The notes below the pieces were generated by a model. That model was not told the DNA's origin, made no database searches, and saw only the letters and a program-made list of their open reading frames with translations. A stretch of 64,000 nt of DNA, from positions 1 to 64,000 of the forward strand of contig WAPN01000001.1 of assembly GCA_015520735.1 (NCBI GenBank), given 5' to 3'. Both the position numbers and the translations under genes were made by a program. Origin of the DNA: Desulfurococcales archaeon (GTDB taxonomy: Archaea; Thermoproteota; Thermoprotei_A; Sulfolobales; Desulfurococcaceae). Shown here in pieces: positions 1 to 64,000 of this stretch; the first letter of the stretch is position 1, and the number at the start of each line of letters is the position of its first letter.

Positions 1-616
<616 letters not shown>

Positions 617-784
617 TTGCGGCCGCAAGGGGGCGAGGCCTCCCTCGACGGGCCGTGGTGTTTGTGGAGCCCCCGGGCCACCTATAATTGAGGCTAGGGG
701 GCAGACGCTCCTCCCCCCTCTCTGTTAGAAGAGGGGAGGGAGGGGCTAGGCCCTGTCCTCTCGGGCTTGTCTAGCTCCTCCGTC

Positions 785-860
785 AGACCCAAGCGTCCCA
801 GGGGTAAGGTTTCCTCTGTAAGCATGATGTTGTGGACGCTTCCCCTGGGGGGCTTGGGTC
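785..860 (-). other. 16S leader stem-loop
   Basis: Positions 785-803 and 842-860 form an imperfect inverted repeat (GACCCAAGC and GCTTGGGTC at the outer ends, CAGGGG and CCCCTG inside). In the minus-strand 16S leader this would fold into a long hairpin about 170 nt upstream of the mature 5' end. It could help pre-rRNA folding or processing. The other arm of the main 16S processing stem would lie downstream of 16S, outside the window, so this is not assigned as the bulge-helix-bulge processing site. Confidence 0.4.
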
Positions 861-908
861 TCCATTTGTCCTGGGTAAGCGTCCAGATACTGTATTGGGC
901 GGGCGGGG

Positions 909-921
909 CTTTATATAGATT
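909..921 (-). promoter_or_regulatory. rRNA promoter (TATA box)
   Basis: On the minus strand this reads AATCTATATAAAG, a near-ideal archaeal TATA box. It is the only strong one between the 16S 5' end and the next transcription unit. Initiation about 25 nt downstream would give a leader of roughly 270 nt before mature 16S rRNA. Confidence 0.65.
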
Positions 922-1032
922 GTGGCTTCATCACTATTTCATTGCCTACATCAGTATTTATAGTGTTCCACTTTCTTCCCATCACAGTGATCCATTATTC
1001 TGAAGCAGAGCATATAGTTGCGTGAAGCGGTA

Positions 1033-1131
1033 AAACATGTCCCCGCGGTAGGAGACCGGCCCCTCATCCATGGTTTCCGGGCTATGCCCGGCGTCTGGGG
1101 CCATGCCGCCGCCGGGAACCGCGGGGCCATG
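1033..1131 (-). ncRNA. Candidate structured RNA, H/ACA-guide-like
   Basis: Arms 1036-1049 and 1118-1131 pair at 13 of 14 positions (CCCCGCGGT with ACCGCGGGG at the core). Read on the minus strand, the lower stem is followed directly by ACA (1040-1038), as in an H/ACA guide. Above an internal loop is a second stem (GGCCCC with GGGGCC), then a GA-rich, kink-turn-compatible loop (AGA opposite GATGA) and a GC-rich apical hairpin with an ATA loop. An AT-rich TATA-like block (TTAATTA) sits about 26 nt upstream on the same strand. No tRNA or 5S match was recognised. The structure is seen directly; its identity as an H/ACA guide is inference, and the opposite strand folds almost as well. Confidence 0.5.
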
Positions 1132-1249
1132 TATAGTTATTGTTTACATCTCCTAATTAAGATGTGACCGGATCATGCATGGGTATAATTTGGTGTCTAG
1201 ACATAGTGCTTGGCTAGAATACGTGCTTATGTCCTGGAGGTCGGGATCC

Positions 1250-2167
1250 ATGGATGATGAACTTGTCAGAAGACTTGAAGAGCTCAAGAGGCGCAGGCGT
1301 GCCGTTATCCTAGCACACAATTATCAGCTACCCGAAATACAGGATGTTGCTGATTATATCGGTGATAGCTTAGAGCTCGCGAAGAAGAGCATGAGCATCG
1401 ATGCTGACGTTATAGTGTTCGCGGGCGTAAGCTTCATGGCCGAAATGGCCAAGGCCCTTAACCCGGACAAGATCGTGCTACATCCCGTGCCCAATAGCAG
1501 ATGCCCCCTCGCAGACTTCCTTACACCGCAACAAATACTTGAAGCCAAGGAAAAGTATAATGGTGCTCCTTTCGTCATCTACGTTAACAGCAATATTGAC
1601 GCCAAGGCTGTATCCGACTATATTGTGACAAGCGCGTCCGCCGCGAAGCTTGTTTCTCGACTAGACGACGAGCTGATACTGTTCGGGCCAGACAAGAACC
1701 TGGCAGATCACACAGCACTTATGACGGGAAAGAAGATTATCGCGGTGCCTAGCAATGGACACTGCCCTGTCCACGAATACATGGTACGGATAGAAGATGT
1801 TATTGAGGCACGCAAACAATACGAGAACCCCTATATCATGGTGCATCCGGAGGCGCCGCGCGAGGCAAGACTGGCAGCAGACTATGTTGGGAGCACGAGC
1901 CAAATGCTCAGGAGGATCAGAGAAGTGGAGGCAGGAACCTACGTTATAGGCACAGAGGAAGGCCTGGTCTACAGGGCTAGGAAACTCTATCCTAGCAAGA
2001 ACATTGTTGCTCTCCAGCCGAAAGCAGTCTGTATTGATATGAAGAAGATAAGTCTACGGAGAATAGTTGAGAGCCTGGAGAATATGAAGCCACGCGTAGA
2101 GCTCGATCCCACCGTGCTCAGCAAGGTTAACGAGATACTCAGGAGAAGCCTAGAGCTGATCAAGTAG
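1250..2167 (+). CDS. nadA: Quinolinate synthase NadA
   Basis: Condenses iminoaspartate with dihydroxyacetone phosphate to quinolinate in de novo NAD synthesis, using an oxygen-sensitive [4Fe-4S] cluster. The three cluster cysteines are visible at about residues 85 (SRCPLADF), 172 (GHCPVHEY, the CxxHxx motif) and 261 (CIDMK). The three internally repeated domains and the length of 305 aa fit the family. The ATG at 1250 was chosen over the longer frame from 1175 because GGAGGT lies 8 nt upstream and the protein then begins MDDELVRRLEEL, like its relatives. First gene of a nadA-nadC-nadX operon. Confidence 0.95.
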   Translation: MDDELVRRLEELKRRRRAVILAHNYQLPEIQDVADYIGDSLELAKKSMSIDADVIVFAGVSFMAEMAKALNPDKIVLHPVPNSRCPLADFLTPQQILEAKEKYNGAPFVIYVNSNIDAKAVSDYIVTSASAAKLVSRLDDELILFGPDKNLADHTALMTGKKIIAVPSNGHCPVHEYMVRIEDVIEARKQYENPYIMVHPEAPREARLAADYVGSTSQMLRRIREVEAGTYVIGTEEGLVYRARKLYPSKNIVALQPKAVCIDMKKISLRRIVESLENMKPRVELDPTVLSKVNEILRRSLELIK

Positions 2168-2218
2168 GCCGGGAGAACCCGTATAACCCGGCAAAGACAA
2201 TGTTTTTCAGGGAAACAA

Positions 2219-3115
2219 TTGAGGATCCCTAGGCCCTATATGCTCCCGAGATATCTTTCCTGGCTCGTCGAAGACGGCTTCTTCGGAGACATAACCACCG
2301 AGGCATTGATAGAGCCAGGAACAATTGTCGAGGCCCATGTCATCTCTGAGGACGAAGCCGTCGCGGCCTGTATGGATGAAGCAGTAGAGATAGCGGCTTA
2401 CTCTGGGGTGGAACCGGAGCCTCAGGTAAAGGATGGTGAATCCGTCGAGCCGGGTAAGACCGTTATGATTCTACGTGGAGAAGCCTCTCGTGTATTATTC
2501 GTGGAGAGAGTGCTTCTGAACATGCTGATCTACTGCTACAGCGTCGCAACAACAACCAAGCTCATGATAAGGAGGGCCAGCAGCGAAAAACCGGGGATAA
2601 GAGTCGCTGCAACCAGGAAGACACCACCAGGACTACTTTATCTCGCCAAGAAAGCAGTAGCGGCAGGCGGGGGAGACACGCACAGGCTGAGCCTAAGCCA
2701 CATGATACTGATCAAGGACAACCATCTCAAGATCATAGGTGACGTGGGCAGAGCCGTCAGCATAGCGAGGGAGAAGGCAAGCTTCGCAACAAAGATAGAG
2801 GTTGAAGTAGAGTCGCCGCAGCAAGCACTACAAGCGGCACGGGCGGGAGCCGACATCATCATGTTAGACAATATGAGTCCTGATCGGGTCAGGGAGGCAG
2901 TGATGCTACTCGAGACGGAGGGACTTAGAAAACACGTCATCCTCGAGGCGAGCGGCGGGATAAGCCTAGATAATGCCGCCCAATACGCTGCTACCGGTGT
3001 AGACATTATCAGTTCCAGCATGCTCACAATGAACCCGCTGAAGAGAAGACTCAAACTAGAAGTAGTAAAGATTATCGAGAAGAACAACGAGAAAAACTAT
3101 CCGTTGAGGCGATAA
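2219..3115 (+). CDS. nadC: Nicotinate-nucleotide pyrophosphorylase NadC
   Basis: Quinolinate phosphoribosyltransferase. It converts quinolinate and PRPP to nicotinate mononucleotide and CO2, the step after NadA. Family hallmarks are visible: the N-terminal open-faced sandwich domain, RKTPPGL near residue 140, the HRLSL/KDNH segment of the active site, EVEVES and MLDNMSP of the barrel, and a late GGIS phosphate-binding loop. The start is TTG; an ATG at 2240 would remove seven residues. At 298 aa it is slightly longer than the usual 275-290. It is followed after only 4 nt by the aspartate dehydrogenase gene. Confidence 0.93.
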   Translation: MRIPRPYMLPRYLSWLVEDGFFGDITTEALIEPGTIVEAHVISEDEAVAACMDEAVEIAAYSGVEPEPQVKDGESVEPGKTVMILRGEASRVLFVERVLLNMLIYCYSVATTTKLMIRRASSEKPGIRVAATRKTPPGLLYLAKKAVAAGGGDTHRLSLSHMILIKDNHLKIIGDVGRAVSIAREKASFATKIEVEVESPQQALQAARAGADIIMLDNMSPDRVREAVMLLETEGLRKHVILEASGGISLDNAAQYAATGVDIISSSMLTMNPLKRRLKLEVVKIIEKNNEKNYPLRR

Positions 3116-3119
3116 ACAA

Positions 3120-3908
3120 ATGGCCAGAATAGGGTTGATCGGCTGCGGCTCGATAGGGTCAACAATAACGGAGGCCGCAGCAAAAGGCGTGATCCCCGGC
3201 GTAGAAGAAATCATAGCGTACGACGCGATCCCGGGAAAGTGCAGAGAGCTCCAAGAAAAATACGGCGAGCTAGTCAAATGCGTTGAAAACATTGAGGAGA
3301 TCATCAAGGCCCGGCCTAGACTTGTAGTCGAGGCTGCCAGCCAAGAAGCAGTAAGACAATATGGGCAGACAGTTCTTGGGGCAGGCATAGACTTCATGGT
3401 AATGAGCGTTGGCGCGCTCCTCGATGACAGCTTGAGAAACAGCCTCGTAGAAACAGCCGTCAAAAACAATGCAAAGATATACGTGCCCACCGGGGCGATC
3501 GCCGGGCTCGACGCGATAAGAGCGGCAAGAATAGCGGGAATAAGAAAAGCAGAGCTAATAACACGGAAACCGCCGAAAGCCCTCGGGCTCGGAGACATCA
3601 AAGAGCCAAAAACACTCTACGAAGGAAAAGCCAAGAAAGCGGTCAAGGAATACCCGAAGAACGTGAACGTATCAGCCGCACTAAGCCTCGCAGCCGGGAT
3701 AGAAGCAAAAGTAAAAGTAGTAGCAGACCCCCACACCGAGAGAAACACGCACGAAATAATAGTAGAGTCAGAAGCAACACGCATACACATAGTGGTAGAG
3801 AACAAACCATCACCCACAAACCCCAGGACAAGCTACCTGGCAAGCCTATCAGCAATAGAACTCCTAAGAAGAATACTACAAGACAAAGGACTCATAATAG
3901 GAAGCTAG
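3120..3908 (+). CDS. nadX: L-aspartate dehydrogenase
   Basis: NAD(P)-dependent oxidation of L-aspartate to iminoaspartate, replacing the flavin-dependent NadB as supplier of NadA's substrate, which suits an anaerobe. An N-terminal Rossmann fold begins GLIGCGSIGSTI. The catalytic/dimerisation domain holds SVGALLDD, GAIAGLDAI and the DPHTERNTHEI segment carrying the conserved histidine. Length is 262 aa, typical of the family. Four nucleotides separate it from nadC, so the three genes are almost surely co-transcribed. No nadB homologue is seen in the window. Codon use shifts toward A-rich codons in the C-terminal half. Confidence 0.92.
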   Translation: MARIGLIGCGSIGSTITEAAAKGVIPGVEEIIAYDAIPGKCRELQEKYGELVKCVENIEEIIKARPRLVVEAASQEAVRQYGQTVLGAGIDFMVMSVGALLDDSLRNSLVETAVKNNAKIYVPTGAIAGLDAIRAARIAGIRKAELITRKPPKALGLGDIKEPKTLYEGKAKKAVKEYPKNVNVSAALSLAAGIEAKVKVVADPHTERNTHEIIVESEATRIHIVVENKPSPTNPRTSYLASLSAIELLRRILQDKGLIIGS

Positions 3909-3918
3909 AGAAAAACCA

Positions 3919-3926
3919 TTATAAAA
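3919..3926 (+). promoter_or_regulatory. TATA box of tRNA-Val
   Basis: TTATAAAA lies 43 nt before the mature tRNA 5' end, consistent with a short 5' leader removed by RNase P. Confidence 0.55.
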
Positions 3927-3961
3927 CCAGAAACACCATTTTTCACAAACACAGAGGAAAA

Positions 3962-4039
3962 GGGCCCGTCGTCTAGCCTGGTTAGGACGCCGCCCTCACA
4001 CGGCGGAGGTCCGGGGTTCAAATCCCCGCGGGCCCACCA
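3962..4039 (+). tRNA. tRNA-Val (CAC)
   Basis: Acceptor GGGCCCG pairs with CGGGCCC. The anticodon arm is CCGCC-CTCACAC-GGCGG with anticodon CAC. The T arm is CGGGG-TTCAAAT-CCCCG, discriminator A, and CCA is encoded. There is no intron. Its 3' half, starting at the anticodon loop, is duplicated at 4794-4834, which marks this gene as an integration target. Confidence 0.96.
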
Positions 4040-4145
4040 TACATAACACGTAACTAGCTCTTTTCTTATAGTATCCCCAAGTATGGGATGATGTCAGCTA
4101 AATTGATTATGCTCTCTATTAATATTGGTACTTGGTGTTTGAGGA

Positions 4146-4331
4146 TTGTCTGAAATAGAAGGTATCGTTAAAGGTGGTGTGATTATCCCGCTTAAACCTC
4201 TAACAAAACTAGAGGGTAAGAGAGTTAGAATAAAGATATTAGAAGTTGAAGGTATTGACACAGAGAAGCTCTATTCATATCTTAGACTTCTAAGAGAGGG
4301 GGAGGATGCTGAAGAAATCTTCGAGATATGA
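4146..4331 (+). CDS. DUF104/AF2212-type antitoxin
   Basis: Small 61-aa protein (TTG start behind GAGG). It has the beta-rich, SpoVT/AbrB-like opening IEGIVKGGVIIPLKPL followed by KLEGKRVRIKILE and an acidic helical tail, the pattern of the DUF104 (AF2212-like) antitoxin family. Its last 26 nt overlap the downstream MazF-like gene, so the pair is translationally coupled as in most toxin-antitoxin operons. It is expected to bind and neutralise the partner nuclease and probably represses the operon. That function is inferred from family and gene order. It lies inside the tRNA-Val-bounded AT-rich insert. Confidence 0.75.
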   Translation: MSEIEGIVKGGVIIPLKPLTKLEGKRVRIKILEVEGIDTEKLYSYLRLLREGEDAEEIFEI

Positions 4332-4653
4332 ACAAGGAGATATCGTTATCTTAGAACTTCCATTTACAGATTTGCTTGGCTCTAAATTAAGACCTGTTCT
4401 AGTATTGAATGCTATAGACCTAGGTGACGATATAATAGTAGCAAAAATAACAAGCTCTCCTGGAAGACATAGAATACCGATAATGCAGACAGACTTAGTT
4501 ACCGGACGTTTAAAGAAGGAACCTAGTTACATAGATTGCTCAAGTATTTTCACTGTAGAAAAGAAATTAGTAATAAAGGTTGTTGATAGGCTCACTCCAA
4601 AGGCATTAGATAAGGCTAAAGAAGAACTAAAGAGAGCCCTCGGATTAAAATGA
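4306..4653 (+). CDS. MazF/PemK-family endoribonuclease toxin
   Basis: A 115-aa protein with the PemK/MazF signature: YEQGDIVILELPFTD near the N-terminus, the SKLRPVLVLNA strand-turn with the conserved arginine-proline, a long beta barrel (YIDCSSIFTVEK) and a C-terminal helix. Toxins of this family cut single-stranded mRNA at short motifs and halt translation. The start overlaps the antitoxin gene by 26 nt. An ATG at 4306 gives a slightly long N-terminus, and a later start is possible. The reading frame is intact, so the system may be functional. Its place inside a tRNA-bounded island suggests horizontal origin. Confidence 0.82.
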   Translation: MLKKSSRYEQGDIVILELPFTDLLGSKLRPVLVLNAIDLGDDIIVAKITSSPGRHRIPIMQTDLVTGRLKKEPSYIDCSSIFTVEKKLVIKVVDRLTPKALDKAKEELKRALGLK

Positions 4654-4793
4654 AGTCTTACTCCAAATACATCCTACCTATGCTCTATATATGTATACCA
4701 TACGATTCAAGATATTTTAATTGATATACCTTCTGATAATCGTTTTGGATCATATGCATTATCTACGATATGAATTTTGAATATAATTGTGAA

Positions 4794-4834
4794 CTCACGC
4801 GGCGGAGGTCCGGGGTTCAAATCCCCGCAGGCCG
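4794..4834 (+). repeat. Orphan copy of tRNA-Val 3' half (attR-like)
   Basis: This repeats the tRNA-Val sequence from the anticodon loop through the T arm (GGTTCAAATCCCCGC) into the 3' acceptor strand, with changes at about three positions. It lacks a 5' half and cannot fold into a tRNA. It is best read as the displaced attachment-site copy after integration. Confidence 0.8.
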
Positions 4835-4995
4835 CTATAAAGTCGGTCACTTGTCATATAACCTGTTATATATGATTTAGATGATTAACGATGATTTAGG
4901 TAGCATTTTAGGAATTACCCTCATCGTTATGAATTACCTTTAACTTCATATCCTGTACTAGTGCTTCGGCTTTCCTTAAGCGGAGATTTAATGGA

Positions 4996-5335
4996 TTATC
5001 TTCTTCCCGCTACCAGTCCGCCTATTAATCCGCCTATGGCGGCTGTTATAGCCTTCATTATGCTCATCATAGTTATTGCTCCACCTACCAATAGGCCTGC
5101 AAGTGTCTCAATTATTCCGAGAACTGCCCCCTAAAACGGTTAAGATTACGGTCCGTATGATTCCTCCCAGAAGTCCGCCGATGAATCCTACTAGTGCTCC
5201 TCCGCCTAGGCCTTTCTTCGCGACGTATCCTCTCAGGAATCCCGCTATGGGGGAACCTATGATCGGTATCCATCCAGTGAATATTAGAAGTATGAAAGTG
5301 ACCAGTATTTTTTTCCTTAACCCATGAATGCTCAC
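4996..5335 (-). pseudogene. Glycine-rich membrane protein (DUF5518-like), frameshifted
   Basis: Two overlapping frames on the minus strand join into one about 113-residue glycine-rich membrane protein. The first frame (GTG at 5335) runs GWIPIIGSPIAGFLRGY and AKKGLGGGALVGFIGGLLGG, then stops early. Immediately after, another frame continues with GIIETLAGLLVGG and ends AAIGGLIGGLVAGRR. The break is at a run of five C on the plus strand (5127-5131). One extra base there restores a continuous LTVLGGAVLG reading. It resembles small archaeal DUF5518 proteins of unknown function. A real null allele, phase variation or a base-call error would all look the same here. Confidence 0.6.
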
Positions 5336-5451
5336 CGAGAAATAGTATTGGCGGTAATGTATTCGTGGACATAGTTATACAGAGTTATACAAGGATTAAC
5401 AATATAGTGTTGGTTTAAAAATTCCTTTGAGATTAATGGATTACGGAGTAT

Positions 5452-5886
5452 TTAGTGGCCTGCCTTGCCCTGCTTTATTCTTTCCGCGTAGTCTTCGGGG
5501 CTGAGAAGCTCGTCTAGCTCGCTGGGATCGTCTGGCTTTATAATCGCTATCCATCCCTCCCCGTACGGGTCCTTGTTTAGTAGTTCTGGCTCCTCGTAGA
5601 GTCTCTCATTGACCTCTACTACTTCTCCGGATACTGGTGAGTATACGTCGCTGGTTGCTTTTACTGATTCTACCACGGCTAGCTCTTCTCCCTTCCTAAC
5701 GCGGGTGCCGGGTTCTGGTAGATCAACGCCGACTATGTCGTGTAGCTCTTTCTGGGCATAATCCGTAATGCCTACGCGTACACCGTTTTCCTCGGGCTTG
5801 GCCCACTCATCTGTCTCGGTGTATCTCCTATCTGTTTTCACCACGTATTTTTTGCCTTTGTACTCAATGATTATCTCGTCCGCCAT
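5452..5886 (-). CDS. gcvH: Glycine cleavage system H protein
   Basis: Lipoyl carrier of the glycine cleavage complex. It shuttles the aminomethyl group between P and T proteins and is reoxidised by dihydrolipoyl dehydrogenase. The lipoyl-lysine motif [15 protein letters not shown] puts the modified lysine at residue 76. The [19 protein letters not shown] block is typical. At 144 aa it is slightly longer than bacterial H proteins (about 128). The ATG at 5886 has GGAGG just upstream. It follows glyA on the same strand by 15 nt, so glyA-gcvH form an operon facing the rest of the cluster. Confidence 0.96.
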
Positions 5887-5901
5887 AGTGTTCAGCCTCC
5901 T

Positions 5902-7215
5902 CTAGAATACTTCGTATGGATGGAGCATTATCTTGAAAAGCCTTTCCTCTTCTTCCCTCGGTATGTCGAAGCCGTAGTGGATCTTGGTGAAGTCTTTCCT
6001 GAATTCAATGACCTTCTTCCTTACCTCCGCTGGATCCTTACCATCTATAACCACCATCCGCATAAACTCTGCTATCTGCCTCATCTCGTCCTCCTTCATG
6101 CCCCACCGGGTAACCTCTTGTACTCCGAGCCTGAGGCCGCTCGGGTTCTTAATGTCCTCGGGCCTATCCCATGGTAGCATGTTCTTGTTGACAATTATGT
6201 TTGCCTCCTCGAGTAGCTGCGCGTTCTTTGCTCCACCGCCGTGCTCCTTTACATCGACTATTACCTGGTGGCTGTTCGTATATCCCTTGTTCTCGGCTAC
6301 CACCTTGAATCCCTCCGTAGCCAGTGCTTCGGCGAATGCCTTGGCGTTCCTAAGTATCTGGGAGGCGTAGTCTCTGCCGAAGTACTTCATCTCGAGCCCA
6401 GCCACCGCTGTTGCGGCTAGCCTATGCAGGTGATGGTTTGATACAAACATTGGGAATACTACTTTACCCACTTTCTTGTAGTCTTCTTTGGTGCTTGTCG
6501 CTATCAATCCGCCCTGAGGCCCTGGGAAGGTCTTATGGGTTGAGCTCGTCAATATGTCTGCACCCTCGTCAAGCGGGTTCTTCCAAGCCTTACCAACTAT
6601 TAATCCTAGAACATGTGCTGCATCGTACATGAGCTTGGCCCCAACACTGTGTGCGGCCTCGGCGATCTCTTTAACCGGGTGCGGGAATATGTAGAGGCTA
6701 CCGCCCAGAATAACTAGTCTGGGCTTAACCTCCTCGATCAGCTTGACAGCGCCGTCAACGTCGATGTTCCACTCCTCAACACTGAAGGGCATTTCTATCT
6801 GCTCTATTCCTAGAGCGCCCAGCGTTCCGTATCTCGTGTGGCTTACATGTGCTCCCGCCTGTACCGGGACTACTACTGCCTTATCGCCATAGTTGGCCAT
6901 GGCTTTGAACACGGTTGCGTTAGCTATCGTACCACTTATCGGCCTTAGCTCAACGTACTCGGTATTGAGGAGCTCACCCATTATCTTCTGTGCCTTAACC
7001 TCTAGTTCATCAACATATTTCAGGCCCTGGTAGAACCGCTTGAAGGGCTTGCCCTCAGCGTATCTATGCATCATATCGTTGAGATAAAGCACCATTGCAA
7101 GAGGACTCATAACGTTCTCGCTCGCGATAAGGTTGATACACTCCTTTTTGCGCCACACAGTATGTTTCACGACAATATCTATTACTTCCTTCAAGTCGTC
7201 CGGAGGATTAAACAC
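5902..7215 (-). CDS. glyA: Serine hydroxymethyltransferase
   Basis: PLP enzyme interconverting serine and glycine with transfer of a one-carbon unit to a pterin carrier, probably a tetrahydrofolate or tetrahydromethanopterin analogue in this archaeon. The PLP lysine is K228 in [30 protein letters not shown] and [10 protein letters not shown] are family landmarks. Length is 437 aa, usual for archaeal forms. GTG start at 7215 with GGGTGA 6 nt upstream. It lies directly before gcvH, linking serine/glycine exchange to glycine cleavage. A divergent AT-rich promoter region at 7216-7291 serves this operon and the kinase-like gene. Confidence 0.96.
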
Positions 7216-7291
7216 GTGCTGTCACCCATAAGCCTGTTAATCCATATTAAATAGTATTTGTCCTACCGGAATAATAACGTGGTGCAGAGAA

Positions 7292-8401
7292 TTGAATAGA
7301 GTGGGCATAATAGTGAACCCTATAGCAGGCATGGGCGGCCGCGTAGGTCTTAAAGGCACGGATGGAGAAGCCTATGCGGAGGCGTTGCGTAGGGGGGCCG
7401 AGCCAGTATCGCCCCGCAGAGCTATCGAGTTCTTGAACCATGTAAGGTCTATGTATTTCGAGATAATAGCGGCCGCCGGGGCTATGGGCGAAGAAGAAGC
7501 CCTCGCCTCGAACAAGAAGGATCTCCTAAGGCTAGTCGTGGGAGAAAAGAAAAAGAGAACCACAGCCGACGATACGAAGGCCGCGGCGAGGGAAATGGTT
7601 GAGAAGGGCGCAGACATCATTGTTTTTGTCGGTGGAGATGGGACTGCTAGAGATATACTTGATGCTGTAGACGAGGAAATACCCGTTCTAGGTGTTCCAA
7701 GCGGCGTTAAAATGTTCAGTGCGGTATTCGCTGTAAACCCACGAGCAGCCGCCAAGGTCCTCGACGAATTCCTCGAAGGGCGGACAAGCCTTGTCGAGAG
7801 AGAAGTTCTCGATATCGATGAAGAAGCTTATCGCAAGGGAGTTCTGCGGATAAGGCTTTATGGTTACCTCAAAGTGCCCTTGCCGCGAGATAATCTGCTC
7901 CAGTACATGAAGACTGTCTCGAAGGGTGGAGAGGAAGAAGAGAACAAGCTTGCAATAGCCCGGACAATAGTCGAGGATATGGAGCCCAATACACTCTACT
8001 TGCTAGGTCCAGGCACTACTGTTAAGGCTATCGCCGATCTGCTGGGTATAGATAAAACACTGCTTGGGGTCGATGCAGTAGTTAACAAGAAGCTCGTAGG
8101 CAAAGATCTTGACGAAGCAGGTATACTCAGACTCCTAGACCAATATGTTAAAGCGAAAATTATTGTATCACCTATAGGTGGTCAGGGATTCATATTTGGG
8201 AGAGGTAATCAACAGATCTCTCCCCGCGTCATTAGGAGAGTTGGTAAGAATAACATCATTGTTATAGCTACTTGGAACAAGATCAAAGATCTCCCATACC
8301 TTAGGGTTGACACTGGGGATCCCGATGTTGACGAAATGCTGCGCGGATACGTCAAGATACTTGTTGACTATGGGAGATACATTGTTAAAAAGATCGTATA
8401 G
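7292..8401 (+). CDS. ATP-NAD/AcoX-type kinase family protein
   Basis: A 369-aa protein of the ATP-NAD kinase/AcoX family. The N-terminal NPIAGMGGRVGLKGTDG loop and VFVGGDGTARDILDAV (the GGDGT kinase signature) are clear. The C-terminal half has IVSPIGGQGFIFGRGNQQIS, typical of this archaeal branch. True NAD kinases phosphorylate NAD to NADP; the substrate of this longer branch is uncertain. TTG start with GGTG about 8 nt upstream; a GTG at 7301 is possible. It sits inside the glycine cleavage cluster and a few kilobases from the NAD synthesis operon, so a nicotinamide-nucleotide substrate is plausible but inferred. Confidence 0.82.
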   Translation: MNRVGIIVNPIAGMGGRVGLKGTDGEAYAEALRRGAEPVSPRRAIEFLNHVRSMYFEIIAAAGAMGEEEALASNKKDLLRLVVGEKKKRTTADDTKAAAREMVEKGADIIVFVGGDGTARDILDAVDEEIPVLGVPSGVKMFSAVFAVNPRAAAKVLDEFLEGRTSLVEREVLDIDEEAYRKGVLRIRLYGYLKVPLPRDNLLQYMKTVSKGGEEEENKLAIARTIVEDMEPNTLYLLGPGTTVKAIADLLGIDKTLLGVDAVVNKKLVGKDLDEAGILRLLDQYVKAKIIVSPIGGQGFIFGRGNQQISPRVIRRVGKNNIIVIATWNKIKDLPYLRVDTGDPDVDEMLRGYVKILVDYGRYIVKKIV

Positions 8402-8410
8402 TCTATCCCT

Positions 8411-9523
8411 TTATTTCTTAATGAATGGAAAATCAACTATCTTCGCCTGATAAAGTTTAGCTCTGACCTCGACATCTATAGGTTCACCGAAGAGAGCATA
8501 TCGGACATCTATGTATGCCTGCGCGATACCCCTCTTCAGGACTGGGGAGAATGAGCCGCTCGTAACCCATCCAACAACTTGGTCCTCGACAACGAGCTTA
8601 GCGCCCTCCCTCGGTATTATCCTAGCGGCTTTCTTGCTCATTTTGATCCCAACTCTGATCCATCGGACGCCTTCCCTACGGTAGGCTCTAAGTGCTTCCT
8701 CGCCAATGAAGCCGTGCTTCTTCCAAGAGATAGCTCCGAGACCGTAGCGTAGGCTGAGAGCGCAAGGATATTTGAGCGGGTCCTCACCGTACTCGTGCCC
8801 GCCGAGGACGAAGCCCATCTCCATGCGCAGTGTATCCCTAGCGATTATACCTGCCGGCTTTACACCCTTCTCTACGAGCTTCTCGACTAGACCAACTATT
8901 TCTTTATGTTCACCCCATATCTCGTATCCATCCTCGCCGGTCCAGCCGCTCCTGCTAATGAGGAATACTTTATGGCCCGCTATCTCTTCATTCATCCTGA
9001 ACTCCAGGATCTTCATATCCGCTGCCCATCCAGCTCCCAGTTCCTCCAAGATCTGGGGGGAGCGAGGTCCTTGTAGTGCTATCATTGAGTAGTCAAATGT
9101 TATGTCCCGGATCTCTACATGATAGTCATGCTTAGAAGCTATTTCCTTTATATAGGAGAGCATTTTCTCTCTGACAAGAGCATTAGTTACTAGTAGCCAT
9201 TCTTCATCGCTAACCTTATAGAGCATCTCATCGTCCTTGACCCGGGCATACTCGTTGAGAGCAAGAGTTGGGCCGCTCAGCCAGCCCTCTTTAACTTTTG
9301 ATAGATCTTTCGTGTATATTTTCTGTATAAGGTCTAGTACATCTGGTCCTCTGAGGATGGCCCTCCCCATGTGACTTACATCGAAGAGGCCAGCAGAAGC
9401 CCTAACATTCATATGTTCCTCAATAGCACTTGTGTAAAGCATCGGTACTTCCCAATCCCCGAAACGACCTGGCTCAGCACCTAGTTTTTCGACATAGAAG
9501 TCTAGTAGTGGTACGCGTGGCAC
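8411..9523 (-). CDS. gcvT: Glycine cleavage system T protein (aminomethyltransferase)
   Basis: Transfers methylene from aminomethyl-lipoyl H protein to the folate-type carrier, releasing ammonia. Characteristic blocks are LLDFYVEKLGAEPGRFGDWEVP, LFDVSHMGR, the aspartate-bearing GRSGWTGEDGYEIW loop and ARDTLRMEMGFVLGGHEYGED. The frame is open to 9586, but the GTG at 9523 is preferred. AGGTG lies 6 nt before it, and homologues begin close to PRVPLLDFY. That gives 370 aa, the normal size. Convergent with the kinase-like gene and divergent from gcvPA. Confidence 0.94.
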   Translation of the reverse strand: MPRVPLLDFYVEKLGAEPGRFGDWEVPMLYTSAIEEHMNVRASAGLFDVSHMGRAILRGPDVLDLIQKIYTKDLSKVKEGWLSGPTLALNEYARVKDDEMLYKVSDEEWLLVTNALVREKMLSYIKEIASKHDYHVEIRDITFDYSMIALQGPRSPQILEELGAGWAADMKILEFRMNEEIAGHKVFLISRSGWTGEDGYEIWGEHKEIVGLVEKLVEKGVKPAGIIARDTLRMEMGFVLGGHEYGEDPLKYPCALSLRYGLGAISWKKHGFIGEEALRAYRREGVRWIRVGIKMSKKAARIIPREGAKLVVEDQVVGWVTSGSFSPVLKRGIAQAYIDVRYALFGEPIDVEVRAKLYQAKIVDFPFIKK

Positions 9524-9669
9524 AGTAAACACCTGTATCGAGTTATTACAATCTAATATTCTGGACACCCATACACTATATATCATTATTCAATTATTCC
9601 CCAAAATAGAATAATACGTGGAGCCTGAGAGATATTACCTGGCTAAAGACTCTGTAGAGGGACAATAGT

Positions 9670-11076
9670 TTGGAACATCCATGGATGCCTAATTCTGCCG
9701 AGGAAACCAGGAGGAAGATGTTGGAGAAAATAGGGGTTAAGAAAATAGATGAGCTCTTTAACGATATACCGCCCAGTATCCGCATGAAGCCTGAAGAATG
9801 GGACAAACTACCAATTGGCGAGGGGAGAATACTCTCTGAGATAGAGGTTAGGAGGAGAGCCGAGAGTCTACTCTCCAAGAATAAGGTGTTCAAGAACCCG
9901 CCCCCCTTCCTAGGGTGCGGTGCATGGCCACACTATGTCCCTGCACCAGTACGATACATAGTCTCTAGAGGAGAACTCCTCACAGCATACACTCCTTACC
10001 AGGCCGAGATAAACCAGGGGCTCATGCAAGCCCTTTTCGAGTACCAGAGCATGATGGCGGAGCTCTTGGACATGGACATTGTTAATTCATCGATGTATGA
10101 CTGGGGCTCTGCTGCAGCTGAGGCCCTTCTCATGGCACTACGTGTAAAACGTGAAAGGAAAAAGATTGTTCTCTGCGGTACACTTAACCCATTCCACGAG
10201 AAAGTCATCAGAACATATCTCGCTCCACATAATGCCTTAATCGTCAAGACAGGTATTGATAGAGAACAAGGAATATGCAAAGCTGAGGAACTTGAGAAAA
10301 TTGTTGATAAGGATACCGCCGCCATATATATTGAGAACCCGAACTTCTTCGGGCTAATCGAGGAGAACATACAGGAGATATCGGATATAACTCACCGCGC
10401 GGGAGCATTATACGTTATTGGTGTAGAACCATTATCACTAGGCCTCATTAAACCTCCCGGCCAACTAGGGGCAGACATAGCTGTCGGTGAAGGTCAGCCC
10501 CTCGGCCTAGGATTAAACTATGGCGGCCCGTATCTCGGCATCTTTGCCATAAGATATGATATGAAGCTTCTGAGACAGATGCCGGGCAGACTAATCGGTC
10601 TAACAACAACAATCGACGGTAAGGATAGGGCCTTTGCAATGATACTTCAGACGAGAGAACAACATATCAGACGGGAGAAAGCAACCTCCAATATATGTAC
10701 AAACGAGGCATTATCCGCTATAGCAGCTGCCGTATATCTTGCTCTCCTCGGTAAGAAAGGAATCACGAAACTCGCAGAATTGATCTACTATAATTCCCAC
10801 TACGCCGCCAAGAAATTGAGTGAAATAAACGGTGTCAACACAAGAGTCTTCACAGCCGATTTCTTCAAGGAGTTCCCACTAAGGCTTGAAGCTTCCGGCA
10901 AAAAATATTCCGAGCTACACGAGTATCTACTAAACAATGGTGTGCATGGCGGATACTATGTCGGCGATATTTATCCTTGGCTAGGAGAGACAGCAATATT
11001 CTCTTTCACAGAGCTCCACACAAAGAACGATATCGATAGACTAGCTGTTCTCATCAAAAACTTCTTAGAGGGATAA
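9670..11076 (+). CDS. gcvPA: Glycine dehydrogenase (decarboxylating) subunit 1
   Basis: Alpha subunit of the two-part P protein, which decarboxylates glycine and loads the aminomethyl group onto H protein. It has the fold-type I PLP architecture without the PLP lysine, which is in subunit 2. Landmarks are HPWMPNSAEE at the N-terminus, the FLGCGAWPHYVPAPV block, TPYQAEINQG and QTREQHIRREKATSNICTN. Length is 468 aa, usual. The TTG start at 9670 keeps the conserved HPWMPN motif; GAGGGA lies upstream. Only 3 nt separate it from gcvPB, so the two subunits are co-expressed. Confidence 0.95.
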   Translation: MEHPWMPNSAEETRRKMLEKIGVKKIDELFNDIPPSIRMKPEEWDKLPIGEGRILSEIEVRRRAESLLSKNKVFKNPPPFLGCGAWPHYVPAPVRYIVSRGELLTAYTPYQAEINQGLMQALFEYQSMMAELLDMDIVNSSMYDWGSAAAEALLMALRVKRERKKIVLCGTLNPFHEKVIRTYLAPHNALIVKTGIDREQGICKAEELEKIVDKDTAAIYIENPNFFGLIEENIQEISDITHRAGALYVIGVEPLSLGLIKPPGQLGADIAVGEGQPLGLGLNYGGPYLGIFAIRYDMKLLRQMPGRLIGLTTTIDGKDRAFAMILQTREQHIRREKATSNICTNEALSAIAAAVYLALLGKKGITKLAELIYYNSHYAAKKLSEINGVNTRVFTADFFKEFPLRLEASGKKYSELHEYLLNNGVHGGYYVGDIYPWLGETAIFSFTELHTKNDIDRLAVLIKNFLEG

Positions 11077-11079
11077 AAC

Positions 11080-12648
11080 ATGTTTAGGCAGGCTAGATGG
11101 GGTGAACCCCTGATCTTCGAGTTATCGAGGCCGGGAAGAAGTGGATTCGTAGTCCCGGAGATAGATCCTGCGATAAAAGAAGCTGTTGGGGACATAAAGA
11201 TACCCGCTAAGCTGAAGAGAGAGAAGCCTCCAGAGCTACCAGAGGTTAGCGAGGTAGAAGTAATAAGGCATTACACACGCCTCACACAGATGTCATACGG
11301 AGTGGATAATGGCCCGGTACCGCTAGGCTCGTGTACAATGAAGTATAATCCGAGAGTGGCGTTCGAAATAGCATTTGATCCACGGGTCACGATGCTTCAT
11401 CCCCTGCAGGACGAGAGAACAGTGCAAGGCCTTCTCGAGATCCTCTATCACCTCCAGGAGTGGCTTAAACACATAACAGGTATGGATTATTGTTGCCTAC
11501 ATCCTGCAGCAGGGGCTCATGGCGAGCTAGCAGGCATGCTATTGACGAGGAAATATCATGAGCTTAGAGGCCAGCTCGACAAGAAGAGGGAAATCATAGT
11601 GCCCGATTCAGCCCATGGTACAAACCCTGCGAGCGCCTCGATGGCGGGCTTCAAGGTTGTGGAGGTGCCCTCTGACGAGAATGGAAATATCGATCTAGAT
11701 GCACTTAGGGCGGTCGCGGGAGAATCCACTGCTGGTCTCATGATAACTAATCCTAGCACTCTTGGATTGTTTGAGGAAAACATAGAAGAGATAACGAGGA
11801 TCATACATAGTGTTGACGGCCTACTCTACTACGATGGAGCGAACCTGAACGGCATAATGGGATATGCTAGGCCCGGCGACATGGGCTTCGACATAGCTCA
11901 TATCAATATACATAAAACCTTCTCATCCCCCCATGGAGGTGGAGGACCGGGAGCTGGTCCTATATGTATAAAGGATCGGATCGTTGATCCCGATAAGAAC
12001 ATATGGCTTCACGATCTACTGCCGGGCTACCGGGTCGTATATGATAAGGAAAAAGATATGTATAGGCTGGAGGGCCCAAGTAAACATAGTATTGGTCTGC
12101 TGAAAACATTCTTCGGAAATGTGATACCCCTTGTGTGGGGATACGTATATATCCTGTCGCTTGGAGCCCGTGGCCTTAGGCTTGCAACCGAGCAGGCAGT
12201 ACTCAACACTAACTACTTCATAGAATTGATCAGAGATGCGAAGGGGTACTCTATACCCTATGGTCCAGGTAGACATAGAAAGCACGAGGTAGTAATTAGT
12301 GCTGAGAAAATGAAGGATGAAACAGGCGTTACGGCCGAGGATGTCGCGAAGGGGCTTCTAGATGCAGGACTCCATGCGCCAACAATATACTTCCCATTAA
12401 TAGTGAAGGAAGCATTAATGACTGAATTCACGGAATCAGAAACAATCGGGAACATTGAGAAATATGCTGAGAGACTCAAAGAGATATCACAGATAGCATA
12501 TACCAGTCCATCAAAAGCTAAAGAATGGCCTCTTAACACGAGTGTTAAACGCATCGATAATGTACGGGCAAACCACCCTAAGACACTCGCTCCTACATGG
12601 AGGATTTACTTGAGAAAACATATGGGAAAGGCTGATAACTATGTATGA
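11080..12648 (+). CDS. gcvPB: Glycine dehydrogenase (decarboxylating) subunit 2
   Basis: Beta subunit of the split P protein, carrying PLP on K279 in NIHKTFSSPHGGGGPGAGP. Other landmarks are PLGSCTMKYNPR, HPAAGAHGELAG, DSAHGTNPASASMAG and the YYDGANLNGIMG loop. Length is 522 aa, typical of split-type enzymes. Its last 8 nt overlap the start of lpd, so the P, L and (by operon) energy-linked steps are translated together. Nothing is missing relative to the family. Confidence 0.96.
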   Translation: MFRQARWGEPLIFELSRPGRSGFVVPEIDPAIKEAVGDIKIPAKLKREKPPELPEVSEVEVIRHYTRLTQMSYGVDNGPVPLGSCTMKYNPRVAFEIAFDPRVTMLHPLQDERTVQGLLEILYHLQEWLKHITGMDYCCLHPAAGAHGELAGMLLTRKYHELRGQLDKKREIIVPDSAHGTNPASASMAGFKVVEVPSDENGNIDLDALRAVAGESTAGLMITNPSTLGLFEENIEEITRIIHSVDGLLYYDGANLNGIMGYARPGDMGFDIAHINIHKTFSSPHGGGGPGAGPICIKDRIVDPDKNIWLHDLLPGYRVVYDKEKDMYRLEGPSKHSIGLLKTFFGNVIPLVWGYVYILSLGARGLRLATEQAVLNTNYFIELIRDAKGYSIPYGPGRHRKHEVVISAEKMKDETGVTAEDVAKGLLDAGLHAPTIYFPLIVKEALMTEFTESETIGNIEKYAERLKEISQIAYTSPSKAKEWPLNTSVKRIDNVRANHPKTLAPTWRIYLRKHMGKADNYV

Positions 12649-14005
12649 TATCATAGTCATAGGATCGGGGGTCGGAGGCTATCCTGCCGCGATATACTTG
12701 GCTAGTCATGGCTATAAAACAGCAATTATAGAGGAACATCTCATAGGAGGAGAATGCACCAATTATGGCTGTGTTCCCAGCAAGGCGCTTTACCATATGG
12801 CCCAGGCAATAAGTGCCTTGGAAAAGATCGATGCTGACATAAACATTGATTTCAAGAACATACGGAAATTCATCCTAGACCAAGTAGACAGGGCGAGAAA
12901 AGGCATAGAATATCTTCTAGAGAAATCAGGTGTAGAGATCATTAGAGGACATGCCAGATTTATTAGTCCAGGCGAGGTAAAGGTAGGGAACAACGTTTAC
13001 CGCGCAGATAACTACATCATCGCTACAGGCACACGTCCACGCTGTCTGCCCGGACTAGTATTTGATGGTAAAATCATAGTCTCAAATAGACACATATTCA
13101 GTGTAGAAGAGATCCCAGATTCACTCGCTATAATCGGTGGCGGGGTCATAGGCGTCGAAATAGGTAATATGTTCGCGGAACTAGGAGTAAATGTAACGGT
13201 TATTGAGGCACTAGATCATATACTACCATTCCTTGATCGTGACATTGCATTAACTATTAAGAGGTATCTGCGCTCGAAAACCATTTCTATACATGAAAAA
13301 ACAACGACAACAAAAATATCTGCCTATGAAGGACAAGCCAAGATCCTCCTAAGCAATGGCGAAAAAATAGTTGCCGACAAGGTCCTTATCTCTATAGGAC
13401 GCACACCAAACACAGGGGATCTAGGCCTCAAAGAGGCTGGTGTTGAAACAGATGAGAAGGGGTTTATCAAACTAGTCAATGGATACCAGACACATAATCC
13501 TAGAATCTACGCTGTAGGTGATGTAATAGGTGGGCCTCTGCTCGCACATAAAGCTATTGTTGAATCCATACTCGCGGCCAAGCAAATCATGGGAGAGAAG
13601 ATAAGGAGGATCGAATATCACATGGTTCCACAGACTATATTCTCTGGACTAGAGTATGCTGGCATAGGTTATACTGAGAAAGAACTTAGGACGAAGGGCA
13701 CCAAGTATAAGAAGCTGAGAGTCCCACTATCATTCCTTTCAGCCGTTAGAATAAAGGGGCCCGAATACTGTTTCGCAAAAATACTTATTGATAATAAGGA
13801 TAATGTTCTGGGCATTCACATAGTTGCCCCGCAGGCGTCGGAGGTCATATCAGCATACGTACCATTATACCTTGCTAAGCTCACGCCCGAAGAACTAGCC
13901 ACCTTCCCGTACCCCCACCTAACGGTCTCAGAGAGTATTAGAGATATTGCTGAACTACTTTTGGACGAGTCAATTCATCTCTTGAAGCTGGGACACAAGA
14001 GATAA
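12641..14005 (+). CDS. lpdA: Dihydrolipoyl dehydrogenase (glycine cleavage L protein)
   Basis: FAD/NAD-dependent reoxidation of the dihydrolipoyl arm of H protein. An N-terminal FAD loop, IIVIGSGVGGYPAA, is followed by the redox-active disulfide C39/C44 in GGECTNYGCVPSK. Then come the NAD-binding loop (AIIGGGVIGVEIG), YAVGDVIGG, and a C-terminal dimerisation domain with the PHLTVSE catalytic histidine-glutamate motif. Length is 454 aa, normal. It overlaps gcvPB by 8 nt. No 2-oxoacid dehydrogenase genes are nearby, so its job here is glycine cleavage. Confidence 0.95.
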   Translation: MYDIIVIGSGVGGYPAAIYLASHGYKTAIIEEHLIGGECTNYGCVPSKALYHMAQAISALEKIDADINIDFKNIRKFILDQVDRARKGIEYLLEKSGVEIIRGHARFISPGEVKVGNNVYRADNYIIATGTRPRCLPGLVFDGKIIVSNRHIFSVEEIPDSLAIIGGGVIGVEIGNMFAELGVNVTVIEALDHILPFLDRDIALTIKRYLRSKTISIHEKTTTTKISAYEGQAKILLSNGEKIVADKVLISIGRTPNTGDLGLKEAGVETDEKGFIKLVNGYQTHNPRIYAVGDVIGGPLLAHKAIVESILAAKQIMGEKIRRIEYHMVPQTIFSGLEYAGIGYTEKELRTKGTKYKKLRVPLSFLSAVRIKGPEYCFAKILIDNKDNVLGIHIVAPQASEVISAYVPLYLAKLTPEELATFPYPHLTVSESIRDIAELLLDESIHLLKLGHKR

Positions 14006-14036
14006 TAATCCTTTTTTGATCTCATAAAATAATGCC

Positions 14037-15377
14037 ATGAAGGGCCGATTAGATCAAAGATTTGGCCCGAGTTTCTGGCTCCTTGTGCTTGAGGCCCTAA
14101 GTGGTGGTTTCTTCGTATCAATAAGTAGGAGTCTCCTTCCAATACTACTCGTTAATTCAGGGTATTTTCTCCAAGATATCCTTATTATTAAATGCTTTAT
14201 CCGGGCTTATGGCGCTTATAGCCTCGAAAAATAGTTCATGTACGTGTCAGGCCTGGAAAAGCAAAGGCCAGGTTATTGGTAATACATATATTAGAGCGTT
14301 TATCATGGTTCTGTATACCATTTATGGCTTCTTTCACATATATCTTACCGTTCATTGTTGGATTAGCTTGGACATCCAGTTTTATGACAGGCATATATCT
14401 TAATGCATTGTTTTTTCACTAGTTTTGAAAGGGAAACCTATAAGAAACTTATCGGATATCGAATGATCGCTGGAAGTTTATCAAGCATTATTGGCCAAAT
14501 AGTACTGGTTATCGTCTTAGCTGCAATCAAATCATATACGAGATACCTTGTTTTATACACAATATCGTTTCTAGGCGGGCTCGCCGGAACTATTCTGATA
14601 GGCTTATCCCATGCTACTCCTATCCTTGAACGTCCTAGGAGAAGCACCGAGGAGATCGAGATCAAGGCTACAAGTACCTTACTAATGCTAGTGATGCTGT
14701 TTCCTGTAACCAACCTAGTTAGCATTGCCTGGTTTCCAAGACTGATGAAACAGCTCCATGCACCAGATTATTTTGTAGGCCTGATATGGCTTATCCAGAC
14801 ATTCACTAACATATTTGCAAGTATGTTCTGGAGCAGACTTGGCACAAGGCTGTATAGATATGCTAGGCCTGGCTTTTACCCCAATACTCATAATACTGAT
14901 AAATTACCCAATTCTACATCTCGGAATAGTTGTTGTCTACTTGTTCTCGATCGTAGGCACAAATCTCTTCGCGGGACTAGCTTACTCGAGCATTGTTAAA
15001 AACTTGGAATAGCCCGGGCGAGCTTAATGTTAACAACGGCGAACGCGTTATCAATGCTTATAGGAGGTCTTATTGGTGCATTTCTAGCTTTCAACTATGT
15101 CCTAGTGTTCATAACTGCGAGCATGTTCAGCGTAGCCAGATTGTTTATCGCTCTCACCGCTATACCGGAGCTTGTAATAATATCTCCAGTCTATGTTAGG
15201 ATGTATTCACATATTCTCTACATGACCAGCATGACGAACTATAACTTCACGGTATTCGTAACAAGGAAGACAGCTAAAACGGTATTAAAGCTAGTAGCGT
15301 TCATACTTGCATTCATACTCATGTTCATAATATATAGGACAATTTACTACCTACAAATGCTAACAGGTGGCCCATAG
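14037..15377 (+). pseudogene. MFS-type transporter, decayed by several frameshifts
   Basis: Fragments in different frames line up, in order, as one 12-helix major-facilitator-like protein. They are FWLLVLEALSGGFFVSISRS and NSGYFLQDILII (frame 1), NALSGLMALIAS (after an A-run near 14190), FMASFTYILPFIVGLAWTSS, SSIIGQIVLVIVLAAIKSY with RMIAGS (after a T6 run near 14410), TPILIILINYPILHLGIV (after about 14865) and LTTANALSMLIGGLIGAFLA to the end. At least four or five indels are needed, several in homopolymers. No functional product is expected. Substrate unknown. Confidence 0.75.
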
Positions 15378-15428
15378 TAAATCATCCAGCATTTATTGAA
15401 GCTATAAACACGACGCGCCAAAGGCCCT

Positions 15429-16068
15429 GAAACACTGCTACAAGCATTCGAGCTAGCCCTACGAGATCTCGCATTGCTATTGCCGAAACTATTGGTTGCC
15501 CTCGTAATAATTGCCCTATATATAGTCGTGATGATATTTACCAACAAGCAAGATGCTTAGAAAGATACTATCAATATTCAAGATCGATGAGCTCCTTAAA
15601 CCTGTACTGCAAGAAGCATATATCAGCCTCACAGGCCTCATTATAGTTCTCACGGATATAGGCCTAGTGCTGTTATCTGTTTACTCTGTGCTTCTAATCG
15701 TCTTTCCCCAAGAAATCAACATGGCCAATATTCTCCTAGGCTATCTTGCCAGATATGCCAGCATAGTGTTTATTATAATACTGTCATTCATAGTGCTCGG
15801 CTCGCTTGTTAAGTTCATACGCATGGAAGCGAAGCTTAGAGGATTCATGTTCCTATTACTACTGCTGGTCACAATGCTTGTAACCATAGATATCACAGCA
15901 TTATCTGACACAGTAAAGAACGCTTTGTCATGGGGTATAAGCCTAGGGATAGCATCGGTCATAACAATATTCGCTACATGGTATTTCTTCAACGACATAA
16001 TTGAGAAGAGACATAAAAACAATAGAATAAATGCAGGTAAAAAGAACAAACCCAGCGAACATGGATGA
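15429..16068 (+). pseudogene. Small multi-helix membrane protein, split by a frameshift
   Basis: The first part (15429-15560) has no visible start codon. It encodes ETLLQAFELALRDLALLLPK and a hydrophobic helix ending VVMIFTNK, then stops at 15558. The second part (ATG 15553 to 16068) continues MLRKILSIFKIDELLKPVLQ with four more hydrophobic helices and a basic tail. The joined protein looks like the membrane-helix modules seen beside MscS-type channels, but the resemblance is weak and no MscS beta domain is present. The intact downstream ORF of 171 codons could still be translated alone. It lies between two other damaged genes. Confidence 0.55.
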
Positions 16069-17381
16069 AAAGATGATGAGGTTTATTGTATGGAATATTG
16101 AGGAAAATATACCATTGATTAATAGGGGTAAACCTTTAATCAAAGTAGGTAAGCACGATACTTGGTTTGGCTCAGAATATGAGAAGAAAACAATCTCTAG
16201 GCTGATCAAAAGGGATCTCGATATATTGTTAGATATTAGTAGCAAGAGCACGATTTGCCGACGTCTGCCTTCCGAGTATGGTGAATACGCTGCTGAAGTA
16301 TGGTGTGATGGTGCAAAGTATGGTGTCCTACTATACTCTGCCAGAGAGGGGTGGGTATTCCATCCGACTGGAGCATTAGCATCCATTCTGACCCATCACA
16401 TGAGCGAAGTCCCTAGGATCCCATCAACCAAGAAGAGGCTCAAGGGCAAGTATATACGAATAGCTAATAGCTACTACTCCAGCGCAAAAATATTTGATAT
16501 TCATCACCAGCAAATACGTCGGCATATGTAAGAAGAAAGAGGACAAGTGTAAGGTTAAAGATCTAGCGCCGCATGTTTTTAAAGAACTACCTCCTGTTAA
16601 ACCTGATAAGATTGTCGATGCTAATAAGCATCATATAGATATTATCATAAATGAAGCAATAGGTTTTATCAGAAAGGCCGCGTCCAGATATAATCCTCCA
16701 TATGCTATCGCATTCTCTGGCGGTATTGATTCCACTATAACGCTTTATCTAGTAGCGAAAGCCCTAGGCGCTGATAAGCTCATCGCTGTGTATTCTGACA
16801 CAGGGTTAGAGTTCCCGGAAACCAAGTTATTCGTAAAGAGAACAGCTAAGAAACTAGGTGTCCATCTCGAAGTAGTTGGAAGCAATAAAAAGTTCTTGGA
16901 ACTCATAAATGAGAGAAGAATACTACCCTCAAGAGACAATAGATGGTGTACTGGCCTGTTAAAGATAAGGCCTCTTTATGAGTTCTATAGAAAGAACAAT
17001 ATCAGGCTTGTATTTGAGGGTATCAGGATGTATGAAAGCTCTTCTCGGGGACGCCTGCCACGAATAACCATGAGCCGCTACATGCCAGGCACTAGGCGGG
17101 CTCTACCAATAATATCCTGGACAAGGCTCGAGGCGCAACTAGTAGCATTAAACTTTGGGCTGGACATGAACCCACTTTATGACAGGGGTTTCACAAGAAT
17201 AGGCTGCATTATCTGTCCTGCAATGGATATGCATGAGCTTCATATATCGCATACTTTGTATAAAAAAGTATTCAAAGAAATAGCTGATAACTTAGATACG
17301 GATATAGGATACATATTATCTGGAGATTGGAGAAAGAGACCTATAAATATGTCGAACCCCCCTAAAGGATTCTACGAATAA
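16061..17381 (+). pseudogene. PAPS-reductase-family protein with N-terminal PUA-like domain, frameshifted
   Basis: Two frames form one archaeal PAPS-reductase-like protein of about 440 aa. Frame 1 (ATG 16061) has GKHDTWFGSEYEKK, then a PUA-like segment (GEYAAEVWCDGAKYGVLLYS and GWVFHPTGALAS), and ends IRIANSYYSSAKIF. Frame 2, open from 16494 to 17381, has the PP-loop AFSGGIDSTITLYL, the RWCTGLLKIRP motif and a CIICPAMDMHEL cysteine pair. The break falls at AAAAA (16486-16490), and reading four A joins them as SSAKYLIFITSKYVGIC. A real mutation, a base-call slip or programmed +1 frameshifting are all possible. The PP-loop half alone could be a stand-alone ATP-alpha-hydrolase. Confidence 0.65.
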
Positions 17382-17411
17382 AACATCCATGCCGAGCGGG
17401 TGAATATACAC

Positions 17412-17807
17412 ATGAGCAAAACATATGCAACTCTCGGAGAACTGAAACCAGGAAACTTCATAGTCATCGAGGGCGAACCATGTAGAATAGTTGAAATGAG
17501 CAAGGCCAAGACAGGAAAACATGGAAGTGCAAAAGCACATGTTGTTGCCATCGGGCTTTTCACAGGCAATAAGAGAACCTTGGTCGCCCCCGTTGACCAG
17601 CGAGTAGAGGTCCCCATTATAGAGAAGCGTGTTGGTCAAGTGATCGCCGACATGGGCGATATGGTACAGATAATGGATATGGAGACCTTCGATACGTTTG
17701 AAGTAGAGAAGCCAGAGGACGAGAAACTAAGAGAAAAACTCCAGCCCGGAGTCGAAGTAGAGTATTGGATCGTGATGGGCAAAAGAATGATTATAAGGAC
17801 AAGGTAA
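17412..17807 (+). CDS. eif5a: Translation factor aIF5A
   Basis: Archaeal homologue of eIF5A, which binds the ribosome E site and relieves stalling at proline-rich stretches. The hypusination loop is clear: [19 protein letters not shown], with the lysine of TGKHG modified by deoxyhypusine synthase. An N-terminal SH3-like barrel and C-terminal OB fold ([14 protein letters not shown]) complete it. The ATG at 17412 was chosen over a GTG at 17400 because GGGTGA sits 7-8 nt upstream and [12 protein letters not shown] matches archaeal starts. Its stop overlaps the next gene's start by one base (TAATG). Confidence 0.96.
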
Positions 17808-18532
17808 TGCAACCACCTTTTTGTACACTTACCCATCTCTTACTCCGAAATTACAAAAGAGCGGATTATATCGCCAGGAGAACCGCACGAGCCGCTTATA
17901 GGAGGGTGATACTTAGAATTGGTCAGCAAGACATAGATGAGTACATCAACAAAAATACTGGGGGACTAGGATACCTGAGAAAACCCGGAGAGGACGACTA
18001 CCGCGTAATCACGTTAGGATGCTATATAGCATGGGCCGAGGCAGCCCTCTATGCAGATCAAATCCTTGAAATAGGAACAGGGCTTGGGAGAACACATTAT
18101 TGCATGAGATATATGAATGAAACAGCTGTTATACATAGCATTGAGGTAGATCCCATAATACTCGGGATAGCTCTATATAGGAATCCATACCAATACTTTG
18201 CAGGATATCTAGAAAATAAAAACACATTTATTTTCTTGAACGACGCCGCTATAGTGACCCGAATCCTGCTTAAAAACAAGGAGAAATACGAACACATAGT
18301 CCATGACGGTGGTCCGAATCCAGGGAAAAATAGGAGGCTATACTCCTACGAGTTCCTTAATACTCTATATAAGTTGTTGGACTATAGAGGAACCATTTCA
18401 GTATTTGCAGGGAAAAACCCAGAGTACATCAGACATATCTATAGGATTATGGAAAAGATAGGATTCAAGAAATTAGAGACAATAACCCCACCCGGAATAC
18501 CAGTTAGGATCATAAGGGGGAAGAAACACTAA
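17807..18532 (+). CDS. Predicted SAM-dependent methyltransferase (COG2521-like)
   Basis: A 241-aa Rossmann-type methyltransferase. QILEIGTGLGRTHYCM is the SAM-binding motif I, SIEVDPIILGIAL is the acidic ribose-binding strand, and YEHIVHDGGPN is the post-motif II strand. The spermidine-synthase-like arrangement, with an N-terminal beta region (GLGYLRKPG), matches the archaeal COG2521 group of unknown substrate. The ATG at 17807 overlaps the aIF5A stop, so the genes are coupled. The longer frame from 17765 would lie inside aIF5A. A polyamine or RNA substrate is possible; the sequence does not decide. Confidence 0.72.
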   Translation: MQPPFCTLTHLLLRNYKRADYIARRTARAAYRRVILRIGQQDIDEYINKNTGGLGYLRKPGEDDYRVITLGCYIAWAEAALYADQILEIGTGLGRTHYCMRYMNETAVIHSIEVDPIILGIALYRNPYQYFAGYLENKNTFIFLNDAAIVTRILLKNKEKYEHIVHDGGPNPGKNRRLYSYEFLNTLYKLLDYRGTISVFAGKNPEYIRHIYRIMEKIGFKKLETITPPGIPVRIIRGKKH

Positions 18533-18536
18533 GATC

Positions 18537-18899
18537 TCAATCCAGTTCCGGTATGAAGACGGGCTTGGACGCTAAATGTATTAATGGTATAGAGAGACCG
18601 GGCTTGGGATGTTTTGAGAACTCCACTCGTTCTTCACCAGTAGACACAATTATATAGTTCGAATTCTCCACATTTTCTCTAATGCTATCATCGACCAAGT
18701 AGTAGTAGAACATAGGTACACCATAGTATTTGTAATAGTCCCTGAAGACCCCTAGAACGCCTAGAACGAGTCGTCCTTTCTCATCCTGAAACTTCAATAT
18801 ATACGTCATTCCTTGAGGACCTGCTGTCGTAGCAGCTAACCGTATGAGATCGTTGAGCGTCTTAGTCTTTAATGGTACGACTTTTTGTTCCAAAACCAT
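18537..18899 (-). CDS. Conserved-looking hypothetical protein, reverse gyrase operon
   Basis: Not recognised. A 120-aa mixed alpha/beta protein: a basic N-terminus (VLEQKVVPLKTKTLNDLIRL), TAGPQGMTYILKF, and a tyrosine-rich centre (GVFRDYYKYYGVPMFYYYL). No cysteines, signal peptide or membrane helix. GGAGGAG lies 6 nt before the ATG, the best ribosome site in this operon. It is the last gene of a three-gene minus-strand unit (reverse gyrase, nitrilase-like, this), 26 nt after its neighbour. Nucleic acid binding is conceivable from its basic character but is a guess. Confidence 0.6.
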   Translation of the reverse strand: MVLEQKVVPLKTKTLNDLIRLAATTAGPQGMTYILKFQDEKGRLVLGVLGVFRDYYKYYGVPMFYYYLVDDSIRENVENSNYIIVSTGEERVEFSKHPKPGLSIPLIHLASKPVFIPELD

Positions 18900-18925
18900 T
18901 TACATCTCCTCCAAGGCCCGACTCG

Positions 18926-19792
18926 TCAAAGAATGGTTCTATACCTCCTAGCAATTAATTTTAACGTATCCATTTCCACATTCGATAATACCGGACCCGC
19001 AAACAGGTGTTCAGGTATTATTATGATCTTCTGTTCCTCACCAACATATTTGTATATTATGTTTCCCTCCGAATCTGTTACTATCGTTGGAGTAACATGT
19101 AACACTTTGTTTCTATAATAGATTACTGAGCCAGGAACAATTATTGGTACTGAGAAAACATATGAGTAGGTCCGGACAAGGTTAGTCAAGTTTTTTGGGG
19201 GACTGCTCTGGCTGTATCCGTAGAGTAGAAATGAGGAATTCTCGAGAAGCAAAAGCCTTATCATTTCTGGCACATAGAATTCATCATCAAGAATGCTAGC
19301 AATTATAGTATCTCTGACTTTTAGTGGAGCTATTGATTTGCCAGGGCTTATCCCTAGCTTTCTTTCATAGTCTTTAATCATTATTTTACGGTGTCTTATC
19401 ATTGATAATTGAGTATATGGTGAGATCATTATTGATGATATGTACATTTTTGAGCCAGCTCTTTCTATTATTCCGGCCACAACAATGTTTAACCCATAGT
19501 TACGGGCAATCATGTTAAGAGTCAATATATAAGGATCGTTTACGGATAATGCATACTTCCTTATCATGCGTCTATTGCCTGTAGCCTCCTCATCAATTAC
19601 AGGGCCATAAGGTTGCATATAAGGTAGTATGATTGTCCTAACATCTTGCTCACGTGCAAACAACAATATGTTCTTGGCGTGATCCAAGTTGTGTTTCTTT
19701 GCATATTCAAAAATATTTATATGAACAACGGCAACAGCATTTCTCCCGTAGTCTTCAGCCTCACCCACTATTTCTATTCTGATGATGGGCAC
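18926..19792 (-). CDS. Nitrilase-superfamily-like protein without catalytic triad
   Basis: The 288-aa layout follows the carbon-nitrogen hydrolase fold: an N-terminal beta-alpha segment ending TIILPYM, a middle RHRKIMIKDYERKLGISPGK, and IASILDDEFYVPEMIRLLL, then VTPTIVTDSEGNIIYKY at the end. In active enzymes these places read LPE, the K of RKxxL, and xCYDxxFPE. Here the glutamate is tyrosine and the cysteine is leucine, so only the lysine remains. It is probably non-catalytic and may bind a ligand or partner. The start codon overlaps reverse gyrase by 19 nt, so translation is coupled. The family assignment is moderate; the residue loss is seen directly. Confidence 0.6.
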   Translation of the reverse strand: MPIIRIEIVGEAEDYGRNAVAVVHINIFEYAKKHNLDHAKNILLFAREQDVRTIILPYMQPYGPVIDEEATGNRRMIRKYALSVNDPYILTLNMIARNYGLNIVVAGIIERAGSKMYISSIMISPYTQLSMIRHRKIMIKDYERKLGISPGKSIAPLKVRDTIIASILDDEFYVPEMIRLLLLENSSFLLYGYSQSSPPKNLTNLVRTYSYVFSVPIIVPGSVIYYRNKVLHVTPTIVTDSEGNIIYKYVGEEQKIIIIPEHLFAGPVLSNVEMDTLKLIARRYRTIL

Positions 19793-22700
19793 ACCTCTCT
19801 GCGCAGTTCACCGCTATCCCTATTTATTACTTTGTTTAGTACTTCATCATATAATTGCGCGAGAACCACCTGATAGTCAATTTTTCCCTCCTCAATCTGC
19901 CTCATCTTCTCCTCGAGGCTTCTCGTAGTATCAACGCTTACTACATCGCCAAAATACTTTGTCAGGAATTCATAGACCATTACTCCTCTCTCAGTCGGAA
20001 TTAACGCCTTGACCTTGCTAGTGATCTTAACATATTTTCTATCAATGAGAGTCTGTATTATCTTGGCATACGTGCTCGGTCTCCCGATTCCTTTTTCCTT
20101 CATCCATTTTATAACGTCATGATATCTTGCCAGCGGAGGCTTTAATTCTCTGGCATCACTTACAATGTATTCTCCAGGCTTGATCCGACTCTCTGTCCTC
20201 AATATATTATAAATTTCTAGGAATCCTTTCTCGATGACTTCTACATAGCGATCCATAGTCTTTGATATCCCGTCTAATATCAGCTCGATCCGCTGCAGTT
20301 TTAGTTTGGCTGGGATCATTTGGCTAGCTATGAATCTTTCAAAGATTAACCTGTAAACAGCAATGTGCTGGCGTGTGAGGGGCTTGGCAAGTATAATGGC
20401 CCCTTCTTTTATTAGTTGTACAAGTCTATCAGGATCGATAGGTCTTGTCGGTCTTATTGCCTCATGGGCCCCACCAGCACCCCATGTTCTGGGCTTGAAG
20501 TACTCCTTATATTTGTCACCGTATTTTTCCTCCAGATACTGGCGCGCAACGTTTATACCTGCATCGCTTACACGTATACTGTCTGTTCTATGATAGGTGA
20601 TCAGACCCAGTTCGAACAGATCTTGTGCAATCTCCATTGTTCTAGTCGCTGGAAGACCTAGTACACGGCTTGCTTCCTCGAGGAGTGTATCAGTAGTGAA
20701 TGGTGGTAATGGATTAACATCTACTACTTCTTCGCCTACGTCTTTTATGACAGCTTTTCTACCAATCAGATCTTTGGGTGTTTCTAGGCCGAGTTTTTCT
20801 ATTTCTTCTTGTACCAGTTCGAACATCAGCGATAGTTCTTCGATATAGCCTATGTATTTGAGTAACCCGTATTTCCTCGGGTTCCTGCTCTGTTCGTATC
20901 GTTCAATAATGTATCCAAGGACTGGTGTCTGTACTCTACCTGCACTCAGATTCCTGTTAATGGTCTCGCAACAATTGATAAGCTGTACTCTCTTGCCTTT
21001 CCGCATAGCATTGAGTAGTTTAGGAATTATGAAGCGGTTACAGTAGAATGGCCAGAAATCATACCATAGCTTTTCGGATAATGCGAAGCCGAGCCAACGA
21101 TCCTCTATTCTCCTAACAATCTGTGCCTCTATTAGTCTTAGGTCAAAATCACGTGGATTCCTTATCGCGTTGAGTATAGCTTTACGCGTTATCTCATGGA
21201 ACTCTATCCTCTTTATGGTGTTCGTGTATGGTTCAAGCAATACTTTTAGATCCCATCCTATTTTTTCTCCCTCAGTGTCTGGATCCGTCCCTATGAATAC
21301 TATGTCTACTTCATTCGCCAGTTCCCTCAAGGTATCCACAATATCTATCTTCCTAGAGATATCTCTTGAGCCACAGCGAGGACACTTATTTTCTTCGTTA
21401 GTAAACTGGTAGCCACACTTATTACATCTCTTGATATCTGTGTATATAGGAACAAAGTAGTCGTTTATTTTCAGGACACCATAATTCCTGAATCCTTCAT
21501 CTACCACAAGATCATACACGTGTCCTATGCTTGCAACTATTGTTAGGACGTAGTCACCAGTTGTTACGTCATATACTATCATTCCATTATCTAGAACTCT
21601 AGTCGATGGTTTACCGAAGAAATTAGCTATTGTTCTGGCTTTATTAGGAGACTCAACTATTAGAAGAGCTGATTTTGATATCTCTACCGTCCTGTATTCC
21701 TTGATCGCTCCCTCTAGGATCTTCTTGACTTTCTTACGTTCTTCATTGATCTCATTCATCAACCTGTCAAGATCGATCTCATTGAGCTCTTTAATAGTAA
21801 AGTCCTCGAATAACCACCTCATCCTCTTAACTAGTCCATTGAGAAGCCTCTTGTCGTCGACCAGTATGACTGACAGCCCCCTCGTGATGCCTCCTGGGTA
21901 GAGCCTCGAAGTACGCCCGCTTGCCTGTATATATGTCGCTGTGTCGGGGATGAGTATGTAGGTCTTCTCATCTTCCGTTACTAGAGCTATATCGGGTAGT
22001 TGCATTAGCTTGCGCTGAATTTCTGGATCAGATAATAATTTCCTAGCATAAGTTAACGCGTCTATCAGCATTTTTAAAAGCGGGGTTTCCTCAACGCTTT
22101 CTCCGCTCAGATATTTTTGGAATCCCTCGGAGAGCATACGCAATGCTGCCTGGCTTAGTCTTCTAAGCCTATTGGATATCCTACCGATCATTATCTCTAC
22201 TTTTTGTTTCTCCTCGCCTTCAAGGATTTCTCGGAGTATTGAAAGTACCCTGATTATATCGATGGGCCGCGGGTTCTCGAGCCTTGTACTAAATTTGTGA
22301 CGTGGAACGCCGACGAATACTGCGTACTTAACTCTCCAAGGTAGATCTATTCCGCGAACCATTACTCCATAATAAGTGGCTACACCGACAAGTACGTCTA
22401 TTTCACCATTAGCGAATTGATCGAGTAGTTTGGCAGCTTTTTTGGCATGGAACGCCTCAGCCTTGACCCCGTTCTGCCTTAGTAGCTCCGCAAGGTGTTC
22501 AGCATACTCGATGCCCCGTTCTACGGGTACGTAGACGAGCCCTCCATCGCCAAGCCTTCGTATAATACTAGCTACTTCTTCATCCGCTGAACCAGAAATT
22601 TCCGTATAGGTGTCCACTATGTTTCTTATTGCTTCAGGCCTGCTACCTGCTTCGAATCCGAGGAGTACTTTGAAGAGTTTGGGATAGATCCCTCTAGGCT

Positions 22701-23679
22701 TCCCTGTGGCGCTGGATACAAGGATTATCGTCTTTATCTTGTTTCTCGTCTTTTCTACGTCTCGTTCTAGCTCTTTTAGGCGTCTTTCTAGTCTTTCTCT
22801 TTCATCTTCTTTTATTGGAAAGGCGAGCCGTTGCCTTAAACGGATATATTCGAGAGCATTCTGGATCTCTTCGTCGGAGACTCCGAGGATATAAAACAGT
22901 ATTTTTATAGCTTTACCACTTCTTAGTATCGCATCAACGTCGTCTAGTGCTATAAACGAGTACTTTTTGCCTATTAGTTCCCGGTAGTTCTTGTGCATGA
23001 ACATACTAGTTGAGAGGAGGATATCGAAATCTCCCTTCCTGATAGCATCCATATATTCTTCTTTCTTCTTCCTTTGGATCTTGCCATGGAATGTTATTAT
23101 TTTCAGACACTTCTGATCATTTTCTTCGTCACTACATAATTTAATACCAGCATTGTTGGCCATCATCTCTAAACGCTTCTCTGCTTGGAGGAGCAGTGGT
23201 GTTGTAGGAAATACTAGGTAGCATTTCGGCCTGTCCAAGCGGTTGGCTCTATGAGAATGAATATTTTTCTTTGCCAGGTAAAGCGCTGTTGCGAGGGCAA
23301 ACATTGTTTTGCCCATGCCTGTCGGCGCTATAATGCTGAAGGATTTACCCTTTAATACTCTCTTGGCCCACGTACGTTGTGCACTCCAGAATCTATAGCC
23401 CCTTGTTGCTTTCTTAAAGAAACGTTCAAATTCCTGTACCTTTTCATTAAATACATGTAATTTTCTTAAACCTTTAGGCTTGGACACATTTTCATAATAT
23501 GTTTTAATAATATATGAATAATCTTTGTTAACTATCTCCTTCTTTATCTTAACAAATACTTGTGAAGGAAGACATTTCTGGCAGGGTGCCTTATATATTA
23601 ATCTCATATCATTATTTATGCCTTCACAATTAGGACAAGAATATCTATAGTATCCATGAACTCTCATTGGGTTCATCAT
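19774..23679 (-). CDS. rgy: Reverse gyrase
   Basis: ATP-dependent type IA topoisomerase that introduces positive supercoils, the hallmark enzyme of hyperthermophiles. It is one 1301-aa chain. In order: an N-terminal zinc finger (CPNCEG and CQKC); a helicase-like module with GMGKTMFA near residue 120 and DDVDAIL in place of DEAD; and a second zinc finger (CNKCGYQF, CPRCGSRD) near 770. Next come the Toprim acidic motif GTDPDTEGEKIGWD near 800 and the catalytic tyrosine in GLITYHRTDSIRVSD near 1030. All key motifs are present. A TATA-like TTTTTATATC lies about 40 nt upstream, giving a short leader. Confidence 0.97.
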   Translation of the reverse strand: MMNPMRVHGYYRYSCPNCEGINNDMRLIYKAPCQKCLPSQVFVKIKKEIVNKDYSYIIKTYYENVSKPKGLRKLHVFNEKVQEFERFFKKATRGYRFWSAQRTWAKRVLKGKSFSIIAPTGMGKTMFALATALYLAKKNIHSHRANRLDRPKCYLVFPTTPLLLQAEKRLEMMANNAGIKLCSDEENDQKCLKIITFHGKIQRKKKEEYMDAIRKGDFDILLSTSMFMHKNYRELIGKKYSFIALDDVDAILRSGKAIKILFYILGVSDEEIQNALEYIRLRQRLAFPIKEDERERLERRLKELERDVEKTRNKIKTIILVSSATGKPRGIYPKLFKVLLGFEAGSRPEAIRNIVDTYTEISGSADEEVASIIRRLGDGGLVYVPVERGIEYAEHLAELLRQNGVKAEAFHAKKAAKLLDQFANGEIDVLVGVATYYGVMVRGIDLPWRVKYAVFVGVPRHKFSTRLENPRPIDIIRVLSILREILEGEEKQKVEIMIGRISNRLRRLSQAALRMLSEGFQKYLSGESVEETPLLKMLIDALTYARKLLSDPEIQRKLMQLPDIALVTEDEKTYILIPDTATYIQASGRTSRLYPGGITRGLSVILVDDKRLLNGLVKRMRWLFEDFTIKELNEIDLDRLMNEINEERKKVKKILEGAIKEYRTVEISKSALLIVESPNKARTIANFFGKPSTRVLDNGMIVYDVTTGDYVLTIVASIGHVYDLVVDEGFRNYGVLKINDYFVPIYTDIKRCNKCGYQFTNEENKCPRCGSRDISRKIDIVDTLRELANEVDIVFIGTDPDTEGEKIGWDLKVLLEPYTNTIKRIEFHEITRKAILNAIRNPRDFDLRLIEAQIVRRIEDRWLGFALSEKLWYDFWPFYCNRFIIPKLLNAMRKGKRVQLINCCETINRNLSAGRVQTPVLGYIIERYEQSRNPRKYGLLKYIGYIEELSLMFELVQEEIEKLGLETPKDLIGRKAVIKDVGEEVVDVNPLPPFTTDTLLEEASRVLGLPATRTMEIAQDLFELGLITYHRTDSIRVSDAGINVARQYLEEKYGDKYKEYFKPRTWGAGGAHEAIRPTRPIDPDRLVQLIKEGAIILAKPLTRQHIAVYRLIFERFIASQMIPAKLKLQRIELILDGISKTMDRYVEVIEKGFLEIYNILRTESRIKPGEYIVSDARELKPPLARYHDVIKWMKEKGIGRPSTYAKIIQTLIDRKYVKITSKVKALIPTERGVMVYEFLTKYFGDVVSVDTTRSLEEKMRQIEEGKIDYQVVLAQLYDEVLNKVINRDSGELRREVCPSSE

Positions 23680-23780
23680 TTTATGGTCAACCTATAAAAT
23701 ATCTAGGCGTAAACGAACGATATAAAAAGATAGCTTCTAAGTTGTGGGCTCATGATTTCTAAGTAGTGGATAGCACATTA

Positions 23781-24536
23781 TCATGTTTGTTCGAATACTG
23801 CTGATGCACCATGTATTCTCAGTACTTTGTTATGATATATTATTATGCCCTTATCGGTTATCTCGAACGGATGCCTCTTCATACTGTGCTTAGTGCCTCT
23901 CATTTTCCATACTATGATACTTCGCATTAGTTCTCCATTGAACTCATTGAGATCAAGCCTAACTATACCGTCTGCAGCATGTTCTACCCCGGGGCCTCCG
24001 AATCCTCTTTCTGTGACGCTGACCTGAGATATTAGTATGGACGTTGTTCCTAGACCCGATAATACTCTCTTAAGTAGTAATACCACGCTCCTAGCCACGC
24101 TTGGCTTGGTCAGGTATAGTGTTGAAACCGAATCAATTACTACTCTCATAGCCCCTACATCACGTATCGCTGCCTTGAGAACATCTATTAGTTCACCAAC
24201 GTCAGTGGGGTCTCTTACAACGTATTTCTCTCTTTTTGCAGCTTCCCCTATTCCTCCCGTAAATGCGTCTACGATGGCGAAATATCCTTGTTGCTCATAG
24301 GATCTAATGTCCCATCCGAACTGGCGCATATTTATTCTTACTTGTACTGGGTGCTCCTCTAATGCAACATAAACCCCAGGTTCGCCCATTTGTAATCCAT
24401 TCCATAAATATTGTTGCCCGAATATAGTCTTGCCAGTCCCGGGACCACCACTAAGCAGTACAATGTTGCGCTTTGGTATTCCTCCATACACTATCTCATC
24501 GAATCCCGGTATGCCTGTCTTGACTCTCTCGACCAT
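23781..24536 (-). CDS. KaiC/RadA-like ATPase
   Basis: A single-domain RecA-fold ATPase of 251 aa. It has the KaiC-type opening [20 protein letters not shown], Walker A (GGPGTGKT) at about residue 30, [15 protein letters not shown] with the paired glutamates, Walker B ([12 protein letters not shown]), and [14 protein letters not shown] near the end. Such proteins are frequent in archaea and act as signal-linked or DNA-linked ATPases. This one has no second KaiC domain and no DNA-binding extension. ATG at 24536. It is divergent from cdc48. A paralogue lies at 29488-30312. Confidence 0.88.
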
Positions 24537-24670
24537 GGTATCACCTGTTTTTCATTTTCACCTTATACTTTTAATCAATTATATACTTCTCTCACACATA
24601 TTATACTCTTATAGGTGTTATTTAGTAATTTCCAAATATCATAATAATGTTTCATATTATGAGACAAGAT

Positions 24671-24678
24671 TATATAAA
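24671..24678 (+). promoter_or_regulatory. TATA box of cdc48
   Basis: TATATAAA, preceded by a purine-rich BRE-like stretch, lies about 80 nt upstream of the start codon. The transcript would therefore have a 5' leader of about 50 nt containing a strong AGAAGGAGGT ribosome site. Confidence 0.6.
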
Positions 24679-24738
24679 GAGGTATAGTATTACAATAATA
24701 GGAATGGTTCCATAAAATAATACAGAAGGAGGTTTCGT

Positions 24739-24774
24739 ATGAGGTGTTCAGAATGGTGGGAGAAAGAGAAGTAA
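24739..24774 (+). other. Possible 11-codon leader ORF overlapping the cdc48 start
   Basis: ATG at 24739 follows GGAGGT by 5 nt, a better match than any for cdc48 itself. It opens a frame reading [11 protein letters not shown] before TAA at 24772-24774. It overlaps the first codons of cdc48 in another frame. It could be a translated leader peptide, or the ribosome site may instead serve the GTG at 24744. Confidence 0.25.
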
Positions 24775-26936
24775 GACTAAGAGTCATGGAGGCGAGACAG
24801 AGAGATGTAGGCAGAAAGATCGCTAGGATAAGTAGAAGGACTATGCAAAAGCTTGGCGTATCAACGGGCGATTTCATTGAGATCACGGGGCCTAAGGGGA
24901 GTATTATTGCACAGGTATGGCCAGCATACCCGGAGGACGAGGGGAAGGAAGCCATTAGAATGGACGGCTATATGAGAGCGGCAATAGGTGTTGGTGTAGG
25001 CGACATAGTAACTGTCAGAAAGACCAGAGTAGAGCCAGCCGCAAGGGTCGTACTAGCACCAACTGAGCCGATAAGGTTTGGACCGGACTTCGTCGAATAT
25101 GTTAAACAGTTCCTCATAAGGAAGCCGATAAGCCGTGGAGAAGAAATAATCATACCAGTATTTGGAGCAACCATAAAGCTAGTAGTCGTATCGGCACAGC
25201 CGAGCTATAGGGTCTACGTTACCGATTCCACTGAGATAGAGATCAAGGAAGAGCCAGTCCAGAAGGAAGTGATCGAAAGAGCCAAGAGAATCCCCAAGGT
25301 CACATGGGAGGACATAGGTGATCTCGAAGAGGCCAAGCAGAAAATAAGAGAAATAGTAGAGCTACCACTTAAGCATCCGGAGCTATTCAAACATCTCGGC
25401 ATCGAGCCGCCTAAAGGCATACTGTTGTTCGGACCACCGGGTACTGGTAAAACGCTATTAGCGAAAGCACTAGCGAATGAGATTGGAGCATACTTCATAG
25501 TAATCAACGGACCAGAGATAATGAGTAAGTTTTACGGCGAGTCGGAGCAGAGGCTCAGAGAGATATTCAAGGAAGCCGAGGAGAACGCTCCAGCGATAAT
25601 ATTTATCGACGAGATAGACAGCATAGCTCCTAAGAGAGAAGAAGTTACGGGAGAAGTAGAGAAGAGAGTTGTATCACAGCTATTAACACTAATGGATGGG
25701 CTAAAAGAGCGGGGCAAAGTAATCGTTATAGGAGCAACTAACAGGCCAGACGCCCTTGATCCAGCGCTGAGAAGGCCGGGCAGATTCGACCGTGAAATCG
25801 AGATACCGCCGCCCGACAAGAGGGCTCGAAGAGAGATATTGGCCGTACATACCAGGAACATGCCATTAGACGATGACGTTGACCTCAATAAGATAGCCGA
25901 GATGACCCATGGATACACGGGAGCAGACTTAGCAGCATTGGTCAAAGAAGCAGCACTAGCAGCACTAAGAAGATTCATGAAAGAGGGAAAGATCGATATC
26001 AGCCAATCGATACCACCCGATAAGCTGAGAAAACTAAAGGTTAAGATGAACGATTTCCTAGAAGCACTTAAATACGTACAGCCAACCCTGATCAGAGAGA
26101 TCTATGTAGAAGTTCCTGAGGTGCACTGGGACGACATTGGTGGCTTAGAGAATGTGAAGCAACAATTAAGAGAAGCCGTTGAATGGCCTATGAAGAACCC
26201 AAAGGTATTCGAAGAAATGGGTATAGAGCCGCCTAAAGGCATACTGTTGTTCGGACCACCGGGTACTGGTAAGACTTTGTTGGCTAAGGCTGTTGCTACT
26301 GAGAGCGGCGCCAACTTCATAGCGGTAAGAGGGCCAGAAATCCTAAGCAAATGGGTAGGAGAATCAGAAAAAGCGATAAGACAAATATTCAGGAGGGCAC
26401 GTCAGGTAGCACCAGCGATCATATTCTTCGACGAGATAGATAGTATAGCACCAGCAAGAGGCTATAGACACGACACTAGTGGTGTGACAGACAGAATAGT
26501 TAACCAGCTACTAACAGAGCTAGACGGAATAGAGCCTCTCAGAAGAGTTGTAGTAATAGCAGCCACCAACAGACCCGACATAGTCGATCCAGCACTTCTC
26601 AGGCCGGGCAGATTCGATAGACTCATCTACGTACCACCGCCAGACTTCAAAGCCAGGCTAGAGATCTTCAAGGTGCACACGCGGAAGATGCCACTGGCAG
26701 ATGACGTCAATCTCGAAGAACTTGCCAAAATAACTGAAGGATACACAGGTGCGGATATAGCAGCGGTCTGTAGAGAAGCAGCAATAATCGCTCTACGCGA
26801 AGAATTCAAGGTGAGACCAGTACAGATGAAACACTTCCTCAAGGCATTGAAAATAGTACCGCCAAGCCTCACCAAGGGAGACATCGAGAGATACGAGAAG
26901 ATGTCCAGAGAACTAAAACGTATGATCGTAGGCTAA
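24753..26936 (+). CDS. cdc48: Cdc48/VAT-type AAA+ ATPase
   Basis: Hexameric unfoldase, archaeal counterpart of p97/Cdc48. It feeds substrates to the proteasome or dismantles complexes. The N domain (about residues 1-185) begins [21 protein letters not shown]. Two AAA domains follow with nearly identical Walker A motifs (GPPGTGKT at about 227 and 501), Walker B DEIDSIAP, sensor [15 protein letters not shown] and the second-region arginines. The ATG at 24753, with GAGGTG 6 nt upstream, matches VAT N-termini. An in-frame GTG at 24744 would add three residues. At 727 aa it is the usual size. Stand-alone transcription unit. Confidence 0.96.
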
Positions 26937-27054
26937 AATGTTTTATACATAAACCTAACTCGAATCCTTATTTTTCCACCTAATCCATACATTATCAGCG
27001 CTATATGCAGAAAACTAGATAAATAGGAAACAGTATGTTTATGGTGTACTTGTA

Positions 27055-29505
27055 ATGACCACAACGAAGTTTCCATCATCATTTACGAGATTCCTACGCG
27101 AATTAGGGAAAAGCGTTGGTTTCTTGGTACAGAACAAGTACAGAGCTATGATTGTACTATCTGGAAGTGATCCGGAGAAACTCGGTTTATTCGCAGCAAA
27201 GACCATAATGTATTATGAGAAACAGCGTCACAAATATGATAAACAAAAACAGTATAAGGGGCTCTACGTATTCCATGACGAATTCGACGATGCTGTTCTA
27301 CAGAAGCAAGTATTTGAAGAGAGCATTCTAGATAAATCAAAATATACAATATTTAAGTACACTGTCTACGAGGTCAGCGAGAAATACCTCGGCTCGACAT
27401 TCTCGTTCCTAGTCATGGATCTGACAAAAGATCTAAAGCCAAATGATCTCGGAAGACTAATCGGGATAGTAGAAGGTGGCGGCCTCATAATACTTCTCGT
27501 CCCACCATGGAAGAAATGGGATAATATAATGACCATATTCAAGAGAAACCTTACTGTCCCACAGTTCCCCGAACCTAGACATATATTCATTAAATGGGTG
27601 AAAGAGAAGCTTCTCGAATTTGAAGGCATAGGAATATACGATGTTGATACCAGGAAAACCATTAAGAAGTACTCCAAGCCTCTAGGCCAGGCTAGAGGCA
27701 CCAAGAAAATATCTATTCCTCAGAAGACATTATTCCCAAAAATAGTATACGAGAAAGCACTTACACAGGATCAGGTAGAAATAATCAAGCTCATGGAACA
27801 ACTCTACGAAAAGCCGAAACATGGAAAGAAGAGAGTAATAGTGATCACCGCTGATAGAGGGAGGGGTAAATCATGTGCAGTAGGAATAGGTGCTGTTGGA
27901 TTAATCCATATGTTGAAGAAAGTGAAGCCTAAGCCAAGAATCCTCATAACCGCGCCGAGACCCAGCAATGTACAAAGCCTGATGATGCTGGCTCGCACAG
28001 TCCTTGATGCGCTAGGCTACGACTACAAGGCGATAAAGCGGGAAGGTAATGTGATCGAACTCAGAGGAGAACGGTTTAGCATAGAGTACTGGGAACCGAT
28101 AAACATACCTAGGATACGTGGAGACATAGTAATAGTAGATGAGGCAGCTGGAATCCCTGTCCCAATGCTACACAGGATATGGCGGGCACATAGCAGGCTC
28201 GTCTTTTCAACAACAATACACGGCTATGAAGGAGCCGGTCGAGGCTTCAGTGTAAGATTTCTCAAGAAACTCGAAGAAGACAAGAAGACCATACTGTACA
28301 AATACGAGATGACAGAACCTATACGATACAGTGCCGACGACCCAATCGAGAAGTGGCAGTTCAAAACACTCCTACTAGACGCTGAACCAGCGGAGCTTAC
28401 ACAAGAGGATCTCGAGGACATAAAGAATAAGGATCTCATATATGTGGAATACGACCCCGCTTACCTCTTCAGCAAAGAAGGAGAAGAAGAGCTCCGCCAG
28501 CTGTTCGGAATATATGTCCTAGCCCACTATAGAAACGAGCCAGATGACCTGGGAATGATTGCTGATGCGCCACACCATATTGTCAGAGCAGTGAAGACCA
28601 GACACGGAAAAATAGTCTGTGCACTACAGATAGCATGCGAGGGCAGGATAGACGAAGAACTAGCCAAAGAGCTACTTAAAGGAGGAAAAATACCTGGCAA
28701 CATAATTCCCGACAGGTTTCTGAAACACGCTAGATACGTAGATTTCGCGAAACTCTTCGGCTTAAGGATAGTGCGAATAGCAACACATCCCGATGTGCAG
28801 GGAAAAGGAATAGGTAGTTGGGGCCTGGAAAAAGTCGAAAAGGAGGCTAGAGAAAAGGGGTATGATTGGATCGCAGCAGGATTCGGCGTTAACCCTGAGC
28901 TTCTCAGATTCTGGATCAAGAATGATTTCATACCGGTTCATATAAGCCCCGACCGTAATCCTGTAAGCGGAGAATACACACTATTGGTAATCAAGCCGAT
29001 AAGCAGTGAAGCCGAGAAAATGGTCATTATGGCTAACAAGGAGTTCAAGCTGAAACTGCTTGATAGTTTACCAGTAAATTATCAAGATATGGAGATAGAA
29101 GTCGCGCTACAGCTGCTCTCCTCTGGTGAACCAATACTCGATGATATCCCCGAACACATCTTCTCGCCTGTACAGCTTGAGCGTCTATGGGTTTACTGCA
29201 TGGGGCCAATGACTTTTGAGGCAGCCGCTGACCTAATGAATAAGATCGCAAAGATACATTGGCTCGTTCCGAAAGATAAGAGGCCTGAACTCTCCAAGAT
29301 CCGTGAAGTAATCCTTATCGGTAAGGCACTACAGGGCAGGACATGGGAAGAGCTACGGGAGCAGTACAGCGTTCTTCTAAAAGACCTCCATGCGTTCGCC
29401 CATGATATAGCATGTCGTTACTTCAGATTTCTCACAAAGCTAGATCCTACCGCTTATGAGCCTGGTATAAAAGAGACGGACTATGACCTAAACATTATCG
29501 TCTAG
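27055..29505 (+). CDS. tmcA: tRNA(Met) cytidine acetyltransferase TmcA family (NAT10/Kre33-like)
   Basis: Makes N4-acetylcytidine in tRNA and, in thermophilic archaea, widely in rRNA, raising thermal stability. The 816-aa chain has an N-terminal DUF1726-like domain, then a helicase/ATPase module with ITADRGRGKSCAVGIG near residue 265 and VIVDEAAGIPVP. A GNAT acetyltransferase domain follows, with IATHPDVQGKGIGSWGLE near 580, and a C-terminal tRNA-binding region. An AT-rich promoter (TAGATAAATAGG) lies just upstream of the ATG. Its last 18 nt overlap the convergent KaiC-like gene, so antisense interference at the 3' ends is possible. Confidence 0.93.
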   Translation: MTTTKFPSSFTRFLRELGKSVGFLVQNKYRAMIVLSGSDPEKLGLFAAKTIMYYEKQRHKYDKQKQYKGLYVFHDEFDDAVLQKQVFEESILDKSKYTIFKYTVYEVSEKYLGSTFSFLVMDLTKDLKPNDLGRLIGIVEGGGLIILLVPPWKKWDNIMTIFKRNLTVPQFPEPRHIFIKWVKEKLLEFEGIGIYDVDTRKTIKKYSKPLGQARGTKKISIPQKTLFPKIVYEKALTQDQVEIIKLMEQLYEKPKHGKKRVIVITADRGRGKSCAVGIGAVGLIHMLKKVKPKPRILITAPRPSNVQSLMMLARTVLDALGYDYKAIKREGNVIELRGERFSIEYWEPINIPRIRGDIVIVDEAAGIPVPMLHRIWRAHSRLVFSTTIHGYEGAGRGFSVRFLKKLEEDKKTILYKYEMTEPIRYSADDPIEKWQFKTLLLDAEPAELTQEDLEDIKNKDLIYVEYDPAYLFSKEGEEELRQLFGIYVLAHYRNEPDDLGMIADAPHHIVRAVKTRHGKIVCALQIACEGRIDEELAKELLKGGKIPGNIIPDRFLKHARYVDFAKLFGLRIVRIATHPDVQGKGIGSWGLEKVEKEAREKGYDWIAAGFGVNPELLRFWIKNDFIPVHISPDRNPVSGEYTLLVIKPISSEAEKMVIMANKEFKLKLLDSLPVNYQDMEIEVALQLLSSGEPILDDIPEHIFSPVQLERLWVYCMGPMTFEAAADLMNKIAKIHWLVPKDKRPELSKIREVILIGKALQGRTWEELREQYSVLLKDLHAFAHDIACRYFRFLTKLDPTAYEPGIKETDYDLNIIV

Positions 29506-30312
29506 TTCCTCAATATCAGTTGATGAGAGCTCTTGCTCTTTTTTAAGTTGTGCCTGTATGATTTTTCTTATTACCGATGATGGCAGCATAATATCCTCTC
29601 TCGTAGCGTTATATGGGCCTTTAACAATTATGCCCTTACCGTTAACGATATCGATCTCATAGACTCTCTTATCATGGTCTGTTTGCCTCATTTTCTCAAT
29701 GATCAGAAATCTTCTGAGGTACCCGCCCATTATTTTCTTTCTGAACCTGATTATTCCATCAGCAACATGCTCTATACCGAATCCGAATCCTAGGCTTGTC
29801 GTTACAGCATATTGGCTTGTCAATATCATTGTTAAGTCCCACTTTGAGAGTCTACGTTTTATGACATAACTGTACTTTCTAGCCATAGCGGGTTTATCTA
29901 GCCAGAAGGCGCTCATGGAATCTATCACGAGTCTTGCATGTCCATAGCCTAGAGTCCTCTTAGCATCCATTATCTTCGATATAAGTTCTTCCACGGTAAG
30001 TTCTCTCAGACTCCAGGGATCACCATGCTCACCCATTAGGGCATCAATGATTATCAATTCTCCCCTACGCACAGCATCTCTGAACTTGAAGCCGAACATC
30101 TCTGCTTGTCTGATAACACTTTCACGCGATTCCTCGGTAGTCACGTATATGCCTTTCTCACCATTCTTTATACCAGCAGCTATGAAGTGTAAAGAGAATA
30201 TTGTTTTGCCTGTACCTGGCTCACCTACAACCGCTATTGTGAAGCCCCGGGGTATGCCTCCCTTAAGCATCCCGTCTATCTCGGAGATACCTGTTGACAG
30301 CCTCTCGATCAT
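29488..30312 (-). CDS. KaiC-like ATPase, second paralogue
   Basis: A 274-aa single KaiC-domain ATPase: STGISEIDGMLKGGIPRG, Walker A (GEPGTGKT) near residue 30, VTTEESRESVIRQAEMFGF, Walker B (RLVIDSMSAFWLDKP) and FGIEHVADGIIRF. A charged C-terminal tail (QLKKEQELSSTDIEELDDNV) is absent from the 23781 paralogue. Start (ATG at 30312) and the stop of the upstream 98-aa gene overlap by one base, so the two are translated together and may interact. KaiC-like proteins in archaea have been linked to motility and signalling, but no such genes are near. Role unknown. Confidence 0.87.
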   Translation of the reverse strand: MIERLSTGISEIDGMLKGGIPRGFTIAVVGEPGTGKTIFSLHFIAAGIKNGEKGIYVTTEESRESVIRQAEMFGFKFRDAVRRGELIIIDALMGEHGDPWSLRELTVEELISKIMDAKRTLGYGHARLVIDSMSAFWLDKPAMARKYSYVIKRRLSKWDLTMILTSQYAVTTSLGFGFGIEHVADGIIRFRKKIMGGYLRRFLIIEKMRQTDHDKRVYEIDIVNGKGIIVKGPYNATREDIMLPSSVIRKIIQAQLKKEQELSSTDIEELDDNV

Positions 30313-30605
30313 TAAATACCCCCATGAATTACTGACCTATACTCCCTTATATTGATCTTATAGCCAGGGAAAACTTCTTTTACGACAGGCAAAACCATTG
30401 ATAATACCTTATTGCATAGTTCACCGCCTGAGTCAACATAGACCCTTACACATATCTCGTTATACCCTGGATAAACATGGACTCCTAAAACCATGTGTTC
30501 ACCGTACATTATTCTATAGCTGTATGAATGGCGCGAGACATAGATGCCCTGTCCAAGCAACTCAAACACGAACTTATCAAGTTTTTCTCTATTAATCCAG
30601 CCCAT
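30312..30605 (-). CDS. Hypothetical protein coupled to KaiC-like ATPase
   Basis: Not recognised. About 97 aa, alpha/beta: MGWINREKLDKFVFELLGQG, then GVHVYPGYNEICVRVYVDSG and a C-terminal EVFPGYKINIREY. Soluble, with two cysteines. The ATG at 30605 is preferred (AGGTG 6 nt upstream) over the GTG three codons earlier. It overlaps the KaiC-like gene by one base. A small partner gene coupled to a KaiC-like ATPase suggests a regulator or adaptor, but the sequence gives no direct evidence. Confidence 0.6.
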   Translation of the reverse strand: MGWINREKLDKFVFELLGQGIYVSRHSYSYRIMYGEHMVLGVHVYPGYNEICVRVYVDSGGELCNKVLSMVLPVVKEVFPGYKINIREYRSVIHGGI

Positions 30606-30656
30606 ATCATACACCTAGTCAATAATATAAGAATACACCCGAATAATACCAATCAT

Positions 30657-30719
30657 AGAAATGATGTAGCTCGAAAGGGCTGAGACTAAAGCATGATGAG
30701 CCCGCGCAGGTCTGATCAT
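30657..30719 (+). ncRNA. C/D box guide sRNA
   Basis: The architecture is complete for an archaeal C/D sRNA. Box C is ATGATGT at 30661-30667, then exactly 12 nt, box D' CTGA at 30680-30683, a 9-nt linker, box C' ATGATGA at 30693-30699, exactly 12 nt, and box D CTGA at 30712-30715. The guides are AGCTCGAAAGGG (D') and GCCCGCGCAGGT (D). By the fifth-nucleotide rule they predict 2'-O-methylation of U in CCCUUUCGAGCU and of G in ACCUGCGCGGGC. Neither target occurs in the 616 nt of 16S visible here. Ends are approximate. It lies just upstream of the UbiX-family gene. Confidence 0.85.
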
Positions 30720-30745
30720 TCACCCAATGTTTAGGTGGCTGACAT

Positions 30746-31342
30746 TTGAGAAAAGGCCTGGTTATAGGCGTTAGTGGTGCTAGCGGAGTAGTCTACACGT
30801 ATGCTCTCCTAAGTAATATTGATCTGTTGAGCAAATACTATAAGAGAATATATATTATTGAGACAAAATTCGCCCGAAAAATCGCTGAGCATGAGATAGG
30901 TACAACAATTTCTACAATAGCACAGAGACAAGGGATTGATGTTTTCGATGAGGATGATATGGACTCCATACTGGCAAGCTCGAGTAATCTAATCAATCAC
31001 GACATGATCATAGTACCCTGTAGTCTTAATACAATTGCAAAACTAGCTCATGGTATACAGGATAACTTGTTGCTCCGTACAGCCTTATCTATTATAAGGA
31101 TGAAGGGCAAACTCGTAATCGTGTTTCGAGAAACACCTTTATCCCTTATAGATCTGGAGAATCTAGCCAAACTAGCAAGGATTGGAGCGATTATTCTTCC
31201 AGCATCTCCTGCCTTTTACCATAAACCCGTAAGTATAAAAGACCTTATTGACTTTGTCGTTGGCAAAATACTAGATGTTCTTGATATTGAACACAATATT
31301 TATCGTCGCTGGAAAGGTCATCTAAACTCATCTATATCATAG
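30746..31342 (+). CDS. UbiX/Pad1-family flavin prenyltransferase-like protein
   Basis: A flavoprotein-fold protein of 198 aa. It has the N-terminal GVSGASGVVYTYALL, a middle HDMIIVPCSLNTIAKLAHGI (the PCS[M/L]NT flavin site), VFRETPLSLIDLENL and ILPASPAFYHKP. In UbiX these positions bind FMN and dimethylallyl phosphate to make prenylated FMN for UbiD decarboxylases. No UbiD homologue is in the window. TTG start with AGGTGG about 8 nt upstream. The last 25 nt overlap the convergent cysteine-rich gene. Family certain; the exact product is inferred. Confidence 0.85.
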   Translation: MRKGLVIGVSGASGVVYTYALLSNIDLLSKYYKRIYIIETKFARKIAEHEIGTTISTIAQRQGIDVFDEDDMDSILASSSNLINHDMIIVPCSLNTIAKLAHGIQDNLLLRTALSIIRMKGKLVIVFRETPLSLIDLENLAKLARIGAIILPASPAFYHKPVSIKDLIDFVVGKILDVLDIEHNIYRRWKGHLNSSIS

Positions 31343-31734
31343 TCTTCTATCTCCTCCATTTCTCTGAATAATTCTTCATCACTTGTTTCCTTACGTGTTT
31401 TCTCGAGTGCTTTCGCACATTTCCCGTCAGGTAACATCGAATTTAACCTGCATGCAGCATATTTGCACTCGGCGCCTATACACTCGCTTCCGGTTAGCCT
31501 ACAATAAGCTACCTTCTTGATTTTGCCTCTGTACGACTTATTTACTACAACCTTTGCCCTCTTAGTACATATGAAGAATGGACATAATGGATTACAATGT
31601 ATACCTAGCGGCATCGGATACTGGGGCCTGAGAGGTCTAGGCTTATGAAACTGTTCGCCTCTCCCCTCACGTTTATATGGTCGTCGGTAATCTCTATGGT
31701 ATGGATTGTACTGCCTGGGCAATGCTTTTTTCAC
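31318..31734 (-). CDS. Cysteine-rich hypothetical protein
   Basis: Not recognised. It has 138 aa in three parts: a basic, tyrosine/arginine/proline-rich N-terminus (RQYNPYHRDYRRPYKREGR), a cysteine cluster (HCNPLCPFFICTKRAK, CRLTGSECIGAECKYAACRL, then DGKCAK) with nine or more cysteines, and an acidic tail (DEELFREMEEIEDYDID). The cysteines could hold zinc or an iron-sulfur cluster. The basic N-terminus could touch RNA. It is convergent and overlapping with the UbiX-like gene and on the same strand as the tRNA endonuclease gene, 92 nt downstream of it. Confidence 0.62.
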   Translation of the reverse strand: MKKALPRQYNPYHRDYRRPYKREGRGEQFHKPRPLRPQYPMPLGIHCNPLCPFFICTKRAKVVVNKSYRGKIKKVAYCRLTGSECIGAECKYAACRLNSMLPDGKCAKALEKTRKETSDEELFREMEEIEDYDIDEFR

Positions 31735-31826
31735 CTAGTATTAGGGCGCAGTACATCTTTGATCTCATCGATATTTGACACCATACTATTATCTCGTAGG
31801 GAGGCTATTATTAATTATCTCTTATG

Positions 31827-32351
31827 TTATGGCTTCCACCATGTAAACAGCAGGTACCTTATATTTTCCTCACCCGTAACAGCCAGGATGAGTTTCTTCC
31901 TCACACTATGGAGCAACCTACCCATTCTAACAATCTCTATTGGATCGATGGACTCCCGTGAATCATAAACATGGGCACCATACGGGGCATGGTCTATACC
32001 GGGACCAAAACGATATACTAGGTAATCACATCCAAACTTTAGTCCTCTTCTCACTATGAAGCCGCGCCTCCTTAGATCCTTGTAAACAGCATATAATTTG
32101 TGGAACCTTGGGATCGCTTTTATCGAGAAATCCTTAATCTCCTCTATACCGAGCTTCCTGGCCCCAGAATATATTTCGAGAACACCATTCTCGGCGAGAT
32201 ACAATGCTTCTAACATCGATAGCTCGAGCGGTGAACGGATACATTTATCTTTAGGCTTGGCTACACCAAGAAACGTCCCATAGTAGCCTAACTCCCAATA
32301 AAGAATATTAGCACATTCATAATCAGGCACAATTACACGGTTGTAGAGCAA
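31827..32351 (-). CDS. endA: tRNA-splicing endonuclease (EndA)
   Basis: Cuts bulge-helix-bulge introns from archaeal pre-tRNAs and pre-rRNA. The catalytic triad is visible in the C-terminal domain: Tyr in FGCDYLVYRFGPG, His in DHAPYGAHVY and Lys in SVRKKLILAV. The TTG at 32351 gives 174 aa. The open frame continues upstream (residues NIKCKGYL before LYNRVIVPD) and lines up with the first strand of crenarchaeal EndA, so the true start may be earlier, at a non-standard codon overlapping the PhoU-like gene. Crenarchaeal enzymes usually need a second, structural subunit, not seen here. Five intron-containing tRNAs in the window are its likely substrates. Confidence 0.9.
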   Translation of the reverse strand: MLYNRVIVPDYECANILYWELGYYGTFLGVAKPKDKCIRSPLELSMLEALYLAENGVLEIYSGARKLGIEEIKDFSIKAIPRFHKLYAVYKDLRRRGFIVRRGLKFGCDYLVYRFGPGIDHAPYGAHVYDSRESIDPIEIVRMGRLLHSVRKKLILAVTGEENIRYLLFTWWKP

Positions 32352-32383
32352 ATAGCCCTTACACTTAATGTTTTCAATGTTTT

Positions 32384-33082
32384 CTAAGCTATTAATGCTC
32401 TCTGTAGTGCTAGGTATCGTAGATCCTCACCAAGCTCCTTAATAGTGTCAGCTGTATTCTCCATGAAATCAACCGCGTCTTTCAGAACCATGAGCCCCAC
32501 GATATTATCAGCATACTTAGAGTACAGTGTGAATGTAATGTGTCTATAGAGCTCGTCAATCTTACTCTCTAGATCATTGATGCTTTTCACCTTCTGAAGC
32601 GCTTTCTTAGGATCTATTCTCAGCTTTGATAAGCCATCACAGAAACTATCATATTCCGCTATAAGGGCTGCAGCGATCTCCTTTAATAACCCAAAGAGTT
32701 CCTCATCCATATTAAGTCCCTTAGTCCTATACAGTGCTAATCTATATGAAGCACCATCTAGTAACTGGGATGAACGATCTATTTTTAGAGCTAAATCTAT
32801 GTAGAGACTACGATTAGTAACAGCATCACCAAGTCTTACTAGGTATTCCATGAACATTATCCTGTTATCTTCAACGTTATCCTTGAGACCTCGTAGCTTA
32901 GTGTAGAGTCTCTGAAAATCGGTGTTTTCTCTTATATTAACAACTATTTCATTGAATGACCTGAATACATCGCTTGCAAGCCTCGCTAAATTGGTTAAAC
33001 TCTCATGTATATGCATTTCCGCTAATGATTCATTAGCATTATATTCTGCCACGGATGACACCTCGTTTAATACATTATCCAA
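32384..33082 (-). CDS. PhoU-like/DUF47 family protein
   Basis: An all-alpha protein of 232 aa with two repeated helical bundles. The C-terminal segment, VDFMENTADTIKELGEDLRYLALQR, is the signature of the DUF47/PhoU-like family that accompanies Pit-type phosphate or metal transporters. No Pit transporter lies nearby, so the partner is unknown. No signal peptide or membrane helix. It is divergent from the radical SAM gene (67 nt between starts) and immediately upstream of endA, possibly overlapping its true start. Confidence 0.65.
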   Translation of the reverse strand: MDNVLNEVSSVAEYNANESLAEMHIHESLTNLARLASDVFRSFNEIVVNIRENTDFQRLYTKLRGLKDNVEDNRIMFMEYLVRLGDAVTNRSLYIDLALKIDRSSQLLDGASYRLALYRTKGLNMDEELFGLLKEIAAALIAEYDSFCDGLSKLRIDPKKALQKVKSINDLESKIDELYRHITFTLYSKYADNIVGLMVLKDAVDFMENTADTIKELGEDLRYLALQRALIA

Positions 33083-33148
33083 GTATCAGGGATATATAAG
33101 GGATACCTATAGAACCGATATATTCAGACACGAACACGGGAGAGAATT

Positions 33149-34759
33149 TTGACAGACGTTTTAGTCATTGATGCTCTAGCCAGGTTTAGAGGTAAAAGAT
33201 ATTCCACATTCGATGTAGTTGGAGCAGGTCCTAGAATAGTGGCAGGAATACTTGAATCACTGGGGTACAATGTGCTTTTACTCAGTTACGAAAAACTCCT
33301 CGAGAACAAACAATTGGTTAGAAATTATCCTATAATACTTATTTCTATTATGTCACAAGACATTGGCGCATTAGGTAGAATACATAAACTGATAGAAAGA
33401 TACAATAGCCGGGCAAAGTTAATCATTGGAGGCCCAGGTTCATATGATTATGAAACAATATTGGAGAAAGGACTTGCAGACCTCGTAATCATTGGCGAGG
33501 GAGAGATACCGTTACAAAAACTTTTCGGAGAGAAAGGGCCAGAGACTATTAACGAGCCAGAAGAACTAGCAAAAATACCAGCCCTAGCGTATAGAGATAG
33601 AGGCTCTATTAGGGTTACGAGCCCGAGCATCCATACACCAAAAGGTATACTTGATAAATTGAAGCCTTGGACAAAGATACAGTTATCATATGATAAGCCA
33701 TGGATTCTCAGAATATATGTTGAGACCATCAGAGGATGCAGCAATTTCATGAGACCCAGGCTAGGTTTCCTTGGATGTATCCACTGTAATATTTGTGTAA
33801 AGGGGCCTCTACATGCGAGGCTCAAATGTCCAGCAAACATTCCCCCTGGTTGTGGTTTTTGCAGCGTACCGGCATTATTCGGACCTCCACGGTCGAGAAG
33901 CGTAGAGTCTATAGTTTCTGAGGTAGAGGAGCTTATTGAAAACGGAGCTGAAAGAATAGTGCTTAGTGCCCCTGATTTCCTCGATTATATGAGAGAGGAA
34001 CTAGTACACCCTCAGCCTCTCACGGATCCTTGTAATCCTCCACCCAATCATGAAGCTATTGAAAAACTACTATCGCGCCTCCATGATATAGAAGAAATTA
34101 AACATGGAAAAGTAAAGATCTTCATTGAGAACATCAAGGCCTGCTTGGTCGACGCAAAAGTCGCAAGAATCTTTGAAAGATATCTAAAAGGAACCCCTAT
34201 ACACATCGGGCTTGAGACTGGCGATAAAGAGTACAATGAGCTCATAGGAAAACCCGCCGACCCTGTAAAAGTATTATTGGCCTGCAGAATACTGAGAAGC
34301 CATGGGCTAAGACCCTACATCTATTTAATGTACGGATTACCGTATCAAGTCTTTAAAACATATAGAAAAACACTCACCGTAGTCAAAAAATTGGAAGAAG
34401 CAGGTGTTGAAAAAATTACACTTTACAAATATACCCCGCTACCTCGAACAGCCTTTCAAAATCTAAAGCCGCAGATTGGAAAATACAAAGACATAATCGC
34501 GGCGATCAAGAGACGCATTCAGCGATTCAATTATTCTAGGAAAAAGAGTTTGTTAAACAAGTCTGTAGAAGCCTATCTTATTCTCAATAAGGAAAACATG
34601 AAATGGTACGGATATCCTGTCATGCATGGCCCAACAATTTTCATTAGAGATCGGCTTGAAGAATCTATGGATGGAGCACGTGCTCTTGTAAAGATAGTTG
34701 GGATCTCATCTAGATATGTACGGGGTAAAGTGATCAGGATAATATCCCGCTATAGGTAA
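33149..34759 (+). CDS. Radical SAM protein with B12-binding-like N-terminal domain
   Basis: A 536-aa archaeal Fe-S oxidoreductase (COG1031-like). An N-terminal cobalamin-type Rossmann domain (GAGPRIVAGILESLGYNVLLL, IIGGPGSYDYE, VIIGEGEIPLQ) is followed by a radical SAM barrel with ETIRGCSNF and CPANIPPGCGFCSVP, then HIGLETGDKEYNELIGKP and YLMYGLPYQ. A C-terminal TRAM-like segment (ARALVKIVGISSRYVRGKVI) suggests an RNA substrate, as in MiaB relatives. Cysteine spacing is unusual: C-x7-C-x2-C, with another four cysteines just before it. TTG start behind GGGAGA. Substrate unknown. Confidence 0.8.
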   Translation: MTDVLVIDALARFRGKRYSTFDVVGAGPRIVAGILESLGYNVLLLSYEKLLENKQLVRNYPIILISIMSQDIGALGRIHKLIERYNSRAKLIIGGPGSYDYETILEKGLADLVIIGEGEIPLQKLFGEKGPETINEPEELAKIPALAYRDRGSIRVTSPSIHTPKGILDKLKPWTKIQLSYDKPWILRIYVETIRGCSNFMRPRLGFLGCIHCNICVKGPLHARLKCPANIPPGCGFCSVPALFGPPRSRSVESIVSEVEELIENGAERIVLSAPDFLDYMREELVHPQPLTDPCNPPPNHEAIEKLLSRLHDIEEIKHGKVKIFIENIKACLVDAKVARIFERYLKGTPIHIGLETGDKEYNELIGKPADPVKVLLACRILRSHGLRPYIYLMYGLPYQVFKTYRKTLTVVKKLEEAGVEKITLYKYTPLPRTAFQNLKPQIGKYKDIIAAIKRRIQRFNYSRKKSLLNKSVEAYLILNKENMKWYGYPVMHGPTIFIRDRLEESMDGARALVKIVGISSRYVRGKVIRIISRYR

Positions 34760-34834
34760 CAAGATTACAACATATGATCTATATTCTATATGCTACCGAT
34801 ATGTTAGTGTACCTGGATTATTGTAAGGAGCCTT

Positions 34835-35236
34835 CTAACCAATATCGTTAATTTCCGAAAGAAGATCCTTAAGCACCTCACTATACTTGCCACGGCCACC
34901 ACTCTTGTTATCTACTATTTCTTTGATCTCAATTACAAGGTCACGTATGTAGGGTATACTGACGGCCTCAAGGTATAATCGATACGTGTGGATATACTTC
35001 TCACTTAGATCATTCACACTACTTAGATTAATAGTATCAAGCATTCTTCGTACATTCTTGTATTTTTTCACGAGAAGTAGTATCCTACGAGCTAAGTGTA
35101 CGGCGGGCGAAAAATCCCCTCCAAGAACCTTTCCCTTGACTAGTTTTGCCTGATCTATAATTTTGTCAAAATCTTTAACCAGATCTCTGAGGATAATGAT
35201 TAAATCATTTATCTGGGATTGGTCCATCATGTTCAT
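34835..35236 (-). CDS. Hypothetical helical protein
   Basis: Not recognised. It has 133 aa, almost entirely helical and charged (DLIIILRDLVKDFDKIIDQA, AVHLARRILLLVKKYKNVRR, LVIEIKEIVDNK), with heptad-like leucine spacing that could form a helical bundle. No cysteines or membrane segment. The start overlaps the stop of the AbrB-like gene by 4 nt, so the two are co-translated and could work together, for example a regulator with its accessory subunit. That link is inferred from gene order only. Confidence 0.55.
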   Translation of the reverse strand: MNMMDQSQINDLIIILRDLVKDFDKIIDQAKLVKGKVLGGDFSPAVHLARRILLLVKKYKNVRRMLDTINLSSVNDLSEKYIHTYRLYLEAVSIPYIRDLVIEIKEIVDNKSGGRGKYSEVLKDLLSEINDIG

Positions 35237-35622
35237 GTCCCAGAGTATTTCCTGAGTGTTGCTATGCTGTTGTCGGCTACTCCTTTTTCCTCTAGCTCGG
35301 CAGGATATACGTACACGTTGTTGGTTCCAGGTTCGTCGATTATTGTGGCAGTGAATACAAATTTCTTCTTGCCAGCGACAACGATCTCGATCTTGTCTCC
35401 ATCATTTATGCCGAGCATCTTAGCTAATTCCCTGGGAACCCTTGCAGCGCCTTCTGGCAGATTGTCATCATATTTTATCCTAATTCTCTTCTCACGGAGC
35501 AGTTTCTGTCTTCTCCTCAGCTCGCTTGCAGGTGGCACTATTGAAACCAATTTCTTAATATCAATTTTCTGCTGAGGCTTAGCCCTCGTAGGCTCTGGGG
35601 TGTTTTTTTCTTTTTCAGACAT
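35233..35622 (-). CDS. Putative AbrB/SpoVT-like DNA-binding protein
   Basis: A 129-aa protein with a disordered, charged N-terminus (KEKNTPEPTRAKPQQK), a helical middle (ASELRRRQKLLREKRIRIKY) and a swapped-hairpin-like unit (LPEGAARVPRELAKMLGIND, then GDKIEIVVAGKKKFVFTA). This middle-to-end pattern of a conserved arginine followed by PRELAKMLGI and GDKIEI is what AbrB-type transcription regulators show. The rest is lineage-specific. It overlaps the following helical-protein gene by 4 nt and lies 68 nt downstream of glyS. Function as a regulator is inferred. Confidence 0.55.
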   Translation of the reverse strand: MSEKEKNTPEPTRAKPQQKIDIKKLVSIVPPASELRRRQKLLREKRIRIKYDDNLPEGAARVPRELAKMLGINDGDKIEIVVAGKKKFVFTATIIDEPGTNNVYVYPAELEEKGVADNSIATLRKYSGT

Positions 35623-35690
35623 GCATATCCCCTTTAAGCCGTGTTTCGAGAATTATTCTTTTAACAGCTGCCAGTCAAGTTAAGATAAAG

Positions 35691-37475
35691 TTATGCCTTA
35701 TTTAATTCTTTATCGAGAAATTCTATCCATGTTTTCCTAAACCCTATCTTATCGATGATGTAGTCGTATATGTCTTTGATACTTATCCTTTCTTGTTTGC
35801 GAGAGTCTCTTTCTCTTATTGTCACAGTGTTGTTTCGTAATGTTTCGTAATCAACAGTCACAGCATATGGTATTCCTATCTCATCGGCTCTCGCATATCT
35901 TCTCCCGATACTACCTTCTTCATCGTAATATGCTGGGAGGCCCGAGTTTAAGAGGCCGCGATAGATAGCCCATGCGATATTCTTTATGTTCTGGTGTTCT
36001 TCTTTAGAGCCTGATACTAATGGAAAGACCGCTACATAGTATGGTGCGATCCTAGATGTTAGGGCTAGGTATGTTCTCTCATTCGATATTTTTAGGGAGT
36101 TCTCGAGCACTACGTAGAATATTCTTTCGAGACCAAACGATGGCTCGACAACATGTGGCACGAATTTTTCGCCGTGTACTTTGATCTTTTCACGCTTTAT
36201 GAAGAACAGTTCTTTGTCTAATCTCATACCGTTTACTTCTATGTATCCTTGTTTGACTATTTTATTGACAAGTTCTTCTCGTGAAATTGATGCGAGTGCT
36301 TTCATTATTTCGGAGAATTTATTGGCAAACCTTTTTCTTATTTCAACTGAGTTGGGCTTTATTTTGATAACTTCTTTCTCACGTGGTTTATCATATCTGC
36401 GGAAAACCGTTAGGTCTGCACTAGAATACTTTATATGTCTACTTAAATCGTATGTTGTTCTATAACTATATCCAGCTACTTCGACCCACCCGTATTTTTC
36501 GGTCAGGACTTCTTGATCAAATGTTTGTTCGCTATAATGTGCTCTTTCTTCGGGCAATTTCTCGTCAAACCGTATTTTGTCAGCTGGTATTCCTAGGCTT
36601 CTCAAGAACTTGTTTCCGACAGCCATCCAGTAGGCCATCCACGGGGTCTTAACTATTCCTTTCTCGATCAGTTCCAGGGCACTATATTCTCTGGGTTCTT
36701 TGATATTGTTGAGCTTCATATCGGCCGTTATGATGTTCATTTTCTCGTCCAACAGTTCCTCATCCATGTACTTGTTGACTTCTTCCTCCTGTTTTTCTGG
36801 GTCAAAGAAGAATTCGAGCTCTATGATAGTGAACTCTCTAAGCCTGATCAGTCCTTGTCTCGGCGATATCTCGTTTCTTCCAACTCTTCCGACTTGAGCT
36901 ATACCTAAAGGAAGCTTGTTTCTCATAGAGTTGAACACGTTCTTAAATGATACGAACATTCCTTGGGCTGTTTCAGGCCTTAGATATGCTGGAGAGCCCT
37001 TGTATGGTCCTATCTCGGTCTTGAAAAGCAGGAGAGCGGGTTTGGGTGGAGTTAGCTCGCCTCCGCAGACTGGGCACCGTATGTTATTTTGACGCATTAT
37101 TTCGGCCATCCTATTCAGGGACAACCCTTCAGCGCTAATCCCGAGTTTCTCCTCGATTAGATGATCTGCTCTGAACGTCCTACCACATTTCAAGCACTCT
37201 GTAACCGGATCAGTGAAGTTGTCCTCATGACCACTTGCCTTCAGAACTATTCGTGGCGTTATTATTGGTGTATCAACCTCTACTACTAGGCCATCACGCC
37301 CATAAACTACTTGTCTCAACCATTCATCAATTATCCGCCTTTTTATTAGGACGCCAACGGGGCCATACTCGTAGAATCCTGCCACACCACCGTATATCTC
37401 GAAAGCTGGCCAGAATATTCCTCTCTTCTTCGCGATCTTAACGAGTATCTCGTACTTATCATTATTAGTAGTCAT
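35691..37475 (-). CDS. glyS: Glycyl-tRNA synthetase
   Basis: Class IIa synthetase of the archaeal/eukaryotic alpha2 type, 594 aa. The N-terminus carries RGIFWPAFEIYGGVAGFYEYG. A zinc-binding insert shows CLKCGRTF and CPVCGGE. Class II motif 2 is VGRVGRNEISPRQGLIRLREF, motif 3 SFGLERIF, and the C-terminal anticodon-binding domain has PLVSGSKEEHQNI and YDEEGSIGRRYARADEIG. The ATG at 37475 is standard. Divergent from the agmatinase-family gene. Its product uses the same glycine pool as the glycine cleavage cluster, but there is no operon link. Confidence 0.96.
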   Translation of the reverse strand: MTTNNDKYEILVKIAKKRGIFWPAFEIYGGVAGFYEYGPVGVLIKRRIIDEWLRQVVYGRDGLVVEVDTPIITPRIVLKASGHEDNFTDPVTECLKCGRTFRADHLIEEKLGISAEGLSLNRMAEIMRQNNIRCPVCGGELTPPKPALLLFKTEIGPYKGSPAYLRPETAQGMFVSFKNVFNSMRNKLPLGIAQVGRVGRNEISPRQGLIRLREFTIIELEFFFDPEKQEEEVNKYMDEELLDEKMNIITADMKLNNIKEPREYSALELIEKGIVKTPWMAYWMAVGNKFLRSLGIPADKIRFDEKLPEERAHYSEQTFDQEVLTEKYGWVEVAGYSYRTTYDLSRHIKYSSADLTVFRRYDKPREKEVIKIKPNSVEIRKRFANKFSEIMKALASISREELVNKIVKQGYIEVNGMRLDKELFFIKREKIKVHGEKFVPHVVEPSFGLERIFYVVLENSLKISNERTYLALTSRIAPYYVAVFPLVSGSKEEHQNIKNIAWAIYRGLLNSGLPAYYDEEGSIGRRYARADEIGIPYAVTVDYETLRNNTVTIRERDSRKQERISIKDIYDYIIDKIGFRKTWIEFLDKELNKA

Positions 37476-37520
37476 TGCTTCCAGCCCAAATATATATCAG
37501 CTCGTATTGTCCTAGATATT

Positions 37521-38450
37521 TTGGCGCCTGGTCATAAATGCTTTGTGCGTGGCGATAACACCTTGGTTGCATGGATGCATCTCTTAACAGGTCATCCAAA
37601 AATACCATGCAACGAAGAGGAAGAAGGCCTCATAATACTCGGTGCCCCCATGGATTGGACAACAAGTTATAAACCAGGTACGAGATTCGGCCCAAAAAGC
37701 ATTAGAGACGCAATATGTGATTTGGAATTTTTCTCAATGATCATATCAAAACCTGTAGAAGATATAGTATTATTTAATGACCTAGGGGACATCGCTCTAC
37801 CGCCAGGCGACGTTATGGAGTCTTTAACTAGAATAAAGAAGGTTGTAAAAGGAGTTAGAGAAGATTATTCCGATAACTTCATAGTTCTGGGCGGAGAGCA
37901 CCTGATTACATTGCCTATCGTTGAAGCCATAAGTGAGGAAATAGATCTGATAGTTGTTATAGACGCTCATCTTGATCAGAGAGACCAGTACCTCGGCAAC
38001 AAGTATAGTCACGCTACAGTTATGCGGAGAATAATTGAGAAGACGGGGATACCAATAATATATGTGGGCGCCCGAGCAATATCGTCTGAAGAGTATCAGT
38101 ACGCTGAAGCACGTAAAGAAAAAATTAAGATTTACATGCCATCCGACATAGATAGAGACGATGGAGATCAAGGAAAGGAACTTGCTGAAATGATAAAAGG
38201 TAAGAGGATATATCTTAGCATAGATATGGATGGAATAGATCCTGGATTCGCGCCCGGCGTCTCGAATCCAGAGCCTATGGGGCTAAATCCTATCAATGTT
38301 ATTGAACTATTAAGACTTATCCATGCCTATGGCAAACTAGTGGCGGGTGATATCGTTGAGGTTAATCCTCTCGAGGATATAAACGATATCACCAGTTTAC
38401 TGGCCGCGAAACTACTTGTAGAAATAACGACGATTTTAAGACAAGAATAG
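37521..38450 (+). CDS. speB: Agmatinase/arginase family ureohydrolase
   Basis: A dimanganese hydrolase of 309 aa. Metal ligands are visible in VLGGEHLITL, VVIDAHLDQRDQY and YLSIDMDGIDPGFAPGVSNPEP. The substrate-side NKYSHATVM and GLNPINVIELL are also typical. In archaea without arginine decarboxylase variants, these enzymes usually hydrolyse agmatine to putrescine and urea for polyamine synthesis. Which amidine is used here is inferred. The TTG at 37521 is uncertain, because family members differ at the N-terminus; an ATG at 37574 (MHLLTGHPK) would shorten it by about 18 residues. Convergent with rpoP. Confidence 0.83.
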   Translation: MAPGHKCFVRGDNTLVAWMHLLTGHPKIPCNEEEEGLIILGAPMDWTTSYKPGTRFGPKSIRDAICDLEFFSMIISKPVEDIVLFNDLGDIALPPGDVMESLTRIKKVVKGVREDYSDNFIVLGGEHLITLPIVEAISEEIDLIVVIDAHLDQRDQYLGNKYSHATVMRRIIEKTGIPIIYVGARAISSEEYQYAEARKEKIKIYMPSDIDRDDGDQGKELAEMIKGKRIYLSIDMDGIDPGFAPGVSNPEPMGLNPINVIELLRLIHAYGKLVAGDIVEVNPLEDINDITSLLAAKLLVEITTILRQE

Positions 38451-38453
38451 AGA

Positions 38454-38597
38454 TTAAATGGCCCTAACCAACCTGAAGTTCGCAGCAACTTTGTATATTA
38501 TTTCATATCCACAATTAGGACATCTTATTCCAGGAAGAAGGCGGAGTTGTTCCTCATCAAACTCGTATCCACACCTACCGCACTTGTATCTAACCAT
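38454..38597 (-). CDS. rpoP: RNA polymerase subunit P (Rpb12 homologue)
   Basis: A 47-aa zinc-ribbon protein read on the minus strand: MVRYKCGRCGYEF, then RLLPGIRCPNCGYEII and a basic C-terminus, KVAANFRLVRAI. The C-x2-C...C-x2-C ribbon with the LLPGIRCPNCG core is the Rpb12/RpoP signature. This subunit helps open complex formation in archaeal RNA polymerase. GGGGTGAT lies about 9 nt upstream of the ATG. It ends 3 nt from the convergent agmatinase-family gene and is divergent from aIF1. Confidence 0.93.
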   Translation of the reverse strand: MVRYKCGRCGYEFDEEQLRLLPGIRCPNCGYEIIYKVAANFRLVRAI

Positions 38598-38715
38598 TCA
38601 TACATCACCCCTTGCGTATAGATACTACTTGTTAACACCCATATAAGTTTTATAAGGTTAAACCTTCAATACAAGACCTAGGTCTAGAACAAGGATACTT
38701 AGGTTGGAAAGGAAG

Positions 38716-39030
38716 ATGAGTTCCGATCTATCTTCAATTTGTGGCGGGCTACCACCAGAAATATGTGAGCAATTAGTACGTGAACAACAAGTTATCAAGA
38801 TAAGGCTGGACAGGAGGAAATTCGGCAAAGAAGTAACAATAATTGAGGGGCTAGTAGATAGCCCTAACAACTTAAAGAAGCTCGCTAAGAAGCTTAAGTC
38901 AAGACTTGCGACGGGTGGAACAGTAAAAGATGGCAAAATAGAGCTACAAGGAGATCACCGCCATAGAGTAAAACAGATACTCGTCGACGAACTAGGGTAC
39001 CCGCCAGAAAACGTGATAATAGTAGATTGA
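38716..39030 (+). CDS. eif1: Translation initiation factor aIF1 (SUI1 family)
   Basis: A 104-aa SUI1-domain protein that binds the small ribosomal subunit near the P site and monitors start-codon recognition. Landmarks are ICGGLPPEICEQL at the N-terminus (the part shared by archaeal proteins), KFGKEVTIIEGL, SRLATGGTVKDGKIELQGDH and a C-terminal GYPPENVIIVD. The ATG at 38716 fits homologues; a TTG at 38704 would add four residues. A TATA-like TTTTATAAGG at 38648-38657 lies about 65 nt upstream. Divergent from rpoP. Confidence 0.95.
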   Translation: MSSDLSSICGGLPPEICEQLVREQQVIKIRLDRRKFGKEVTIIEGLVDSPNNLKKLAKKLKSRLATGGTVKDGKIELQGDHRHRVKQILVDELGYPPENVIIVD

Positions 39031-39068
39031 TTCTTGGTAAGAAGATAGAGAGAAAACAAAAATGGTTT

Positions 39069-40004
39069 TTATTGAGAAGGAAGCTCTATACCTAGTTCCT
39101 TCGCTAGCTCCTTATATCTATTCCTAACAGTTACCTCGGTCACGCCAGCTACATGAGCTATTTCTTTCTGTGTTCTACGCTCCCCAAGGAGAAGGGCTGC
39201 AATGTATACCGCGGCCGCGGCTAGGCCTGCAGGATCCTTACCTGCTGTAACACCCAGTTCTCGAGCCTTATGTAGGATCTCGGCCGATTTCTTCATCACT
39301 GCACCACTTAACCCCAATGCATGAGCTATTCTGGGTACAAAGTCTATTGGGTCGCTTGTTTGAACCTTTATGTCTAGTTCTTTAAGTAATAATCTATAGC
39401 ATCTAGCGATATCCTTCCTGTTGCTCTTTGTGTGCCTGGCTATTTCATCGAGTGTACGTGGTACTTTCAATTCCCTGCAGGCAGCATATATTGCAGCAGC
39501 GATCACACTCTCAATACTTCTACCTCTTACAAGCCCTTTTTCGACTGCTCTACGATATATTCTGGCCGCTTCTTCTCGGACATTCTTAGGCAGATTCAAA
39601 TGATCAGATAATTTATCAAGCTCATTCATTGCCTGAGCAAGGTTTCGCTCAATACTACTTTGAATACGTGATCTTGCCTGCCACTTACGTAGCTTTTGCA
39701 TCTTGAGCCTCTTTGACAATTCTAATCTCTTACCTGTTGCATCCTTGTTTGTATAGTCTATAGCTGTGGCTAGACCTCGATCGTGAACAGTGCTTGTAAG
39801 TGGACCGCCAATCCTGCTTCTCCTTTCCCTCTCCTCGGGCGTAAACGCTCTCCATTCGGGTCTCTCATCGATCACTCTTTCTTCAATGACTTCACCAGTA
39901 AGCAGACAGATGTACTCGCCACGCTCTGGATCATATATTATTTTATCCTCCGGACACTCGGAGGATGTAGGAGATTCTTCTGGAAAATATTCCAAAACGA
40001 TCAC
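39069..40004 (-). CDS. tfb: Transcription initiation factor TFB with degenerate zinc ribbon
   Basis: Archaeal TFIIB homologue, 311 aa. It bridges TBP-DNA and RNA polymerase. Two cyclin repeats are intact ([20 protein letters not shown] and [16 protein letters not shown]) and the C-terminal recognition helix [21 protein letters not shown] is present. The B-finger region [20 protein letters not shown] is normal. The N-terminal ribbon, however, reads [11 protein letters not shown] and [12 protein letters not shown], where relatives have CPxC and CxxC. Two of four zinc ligands are gone. A TATA-like TTTAAAAAGG lies about 50 nt upstream on the minus strand. Confidence 0.93.
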
Positions 40005-40191
40005 CTGGGATGTTCAACTAGTCTTACCTTATTATATTCCTTTTTAAACTTTTCCATAATCGTTAAAAACCTTCAGAAGAACAAGATATTAAGCATTACC
40101 CAGCCTGTGTTTATAAACATAATCGTTCTTCACTGCCACTAAGAATTAAAAACCCCAGATAAAATCTAGAGACTATGGAGGCGCTAGAAAT

Positions 40192-40288
40192 AGCCGGGTC
40201 GTCTAGCGGTCAAGGATGCGGGGCTTTGGTCCGCCACTAGGCGGGAGGAACCCCCGTGACCGGGGTTCGAATCCCCGCCCGGCTACCA
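40192..40288 (+). tRNA. tRNA-Gln (TTG), with intron
   Basis: Acceptor AGCCGGG pairs with CCCGGCT, discriminator A, CCA encoded. The anticodon stem is CGGGG/CCCCG with loop CT-TTG-G before a 21-nt intron and C after it. The T arm is CGGGG-TTCGAAT-CCCCG. The intron (40230-40250) sits at the canonical 37/38 position. It gives a textbook bulge-helix-bulge: GGT bulge, CTTT paired with GAGG, AAC bulge, then CCGCC/GGCGG. An AATTAAAAAC promoter element lies about 45 nt upstream. Confidence 0.95.
40230..40250 (+). other. tRNA-Gln intron (bulge-helix-bulge)
   Basis: A 21-nt intron whose ends fall between the second and third nucleotides of two 3-nt bulges flanking a 4-bp helix. Cleavage by EndA would leave exon ends at positions 37 (G) and 38 (C). 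Confidence 0.9.
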
Positions 40289-40409
40289 TTTCATCTCTCC
40301 TATCTCAGATTATTGTTCAACATGGTATAATGTTCTTGATCTGCCGTGAACATTAAAATATTCAATTAATAAATCTATAAACCTGTTATAGTATGGAGAG
40401 GTGACAATA

Positions 40410-41618
40410 ATGCCTAGTCTGTCTAGAAGAGTCATGAGTACCGAGACGTCACCACACAGAGTACTTGTTGACCTTGCCCTCGAGCTTAGGCTTAAGGGCA
40501 TTGATGTGATAAGCTTTCATGCAGGTCAACCCGGTTTTCCACCCTACAGCGAGGCACTTAAAGATCTGACAAAAACGTTGCTGGAGAAGCCTTTCCAGAC
40601 CTCAAGCTATGCCCCTAGCAAAGGATATCCAAAGCTTCGACATCTTATTGCAGAGGATATAAGGAAATACAGTGGAATAACAATCGATCCAGACAAGCAA
40701 GTGCTTGTAACTATCGGCGGCGCCGAGGCGATAACTATATCGCTCCTAACAGGGCTGGACAATGGAGACAAAGTATTGTTACTTGCCCCGACATATAGTG
40801 TTTACTGGGGCCTCACAGAACTGCTCGGAATAGGGGTGGAGTACTGTGAGCAGGACGTTAATAATGAATTCCAGCCTGATCCCGAGTGTCTCAAGGATAA
40901 GATAACCAGGGTTAAAGCAGTCCTTTTCGAGAGCCCGGGCAATCCTACGAGTAGGGTCATCTCTGAGGAGATAGGGAAACTCATAGTGGACTTAGCAGTA
41001 GATCATGGCAGGTGGGTATTCTTTGATGAAGCATATAAGCACATATACTATGAGGGCGAACATGTCTGGATCCAGAGATATCCGGGAGCCGAGGAAACCG
41101 TAATATCTATCGATAGTTTCTCTAAAGACCTAGCAATACCCGGGTTTAGGCTAGGATACTTATGGGGCAACGAGGAATTCATTAGCCAAGCCACGAAGGT
41201 CAAGGGCTATCTAAGCATTAGTGCCTCGAATATCTCACAGAAACTAGCAATGATATATCTTGAGAAAGGCTACAAAGAACTATATCTCAGGCAGGTCATT
41301 CCGGAGTACCGTAGAAGAAGAGACGCGGCATTCGAAGCCGTCAGAAAATATCTTCCAGAAGCCAAATTGATTAAACCGCGGGCCGGCATGTACTTGTTCC
41401 CTGACATATCGTACTATCTAGAAAAGCTAGGCATGACCGATGTCGAATTCGCTAAAGATATAGCGTTGAATAAGCACGTTGTCTTCCTGCCGGGCTCAGC
41501 ATTCATTCCAGGCACAAATCGCTATATCCGAATAACATTCGTAACGGAGCCCCCCGAGCGTATTGAGGAAGGTATTAGGAGGATAAGAGCGTATCTCGAA
41601 GAGAAAGGCATAGTTTAG
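40410..41618 (+). CDS. Class I/II aminotransferase (aspartate-aminotransferase-like)
   Basis: A PLP-dependent fold-type I enzyme of 402 aa. Landmarks are ISFHAGQPGFPPYSEAL, YAPSKGYPKLRHLIAEDI, TIGGAEAITISLL, the FESPGNPTSRV loop, WVFFDEAYKHIYY, and the PLP lysine in SIDSFSKDLAIPGFRLGYLWG. The last segment's arginine (NRYIRITFVTEP) binds the substrate carboxylate. Aspartate or aromatic amino acids are the usual substrates of this archaeal group; specificity is not resolved. The ATG at 40410 has GAGGTG 6 nt upstream. A TATA-like TCTATAAACC precedes it. Single gene unit. Confidence 0.88.
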   Translation: MPSLSRRVMSTETSPHRVLVDLALELRLKGIDVISFHAGQPGFPPYSEALKDLTKTLLEKPFQTSSYAPSKGYPKLRHLIAEDIRKYSGITIDPDKQVLVTIGGAEAITISLLTGLDNGDKVLLLAPTYSVYWGLTELLGIGVEYCEQDVNNEFQPDPECLKDKITRVKAVLFESPGNPTSRVISEEIGKLIVDLAVDHGRWVFFDEAYKHIYYEGEHVWIQRYPGAEETVISIDSFSKDLAIPGFRLGYLWGNEEFISQATKVKGYLSISASNISQKLAMIYLEKGYKELYLRQVIPEYRRRRDAAFEAVRKYLPEAKLIKPRAGMYLFPDISYYLEKLGMTDVEFAKDIALNKHVVFLPGSAFIPGTNRYIRITFVTEPPERIEEGIRRIRAYLEEKGIV

Positions 41619-41868
41619 CTATTTTCTATATTTTCCAGGCTCTTTCTCATTTGTTCGGCTAGATATACTTGACTGAATAACATATCTAGGGATGTGTTGA
41701 CCCCAAATACATTAATTGATAAGGAGTATGTCAGGAAGAAATCATTCATTAAGTGATGATACAAAGTATAAGAAACCAAAGAGTGGTGATGAGATATATT
41801 GTCATGGAGAAAATCTACAAGCCAATAGGGCTCTGAGCATTATTCTTCGATATCCCAATAAGTTTATG

Positions 41869-41943
41869 TGGGGCCGCGGGGATTTGAACCCCGGATCACG
41901 GGGGCCCAAGCCCCGCATCCTAGCCAAGCTAGACTACGGCCCC
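41869..41943 (-). tRNA. tRNA-Pro (TGG)
   Basis: Minus strand: acceptor GGGGCCG/CGGCCCC, discriminator A, no encoded CCA. The anticodon arm is CGGGG-CTTGGGC-CCCCG with anticodon TGG, and the T arm is CGGGG-TTCAAAT-CCCCG. No intron. An ORF that overlaps it on the plus strand is a chance reading. Confidence 0.95.
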
Positions 41944-42022
41944 ACCCTTTCATCTAATATGGTTTCTCACGGGTTTTAAATTATGTAGGTGGTTTCTTAG
42001 AGGGAGGAATTTTATGGATAGG

Positions 42023-42138
42023 TGCCGCCGCCGGGATTTGAACCCGGGACGACCGGATCTCCCCCTGGCCGAACCCGCGACTTCGGGTTTCTTGGCGCCG
42101 TATGAGTCCGGCGCTCTGCCAGGCTGAGCTACGGCGGC
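42023..42138 (-). tRNA. tRNA-Met (CAT, elongator or Ile2-type), with intron
   Basis: Minus strand: acceptor GCCGCCG/CGGCGGC, discriminator A, no encoded CCA. The anticodon stem is CCGGA/TCCGG with loop CT-CAT-A, then a 42-nt intron (42059-42100), then A. The T arm is CCGGG-TTCAAAT-CCCGG. The anticodon stem lacks the three G-C pairs of an initiator, so this is elongator Met or the CAT-reading tRNA-Ile2, which sequence alone does not separate with confidence. Confidence 0.88.
42059..42100 (-). other. tRNA-Met intron
   Basis: A 42-nt intron at position 37/38, containing an AACCCG/CGGGTT hairpin. The bulge-helix-bulge is relaxed: only three of four central pairs form (CTC with GGG, then A opposite G). 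It ends AGGGGGAG, the same 3' end as the tRNA-Leu intron. Confidence 0.75.
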
Positions 42139-42197
42139 AACCGTATTTTCTGTATTTTTGTGGTGGAGTTTATAAATATTGAATCCTCAAGTAGGGA

Positions 42198-42380
42198 TCA
42201 GTATATAATAGTCACAGGGACTGTTTCTACTTCGTTCTTTTCGCGCATGCGCGCCTCGATGAGGTTCTCGATCGCCAGTCTTATCACTTCACTTCTTGAA
42301 ATCCCCATTTCTTTGGCGAGTAAATCTAGTTGCTCAATTAAACGCTCATCAGCCTTAAAAGTGATCACACGTAACACCAT
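42198..42380 (-). CDS. Ribbon-helix-helix (CopG/MetJ-type) regulator
   Basis: A 60-aa protein with the compact RHH layout: strand VLRVITFKADERLIEQL, helix A with LDLLAKEMGISRSEV, and helix B IRLAIENLIEARMRE. RHH proteins dimerise, and the paired strands read operator DNA. It is a single gene between tRNA-Met and tRNA-Cys with no toxin ORF beside it, so it is more likely a stand-alone regulator than an antitoxin. ATG at 42380. Nearby targets are not evident. Confidence 0.85.
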   Translation of the reverse strand: MVLRVITFKADERLIEQLDLLAKEMGISRSEVIRLAIENLIEARMREKNEVETVPVTIIY

Positions 42381-42483
42381 TATGGAACACCAAGATGGTA
42401 ATACGAGATTATATGGATAAGCTGGAATCTACACATGATCATTACCGGGGAGGCAACCGAAACTATTGGGTACGCGAGATAGC

Positions 42484-42491
42484 GTTATAAA
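42484..42491 (+). promoter_or_regulatory. TATA box of tRNA-Cys
   Basis: GTTATAAA lies 39 nt upstream of the mature tRNA-Cys 5' end, in the position used by the other tRNA genes here. Confidence 0.55.
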
Positions 42492-42522
42492 CCCACCTAA
42501 GCAACCAATTCCTAATGGAAGA

Positions 42523-42630
42523 GCCGGGGTGGCCGAGCGGCCTAAGGCGGCGGGCTGCAGGGCACGACCCTAGCGCAGGGGGTCACGGACACCCGCTTTA
42601 CCGCGGGTTCGAATCCCGCCCCCGGCTCCA
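42523..42630 (+). tRNA. tRNA-Cys (GCA), with intron
   Basis: Acceptor GCCGGGG/CCCCGGC with discriminator T, the identity base of tRNA-Cys, and encoded CCA. The anticodon stem is GCGGG/CCCGC with loop CT-GCA-G, then a 30-nt intron (42561-42590) and A. The T arm is GCGGG-TTCGAAT-CCCGC. If the intron were ignored, the long central part could mimic a class II variable arm, but Ser and Leu tRNAs do not carry U73, which supports Cys. Confidence 0.87.
42561..42590 (+). other. tRNA-Cys intron
   Basis: A 30-nt intron at 37/38, with a GACCC/GGGTC hairpin. The central helix has three clear pairs (CTG with CGG) and one mismatch, a slightly relaxed bulge-helix-bulge. Confidence 0.72.
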
Positions 42631-42733
42631 TCCATTATATGCACTACAACACTATAATGGCTCGGTGACCGATTTCTTGGGATTCATTGTTTCTTTATAG
42701 ATTTACTTAGGAGACCTAGAACGGGTACACACC

Positions 42734-42907
42734 ATGTCCGGCATTTACACACTTTGGTCTACTTATCTTACTCAATACTTTCTCAACTATGATCTCGGAT
42801 ACACTTGTCATGTCCTCTATACATGTTTATCCACTTGGATGTGGATAGGCCAATTCTTAGGCACAGGCCTTAACCTATTGGCGCTTAGGTTCAAGCAGAA
42901 AACGTGA
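42734..42907 (+). CDS. Possible 57-aa small protein
   Basis: Low-confidence ORF in the roughly 340-nt gap between tRNA-Cys and the permease gene. It would encode MSGIYTLWSTYLTQYFLNYD and continue with a hydrophobic, Trp/Tyr/Cys-rich stretch (WMWIGQFLGTGLNLLALRF) that could be a membrane helix, ending in a basic tail. The only purine-rich site (AGGAG) is about 20 nt upstream, which is too far for good initiation. No family recognised. It may be chance. Confidence 0.2.
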   Translation: MSGIYTLWSTYLTQYFLNYDLGYTCHVLYTCLSTWMWIGQFLGTGLNLLALRFKQKT

Positions 42908-42970
42908 TAATGTAGGCTTGGATGGAATAATAGGAATTTGTGTTTGAAGAATTTGATAGCCTTACTGGAT

Positions 42971-44275
42971 TTAGTACATTATCCAGAATATGGTGTAGAG
43001 GAGCCAGCCCAGCACTATGTTTGTCATGTTGAAGGGTATACTCTTTCTAATGAACTCCGAAAACGTTACCTTGTATCCCTTCTTTTCTAGAAGCTTCACA
43101 GCTACCAGGTTGGCTGATGCACCAATGTATGTTATGCTACCCCCGAGCGTGGCTCCTACGAGCAGCGCCCAGGCGATAACCACTGGGTCAACGTTTAGTC
43201 CTACGGCTATATACTTGGCGATGGGCAACATAGTGACAACATAGGGTGTATTATCCATAACAGCCGATACTGCTACTGATAGCCATATCAACAAACTCGT
43301 TACTACAAACAAGTTGCCTGATGCGAGGGACAATATCGTTTTTGCTGCCGCCGCAGCTAGTCTATGTTTAGCAAATGCTCCGGATAAAACGAACACGCCT
43401 ATGAGGAAAACTATTATGTCTAGATCAACTCCTTTCCTCACAGCTTTTTTTACCGAGGCCGTATCTCTATGTAGGATTATACGTGTTAATGAGAGGCCTC
43501 CTACACCTATAAGAGCAGCTAATGTGAGCGGGATATGTATGATGTGCCTGATGCTCAAGAGCGTTATTTTGATGGAGAGGAACAGTATTGCTTCGTAGAC
43601 GAATATCTTGTCAAGCCCCTTCCAAATAGCTTCATTGTCTTCAGCCACCGTTTCAACACTGTAGCCTACTTCTTTACCGACTATTTTGGAGTATACATAG
43701 CAGGATACTATCATAGGTATGAGGGTAAGGAAGAACATTGATGGTCTGCCATGATACCATATGAAATCCGTGAATGCCAGGTTGAAGTATCCCGCCGTTA
43801 TTATTGCTGGTGGGTCTCCTATCATAGTAGCCGATCCAGCCATATTAGATGAAAGCGCTATCCCTATGACTACAGGTACGGGGTTAACGCCCAACTTCTT
43901 GCTCAACCTATACGCTATCGGTGCAAAGAGGAGCACAACAGTCACGTTTTCCAGTATTATGCTGACGAGGCCCGCGGCTAGGATTATCCAGAACAGCGCC
44001 GTGCCGGGCGAGCCTGCCCGTGCACGTATGAATCGAGCTGTCAGCTCCATTAACCCGGATTCTTCTAGAAGGACTGTGAAAATACCCATTCCCATTATGA
44101 GGCCTAATACATCCCAATCAACAAATTTTATTACATCGGTCAACGTGCTGGTGCCGGTAAGGAGGAGGATTGCAAGTAATATAATGCCTATTATCCACCG
44201 GGGCACTTTGTTTGACGCTACAAGCACTACCATTAATACTAGCAATGATATTATGACGGCGTTGTACATTATCAT
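42971..44275 (-). CDS. ArsB/NhaD-like ion transporter
   Basis: A 434-aa membrane protein with 11-12 hydrophobic helices of the ion-transporter superfamily (ArsB, P-protein, citrate/Na+ families). VPRWIIGIILLAILLLTGT and VDWDVLGLIMGMGIFTVLLE are the N-terminal half. The LSSNMAGSATMIGDPPAI and LVGATLGGSITYIGASANLV loops are the paired, re-entrant substrate motifs. AGGAG lies 6 nt before the ATG. Substrate could be arsenite, Na+/H+ or a dicarboxylate; no ArsR, ArsA or ArsC gene is near. It is on the same strand as the DUF4405-like and secreted-protein genes, 105 nt downstream of them. Confidence 0.82.
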   Translation of the reverse strand: MIMYNAVIISLLVLMVVLVASNKVPRWIIGIILLAILLLTGTSTLTDVIKFVDWDVLGLIMGMGIFTVLLEESGLMELTARFIRARAGSPGTALFWIILAAGLVSIILENVTVVLLFAPIAYRLSKKLGVNPVPVVIGIALSSNMAGSATMIGDPPAIITAGYFNLAFTDFIWYHGRPSMFFLTLIPMIVSCYVYSKIVGKEVGYSVETVAEDNEAIWKGLDKIFVYEAILFLSIKITLLSIRHIIHIPLTLAALIGVGGLSLTRIILHRDTASVKKAVRKGVDLDIIVFLIGVFVLSGAFAKHRLAAAAAKTILSLASGNLFVVTSLLIWLSVAVSAVMDNTPYVVTMLPIAKYIAVGLNVDPVVIAWALLVGATLGGSITYIGASANLVAVKLLEKKGYKVTFSEFIRKSIPFNMTNIVLGWLLYTIFWIMY

Positions 44276-44380
44276 ACTAATCTCCTATGATACGCTACTA
44301 AGTATCAATAGCAACATGTTAGTCATCGGAGAACTATTACATGTGGAAAAGACTATTAAAAAAGATACGGGTAAAAGCCA

Positions 44381-44632
44381 TTATTTTCTGCGCTTGAAAT
44401 AATTCTTCAGCGCATTCCAGTTTAGATACACATGTATTATTGCTAGTCCCGACGCCACGAAACCCGCATACACGTGTATATAGTCTATAATCCAAGCCGG
44501 TATCCATATCACTGCACGATACAACACATTAGTTGTTCTCAGATACAGTACTATGCCTGAGATGAATACTAGTATAGCTGAGATTAATAGGCATATGGAC
44601 ACTATTCTCCTTATATTGTACATGTTCATCAT
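44381..44632 (-). CDS. Small cytochrome-b-like membrane protein (DUF4405-like)
   Basis: An 83-aa protein with two or three membrane helices. ICLLISAILVFISGIVLYL is followed by a helix region, DYIHVYAGFVASGLAIIHVY, ending LNWNALKNYF. The pair of in-membrane histidines 14 residues apart and the LNW ending are typical of DUF4405 proteins, thought to hold haem in membrane electron transfer. The ATG at 44632 was chosen because GGAGG lies 6 nt upstream. It is 16 nt downstream of the secreted-protein gene, so the two form an operon. Haem binding is inferred from the histidines. Confidence 0.7.
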   Translation of the reverse strand: MMNMYNIRRIVSICLLISAILVFISGIVLYLRTTNVLYRAVIWIPAWIIDYIHVYAGFVASGLAIIHVYLNWNALKNYFKRRK

Positions 44633-44648
44633 GTTCACCTCCTATAAT

Positions 44649-45473
44649 TTACTCGCTCTTCTCTAAAACTAGGGTGCCGTTAACAATTATTTTCTCCGCC
44701 ATGAGCCTACCAGAGCCAATTACTTTACAAACAGCTATGATTGTGTCTCCAGGCTTGATTAGCCCAACTACCTCCGCATCTGTTAGCGTTTTGTTGGTAT
44801 GAGCATCGAGCCATGTTCCCCTGACATATATTGACTTATTCTCCACGACAATGTAGCGTGCCTCAGTATTGACTGTAACAACTTTTCCTGTAATGTTCGT
44901 ATATGTCTCTTCTTCTGTAGATGCTTGTGTTGTAGTAGGAGTCATTGTGATGGCAGTAGTATTGTCTGCTTGCTCCGCCGAAGTACAGAGCTCCGCTACA
45001 ACTCTCTCCATGGTGCCCTCAGGGCATCCAGTACCATAGTAGTAGGTGACAGTTAGCGTGCCAGGCGAGTTCACCTTTATAATCAGTATTCTCTCATACG
45101 TCTTTGGATCAACTAGTTTACCTCCATCATCGCTCACAACCTCTATTCCCCCAGAAACACTGTATTCTACATGCCAGTCGGAATACGGACACGGCTGTGA
45201 GTGCTTAAAATACACGTAGATCTTTACATTGATAGTTTCACCAGCCGGAACAACTGCTTTACCTGGCTCGACAACCAGTCTATCTGCACCCTGCTGAGAC
45301 ACTAGCTGTGGCACAAGGATCTGTACACCCGATGGCTGAGACGTAGTTATAGTTGTTGTCTGTATTTTTGCCTCATATAGTGCGTTGTCGATCACTCCCA
45401 TTATTACGGGAAATAATGCTACAAACACAGCTATGACCACTACCGCCGGCAAGCCTTTGCCTAATCCTCTCAT
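44649..45473 (-). CDS. Membrane-anchored extracellular protein with Thr-rich linker
   Basis: Not recognised as a named family. It has 274 aa: an uncleaved N-terminal anchor (LPAVVVIAVFVALFPVIMGV), then an Ig-like beta domain with one to three cysteines (HSQPCPYSDWHVEYSVSGG, GTGCPEG). A threonine-rich linker of about 25 residues, likely glycosylated, and a C-terminal OB-like domain follow (ITGKVVTVNTEARYIVVENK, LIKPGDTIIAVCKVIGSGR). Several N-x-T/S sites fit archaeal N-glycosylation. The ATG at 45473 has AGGTG upstream. It heads an operon with the cytochrome-b-like protein, so it may be an external redox or ligand-binding partner of it. Confidence 0.62.
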   Translation of the reverse strand: MRGLGKGLPAVVVIAVFVALFPVIMGVIDNALYEAKIQTTTITTSQPSGVQILVPQLVSQQGADRLVVEPGKAVVPAGETINVKIYVYFKHSQPCPYSDWHVEYSVSGGIEVVSDDGGKLVDPKTYERILIIKVNSPGTLTVTYYYGTGCPEGTMERVVAELCTSAEQADNTTAITMTPTTTQASTEEETYTNITGKVVTVNTEARYIVVENKSIYVRGTWLDAHTNKTLTDAEVVGLIKPGDTIIAVCKVIGSGRLMAEKIIVNGTLVLEKSE

Positions 45474-46141
45474 ATTGAACACCTATTCATTTATTTTTCA
45501 CATTATTATCAGCTAACAAGGTAAAAATAAAGATGATTAACAAGAAGTGCTATCAAGTTGTGAGCAAATAATTTATAAAGCAATTCCTATCCTAATTCCA
45601 TAAAGTAATCTAATCATCGTCCCAAGGAATATTCTCAATAAGTACACTAAAAACAGTCCAGCATTTATTTTTATAATGTAATAGAGTAATTCTATTAGAA
45701 CATCCCGATCTCTTCCGGGAACTATGATCTCTTTTTGTTTGCAGGTTCTTGGTTATAGTTCTTTGGACAGAATTATACATAAAAATGATGAGTCAAGGTG
45801 ATTCATACGGTTCACGGATAGTCTTCCCTATCAAGACCGGGAACACCATGGAAAGTATATTTAAGCTTTTCTCCCCGAGATCCCCCCCATCAATCCCAAG
45901 TTGAACCCAGAAATCACCTAACAACAAGCTAAAATACAAAACGAAAACAAACATAGAAATAAACAAGAACAGAAACAATTAACAAAAATTGAAAGTACAG
46001 GCAGTCAATGAAGAGCCGAGTTTGAAGAAAAATGTATTCAAAAATCGGAGAGCTTGGAAGAACGGATAAGAATGAAACAATATACAGAAGTGTATATTGT
46101 GGGCGGGTTCTCCTATGAGATATGCTTAGTGAGAAAGTAAG
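45474..46141. other. Gene-free AT-rich region
   Basis: The 668 nt between the secreted-protein operon and tRNA-His hold no credible gene. Short ORFs here lack ribosome sites. Features seen are a small inverted repeat near 45705-45722 (TCCCG/CGGGA) and a strikingly A-rich, T-poor plus-strand tract at about 45925-46010. An ATGATGA at 45785 has no matching box D. The region could contain regulatory sequence or an unrecognised RNA. Confidence 0.5.
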
Positions 46142-46242
46142 GGCCCGGGCCGGGATTTGAACCCGGGACCTCCGGGTTTCTGCCTCCTCGTTTTCATCGG
46201 AGGCCACAGCCCGGCGCTCTAACCAGGCTGAGCTACCCGGGC
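46142..46242 (-). tRNA. tRNA-His (GTG), with intron
   Basis: Minus strand: acceptor GCCCGGG/CCCGGGC with G at -1 (46243) facing C73, the identity pair of tRNA-His. CCA is not encoded. The anticodon stem is CCGGG/CCCGG with loop CT-GTG-G, then a 26-nt intron and A. The T arm is CCGGG-TTCAAAT-CCCGG. The intron forms a strict bulge-helix-bulge (GGC bulge, CTGT with GCAG, AAA bulge, CTCC/GGAG). Confidence 0.95.
46178..46203 (-). other. tRNA-His intron (bulge-helix-bulge)
   Basis: A 26-nt intron at 37/38. All four central pairs and both 3-nt bulges are present. Confidence 0.9.
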
Positions 46243-46441
46243 CACCTTTGTAGACCGCGCCGGGCTTTCGTGGCCTAGGTTCTTCATCGCTTTCCGCTCG
46301 CAGTCCGGGCCCTTCCAGGTCGATATCTACCATGTATGTGTCTTATATTGGTTTTCCTCTTGGTTTTAAGAAAACATATTTATTTAGGCGTTATTCTCCA
46401 TTGTTCTAGGTAAGAGTAGAGTGGGGGGCTGGTGAGGAGAT

Positions 46442-46603
46442 ATGCCAATTACTGATCCGGTTAAACTAAGAATAGTATACAACAGGGTAATGAATAAAAA
46501 GATCTGTAGGAAGTGCGGCGCGATAAATCCGCCTAATGCTATAAAATGTAGGCGGTGTAAGAGCAAGAATCTCAGGCCTAAGAGAAGCTTCAAGGTAAAG
46601 TAG
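46442..46603 (+). CDS. rpl40e: Ribosomal protein L40e
   Basis: A 53-aa zinc-ribbon ribosomal protein: [20 protein letters not shown], then [20 protein letters not shown] and a basic tail, [11 protein letters not shown]. The C-x2-C...C-x2-C pattern with [15 protein letters not shown] is diagnostic of archaeal L40e, the counterpart of the ribosomal part of eukaryotic ubiquitin-L40 fusions. GGTGAGGAGAT precedes the ATG. It sits alone between tRNA-His and a phosphodiesterase gene. Confidence 0.95.
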
Positions 46604-46657
46604 TGTTTGTTCTAATCGTTTCTGTCGCCAAGCCTATTCATGGCTTCGGGTTTCCCA

Positions 46658-47332
46658 CTATAATCGATTCTGCTTCGGCAAATACTTTATGAGTTTATCG
46701 GGGCAATCGCTTATGACTGCGTCAACTCCTAGATTATACATTGCTTCTAGCTTCTTAGGATCATTTATTGTCCAAGCATAGATCATATATCCTTTATTCT
46801 TCAATTCGGCTACCAGCTCGGGTGTGAGCCACGTGTACTTTATTGAAACACCATTTGCCGATGCATCGGAAACTACACGTGTAATGTCTATAGGCCGTAT
46901 ACTTAGGCTGACCAGCGATAGAACTCTGTCTAGCTTTTCGGCTAGATATTTTACTGCTCTATGATCCTCGGAAGAAACGGCAAGGCCCGGCTTATGTGGA
47001 TCAATGGTAGAGAGAACATCGGCGAGTTTCTTGGCAGTCCTTAGATCCTTTATGTCTAGTAATAGTTCAATACCATATTTTTGAGCTAGATCTAGTATTT
47101 CTTCAAAACTAATCTTCCTTATCAATGGATCACGGTAGAAGAAATGATAGTCTATCCAAGCCATGATCCGTCCTGGAATACTTGGCCTCTTGATGGGGCT
47201 CGGCCCGTGTCTAAGAACAATCCTTCCACTACTCTCATCCAGGGTCAAGTCAACCTCAAAAGCCTTAACGCCTATTCTCAGATAATATCTTATTATCCTG
47301 GCCGTGTTAGCTCTATGTCCATAAATTTTCAA
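46658..47332 (-). CDS. Glycerophosphodiester phosphodiesterase
   Basis: A 224-aa TIM-barrel GDPD, which splits glycerophosphodiesters into glycerol 3-phosphate (or its archaeal enantiomer) and an alcohol. Catalytic and metal positions are visible: YGHRANTARIIRYYL (histidine-arginine), KAFEVDLTLDES (glutamate and aspartate) and VLRHGPSP (second histidine). The later KYTWLTPELVAELKNKG and YAWTINDPKKL strands match the family. About 225 aa is normal. In an archaeon it probably recycles ether-lipid head groups; that is inference. Confidence 0.88.
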   Translation of the reverse strand: MKIYGHRANTARIIRYYLRIGVKAFEVDLTLDESSGRIVLRHGPSPIKRPSIPGRIMAWIDYHFFYRDPLIRKISFEEILDLAQKYGIELLLDIKDLRTAKKLADVLSTIDPHKPGLAVSSEDHRAVKYLAEKLDRVLSLVSLSIRPIDITRVVSDASANGVSIKYTWLTPELVAELKNKGYMIYAWTINDPKKLEAMYNLGVDAVISDCPDKLIKYLPKQNRL

Positions 47333-47655
47333 GGTAGACCCGCCTCTTTACATGATTTCTCAATGTGTCTTATTAATGCTTAATACTCTACATAGCTTCC
47401 ACAAAGCGCCTAAAACAGGCGAGGTAACTCTACATGTATAACGTAGTTCACCTAGGTAACCCTTCTAAAGACCTATCTATTAGCTCCTCTCTAGCCTCTA
47501 GTATGTAGCAACAATATACGCAGAAAAACAACTATGAAAACACGATACAACCATATAAAACCCGCTAGGCTCACCTATAGCATTACTGGAGACCGTAATG
47601 TGTTAACCGTGAAAAATAAAAACCCCGGCTCGGGAATATTATCGAAACCGGAACT
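47333..47655. other. Intergenic region with tRNA-Asp promoter
   Basis: No gene is seen in these 323 nt. At 47612-47621 AAAAATAAAA, followed by a C-rich stretch, is placed about 40 nt before tRNA-Asp and is its likely TATA element. Nothing else recognisable was found. Confidence 0.45.
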
Positions 47656-47730
47656 GCCGCCGTAGTATAGCCCGGCCTAGTATGCGGGCCTGTCGAGCCC
47701 GTGACCCGGGTTCAAATCCCGGCGGCGGCG
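47656..47730 (+). tRNA. tRNA-Asp (GTC)
   Basis: Acceptor GCCGCCG/CGGCGGC, discriminator G, CCA not encoded. The anticodon arm is CGGGC-CTGTCGA-GCCCG with anticodon GTC, and the T arm is CCGGG-TTCAAAT-CCCGG. No intron. Confidence 0.96.
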
Positions 47731-47853
47731 CCTTTCTCACAAAAATTCTGCATAACATATGTTTAGCAACAGAATTACCTCGTCGAAGAGATAAGCCAAT
47801 ATAATATTACGTCCTTATAATTCTAAATAGTAATATGCTTTAAGGTAATCTCT

Positions 47854-48945
47854 ATGAGGAACACAATATATTATTGTAGGAACTGCGGGTTTAAAGAAGA
47901 GCTAGGCAAACACTATTACTGGAAATGCCCAAAATGCGGCGCCCCTCTAGACCTGATCTATGACATTGAATGGAGGCCGAAAGGCCTTGGAATAATAAGA
48001 TATAGATCCATGCTACCAGTACAGGAAATTAAATATCTCGGCGAGGGGGAAACCCCTCTAATCAAGAGGAGCATCAAGGGCAAAAGCTTCCTATTTAAAC
48101 TCGAGTATCTGAATCCAGGTGGGAGCTTCAAAGATAGAGGGGCATCACTAACTCTATCCTATGCTTCCTCACTGGGATACTCAAAAGTAGTGGAAGACAC
48201 AAGCGGCAACACAGGCATAGCGACAACACTTTATTCACGGGCAAACAACATGCAAGCAGTCATTGTTATGCCCCAGTACGCGCCAGAAGGTAAGAAGAAC
48301 CTCATCAGACTCCTAGGGGGGAAGATCATAGAGACTCCGACTAGGCCTGATGCGGCCAAAAAAGTTCTCGAGCTAATAGATGAGGCAACCTGTTACGTAG
48401 CTCATACTTGGAATCCCTTGTTCTTCCATGCCAATAAAACTATAGCATATGAAGCATACGAAGCAGGGTTTAAACATGGAACAGTGGTTGTCCCCATCGG
48501 GAGCGGCTCGCTCTTGCTAGGTATATATAAGGGGTTCAAAGATCTAGTAGATCTAGGGCTTATAAACACGATGCCCAGGATTATAGGTGTCCAAGGCGCT
48601 TCATCGGCGCCTATCTATGAATTAATCTATGGAAAACAATATCACGGCGACTCAAGCATTGCCGATGGCATAATGGTTCGTGATCCGCCACGTAAACACG
48701 AAATAGCTGAGATCATAAAGAAGCATGGAGATATCGTAGTAGTGAACAATGATGAAATAATATCTTCTTTAAAGGAGCTGATAAAAATGGGGTTCATAGT
48801 TGAACCTACAAGCGCCGCACCACTGGCTGGTATTCTTAAATACATGGAAGATAAAAGCAATGTAGAAGAACCTATATTGTTACCGCTCACGGGTTCGGGC
48901 CTGAAAATGATAGATTATCTTTACTCGCTATTAAAGAAACAATAA
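47854..48945 (+). CDS. thrC: Threonine synthase
   Basis: PLP fold-type II enzyme making threonine from O-phosphohomoserine, 363 aa. It begins with a zinc ribbon (YYCRNCGFKEE, WKCPKCGAP), typical of archaeal threonine synthases. LGEGETPLIKRS and the PLP lysine in NPGGSFKDRGASLT follow, then DTSGNTGIATTLYS, the PIGSGSLLLGIYKG phosphate loop, VEPTSAAPLAG and LPLTGSGLKM. It could in principle be a related threonine dehydratase-like enzyme, but the ribbon and SFKDRG context favour thrC. No other threonine-pathway genes are adjacent. Confidence 0.9.
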   Translation: MRNTIYYCRNCGFKEELGKHYYWKCPKCGAPLDLIYDIEWRPKGLGIIRYRSMLPVQEIKYLGEGETPLIKRSIKGKSFLFKLEYLNPGGSFKDRGASLTLSYASSLGYSKVVEDTSGNTGIATTLYSRANNMQAVIVMPQYAPEGKKNLIRLLGGKIIETPTRPDAAKKVLELIDEATCYVAHTWNPLFFHANKTIAYEAYEAGFKHGTVVVPIGSGSLLLGIYKGFKDLVDLGLINTMPRIIGVQGASSAPIYELIYGKQYHGDSSIADGIMVRDPPRKHEIAEIIKKHGDIVVVNNDEIISSLKELIKMGFIVEPTSAAPLAGILKYMEDKSNVEEPILLPLTGSGLKMIDYLYSLLKKQ

Positions 48946-48951
48946 GGAATG

Positions 48952-49140
48952 CTAGGGATCGTAATAAACAGGTTTATCTAGAGCTAGAAGCCCTGTTTTT
49001 CTCTTCATTCCAATCCTATAGGCGACATACTTATCATCAGGACTGAATCGATGCGGGTGCGGCATGTATAATTCTCCGCCGCAGTATGGACACTTATCAT
49101 GCCGAAGCGTATATCTGCCACATCTAGAGCATCTACGCAT
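48952..49140 (-). CDS. nop10: Nop10, H/ACA ribonucleoprotein protein
   Basis: A small zinc-ribbon protein of H/ACA guide complexes, which bind Cbf5 for RNA-directed pseudouridylation. MRRCSRCGRYTLRHDKCPYC is the four-cysteine ribbon, followed by PHPHRFSPDDKYVAYRIGMK, the extended Cbf5-binding segment. The ATG at 49140 gives 62 aa, in line with homologues; the TTG at 49152 would add four residues and overlap the aIF2-alpha stop. It follows the aIF2-alpha gene closely, a very common archaeal pairing. A candidate H/ACA-type RNA lies at 1033-1131. Confidence 0.94.
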   Translation of the reverse strand: MRRCSRCGRYTLRHDKCPYCGGELYMPHPHRFSPDDKYVAYRIGMKRKTGLLALDKPVYYDP

Positions 49141-49148
49141 CAGCCACT

Positions 49149-49952
49149 TCAACGCTTCTCACGCTCAAAGCTAATTTCAACACCTAGCTTCTTAGCGAGT
49201 TTTTCGGCTTTCCTCAATGCATTGCCCAGTATTTTCTCGGCGGTCTTATAGTCTGGAGCAGTTATCTCTAGTACGTACCTTGGTGAACCAAGTAGATAAA
49301 CACGTCCCTTAACCTTCTGCTCCTCATCAACAATGTTTTCTTCAATTTTCTTAAGAACTTCTCTTATCCTCTCTACACCATTAGGTTTTAAACACCTCAG
49401 CGTTAGGATCCCACATATTCTAACCATTTTAACCTTGACGTGACGGAGTGCCTCGTTATAGAGCGGCTCTATCCATTCCTCTGGTATACCCGCTTCTCGT
49501 AACGCGTCGGGTCCGCGGAGCACTGCTTCTTCAAGGCCATAGAGTGGGTCACCATAATAGTCTTCGAGTTTCCATACAACCTCTTTATAGGCTTCCTCTA
49601 TTGATTTACCGATCTTTTCAGCTACTAGCTCAATCATCTTTGAAGCTTTTAGATAGCGTTTCCACCATAGCATCTTCCGCCTTCTCTCATTGTCCGGGAC
49701 TTTTTTAAGAGATACATCAACTGTTTTTCTTCGCCTATTAACACGAATGACCTTAACAACTATCTTCTGGTTTTCGCGGATTACATCTCTTATATTTCTA
49801 ACCCATCTAGATGCTACTTCGCTCCAAGGGAGATACGCTTCCATATCGTTGTATTCGTCGAGAGTGACGTAGGCACCGTAATCGAAGATCTTCTTAACTG
49901 TCGCCACAACATATTCCCCTACACGGGGTAATTCTTTTCTTGGTATAGGCAC
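49149..49952 (-). CDS. eif2a: Translation initiation factor aIF2 subunit alpha
   Basis: Subunit of the heterotrimer that delivers initiator tRNA, 267 aa. The N-terminal S1 domain reads GEYVVATVKKIFDYGAYVTL, then WSEVASRWVRNIRDVIRENQ and RRKTVDVSLKKV. A helical middle domain and a C-terminal alpha/beta domain (VRICGILTLRCLKPNGVERI, RYVLEITAPDYKTAEKILG) follow. Size and architecture are normal. Its stop is close to or overlaps the nop10 start, so they form an operon. Confidence 0.96.
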   Translation of the reverse strand: MPIPRKELPRVGEYVVATVKKIFDYGAYVTLDEYNDMEAYLPWSEVASRWVRNIRDVIRENQKIVVKVIRVNRRRKTVDVSLKKVPDNERRRKMLWWKRYLKASKMIELVAEKIGKSIEEAYKEVVWKLEDYYGDPLYGLEEAVLRGPDALREAGIPEEWIEPLYNEALRHVKVKMVRICGILTLRCLKPNGVERIREVLKKIEENIVDEEQKVKGRVYLLGSPRYVLEITAPDYKTAEKILGNALRKAEKLAKKLGVEISFEREKR

Positions 49953-50006
49953 AGCCGTTCACCCGATAATGGCTCTTTTACCGATACACTTTCATGTAGT
50001 GAAAAA

Positions 50007-52091
50007 TTATGGGAGCTCAGCCTTATATACTGCTACCATATATGATACCTGGAACGATCTAAACCCTGCCGTGACATTGTATAGTGGCTCAATGAATGCC
50101 TTTTCCAACTTAAAGAACTTTAAGCCCGGTATATTAGTTATGGGCCGCTCCGATAACACACCGTTTATTGGCTGATACCCCAGCGCCTTTATGGCATTAA
50201 GTATAAGCCGAACAACCACTGTCTGCTCGGTAACATTATTCCAGGCCAACGGCACCTCAAATAAGGATCTTACACGGTAAGTATCTAAGTAAAATGCAAG
50301 CGTTTTACCCGTCCCCGAAATATATGTTGGTATTCGTGCAATATCACCTACTGGCTGATAATAGAGTGCTTGTTCACCAGTAGTTGTTCTTGGACCCGGA
50401 ATTACGCGTCCTATATACGCTAGTTTAAGGCTTGAAGCACCCATGGTTTTCTCGATGCTAATGGCTTCAGCAACTAGTACGTATACGTTCACGTTTTTCC
50501 TTTCCCCGATAATTTGTTTCACCAAGTTGATAGCCGTATATTCGTCGCTCATGAAGAACCATGAGATCAATCTTTTACCATAGAGTGTTCCATCAGGATC
50601 AGCAATTGTGTAGGCGTTACCAATATATCCGGCAACCCAGTAGCTATAGCCCCAGTAACATATGATCAGAGTATTGCCAGTAGTGTTTTCTCTGATAAAA
50701 TCTAGGGCTTGAACGAGTGGAGGACTAGTGATCGTTGCATTTCCTATCAGGCTCTTAGTTAGATCACCATAATATATTCTCGGAGGCTCGTTTATCATCG
50801 CATATGATGGTAAAGCACCAGCCACAATTGAACCTATTAATATCCATGAGATACCGAGAACATAGGCTATCTTAACTCCGGCACTCTTTAGCCTCTCAGT
50901 ATGACGAAACGTAAACGATGATATAATGTAGATACTATAAGCGACGAGGGGAGCTATAGAAGCAACGGTGAATACCGGCATTGTATGATCGACAAAGCCG
51001 CTTAGTAATCCTATTATGAATCCTGCAAAGAGGGCATAAGCAGTAAAACTGACTTCAAGATTACCGAGAATACGGCCACGTAATAATACTATAAAGGCCA
51101 GCAGAGACAGTACTCCCAGAATGCCCAGATCAAGGGGTAGTTCGTAAGGCTTTATGAATGCCGGGTAGTTGACAAGATTATAGCATTGGTTTACAACTAG
51201 TGATACAGCTGCCGTAAGAGCGGCGCCAGCTACTATTCCTATTAGTCTCCATGAAACTCTGCCCAGCGGACCAGATGCCCTTATTATTCGATACTCTATG
51301 AACGACACAATAGTCATTATTGCTAGAGCGACATAGCCGAGTACGTGGTAGAATGTGATGAAATATGTTTGTGCAACAATATTGAGGAGGGGCGAAATGA
51401 CCAGCAGGGAGATTGCCGGGACAAGATGAGTAGGCTTTATTCTTCCAGCATATATTAGTAGTAAGAGAAAACCCGCATAAACAAGCAACGTTACCCAGCC
51501 ACCGCTCCATAATATCCATAGCAGCCCGCCCAATATAGAGCCGAGAACCATAATAATCTTGTTGTTACGCTTGATCCCGACACCAATGACTAAGATAGCG
51601 ATCAACCATAGAAATTGCGATGTGTAATCCCCATAGTTGTTATACTTGAACCAGTAGACGAAGCTCGGCGTTGTGGCGAATAAGATAGCTGCTAGTCCAG
51701 CAGTAATACCGTTTCTGAACACATAGATCGATACTATGAAAACCATCACTATGAATAAAGCGCCGGTTATCAAAGTCCAATAACCTGGAACCATATTTAT
51801 TGCTGCAACAATCCTATCGACGAGTATCGGTGAATAGAGCAGATTCCTCGGGGAAACAAATCTTAGATGGGCATCAACAGTTAGATCTCCTCCAGAGCGG
51901 ATATATTGGATCACGTGTTGATGAAACCATGCTATTACACCATCCATGACGCTCCATTTTGTACTATCGAGGACGAAGCATATGTAGAAATACCATATCA
52001 ACGATACAACCAGTAGGATCACACCAGCTAATAACATCTTTTTACTCATTCCCAGTGTCACCACGTCCCTAGAACCAATATTAAGAAGCAT
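50007..52091 (-). CDS. STT3/AglB-like oligosaccharyltransferase, divergent
   Basis: A 694-aa membrane protein: about 11-13 N-terminal helices (LLAGVILLVVSLIWYFYICF onward), an external loop with DAHLRFVSPRNLLYSP, and the TPSFVYWFKYNNYGDYTSQF segment typical of STT3/AglB. A soluble C-terminal part follows. Where AglB has the WWDYGYW core, this protein reads CYWGYSYWVAGYIGN near residue 480, so the aspartate is not in place. It may transfer glycans with altered specificity or be a paralogue with another role. The start could also be the ATG giving MSKKMLLAG, 14 residues later. Single gene, convergent with aIF2-alpha only at a distance. Confidence 0.78.
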   Translation of the reverse strand: MLLNIGSRDVVTLGMSKKMLLAGVILLVVSLIWYFYICFVLDSTKWSVMDGVIAWFHQHVIQYIRSGGDLTVDAHLRFVSPRNLLYSPILVDRIVAAINMVPGYWTLITGALFIVMVFIVSIYVFRNGITAGLAAILFATTPSFVYWFKYNNYGDYTSQFLWLIAILVIGVGIKRNNKIIMVLGSILGGLLWILWSGGWVTLLVYAGFLLLLIYAGRIKPTHLVPAISLLVISPLLNIVAQTYFITFYHVLGYVALAIMTIVSFIEYRIIRASGPLGRVSWRLIGIVAGAALTAAVSLVVNQCYNLVNYPAFIKPYELPLDLGILGVLSLLAFIVLLRGRILGNLEVSFTAYALFAGFIIGLLSGFVDHTMPVFTVASIAPLVAYSIYIISSFTFRHTERLKSAGVKIAYVLGISWILIGSIVAGALPSYAMINEPPRIYYGDLTKSLIGNATITSPPLVQALDFIRENTTGNTLIICYWGYSYWVAGYIGNAYTIADPDGTLYGKRLISWFFMSDEYTAINLVKQIIGERKNVNVYVLVAEAISIEKTMGASSLKLAYIGRVIPGPRTTTGEQALYYQPVGDIARIPTYISGTGKTLAFYLDTYRVRSLFEVPLAWNNVTEQTVVVRLILNAIKALGYQPINGVLSERPITNIPGLKFFKLEKAFIEPLYNVTAGFRSFQVSYMVAVYKAELP

Positions 52092-52191
52092 TACGGCCGT
52101 GCAAAATAAATTTGTTTATTTACCAGAAAGAACTAATACAGTCTGTTAGGCCATCAATTACCAATACACGATCACATAATGGGTGAAGAAT

Positions 52192-52578
52192 GTGCCCAGG
52201 ATAAAGAGGGAGCATCTAAGCTATATTTTGGAGTTTGATTACGTTATCGAGAAAAGCTCAAAACTAGTACTTGCATTGTTTGGCCTAATAATTATAGCGA
52301 TTGTTCCCGGATGGGTGCGTGCACTCACTGTGTATTTTGAGAATTATGGTTTAACCAGTATACAGGTAATTGGAGTCCCCCTAGTCGTCACAGTCGTTAT
52401 GCTGTTAAGCCTGTTCATCGCATTTGTAATACCGCATTTTGAGCCCACCCTGCAACCTAAAGGGTTCAGATCTTTGAAGGAAAGAGGGGTTGCACGCATA
52501 TATTTAACATTAATCGTTGGCCTGCTAGATCTAACAATTTTATCGATCTTATTGTTATACTACTACATGACCATCTAG
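52192..52578 (+). CDS. Hypothetical membrane protein, three helices
   Basis: Not recognised. It has 128 aa with a basic soluble N-terminus (PRIKREHLSYILEFDYVIEK) and three hydrophobic helices (LVLALFGLIIIAIVPGW, VIGVPLVVTVVMLLSLFIAF, ARIYLTLIVGLLDLTILSIL). A loop, PHFEPTLQPKGFRSLKERG, lies between the last two. GGGTGA sits before the GTG at 52192, preferred over the GTG at 52183. It points convergently at the gins-priS-pcn operon, with which it shares no overlap. Confidence 0.55.
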   Translation: MPRIKREHLSYILEFDYVIEKSSKLVLALFGLIIIAIVPGWVRALTVYFENYGLTSIQVIGVPLVVTVVMLLSLFIAFVIPHFEPTLQPKGFRSLKERGVARIYLTLIVGLLDLTILSILLLYYYMTI

Positions 52579-52592
52579 AAAAACCATACAAA

Positions 52593-53087
52593 CTATAGTA
52601 AATGATAAAATATAGGTTGTTTCAGAGGCTCGGCTGCTCCAAGAATATATAGGCCTAACGCTTTTCCTATATCTATAGGAGCTATATCGCCTGCCCTGTA
52701 GTTTCTACCGTCAATCTTAACCTCAGCTTTAAACTTAACGACAACACTATCCCTGGTAGGCATAACGTATGCTCTAGTGATAAGATCCCTGTAGAAATCT
52801 ATGATAGCACTAATAGAACTGAGCATTTCCGAATCATATGTTTCACCATCATGTCTTGCACCCAGACATATCTTGGCAACCCTTATTCTTAACAAATTCT
52901 CAGCATCACGTATGGCCTTCTTATAGGCTTCTATGAAGAACTTTCTCGATTCTAATGGAGTACTATGTAGCATTGTAATAGATGATCTTATAAAGTCTTG
53001 GAAATCACTGATCTTCGCATCAGGCAGGGATAATAGTTTTCCCGTTGTTAATTCTTCTCTAACAAGCTTCAGGAATACATCATACAT
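52593..53087 (-). CDS. GINS complex subunit (Gins15/Gins51-like)
   Basis: A 164-aa protein placed and built like crenarchaeal Gins15. It has an N-terminal helical A domain (YDVFLKLVREELTTGKLLSL, FIRSSITMLHSTPLESRKF, YKKAIRDAENLLRIRVAKIC) and a C-terminal small beta domain (VVVKFKAEVKIDGRNYRAGD). GINS links MCM helicase to primase and GAN/RecJ-like factors at the fork. Start overlaps priS by 19 nt. The order pcn-priS-gins is the one known in crenarchaea, which supports the call more than sequence identity alone. Confidence 0.82.
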   Translation of the reverse strand: MYDVFLKLVREELTTGKLLSLPDAKISDFQDFIRSSITMLHSTPLESRKFFIEAYKKAIRDAENLLRIRVAKICLGARHDGETYDSEMLSSISAIIDFYRDLITRAYVMPTRDSVVVKFKAEVKIDGRNYRAGDIAPIDIGKALGLYILGAAEPLKQPIFYHLL

Positions 53088-54205
53088 TTTCTTATCTCCA
53101 CCCTCTCTACATTCTCTATTTTAGCAAGTCCCTTGAGTGCTAGATATATTCCAACATACGTTTTAACACGTATAGGTATACCAGTCTTTAAGTTAAGTTT
53201 ATTGCCTAGAACAGGCAGACCAGAAAAATCCACAACTGGCTTAATAACAACTGTTCCGTCCCATGGAGAAAAATCCGCATAACTACTAGGTAATTGCTCG
53301 CCAACAGAGGAGACAACCAATCCCGACTTGCCATTAATTGAGCCGCCAAAACGTGACAACCGAGATATATCCATTGTCACAACAGTATCAATATCTACTC
53401 GATTATCCTCAATAGAATATAATACATCATCGTAATCAGCTTCGTATAAGACCCCCCTCCTTCGCAATAAGTCCTTATGATCTAAATCCATGAAAATCCT
53501 TTTTCTAATACCATATTCTTGAGAGACGAAAATTACGATCTTCCTTTTAGTTATTGGTGGAAAAACCAAGGCAGGCTCTAAGCCATTCAATGATATATAC
53601 ATTGCTAATTCTCTTCTCTCATCACTAGTGAGGTCTAGAATTTCGTCATCAGAACACTTTACATGGAATCCCCGATTCCCGGAGAAGTAGACCTTAATAT
53701 TCTTTAGTCCGAAATCATCCTTCAATACCAATTTTATTTTTATCGCATCATTATATGCTCTTTTAATACAGTCAAAATTTATTAATGGATAAGCAATAAC
53801 ATTTGTAGAGCCACATGACGGGCATTGTTTATATGTTCCTTCGAAGCTCTTGCCACATCTAGTACAAAAAGTTATTGTACTATTACATCCCTGATAATGA
53901 TCTGCGTCTATATCGAATAACAGATCCGAGCCATGCCACCCTTTTGCCCCCATATCCTTTGCAGAAGGATCATCGTAATAGGCTGAAGAATAGTAAAGAT
54001 GTAGTGGAGGATTCTCTATAATGAATTTGTACAACATTGTCATTGAGGGAAAAGAGAGATGCCTACGATAAGTCGTCTCCCCTAGTAGTTGAACGCCTAT
54101 CTCTCTCTTATGAATATACGCTGGCTCTTCAAGACAACCTGTCGAGTAGTACTGTCTGAAAAGACTTTTTAAATGCCTAAGATTACTCGACACGGGGCGC
54201 GACAT
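53069..54205 (-). CDS. priS: DNA primase small (catalytic) subunit PriS
   Basis: A 378-aa archaeal/eukaryotic-type primase that makes primers for replication with PriL. The catalytic acidic pair is in GSDLLFDIDADHYQG. Between is a zinc knuckle, CTRCGKSFEGTYKQCPSC. Later, YFSGNRGFHVKCSDDEILDL supplies the conserved SGxRGxH nucleotide-binding motif. The C-terminal domain has IDTVVTMDISRLSRFGGSIN, the segment around the third aspartate. Start overlaps the pcn gene by 23 nt and stop overlaps gins by 19 nt, a tightly coupled replication operon. PriL is not in the window. Confidence 0.94.
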   Translation of the reverse strand: MSRPVSSNLRHLKSLFRQYYSTGCLEEPAYIHKREIGVQLLGETTYRRHLSFPSMTMLYKFIIENPPLHLYYSSAYYDDPSAKDMGAKGWHGSDLLFDIDADHYQGCNSTITFCTRCGKSFEGTYKQCPSCGSTNVIAYPLINFDCIKRAYNDAIKIKLVLKDDFGLKNIKVYFSGNRGFHVKCSDDEILDLTSDERRELAMYISLNGLEPALVFPPITKRKIVIFVSQEYGIRKRIFMDLDHKDLLRRRGVLYEADYDDVLYSIEDNRVDIDTVVTMDISRLSRFGGSINGKSGLVVSSVGEQLPSSYADFSPWDGTVVIKPVVDFSGLPVLGNKLNLKTGIPIRVKTYVGIYLALKGLAKIENVERVEIRKCMMYS

Positions 54206-54929
54206 AGAACACTAACCTTCCTTCTTGAGGCAATATATATTCTAATTTGCATGGAACAGCTGATGCTAGCTCTAATATTAGTTCGTTAGCCGCTTGGGCA
54301 GCTGTCGATATATCTGAGAGGTAATCAATTGTATATATCGCCCTAGCGTCTTCTTCGGCGTTGAATTCTATTAATGCACCACTCTCTTCTGTAAGCTCGA
54401 TTTCTGCCTCGACTATATCTCCGGACGCTTTGACTATCACCTTTCTTTCATCTTTTTTCACAATAAACTCTATTGCATCACTAATCGGTTCAAGCTCTTT
54501 CACGACATCTCTAAATACTGATGGAAGCATCTTTACATGGGCAGTGAATGGTATATTCAGCTCTGGTAGTTCTTCGGCTAAAGTCTCAAGACTTGGAATT
54601 ATGAAAGTCCTGCGTCCCTTACCAATAAAGCTTACAGCTAATCTTCCAGCCTCTAAGGTCTCCAGTTGAAGCTGATCCTCCTTCACCGCTCTCCTCAGGA
54701 TCTTAACCAGATCCTCCATATTCACGCCGACAATTTCTTCTTTATTAGCTTCATATTCGTCAAAACTCTCCCTATTCATTGTAAAGTCGACCATTACGAT
54801 CCTCGATGCATCTATAGCTCTCAGCTTCAATCCATCCTCGGTGAAACGAAATGCTGCTTCATCTATTATCTTGCCAATAGCGTTCATTGCATATCTCCAT
54901 ACCCTGGCGTCAATGAATCGAAGCCTCAA
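54183..54929 (-). CDS. pcn: DNA sliding clamp PCNA
   Basis: Ring-forming processivity factor, 248 aa: two PCNA domains joined by a linker. RFTEDGLKLRAIDASRIVMVD is the usual N-terminal signature, and LVKILRRAVKEDQLQLE and GRRTFIIPSLE lead to the interdomain connector. The C-terminus AVPCKLEYILPQEGRLVFYVAP is standard. TTG start at 54929. Crenarchaea commonly have several PCNA paralogues forming heterotrimers; only this one is in the window. First gene of pcn-priS-gins, 68 nt after the small 62-aa gene. Confidence 0.95.
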   Translation of the reverse strand: MRLRFIDARVWRYAMNAIGKIIDEAAFRFTEDGLKLRAIDASRIVMVDFTMNRESFDEYEANKEEIVGVNMEDLVKILRRAVKEDQLQLETLEAGRLAVSFIGKGRRTFIIPSLETLAEELPELNIPFTAHVKMLPSVFRDVVKELEPISDAIEFIVKKDERKVIVKASGDIVEAEIELTEESGALIEFNAEEDARAIYTIDYLSDISTAAQAANELILELASAVPCKLEYILPQEGRLVFYVAPRVE

Positions 54930-54997
54930 AATATCACCCGTAAGAACGGTGCACTGTACACTTTATGAATAATCTTTACTCGATATTAATAGATTCT

Positions 54998-55186
54998 CTA
55001 AGACCTGCCCCGATTATATTCTTTCACTAAAGAACGAACAAGCAGTAATGATCTGTAAATAAGAGGCTTCGATGCAATATGTTGTGGCGTTTCAAGATAT
55101 GCCTCGCTAAGCATATCCTCGAGCTGCCTTAGCATAGCTAATATCTCACTAACATCTACGCATGTCTGTGGTGAGGCACTACACAT
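54998..55186 (-). CDS. Small hypothetical protein between tfs and pcn
   Basis: Not recognised. It has 62 aa, helical, starting MCSASPQTCVDVSEILAMLR and ending LLLVRSLVKEYNRGRS, with two cysteines near the N-terminus. Its ATG overlaps the tfs stop by one base (TAATG), so it is surely translated with TFS if transcribed. It precedes the pcn-priS-gins genes by 68 nt. The position between a transcription factor and the replication genes makes it a candidate small partner of either machinery. Confidence 0.55.
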   Translation of the reverse strand: MCSASPQTCVDVSEILAMLRQLEDMLSEAYLETPQHIASKPLIYRSLLLVRSLVKEYNRGRS

Positions 55187-55533
55187 TATTCATACTCCCT
55201 CCATACATAGCCGCATCTCTTACATCTATAGAATCTCGTCGGAGGTTCATCAGCCGCTCTGGTTTGTATCATCCAATAATACGCTTCGTGAAATCCACAT
55301 TTAGGGCAAGTTACTTCTTTTGTGACAGGAAGACCTCTAAGACGCTCCTCTTCGGTTATCACAATGGTTTTTTCTTTTTCAGTATGTTTTATTTTCCTTG
55401 AGATCCTATATCCCCTGAGATCAGTGGCCGAGGCCTTAGCGGCATATCCACATCTCATACAAACTAGATATACACCATCTTTTTTCTTGATAGGCTTCAT
55501 CAAGCCTCCACATTTTGGACAAAATCTCGGCAA
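55186..55533 (-). CDS. tfs: Transcription elongation factor TFS
   Basis: Archaeal TFIIS/RPB9-like cleavage factor that rescues backtracked RNA polymerase, 115 aa. The N-terminal ribbon is FCPKCGGLMKPIKKKDGVYL with VCMRCGYAA. The C-terminal ribbon is CPKCGFHEAYYWMIQTRAAD with RCKRCGYVW. The acidic hairpin RAADEPPTRFYRC carries the catalytic Asp-Glu pair, so this is an active TFS rather than an inhibitory paralogue. ATG at 55533. First gene of a run tfs-(62 aa)-pcn-priS-gins on one strand. Confidence 0.96.
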   Translation of the reverse strand: MPRFCPKCGGLMKPIKKKDGVYLVCMRCGYAAKASATDLRGYRISRKIKHTEKEKTIVITEEERLRGLPVTKEVTCPKCGFHEAYYWMIQTRAADEPPTRFYRCKRCGYVWREYE

Positions 55534-55638
55534 TTCTATCAGCCCTTAAGTCTACTACCTCTTATTTGAAGTAATGTAATGTATCTTACTGGTTTATTAG
55601 CAGTATTCTCTGCTGATGACACAGAAGTATTGGTGTTT

Positions 55639-55953
55639 TTAACGTTTAATCATAGTACTCTTGATGACCTCACAGATCGAATCATGATCTCGGCATCTCT
55701 CTAGCAGAATCTCAAGATTATCCGAACTACTAGCAAATATCCTGTGTTTACAATTTACTGGGTCTAATAAAGAATCACATGAAATACAGTATATAATTTC
55801 ATCTCTTGTCCTTAGTTTATCTACGAATCTCCCAGGGAGAATATTTGTGATTTTCTCAAAATATATTTCCTCAACACTGTTTCTGCGATAAACGATCCCT
55901 ATAATATAGTCTCCACAGCGGTAGATGACTAGTAATCTTGATTCGGTTTTCAT
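55639..55953 (-). CDS. Hypothetical protein coupled to rpoL
   Basis: Not recognised. It has 104 aa, opening with beta strands (SRLLVIYRCGDYIIGIVYRR), then EKITNILPGRFVDKLRTRDE and a cysteine-bearing tail (IIYCISCDSLLDPVNCKHRI, later CRDHDSICEVI) with about six cysteines that could bind metal. The start overlaps the rpoL stop by 4 nt, so it is translationally coupled with an RNA polymerase subunit. It lies 105 nt before tfs. A link to transcription is suggested only by location. Confidence 0.6.
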   Translation of the reverse strand: MKTESRLLVIYRCGDYIIGIVYRRNSVEEIYFEKITNILPGRFVDKLRTRDEIIYCISCDSLLDPVNCKHRIFASSSDNLEILLERCRDHDSICEVIKSTMIKR

Positions 55954-56225
55954 AAAGCTTCATCGATTTTATTTTTGAATTCCTCTAATTGTTCCTTGAT
56001 ACTATGAATGATCTCCGAGATAGTACTCCCAAGATCGGCATTCTTATCTACACTTATTATTATTTCAACTTTTCTCTCGAGGGGATGAGGTATTCGATAT
56101 GTCGCATAAACAACGTTAGGATGTTGGACAGCTGATTTTGCTATCAAATTACCTATGGTATCGTCTTCTCCCTCAATAACGATTATTATCTCGTTATCCG
56201 TAATGCGCTTTACCTCTACGTTCAT
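55950..56225 (-). CDS. rpoL: RNA polymerase subunit L (Rpb11 homologue)
   Basis: A 91-aa subunit that pairs with RpoD at the start of polymerase assembly. GEDDTIGNLIAKSAVQHPNV is the diagnostic alpha-CTD-like motif. ATYRIPHPLERKVEIIISVD and a long C-terminal helix (IIHSIKEQLEEFKNKID) complete the fold. ATG at 56225. Overlaps the following 104-aa gene by 4 nt; the DUF2067 gene and csl4 lie upstream on the same strand. Confidence 0.95.
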   Translation of the reverse strand: MNVEVKRITDNEIIIVIEGEDDTIGNLIAKSAVQHPNVVYATYRIPHPLERKVEIIISVDKNADLGSTISEIIHSIKEQLEEFKNKIDEAL

Positions 56226-56271
56226 GGCGTTCCACCAATAATGGGTACATTCAAAATATTATAGGCCGTAG

Positions 56272-56907
56272 TTATTGTCTTTTATATTTATTCGCACTGC
56301 TTAGGACTTTAAGGATATGATCTACGGCCGAACGCCACTCTTTCTTGAGTATAATTCTTCCATCTTCATCTTTGTCAAGTATATCGGCACGTAAACCCCC
56401 CTCAATAATTAATTGATAGCTCTTATTGGCCAAAAGGGTTGAAGCCACAATGAAGTACTTACATGCTGTACCTTTTACGCTGAAACGTATTTCATCTAGT
56501 ACCTCTATTATTTTCTTGATCATATCAAAGATTTCATCTAGATCAGCATCCGTGATTATCCTATCTTCCTCAATATGGGCTTTATGGCCTTTCCTCTTGA
56601 TAACGAACTCTAGGAGCCGTGGAGGAAACGTCCGCCCTATTCTCTCGACGAGAAAATCAATACTTATTTCTCTTAATCCTCTCCTTTCCACAATAGCTGA
56701 TTTATATGCGGATACCAGTCTTTTTATATGCATCCAAGCATTGCGTACATCTGATTTATATCCATACATGTCTATCCTAAGCCCCGACGACTCTATCGTA
56801 ATATTCATCGATTCGATCACTGGCGTCTTATCACGAATCAGCTCGGCTAGTTTAAGGCATTCATCACCATGACATTTGATATAGAAACTCCTCTTAAGAA
56901 GGGGCAA
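56272..56907 (-). CDS. DUF2067-like archaeal protein
   Basis: A 211-aa protein without an assigned function. It has a PLLKRSFYIKCHGDECLKLA opening, NITIESSGLRIDMYGYKSDV, a basic middle (RTFPPRLLEFVIKRKGHKAH), a helical stretch and KGTACKYFIVASTLLANKSY near the C-terminus. This general order matches the archaeal DUF2067 group, often found beside exosome and RNA polymerase genes. The stop of csl4 is 1 nt upstream, so the two are co-translated. An RNA-related role is inferred from genome context only. Confidence 0.65.
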   Translation of the reverse strand: MPLLKRSFYIKCHGDECLKLAELIRDKTPVIESMNITIESSGLRIDMYGYKSDVRNAWMHIKRLVSAYKSAIVERRGLREISIDFLVERIGRTFPPRLLEFVIKRKGHKAHIEEDRIITDADLDEIFDMIKKIIEVLDEIRFSVKGTACKYFIVASTLLANKSYQLIIEGGLRADILDKDEDGRIILKKEWRSAVDHILKVLSSANKYKRQ

Positions 56908-56908
56908 T

Positions 56909-57478
56909 TTACCACCTGAAGAAATACTTGGAGCTTATCTTGCGTTTCTCAACGTTTCCACAGACAGGGCAAATAAGTCTGTCATCTTTCAGCTTTAGTG
57001 TCTCACCACATTTGCTACAGAAAGCAACTACTACTCCGAAAGACGGATGTTTAGTATTTAACTGGAATGGTTGCAGACTATTCAATACCTTAGCTCTTAC
57101 AACATCGCCCAGTCGCAACACATCATACATCGTTTCAACATATTCACTGCTCACCTGCGATATATGTAGTACACCAGTGAAATCCGTGGATCGTGAAGGC
57201 TTGTTCTCGATATTGTATATCCTGATAAATGCTAAGTCATTAGATACCGTCTCAACAATACCTAGTACAACATCGCCGGGCTTTGGTATGATCGGTTTAC
57301 CTCTGACTTGTCTTACCTCAATTGTCCTTTTGACAATATCTATTAATACTCTCCCGACAAGCTGGGACCTAATGTTCCCTTCATCGTCGATATATGCTCC
57401 ATAGCCTGGAAAGTATTCTTCCTCCACTCCAAGATAGTCGCCGGGGGTTACAGGCATTCCTTGTCTTGGTTTCTCCAT
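56909..57478 (-). CDS. csl4: Exosome complex subunit Csl4
   Basis: RNA-binding cap protein of the archaeal exosome, 189 aa. The N-terminal domain reads GDYLGVEEEYFPGYGAYIDD. An S1 domain follows (PKPGDVVLGIVETVSNDLAF, FTGVLHISQVSSEYVETMYD), and the C-terminal zinc ribbon is FCSKCGETLKLKD with LICPVCGNVEKR. All four ribbon cysteines are present. ATG at 57478. It lies between the METTL5-like methylase gene and DUF2067 on the minus strand. Other exosome genes (rrp4, rrp41, rrp42) are not in the window. Confidence 0.95.
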   Translation of the reverse strand: MEKPRQGMPVTPGDYLGVEEEYFPGYGAYIDDEGNIRSQLVGRVLIDIVKRTIEVRQVRGKPIIPKPGDVVLGIVETVSNDLAFIRIYNIENKPSRSTDFTGVLHISQVSSEYVETMYDVLRLGDVVRAKVLNSLQPFQLNTKHPSFGVVVAFCSKCGETLKLKDDRLICPVCGNVEKRKISSKYFFRW

Positions 57479-57515
57479 ACTGTTTCACCATATTTTTCGA
57501 ATCCTTGTCTGGGCA

Positions 57516-58160
57516 CTATAATTTCCTGAATATGTAGATAACAGCTTTAACCCTATATATGCGTCTGGTATGTGTTTTGAAAATCATAGGTATTATTAGA
57601 TCCCTTATTTTCTCATCAATTATTCTGAAACCATAACTGTCGGATAATACCTGGACTAGTCTATGAAGTCCGGGACTATACTTATGGATAGAGTAGACAG
57701 AATTGGCTATTTCGAATGCTTTCTTTAGAAAGATTATGTCGAGCCCCCGGTTCTTCCGATAGACACCGAATGGGGGATTCATAATGACCGTGTCCACATG
57801 ATCCGTATAGGTTTCCCTGACATCAGAGCATACCATGATGATCTTATGGCCAAATATTCTAAAGAAATTTTCATTTATTCTTAATGCACTGGTTAAAACA
57901 CTACAGTCAATATCGATAGCTAATACCCTTTTAGCTCCTAGAATCAAAGCACCTATCGCCAGTCTCAGGGTTCCACATCCTAGATCCGCGATTGTCTTTC
58001 CAGATACGTCGCCGTGCATGTACGCTAACCATAGGATCTCTGCTGCTAGGTTAGAAGGCGTTACATATTGTTCTAAAGATCTCTTAGGTGTACTAAAACC
58101 TGGTATCTGCTCAAGAATCGATTCAAGGTTTCTTTTATTCAGTCTAGTGTTATAAAGCAT
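57516..58160 (-). CDS. Predicted RNA methylase (METTL5/COG2263-like)
   Basis: A 214-aa SAM-dependent methyltransferase. GKTIADLGCGTLRLAIGALI is the SAM motif I, AIDIDCSVL binds ribose, and DTVIMNPPFGVYRK is the NPPF catalytic motif of N6-adenine or N2-guanine methylases. An N-terminal LEQYVTPSNLAAEILWLAYM matches the METTL5 group, which modifies small-subunit rRNA in eukaryotes. ATG at 58160. It precedes csl4 by 37 nt, in an RNA-processing operon. The exact substrate in this archaeon is inferred. Confidence 0.85.
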   Translation of the reverse strand: MLYNTRLNKRNLESILEQIPGFSTPKRSLEQYVTPSNLAAEILWLAYMHGDVSGKTIADLGCGTLRLAIGALILGAKRVLAIDIDCSVLTSALRINENFFRIFGHKIIMVCSDVRETYTDHVDTVIMNPPFGVYRKNRGLDIIFLKKAFEIANSVYSIHKYSPGLHRLVQVLSDSYGFRIIDEKIRDLIIPMIFKTHTRRIYRVKAVIYIFRKL

Positions 58161-58186
58161 ATTAATCAGTCACCATTAGGAAAAAT

Positions 58187-59065
58187 TTGGGTGTAACGAA
58201 ATTGGATGGTTTCGGAGACATTATTAGTTTATTGTTTTGGCTCTTACTACTCTATGTGTTAATTCACCCACAGCTCCAGTATAAGGCATTGTTGAGTGCA
58301 AGACTACGCGTGATCAGGGCTCTTGAGAGAAAGTATGGATGGCGTGTTATCACGATGATACATAGACAGGAGAAGATAGGTTTCTTGGGCATTCCTGTTT
58401 ATAGATTCATAGACATAGAGGATTCCGAGGCCATCATACGGGCTATAAGAACTACTCCGCCCGAACAACCAATAGCACTAATACTACATACGCCTGGAGG
58501 ACTAGTTCTAGCGGCTTCCCAGATAGCAATGGCTCTGAGAAGTCATCCAGCCAAAAAGATAATAATAGTCCCCCACTATGCTATGAGCGGTGGAACGCTT
58601 ATAGCCTTGGCTGCTGACGAAATACTATTAGATCGCCATGCAGTTCTCGGCCCTCTCGATCCACAACTACCTACATCAAAAGGCACGTTCCCAGCTCCGA
58701 GTCTGATAAAGATCGCAAAGATAAAGGGAGAAAAGGCGAGCGATGAGATCCTGATATATGCCGATATTGCCGAGAAAGCACTGAGAGAAATGCAGGACTT
58801 TATCAAGAAGATCCTTAAGGGTAGAATGCCCAACGAGAAAGCTGAAGAAATAGCTAAGAAGCTTACTGAGGGATACTATACCCATGATTACCCAATAACC
58901 TTCGAAGAAGCTAAAGAACTAGGCCTGCCAGTCAAAGACGAGATACCACCCGAGGTATATGAGCTTATGGAGCTATATCCACAAGCACTGCAGTACAGGC
59001 CCGGGGTCGAATACCTGCCCAGACCATATCACCCCATTCACAGAGGAGATAGTGGGAAGAAATAA
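58187..59065 (+). CDS. SDH-family (ClpP/SppA-fold) membrane serine protease, DUF114
   Basis: A 292-aa protein: one N-terminal membrane helix (GFGDIISLLFWLLLLYVLIH), then a crotonase/ClpP-fold domain. LILHTPGGLVLAASQIAMAL is the oxyanion-hole region and IIVPHYAMSGGTLIALAADE the nucleophile serine. LDRHAVLGPLDPQLPTSKG, with later helices (KLTEGYYTHDYPITFEEAKE), supplies the conserved histidine/aspartate region. Length and order match DUF114, archaeal relatives of signal-peptide peptidase A. TTG at 58187; a TTG at 58202 is also possible. Divergent from the methylase gene by 26 nt. Confidence 0.87.
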   Translation: MGVTKLDGFGDIISLLFWLLLLYVLIHPQLQYKALLSARLRVIRALERKYGWRVITMIHRQEKIGFLGIPVYRFIDIEDSEAIIRAIRTTPPEQPIALILHTPGGLVLAASQIAMALRSHPAKKIIIVPHYAMSGGTLIALAADEILLDRHAVLGPLDPQLPTSKGTFPAPSLIKIAKIKGEKASDEILIYADIAEKALREMQDFIKKILKGRMPNEKAEEIAKKLTEGYYTHDYPITFEEAKELGLPVKDEIPPEVYELMELYPQALQYRPGVEYLPRPYHPIHRGDSGKK

Positions 59066-59096
59066 TATCCCGACATATACAGTCTTCTCCTAGATC

Positions 59097-60140
59097 TCAC
59101 CAAGGAAACATGTATTCGCCAAGCTCTTTTTTGAGCACCATTATAAGTTCTCCAGGTGTTATTACTGGTTTATGATAATCTGATAAATCATCTATAGGGA
59201 GCCTAGGGCAACTTGTTATGACGAACGCGTCAGGACTAAACGCGTTATCAATTGATGCTATTCTTTCTCTATCGATTGTTGATATCGAGAAAACCAGGTA
59301 TTGAAGCCTATGTTTATCGAGAAGACTTTCTAGATAATTCAAAAGCTTTAATCTGTACTGTCCGAGTGTTGGCGATGTTATCAAGGCTATTCTATGAATA
59401 TCTTTCTTCAATAACTCATATATTTTATAATATCTAATCTTCAGAATTTTTTCAGAGTATTTGGACGCATTCCATATACGTTCCCTATGAGGATCGAGTC
59501 CATAGACAAGATGGTTTCTCAAAACCAATGATAAGCCTAGAGCATGGAATTTCCCGCCAGAAACGACGATAAATGTCTTGGTCTTTCCACGTATATTTAG
59601 AGCGGCACTATATTCGCATCCAAGCACTTGCCCCTTCTCCATCCACGGATTCGATGGCTCGCCAATATGTACGATATAGCCTCTACGATTAAGGTGAACT
59701 GCTAATCTGCTAAGATAACGTATATATTGTATGCTTGCAACCAGTCCTATGTTCTTACCATATATAGTTTGTATTATTTCATTGACCAACTTATCCGAGG
59801 GTTCTCCGGAATAATAAGCTGGCATATATAGTACTGGGATCGGGAGATCCTTGTATAGCCATGGATATCTATTATGACCAACGTGCACAACAGCATCTAC
59901 ACCCATTGTATCAATTTCATCAGATCTAAGCATGCAAGAACCATACCATGGCTCGCCCGAAATTATTAGTTTGACCTCTGGGAAATTTTTCTTCATAAAC
60001 CAGACAAGTTCATGTAGGAGGGGTTTAAGCCCATCCGGAGCTTGTAGTAATAGTTTCTTCACATTGTTATCAATGATAAATTTCCTCAGCATATTCAGAT
60101 CTAGCTCATAGAGATCACTAATTTCTACCATACTCATCAC
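59097..60140 (-). CDS. dph2: Diphthamide synthesis protein Dph2
   Basis: Non-canonical radical SAM enzyme that adds the 3-amino-3-carboxypropyl group to the histidine of elongation factor 2. Three cysteines for its Fe-S cluster are visible: YGSCMLRSDE (near residue 69), GCEYSAALNIRGK in the middle and VITSCPRLPIDD near the end. LLLQAPDGLKPLL and VVHVGHNRYPWL are also typical. Length is 347 aa, normal. The start is GTG/ATG at 60140; shorter starts at MSMVEIS or MVEIS remain possible. Confidence 0.94.
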   Translation of the reverse strand: MMSMVEISDLYELDLNMLRKFIIDNNVKKLLLQAPDGLKPLLHELVWFMKKNFPEVKLIISGEPWYGSCMLRSDEIDTMGVDAVVHVGHNRYPWLYKDLPIPVLYMPAYYSGEPSDKLVNEIIQTIYGKNIGLVASIQYIRYLSRLAVHLNRRGYIVHIGEPSNPWMEKGQVLGCEYSAALNIRGKTKTFIVVSGGKFHALGLSLVLRNHLVYGLDPHRERIWNASKYSEKILKIRYYKIYELLKKDIHRIALITSPTLGQYRLKLLNYLESLLDKHRLQYLVFSISTIDRERIASIDNAFSPDAFVITSCPRLPIDDLSDYHKPVITPGELIMVLKKELGEYMFPW

Positions 60141-60266
60141 TATTTGATTCTTGCTTGGGGCATAATTATCTAGATTGTCTAGTCCCGATAATGAAAATCA
60201 CTGGAATTGTAGAATAGAATACTGAGTAGGGCGTATTCTTAATCATTATAATTTATGATTGTAAAA

Positions 60267-60791
60267 TCAGACGGGTTTTAGTCCTGGTTTTAATGGTTTG
60301 AATCTAATCCTTGCTGGTAATGGTAGTTTAGAGGCTGCTCTCCTCAACGCTTCTTTGGCGTGTTCGACATATCCTTTCTTTATACGTACCTCCATCACCA
60401 CTGTTCCTGGATATACTCTTGCTGCGGTTCCTATTGGTTTTCCAAACGCTTGCCTCATCCCATCCTGTAGACGATCTGCACCGGCGAATGCCATCATCTT
60501 GTTTTCTCTCAACACATGGTGAGGATAAACCCTTACTTTTAGGAAGTAGTTGTTTTCGCCCACACTTGTGCTGAGGTATTTGTTCGCCATTACACGCGCT
60601 GCTTCTAGTGCGTTATGTCTTATCTGTCCAGCCTCGATCATTACTAGTTCCGCAATGTAATCGTAATCGCCGTGAACATTCCCCATTTCAAACTTGACGA
60701 TCTTGGGCTGTGGCACTCCCGGTATATACTCTTTCCTCGTATAAGGCGGACCGCTGAAGTGTGTATAGCATCGTGCTGGTCTTAGGGGCAT
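60267..60791 (-). CDS. rpl10e: Ribosomal protein L10e (uL16)
   Basis: Large-subunit protein placed near the peptidyl-transferase centre, archaeal counterpart of bacterial L16. The 174-aa chain starts [20 protein letters not shown], then carries [18 protein letters not shown] and [20 protein letters not shown]. Then [20 protein letters not shown] and [20 protein letters not shown] follow. ATG at 60791, with the TATA box at 60846-60856 upstream on the minus strand. Single gene. Confidence 0.96.
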
Positions 60792-60845
60792 ATTTCACCA
60801 CTTCTCCATCCACGTTTAGCTCTAATGTGTTAGAGGCTAGAAATA

Positions 60846-60856
60846 TTTTATAAAAT
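60846..60856 (-). promoter_or_regulatory. TATA box of rpl10e
   Basis: ATTTTATAAAA on the minus strand, about 55-65 nt before the L10e start codon. Confidence 0.55.
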
Positions 60857-60886
60857 TATTCTCTATCTCGGTAAAACTATGTCTTG

Positions 60887-61936
60887 CTATTTCTTTTTCT
60901 CAAGGACAATAATATGTGGATATAGACTTCCATGATGTACTGTTCGTTCATGCACTCTGATAAGTCCTAATTCATCAATAACTTTGTTTATGAAATTATA
61001 TTCAGTCGTAACTATTGTTATTCGTCCTCGACTGCTTAGACATCTTGATGCGGATGCCAAGAAGTCCCTATAGAGTCTCCGAACGGTTGAAGGACTACCA
61101 TATCTTATCCCGTAGGGTGGATTGGAGATTATATGGTCAAACTCTACCGAGAGCTCATGGAGTCTACGCGCATCCCATACTCCGAAGAATACCCTGTTAC
61201 GAACACCAGCGGCAAGAGCATTTAGTCTAGCACCCATTATATGGTGAGGGTTCTTGTCAAGACCTTTTATCTCAGCGTCCTCATGGATGAGGGAAGCCTC
61301 TATAGGAATTGTCCCTCCACCGCACATAGGATCGATTATGACATCGTGGTCTCTAGTACCCGATAATCTTAGCATGGCATAGGCTAATGTAGGCTTGAGG
61401 GCTGCTGGGTGATCATATACTCTATACCCCCGCCTATGCATGCTTCTCGTACCCGTGAGTGAAACACCTACTAATAGTTCGTCAAAACGCTGAAACGCGA
61501 AAACAACGACGTGAGGCTTACGCAGATCCACAGGTGGTCTTTTGCCGTAAAATTTTTCAGTGTATCTTATCACCACATCACCGATTATTCTTGCAATATC
61601 CATTGATGTGAACTCGTGCGTTCCAACTCTCTCAGCTGATACGGCGAAACTTGTGCTAGGGGTGATGTATTCTTCCAAACCCTCTATTTCATACACTAGC
61701 TTATCTCTAATTCTTATCAAATCATCGAGTTTCTCTCCTACCTTACCGCGCCACAGCAGTATGTAGGCTCTATTTATGCTTCTAAGCCTAATCACCGCGT
61801 GTTCGCTGAAGTTTGCAGGTTTATGAAACACGTAGCCTGACATCATGTGGTAGCTTGTGGTGCCACCCATTTCTGCCTCAACTTCTTCGGCAACGATATC
61901 CTCTATTCCAGGATTAACGCTATAGGCTAGCTCCAT
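60887..61936 (-). CDS. THUMP-domain tRNA (guanine-N2) methyltransferase, Trm14/TrmN-like
   Basis: A 349-aa protein. The N-terminal ferredoxin-like and THUMP region (YSVNPGIEDIVAEEVEAEMG, later TSFAVSAERVGTHEFTSMDI) grips the tRNA 3' end. The catalytic domain has VIIDPMCGGGTIPIEASLIH (SAM motif), IKGLDKNPHHIMGARLNA and DHIISNPPYGIRYGSPS (NPPY). This order matches UPF0020 enzymes such as archaeal Trm14, which makes m2G6 in tRNA. The RSMHRRGYRVYDHPAALKPT block is conserved. ATG at 61936. Position specificity is inferred. Confidence 0.87.
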   Translation of the reverse strand: MELAYSVNPGIEDIVAEEVEAEMGGTTSYHMMSGYVFHKPANFSEHAVIRLRSINRAYILLWRGKVGEKLDDLIRIRDKLVYEIEGLEEYITPSTSFAVSAERVGTHEFTSMDIARIIGDVVIRYTEKFYGKRPPVDLRKPHVVVFAFQRFDELLVGVSLTGTRSMHRRGYRVYDHPAALKPTLAYAMLRLSGTRDHDVIIDPMCGGGTIPIEASLIHEDAEIKGLDKNPHHIMGARLNALAAGVRNRVFFGVWDARRLHELSVEFDHIISNPPYGIRYGSPSTVRRLYRDFLASASRCLSSRGRITIVTTEYNFINKVIDELGLIRVHERTVHHGSLYPHIIVLEKKK

Positions 61937-61970
61937 ATAATCACCGCCTATGAAGGGATTAGGAACTACC

Positions 61971-61980
61971 TTAAATATAA
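61971..61980 (+). promoter_or_regulatory. TATA box of tRNA-Leu
   Basis: TTAAATATAA followed by ATCCCC lies about 35 nt before the mature tRNA-Leu 5' end. Confidence 0.55.
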
Positions 61981-62009
61981 ATCCCCTTACCGAATTAGCA
62001 TAGTATGGT

Positions 62010-62122
62010 GCGGGGGTGCCCGAGCCTGGTCGAAGGGGGCGGACTCAAGACAATGGCTCACCGCCTAGGGGGAGATCCGCTGGCGTAGGCCGGCGTGGGT
62101 TCAAATCCCACCCCCCGCACCA
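62010..62122 (+). tRNA. tRNA-Leu (CAA), with intron
   Basis: Acceptor GCGGGGG/CCCCCGC, discriminator A, CCA encoded. The anticodon stem is GCGGA/TCCGC with loop CT-CAA-G before a 25-nt intron, then A. There is a long class II variable arm (TGGCGTAGGCCGGC) and a T arm of GTGGG-TTCAAAT-CCCAC. The intron (62050-62074) is at 37/38. Confidence 0.93.
62050..62074 (+). other. tRNA-Leu intron
   Basis: A 25-nt intron ending AGGGGGAG, like the tRNA-Met intron. The central helix pairs CTC with GGG and has one mismatch, a relaxed bulge-helix-bulge. Confidence 0.75.
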
Positions 62123-62185
62123 AATACACTATATAAACCGGTGAGACACTTCTCTATCCCAGTATGGTTCACGAGGTATGATGAA

Positions 62186-63511
62186 ATGGTATTGGAGGGT
62201 GTACGGAAAGCATTAGCATCTTTTCTAAGAGGAAAAGGCGACTATGAGAAAGCTGTCAAGGAGTTCATCAAAGAGCTACAGAAAGAGCTCATCCGCGCCG
62301 ACGTTAACATAAGGATCGTCGCGGAGCTTACCAGGAAGATCAAGGAGAGAGCCCTAAAAGAAGAGCCTCCACCAGGTATTACAAGGCGTGAATGGTTCGT
62401 AACGATAGTGTATGAAGAATTAACAAAGCTCTTCGGCGGAGAAAAGAAGCCTCAAGTCAAACCAAAGAAAAAGCCATGGGTAATCCTCCTAGTCGGACTG
62501 CAGGGTAGCGGAAAAACAACAACAGCCGGAAAACTCGCATACTACTACAAGCTGGACGGATACAGGGTCGGACTAGTAGCAGCCGATACATATAGGCCCG
62601 CTGCATACGAGCAGTTAAAACAACTTGCCGAAGAAGCCGGTGTCCCAATATATGGCGAGCCCGGAAACAAGAATTCAGTAGCAATTGCGAGAAATGGTGT
62701 TAAGTACTTCGTGAACAAAGGCTTCGATATAATCATCGTCGACACAGCTGGCAGGCATCACCGCGAAGAAGACCTACTCGCAGAGATGAACCAGATCAGT
62801 AAGACCATAAATCCTGACGAGGTCGTCCTAGTGATAGATGCAGCAATAGGCCAGCAAGCATACAATATAGCTAAAAGATTCCACGAAGCAACACCAATAG
62901 GCTCAATCATTATAACCAAGCTGGACGGCACAGCTAAGGGCGGCGGAGCCTTATCAGCAGTAGCAGTAACTGGGGCAACAATCAAGTTCGTAGGTACTGG
63001 CGAGAAACTTGACGAGCTAGAAGTCTTTAAGCCACCGAAATTTGTTGCGCGCATCTTAGGAATGGGTGATCTAGAGGCACTTGTTGAGAGAGTGAAAAGA
63101 GTGCGGGTAGAGTTTACCGAGAAGGATATCGAGGACTTCGTATCAGGAAAACTTAATATGAGGATAATCTATAAACAACTTATTAGCCTAAGAAAAATGG
63201 GCCCGCTAAGCAAAATACTTCAGATGATCCCTGGACTAAGTATGAAGCTCCCACTAGAGTTCGAAGCCGGTAAAGCCGAGGAAAGAATAAAGAAATGGAT
63301 CGCGATAATTAACTCCATGACCTACGAGGAGCTAGATAAACCTGAGATAATAGATAGGAGACGGATAAGGAGAATAGCCCTCGGAGCTGGAGTCAGGCCG
63401 GAAGATGTTAAGGAGTTATTGAAACAATATCAGGCCATGAAAAGACTTGCAAAACAATTGAGAAAGAGAAAGAACATTCTAGAGAGACTACAGCTAGGCT
63501 TTAAACCTTGA
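62186..63511 (+). CDS. srp54: Signal recognition particle protein SRP54
   Basis: GTPase that binds signal sequences and 7S RNA and docks with FtsY, 441 aa. The N domain starts LEGVRKALASFLRGKGDYEK. The G domain has GLQGSGKTTTAGKLAYYY near residue 103, DTYRPAAYEQLKQL, DTAGRHHREEDLL and TKLDGTAKGGGALSA. The methionine-rich M domain has LRKMGPLSKILQMIPGLS and a basic end. The frame is open from 62141, but the ATG at 62186 fits homologues and has GAGGT 10 nt upstream. It follows tRNA-Leu by 63 nt. Confidence 0.95.
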   Translation: MVLEGVRKALASFLRGKGDYEKAVKEFIKELQKELIRADVNIRIVAELTRKIKERALKEEPPPGITRREWFVTIVYEELTKLFGGEKKPQVKPKKKPWVILLVGLQGSGKTTTAGKLAYYYKLDGYRVGLVAADTYRPAAYEQLKQLAEEAGVPIYGEPGNKNSVAIARNGVKYFVNKGFDIIIVDTAGRHHREEDLLAEMNQISKTINPDEVVLVIDAAIGQQAYNIAKRFHEATPIGSIIITKLDGTAKGGGALSAVAVTGATIKFVGTGEKLDELEVFKPPKFVARILGMGDLEALVERVKRVRVEFTEKDIEDFVSGKLNMRIIYKQLISLRKMGPLSKILQMIPGLSMKLPLEFEAGKAEERIKKWIAIINSMTYEELDKPEIIDRRRIRRIALGAGVRPEDVKELLKQYQAMKRLAKQLRKRKNILERLQLGFKP

Positions 63512-64000
63512 CGCTATCCAAGATCTTAACACCATATTTTCCCCGAAGAATATTTGTGTTCGAAACGCGTGATCCATGCAAAGAGATCGGCAAGCTAAAA
63601 ACCCTCATACTCTACGCATTAGCTGTAAGCTATGGAATCAGAATAGATACTCTTGTCATACTGTACTCAACGCCCATGTCAATACTCCTCAACGGATTTG
63701 GCCTCAGACACTTCCATCCACAAGACAGGAGCTTAACACGTTTCCTCGAATCTATTCTATGTAAAAACAAGTCATATCCCGGAGTACATCTTCTACCGCC
63801 TGGCATAATAACTGGATTTATTATAGGTGAGGCTGAGCTCTTAATTATGCCAAAAAACCCGAGAACAACTGATACGTATAGTAGTGTCTTCTTCGCTAGA
63901 CTAGCCCAGATACCTCCATCAACAATAGTTATAACTACATTGAAAACTCGCACCAGTATTAAGAATTCTTTTGTCTTCGAATTACCAGTATCTGCTAATC
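63508..64000 (+). CDS. SPOUT-type methyltransferase-like protein, partial (possibly TrmY-like)
   Basis: An open frame from TTG at 63508, overlapping the SRP54 stop (TTGA), runs off the right edge with 164 codons and no stop. It reads PYFPRRIFVFETRDPCKEIG, KLKTLILYALAVSYGIRIDT, LVILYSTPMSILLNGFGLRH, SLTRFLESILCKNKSYPGVH and LLPPGIITGFIIGEAELLIM. The order of a GIR-DTLVIL strand followed by GFGLRHFHPQDRSL recalls TrmY/DUF358 enzymes that methylate pseudouridine 54 of tRNA, but the match is distant and the C-terminal part is missing. The coupling to srp54 is direct. Confidence 0.5.
   Translation, partial: MTLSKILTPYFPRRIFVFETRDPCKEIGKLKTLILYALAVSYGIRIDTLVILYSTPMSILLNGFGLRHFHPQDRSLTRFLESILCKNKSYPGVHLLPPGIITGFIIGEAELLIMPKNPRTTDTYSSVFFARLAQIPPSTIVITTLKTRTSIKNSFVFELPVSAN

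Follow-up and report, generated by a model that had tools for sequence, protein, structure and literature searches.

CIMEs and ICE accretion are known from att-flanked derivatives that lack an integrase and stack in tandem at the end of a tRNA gene. The integrative plasmids of the pNOB8 type in Sulfolobales carry an integrase with a YxxR motif and have their target site in a tRNA gene's 3' half, the gene for the integrase immediately adjoining the tRNA that is rebuilt (PMC3293823), and the overlap region of IntSSV1 is the anticodon loop (PMC8371274). Integrons and integrase-less attC clusters, archaeal integrons included, consist of small promiscuous cassettes arrayed at an anchored site; in integrons TA cassettes are common and the integrase is often not nearby (PMC9668308). 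The dif modules of Acinetobacter plasmids are, as described in two further sources (PMC12907356, PMC13141974), small, often TA-encoding and shuffled by a tyrosine recombinase in trans. The cassettes reported here are like CIMEs, integrons and dif modules in these respects, and the pNOB8 traits return in the larger helper elements described below. No description of TA cassettes arrayed at tRNA genes was found in a search of open papers.

Unlike pNOB8-type plasmids, the cassettes lack genes for an integrase, for replication and for transfer; they are shorter than 1.2 kb and are stacked in arrays. Unlike integrons, they use a tRNA gene as anchor, their cargo is almost only TA pairs and they have no attC: attC-like single-strand folding was not consistent across six cassette sites (z +0.44 to -2.54, no shared fold). 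Dif modules rely on dif-type sites and XerC/D, whereas the cassettes have tRNA halves and a conserved arm; CIMEs derive from ICEs and span kilobases, whereas the cassettes are one-operon units of about 0.8 kb that spread as families of their own. The nearest match to the cassette system is found among integrase-less, CIME-like satellites of integrative elements that target tRNA genes, as the cassette is bounded by att sites, lacks a recombinase and has its arm and half-sites in common with the helpers; in its behaviour it resembles an integron array or dif modules. We are inclined to regard the tRNA-anchored, TA-only cassette arrays of hyperthermophilic archaea as a separate system beside integrons and dif modules, with a one-sided site (arm and tRNA 3' half) and pNOB8-type integrases acting in trans, versions of which would differ in tRNA target (Val, Gly) while the arm stays constant.

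The window, a 64,000-nt stretch of contig WAPN01000001.1 from a Desulfurococcales archaeon, was originally predicted to hold a TA pair between a tRNA-Val gene and a copy of its 3' half, which was borne out by ARAGORN, the repeat and the Pfam matches (Table 1). As had also been claimed, the repeat starts at the anticodon loop (tRNA position 34, where the loop begins), but it measures 40 nt (38/40 identical, the copies 799 bp apart) and not the 41 nt given before. Chance could hardly produce a 95% match over 40 nt that begins at the loop and is found again at dozens of loci. The two ORFs overlap by 26 bp, and such adjacent genes for a small antitoxin and a PemK/MazF toxin place the pair among the type II TA modules (AF2212-PemK). 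The insert was expected to measure 0.8 kb and to contain only this operon; accordingly, neither an integrase gene nor any further convincing gene was found in it. Beyond the original prediction are the conserved arm, the arrays and the membership of the window locus in a widespread system.

Table 1. Features of the tRNA-Val locus in the window (positions in the window).
Feature	Position	Strand	Basis
Intact tRNA-Val(CAC), putative insertion target	3962..4039	+	ARAGORN; 3' part from 3995 would be the recombined attL
7-nt anticodon loop CTCACAC, predicted overlap/crossover	3995..4001	+	Block-start position in tRNA/copy pairs; IntSSV1 overlap (PMC8371274)
Putative mobile cassette of 799 bp, made up of one repeat copy, the TA operon and the arm	3995..4793	+	Repeat spacing; homologous cassettes elsewhere
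Antitoxin gene, AF2212-like, 61 aa	4146..4331	+	PF01954, E 7.9e-5, passes Pfam cut-off
Toxin gene, PemK/MazF family, 115 aa	4306..4653	+	PF02452, E 3.3e-12, passes Pfam cut-off
Conserved cassette-end arm, putative P-arm-like portion of attachment site	4721..4793	+	Models R1, R2
Imperfect palindrome ATGCATTATC..GATATGAAT inside arm	4754..4775	+	Alignments
tRNA-Val 3'-half copy (putative attR, old target half)	4794..4833	+	95% identity to 3995-4034

Judging from the comparison of sequences, insertion of the cassettes is very probably site-specific. The block that tRNA and copy have in common starts with the first anticodon-loop base in 30 of the 40 pairs compared, and the similarity to the tRNA has a median of 0.95 in first copies versus 0.88 in second copies. 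The window genome (G000) belongs to the same genus as two genomes with common flanks, G001 and G005, of which G001 has exactly one cassette more; their alignment spans the tRNA and resumes from tRNA position 34 after 851 bp, as in a clean insertion. At the same flanks, four congeners hold AF2212/PemK (the window genome), DUF433/DUF5615, two DUF433/DUF5615 types and two RelE types, respectively. The comparison of sister strains, proposed originally as a check, thus revealed both different cassettes within the same flanks and a clean one-cassette insertion between G005 and G001. It had further been reasoned that the same repeat and TA pair in distant relatives, with no empty site, would speak against integration. 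This was not the case: in some relatives the tRNA has no downstream copy (L032, L033, L034, L036, L037).

Each tRNA 3'-half copy is preceded by a conserved arm of about 72 bp with the consensus TTGATATCC..TTTTGGATTACATGCATATC..TGATATGAAT..TGCATAT..TTGTGTT, followed by CTCACAC. The half-sites of the palindrome in the window are those of this consensus (ATGCATATC.. / ..GATATGAAT). Two sequence models were used: R1, containing the arm and part of the tRNA, matches the window genome at 4721-4808 (E 1.5e-17) and nowhere else in it, and R2, from which the tRNA part was omitted, matches at 4722-4791 (E 9.2e-13). An R1 match, and likewise a tRNA-Val followed by one to five serial cassettes of about 0.7-1.1 kb each, was found in 49 of the order's 214 genomes, representing 30 of 78 genera, the matches extending over at least eight families. 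R2 recovers the R1 places and further arms at tRNA-Gly(CCC), where a parallel cassette set exists, including one genome from another order. Arms next to unrelated cargo are on average 68% identical, compared to 32% for random genomic 75-mers. Arm similarity within and between cargo families did not differ significantly (0.681 vs 0.675; 315 of 2000 shuffles), so inheritance of an arm is not strictly tied to that of its cargo. In G079 (L161 8663-8853) two cassette arms lie head to head, as if part of the array had been inverted.

The cassette counts derive from searches across genomes, many of them draft MAGs; arrays are present in single-contig genomes too (G040, G068, G069). A search with the tRNA revealed additional 3'-half copies at relatives' loci, spaced 0.7-0.9 kb, and in the loci read nearly every cassette has one TA pair and each ends with a tRNA 3' half. 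None of the cassettes encodes an integrase or other recombinase. Seven TA families occur at tRNA-Val: AF2212/PemK, two of DUF433/DUF5615 (PIN-like), two of RelE/ParE and two of VapBC; pairs of DUF433 (COG2442) and PIN have already been reported as a TA type (PMC3834315). The orientation of the toxin relative to the arm is constant within each cassette family (76/76, related genomes not being independent). Of the 24 close PemK relatives in the order, 21 adjoin tRNA-Val, belong to a cassette bounded by an arm or lie where a contig ends in an arm-bearing genome. The window toxin is 93% identical to that of G011, 92% to G020, 83% to G154, 78% to G171, 76% to G039 and 78% to G029, whereas GlyA reaches 73, 82, 64, 64, 65 and 59% in the same genomes. 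The higher conservation of the toxin than of the housekeeping GlyA between families indicates horizontal spread. Precise insertion, a conserved site, arrays, exchange of cassettes among relatives and horizontal spread are what the comparison of genomes shows.

The original prediction left two readings of the insert, an element that has shrunk to its addiction module or a minimal TA cargo mobilised in trans by an integrase. The former is not favoured for the window copy: many genera and families have the same small cassettes as intact units, each cassette family with its own length and a fixed orientation, which suggests that the cassette itself spreads. The latter gains support from the intact small families found in many genera, and its mover may be sought among rare elements of 7-17 kb at the same tRNAs (Val, Gly), which carry a pNOB8-type tyrosine integrase. 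Three related half-sites lie beside the tRNA, and in two of these helper elements (L167, L365) a cassette-type arm is found at the distal end. In L167 (G091) the tRNA-Val is followed by half-sites [AT]T[GT]CATATC at +47, +66 and +88, a tyrosine-type integrase of 467 aa with an N-terminal HTH-like region, and further cargo (AAA ATPase, GmrSD-type genes), the arm being located 6.7 kb away at the contig end. L366 (G100) and L367 (G107) start in the same way, the integrase frame of L367 having one stop. L365 (G134) is a complete version of 17.1 kb at tRNA-Gly(CCC), with half-sites at +51/71/93, its own diverged integrase (46% identical) and, at the far end, the arm joined to a tRNA-Gly half. The half-site triplet was not obtained in any of 20000 shuffles for each of the four helper elements.

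The helper integrase is 34.8% identical to that of pNOB8 and retains the catalytic R, YxxR and Y; in L167, L366 and L365 an intact gene with R...YxxR...Y lies directly at the tRNA, as in pNOB8-type elements. The window cassette has no such integrase of its own, as none is present in the insert and no relative was found in its genome, where it had been proposed to search for a matching one. Also in most other cassette-bearing genomes a close relative of the helper integrase was not found, which suggests that mobility there is occasional or past, and most arrays may be stranded. The tRNA-side half-sites of the helpers are not kept in the cassettes examined (window, L021), the distal arm is; cassettes are thus only putative substrates of the helper. 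In G033 (L030 2199-18622; L084 1334-1622), the full tRNA is separated by 16 kb from a duplicated tRNA-Val 5' half (1-46), within which an integrase ORF begins; this looks like an integrase split at the 5' part of the tRNA. An HTH fragment resembling the N-terminus of the helper integrase is located just upstream of the tRNA in G033, G008 (L031 10091-10279) and G019 (L295 4459-4653).

We consider it likely that these are non-autonomous TA cassettes inserted in trans by a pNOB8-type integrase. The 799-bp insert would be such an integrative cassette, consisting of one type II TA operon and a one-sided attachment site, the latter formed by the arm of about 72 bp fused to the tRNA 3' half. A cassette circle would recombine with the anticodon loop of tRNA-Val so that the incoming 3' half rebuilds the tRNA, with the old half ending up behind the cassette arm. 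As the rebuilt tRNA is a target again, later cassettes would enter beside it and displace older ones outward, resulting in arrays. The integrase (R...YxxR...Y) of the 7-17 kb elements with the same tRNA and half-sites would act in trans, and the TA module probably holds the cassette in place by addiction, possibly with a function in defence or stress. We infer the circular intermediate, the identity of the integrase and its action in trans, the order of insertion and the function of the TA pair.

The tyrosine recombinases detected in the sampled genomes are XerA, SSV-type or pNOB8-type, and of these the pNOB8-type is probably the mover of the cassettes. It is unlikely that host XerA moves them in the way XerC/D act on dif modules in Acinetobacter, even if XerA is the only tyrosine recombinase detected in several array genomes (G068, G040, G071) and PaXerA weakly binds unrelated att stem-loops (review PMC8371274). 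XerA occurs in nearly all genomes of the order and the arms in 49 of 214, and in the helper elements the same half-sites adjoin a dedicated integrase. In the window genome XerA was not detected, as no PF00589 match was found at an estimated completeness of 99.8%.

Slightly less likely still are the SSV-type integrases (PF16795), which target tRNA-Val as well and have left degenerate relatives of the G001 tRNA-Val(GAC) integrase at distal array ends in G029, G039, G057 and G061. In intact members of the G001-type family attP bears another motif (GTAGTTAACT), these integrases act on many tRNAs, and no cassette arm was found alongside the SSV-type integrases tested. The SSV-type helper candidates of G005, G011, G020, G004 and G049 were rejected: they form one clade, two visibly begin inside the 3' half of another tRNA, and no arm is nearby. 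The SSV-type family with GTAGTTAACT near its attachment site targets Val, Gly, Arg and other tRNAs (L118 247-4415; L193-L197; L113). In the window genome itself this type is represented by no more than a PF16795 fragment where a contig ends (G000:C26:89500-89907).

Archaea are able to recombine short homologies. With repeats of 40-49 nt, tRNA copies could in principle have given rise to the arrays by duplicating or recombining through homology, with no site-specific recombination involved, but this is very unlikely as the boundary is fixed at the loop start, the arm is conserved outside the homology, and the lengths and orientations of the cassettes are fixed. That every locus is an independently decayed larger element with only the TA module kept is the least credible explanation, despite remnants of helper and SSV-type integrases near some arrays, because seven cassette families with family-typical lengths occur in at least eight archaeal families and the G005/G001 pair differs by a clean single-cassette insertion. 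A carrier virus, phage or plasmid for the cassettes was searched for and none was found, the 27 viral matches to a short arm pattern being at chance level under the full arm model.

If the cassettes are moved in trans by pNOB8-type integrases, TA modules might travel alone as selfish units, in enzyme-free cassettes of less than a kilobase that use a tRNA as landing platform and the integrase of another element. This would be an archaeal counterpart of integrons in hyperthermophiles, in which one could test whether TA arrays on chromosomes are selfish or useful.

The arm could also serve as a marker for locating TA and defence cargo of new types. At tRNA-Gly, a cassette with two bounding arms carries a DUF5678 protein and a retropepsin-like aspartyl protease (L331 464-1125 (G016:C125); L082 10665-11072; L332 2373-2663), and this pair is, by its position, a candidate new TA or defence pair. 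Cassette-type arms enclose whole or partial GmrSD-type restriction genes in G091 and G011 (L167 151-1771; L071 527-1267; L072 455-1267), and defence cargo may therefore be present in some of the larger cassettes.
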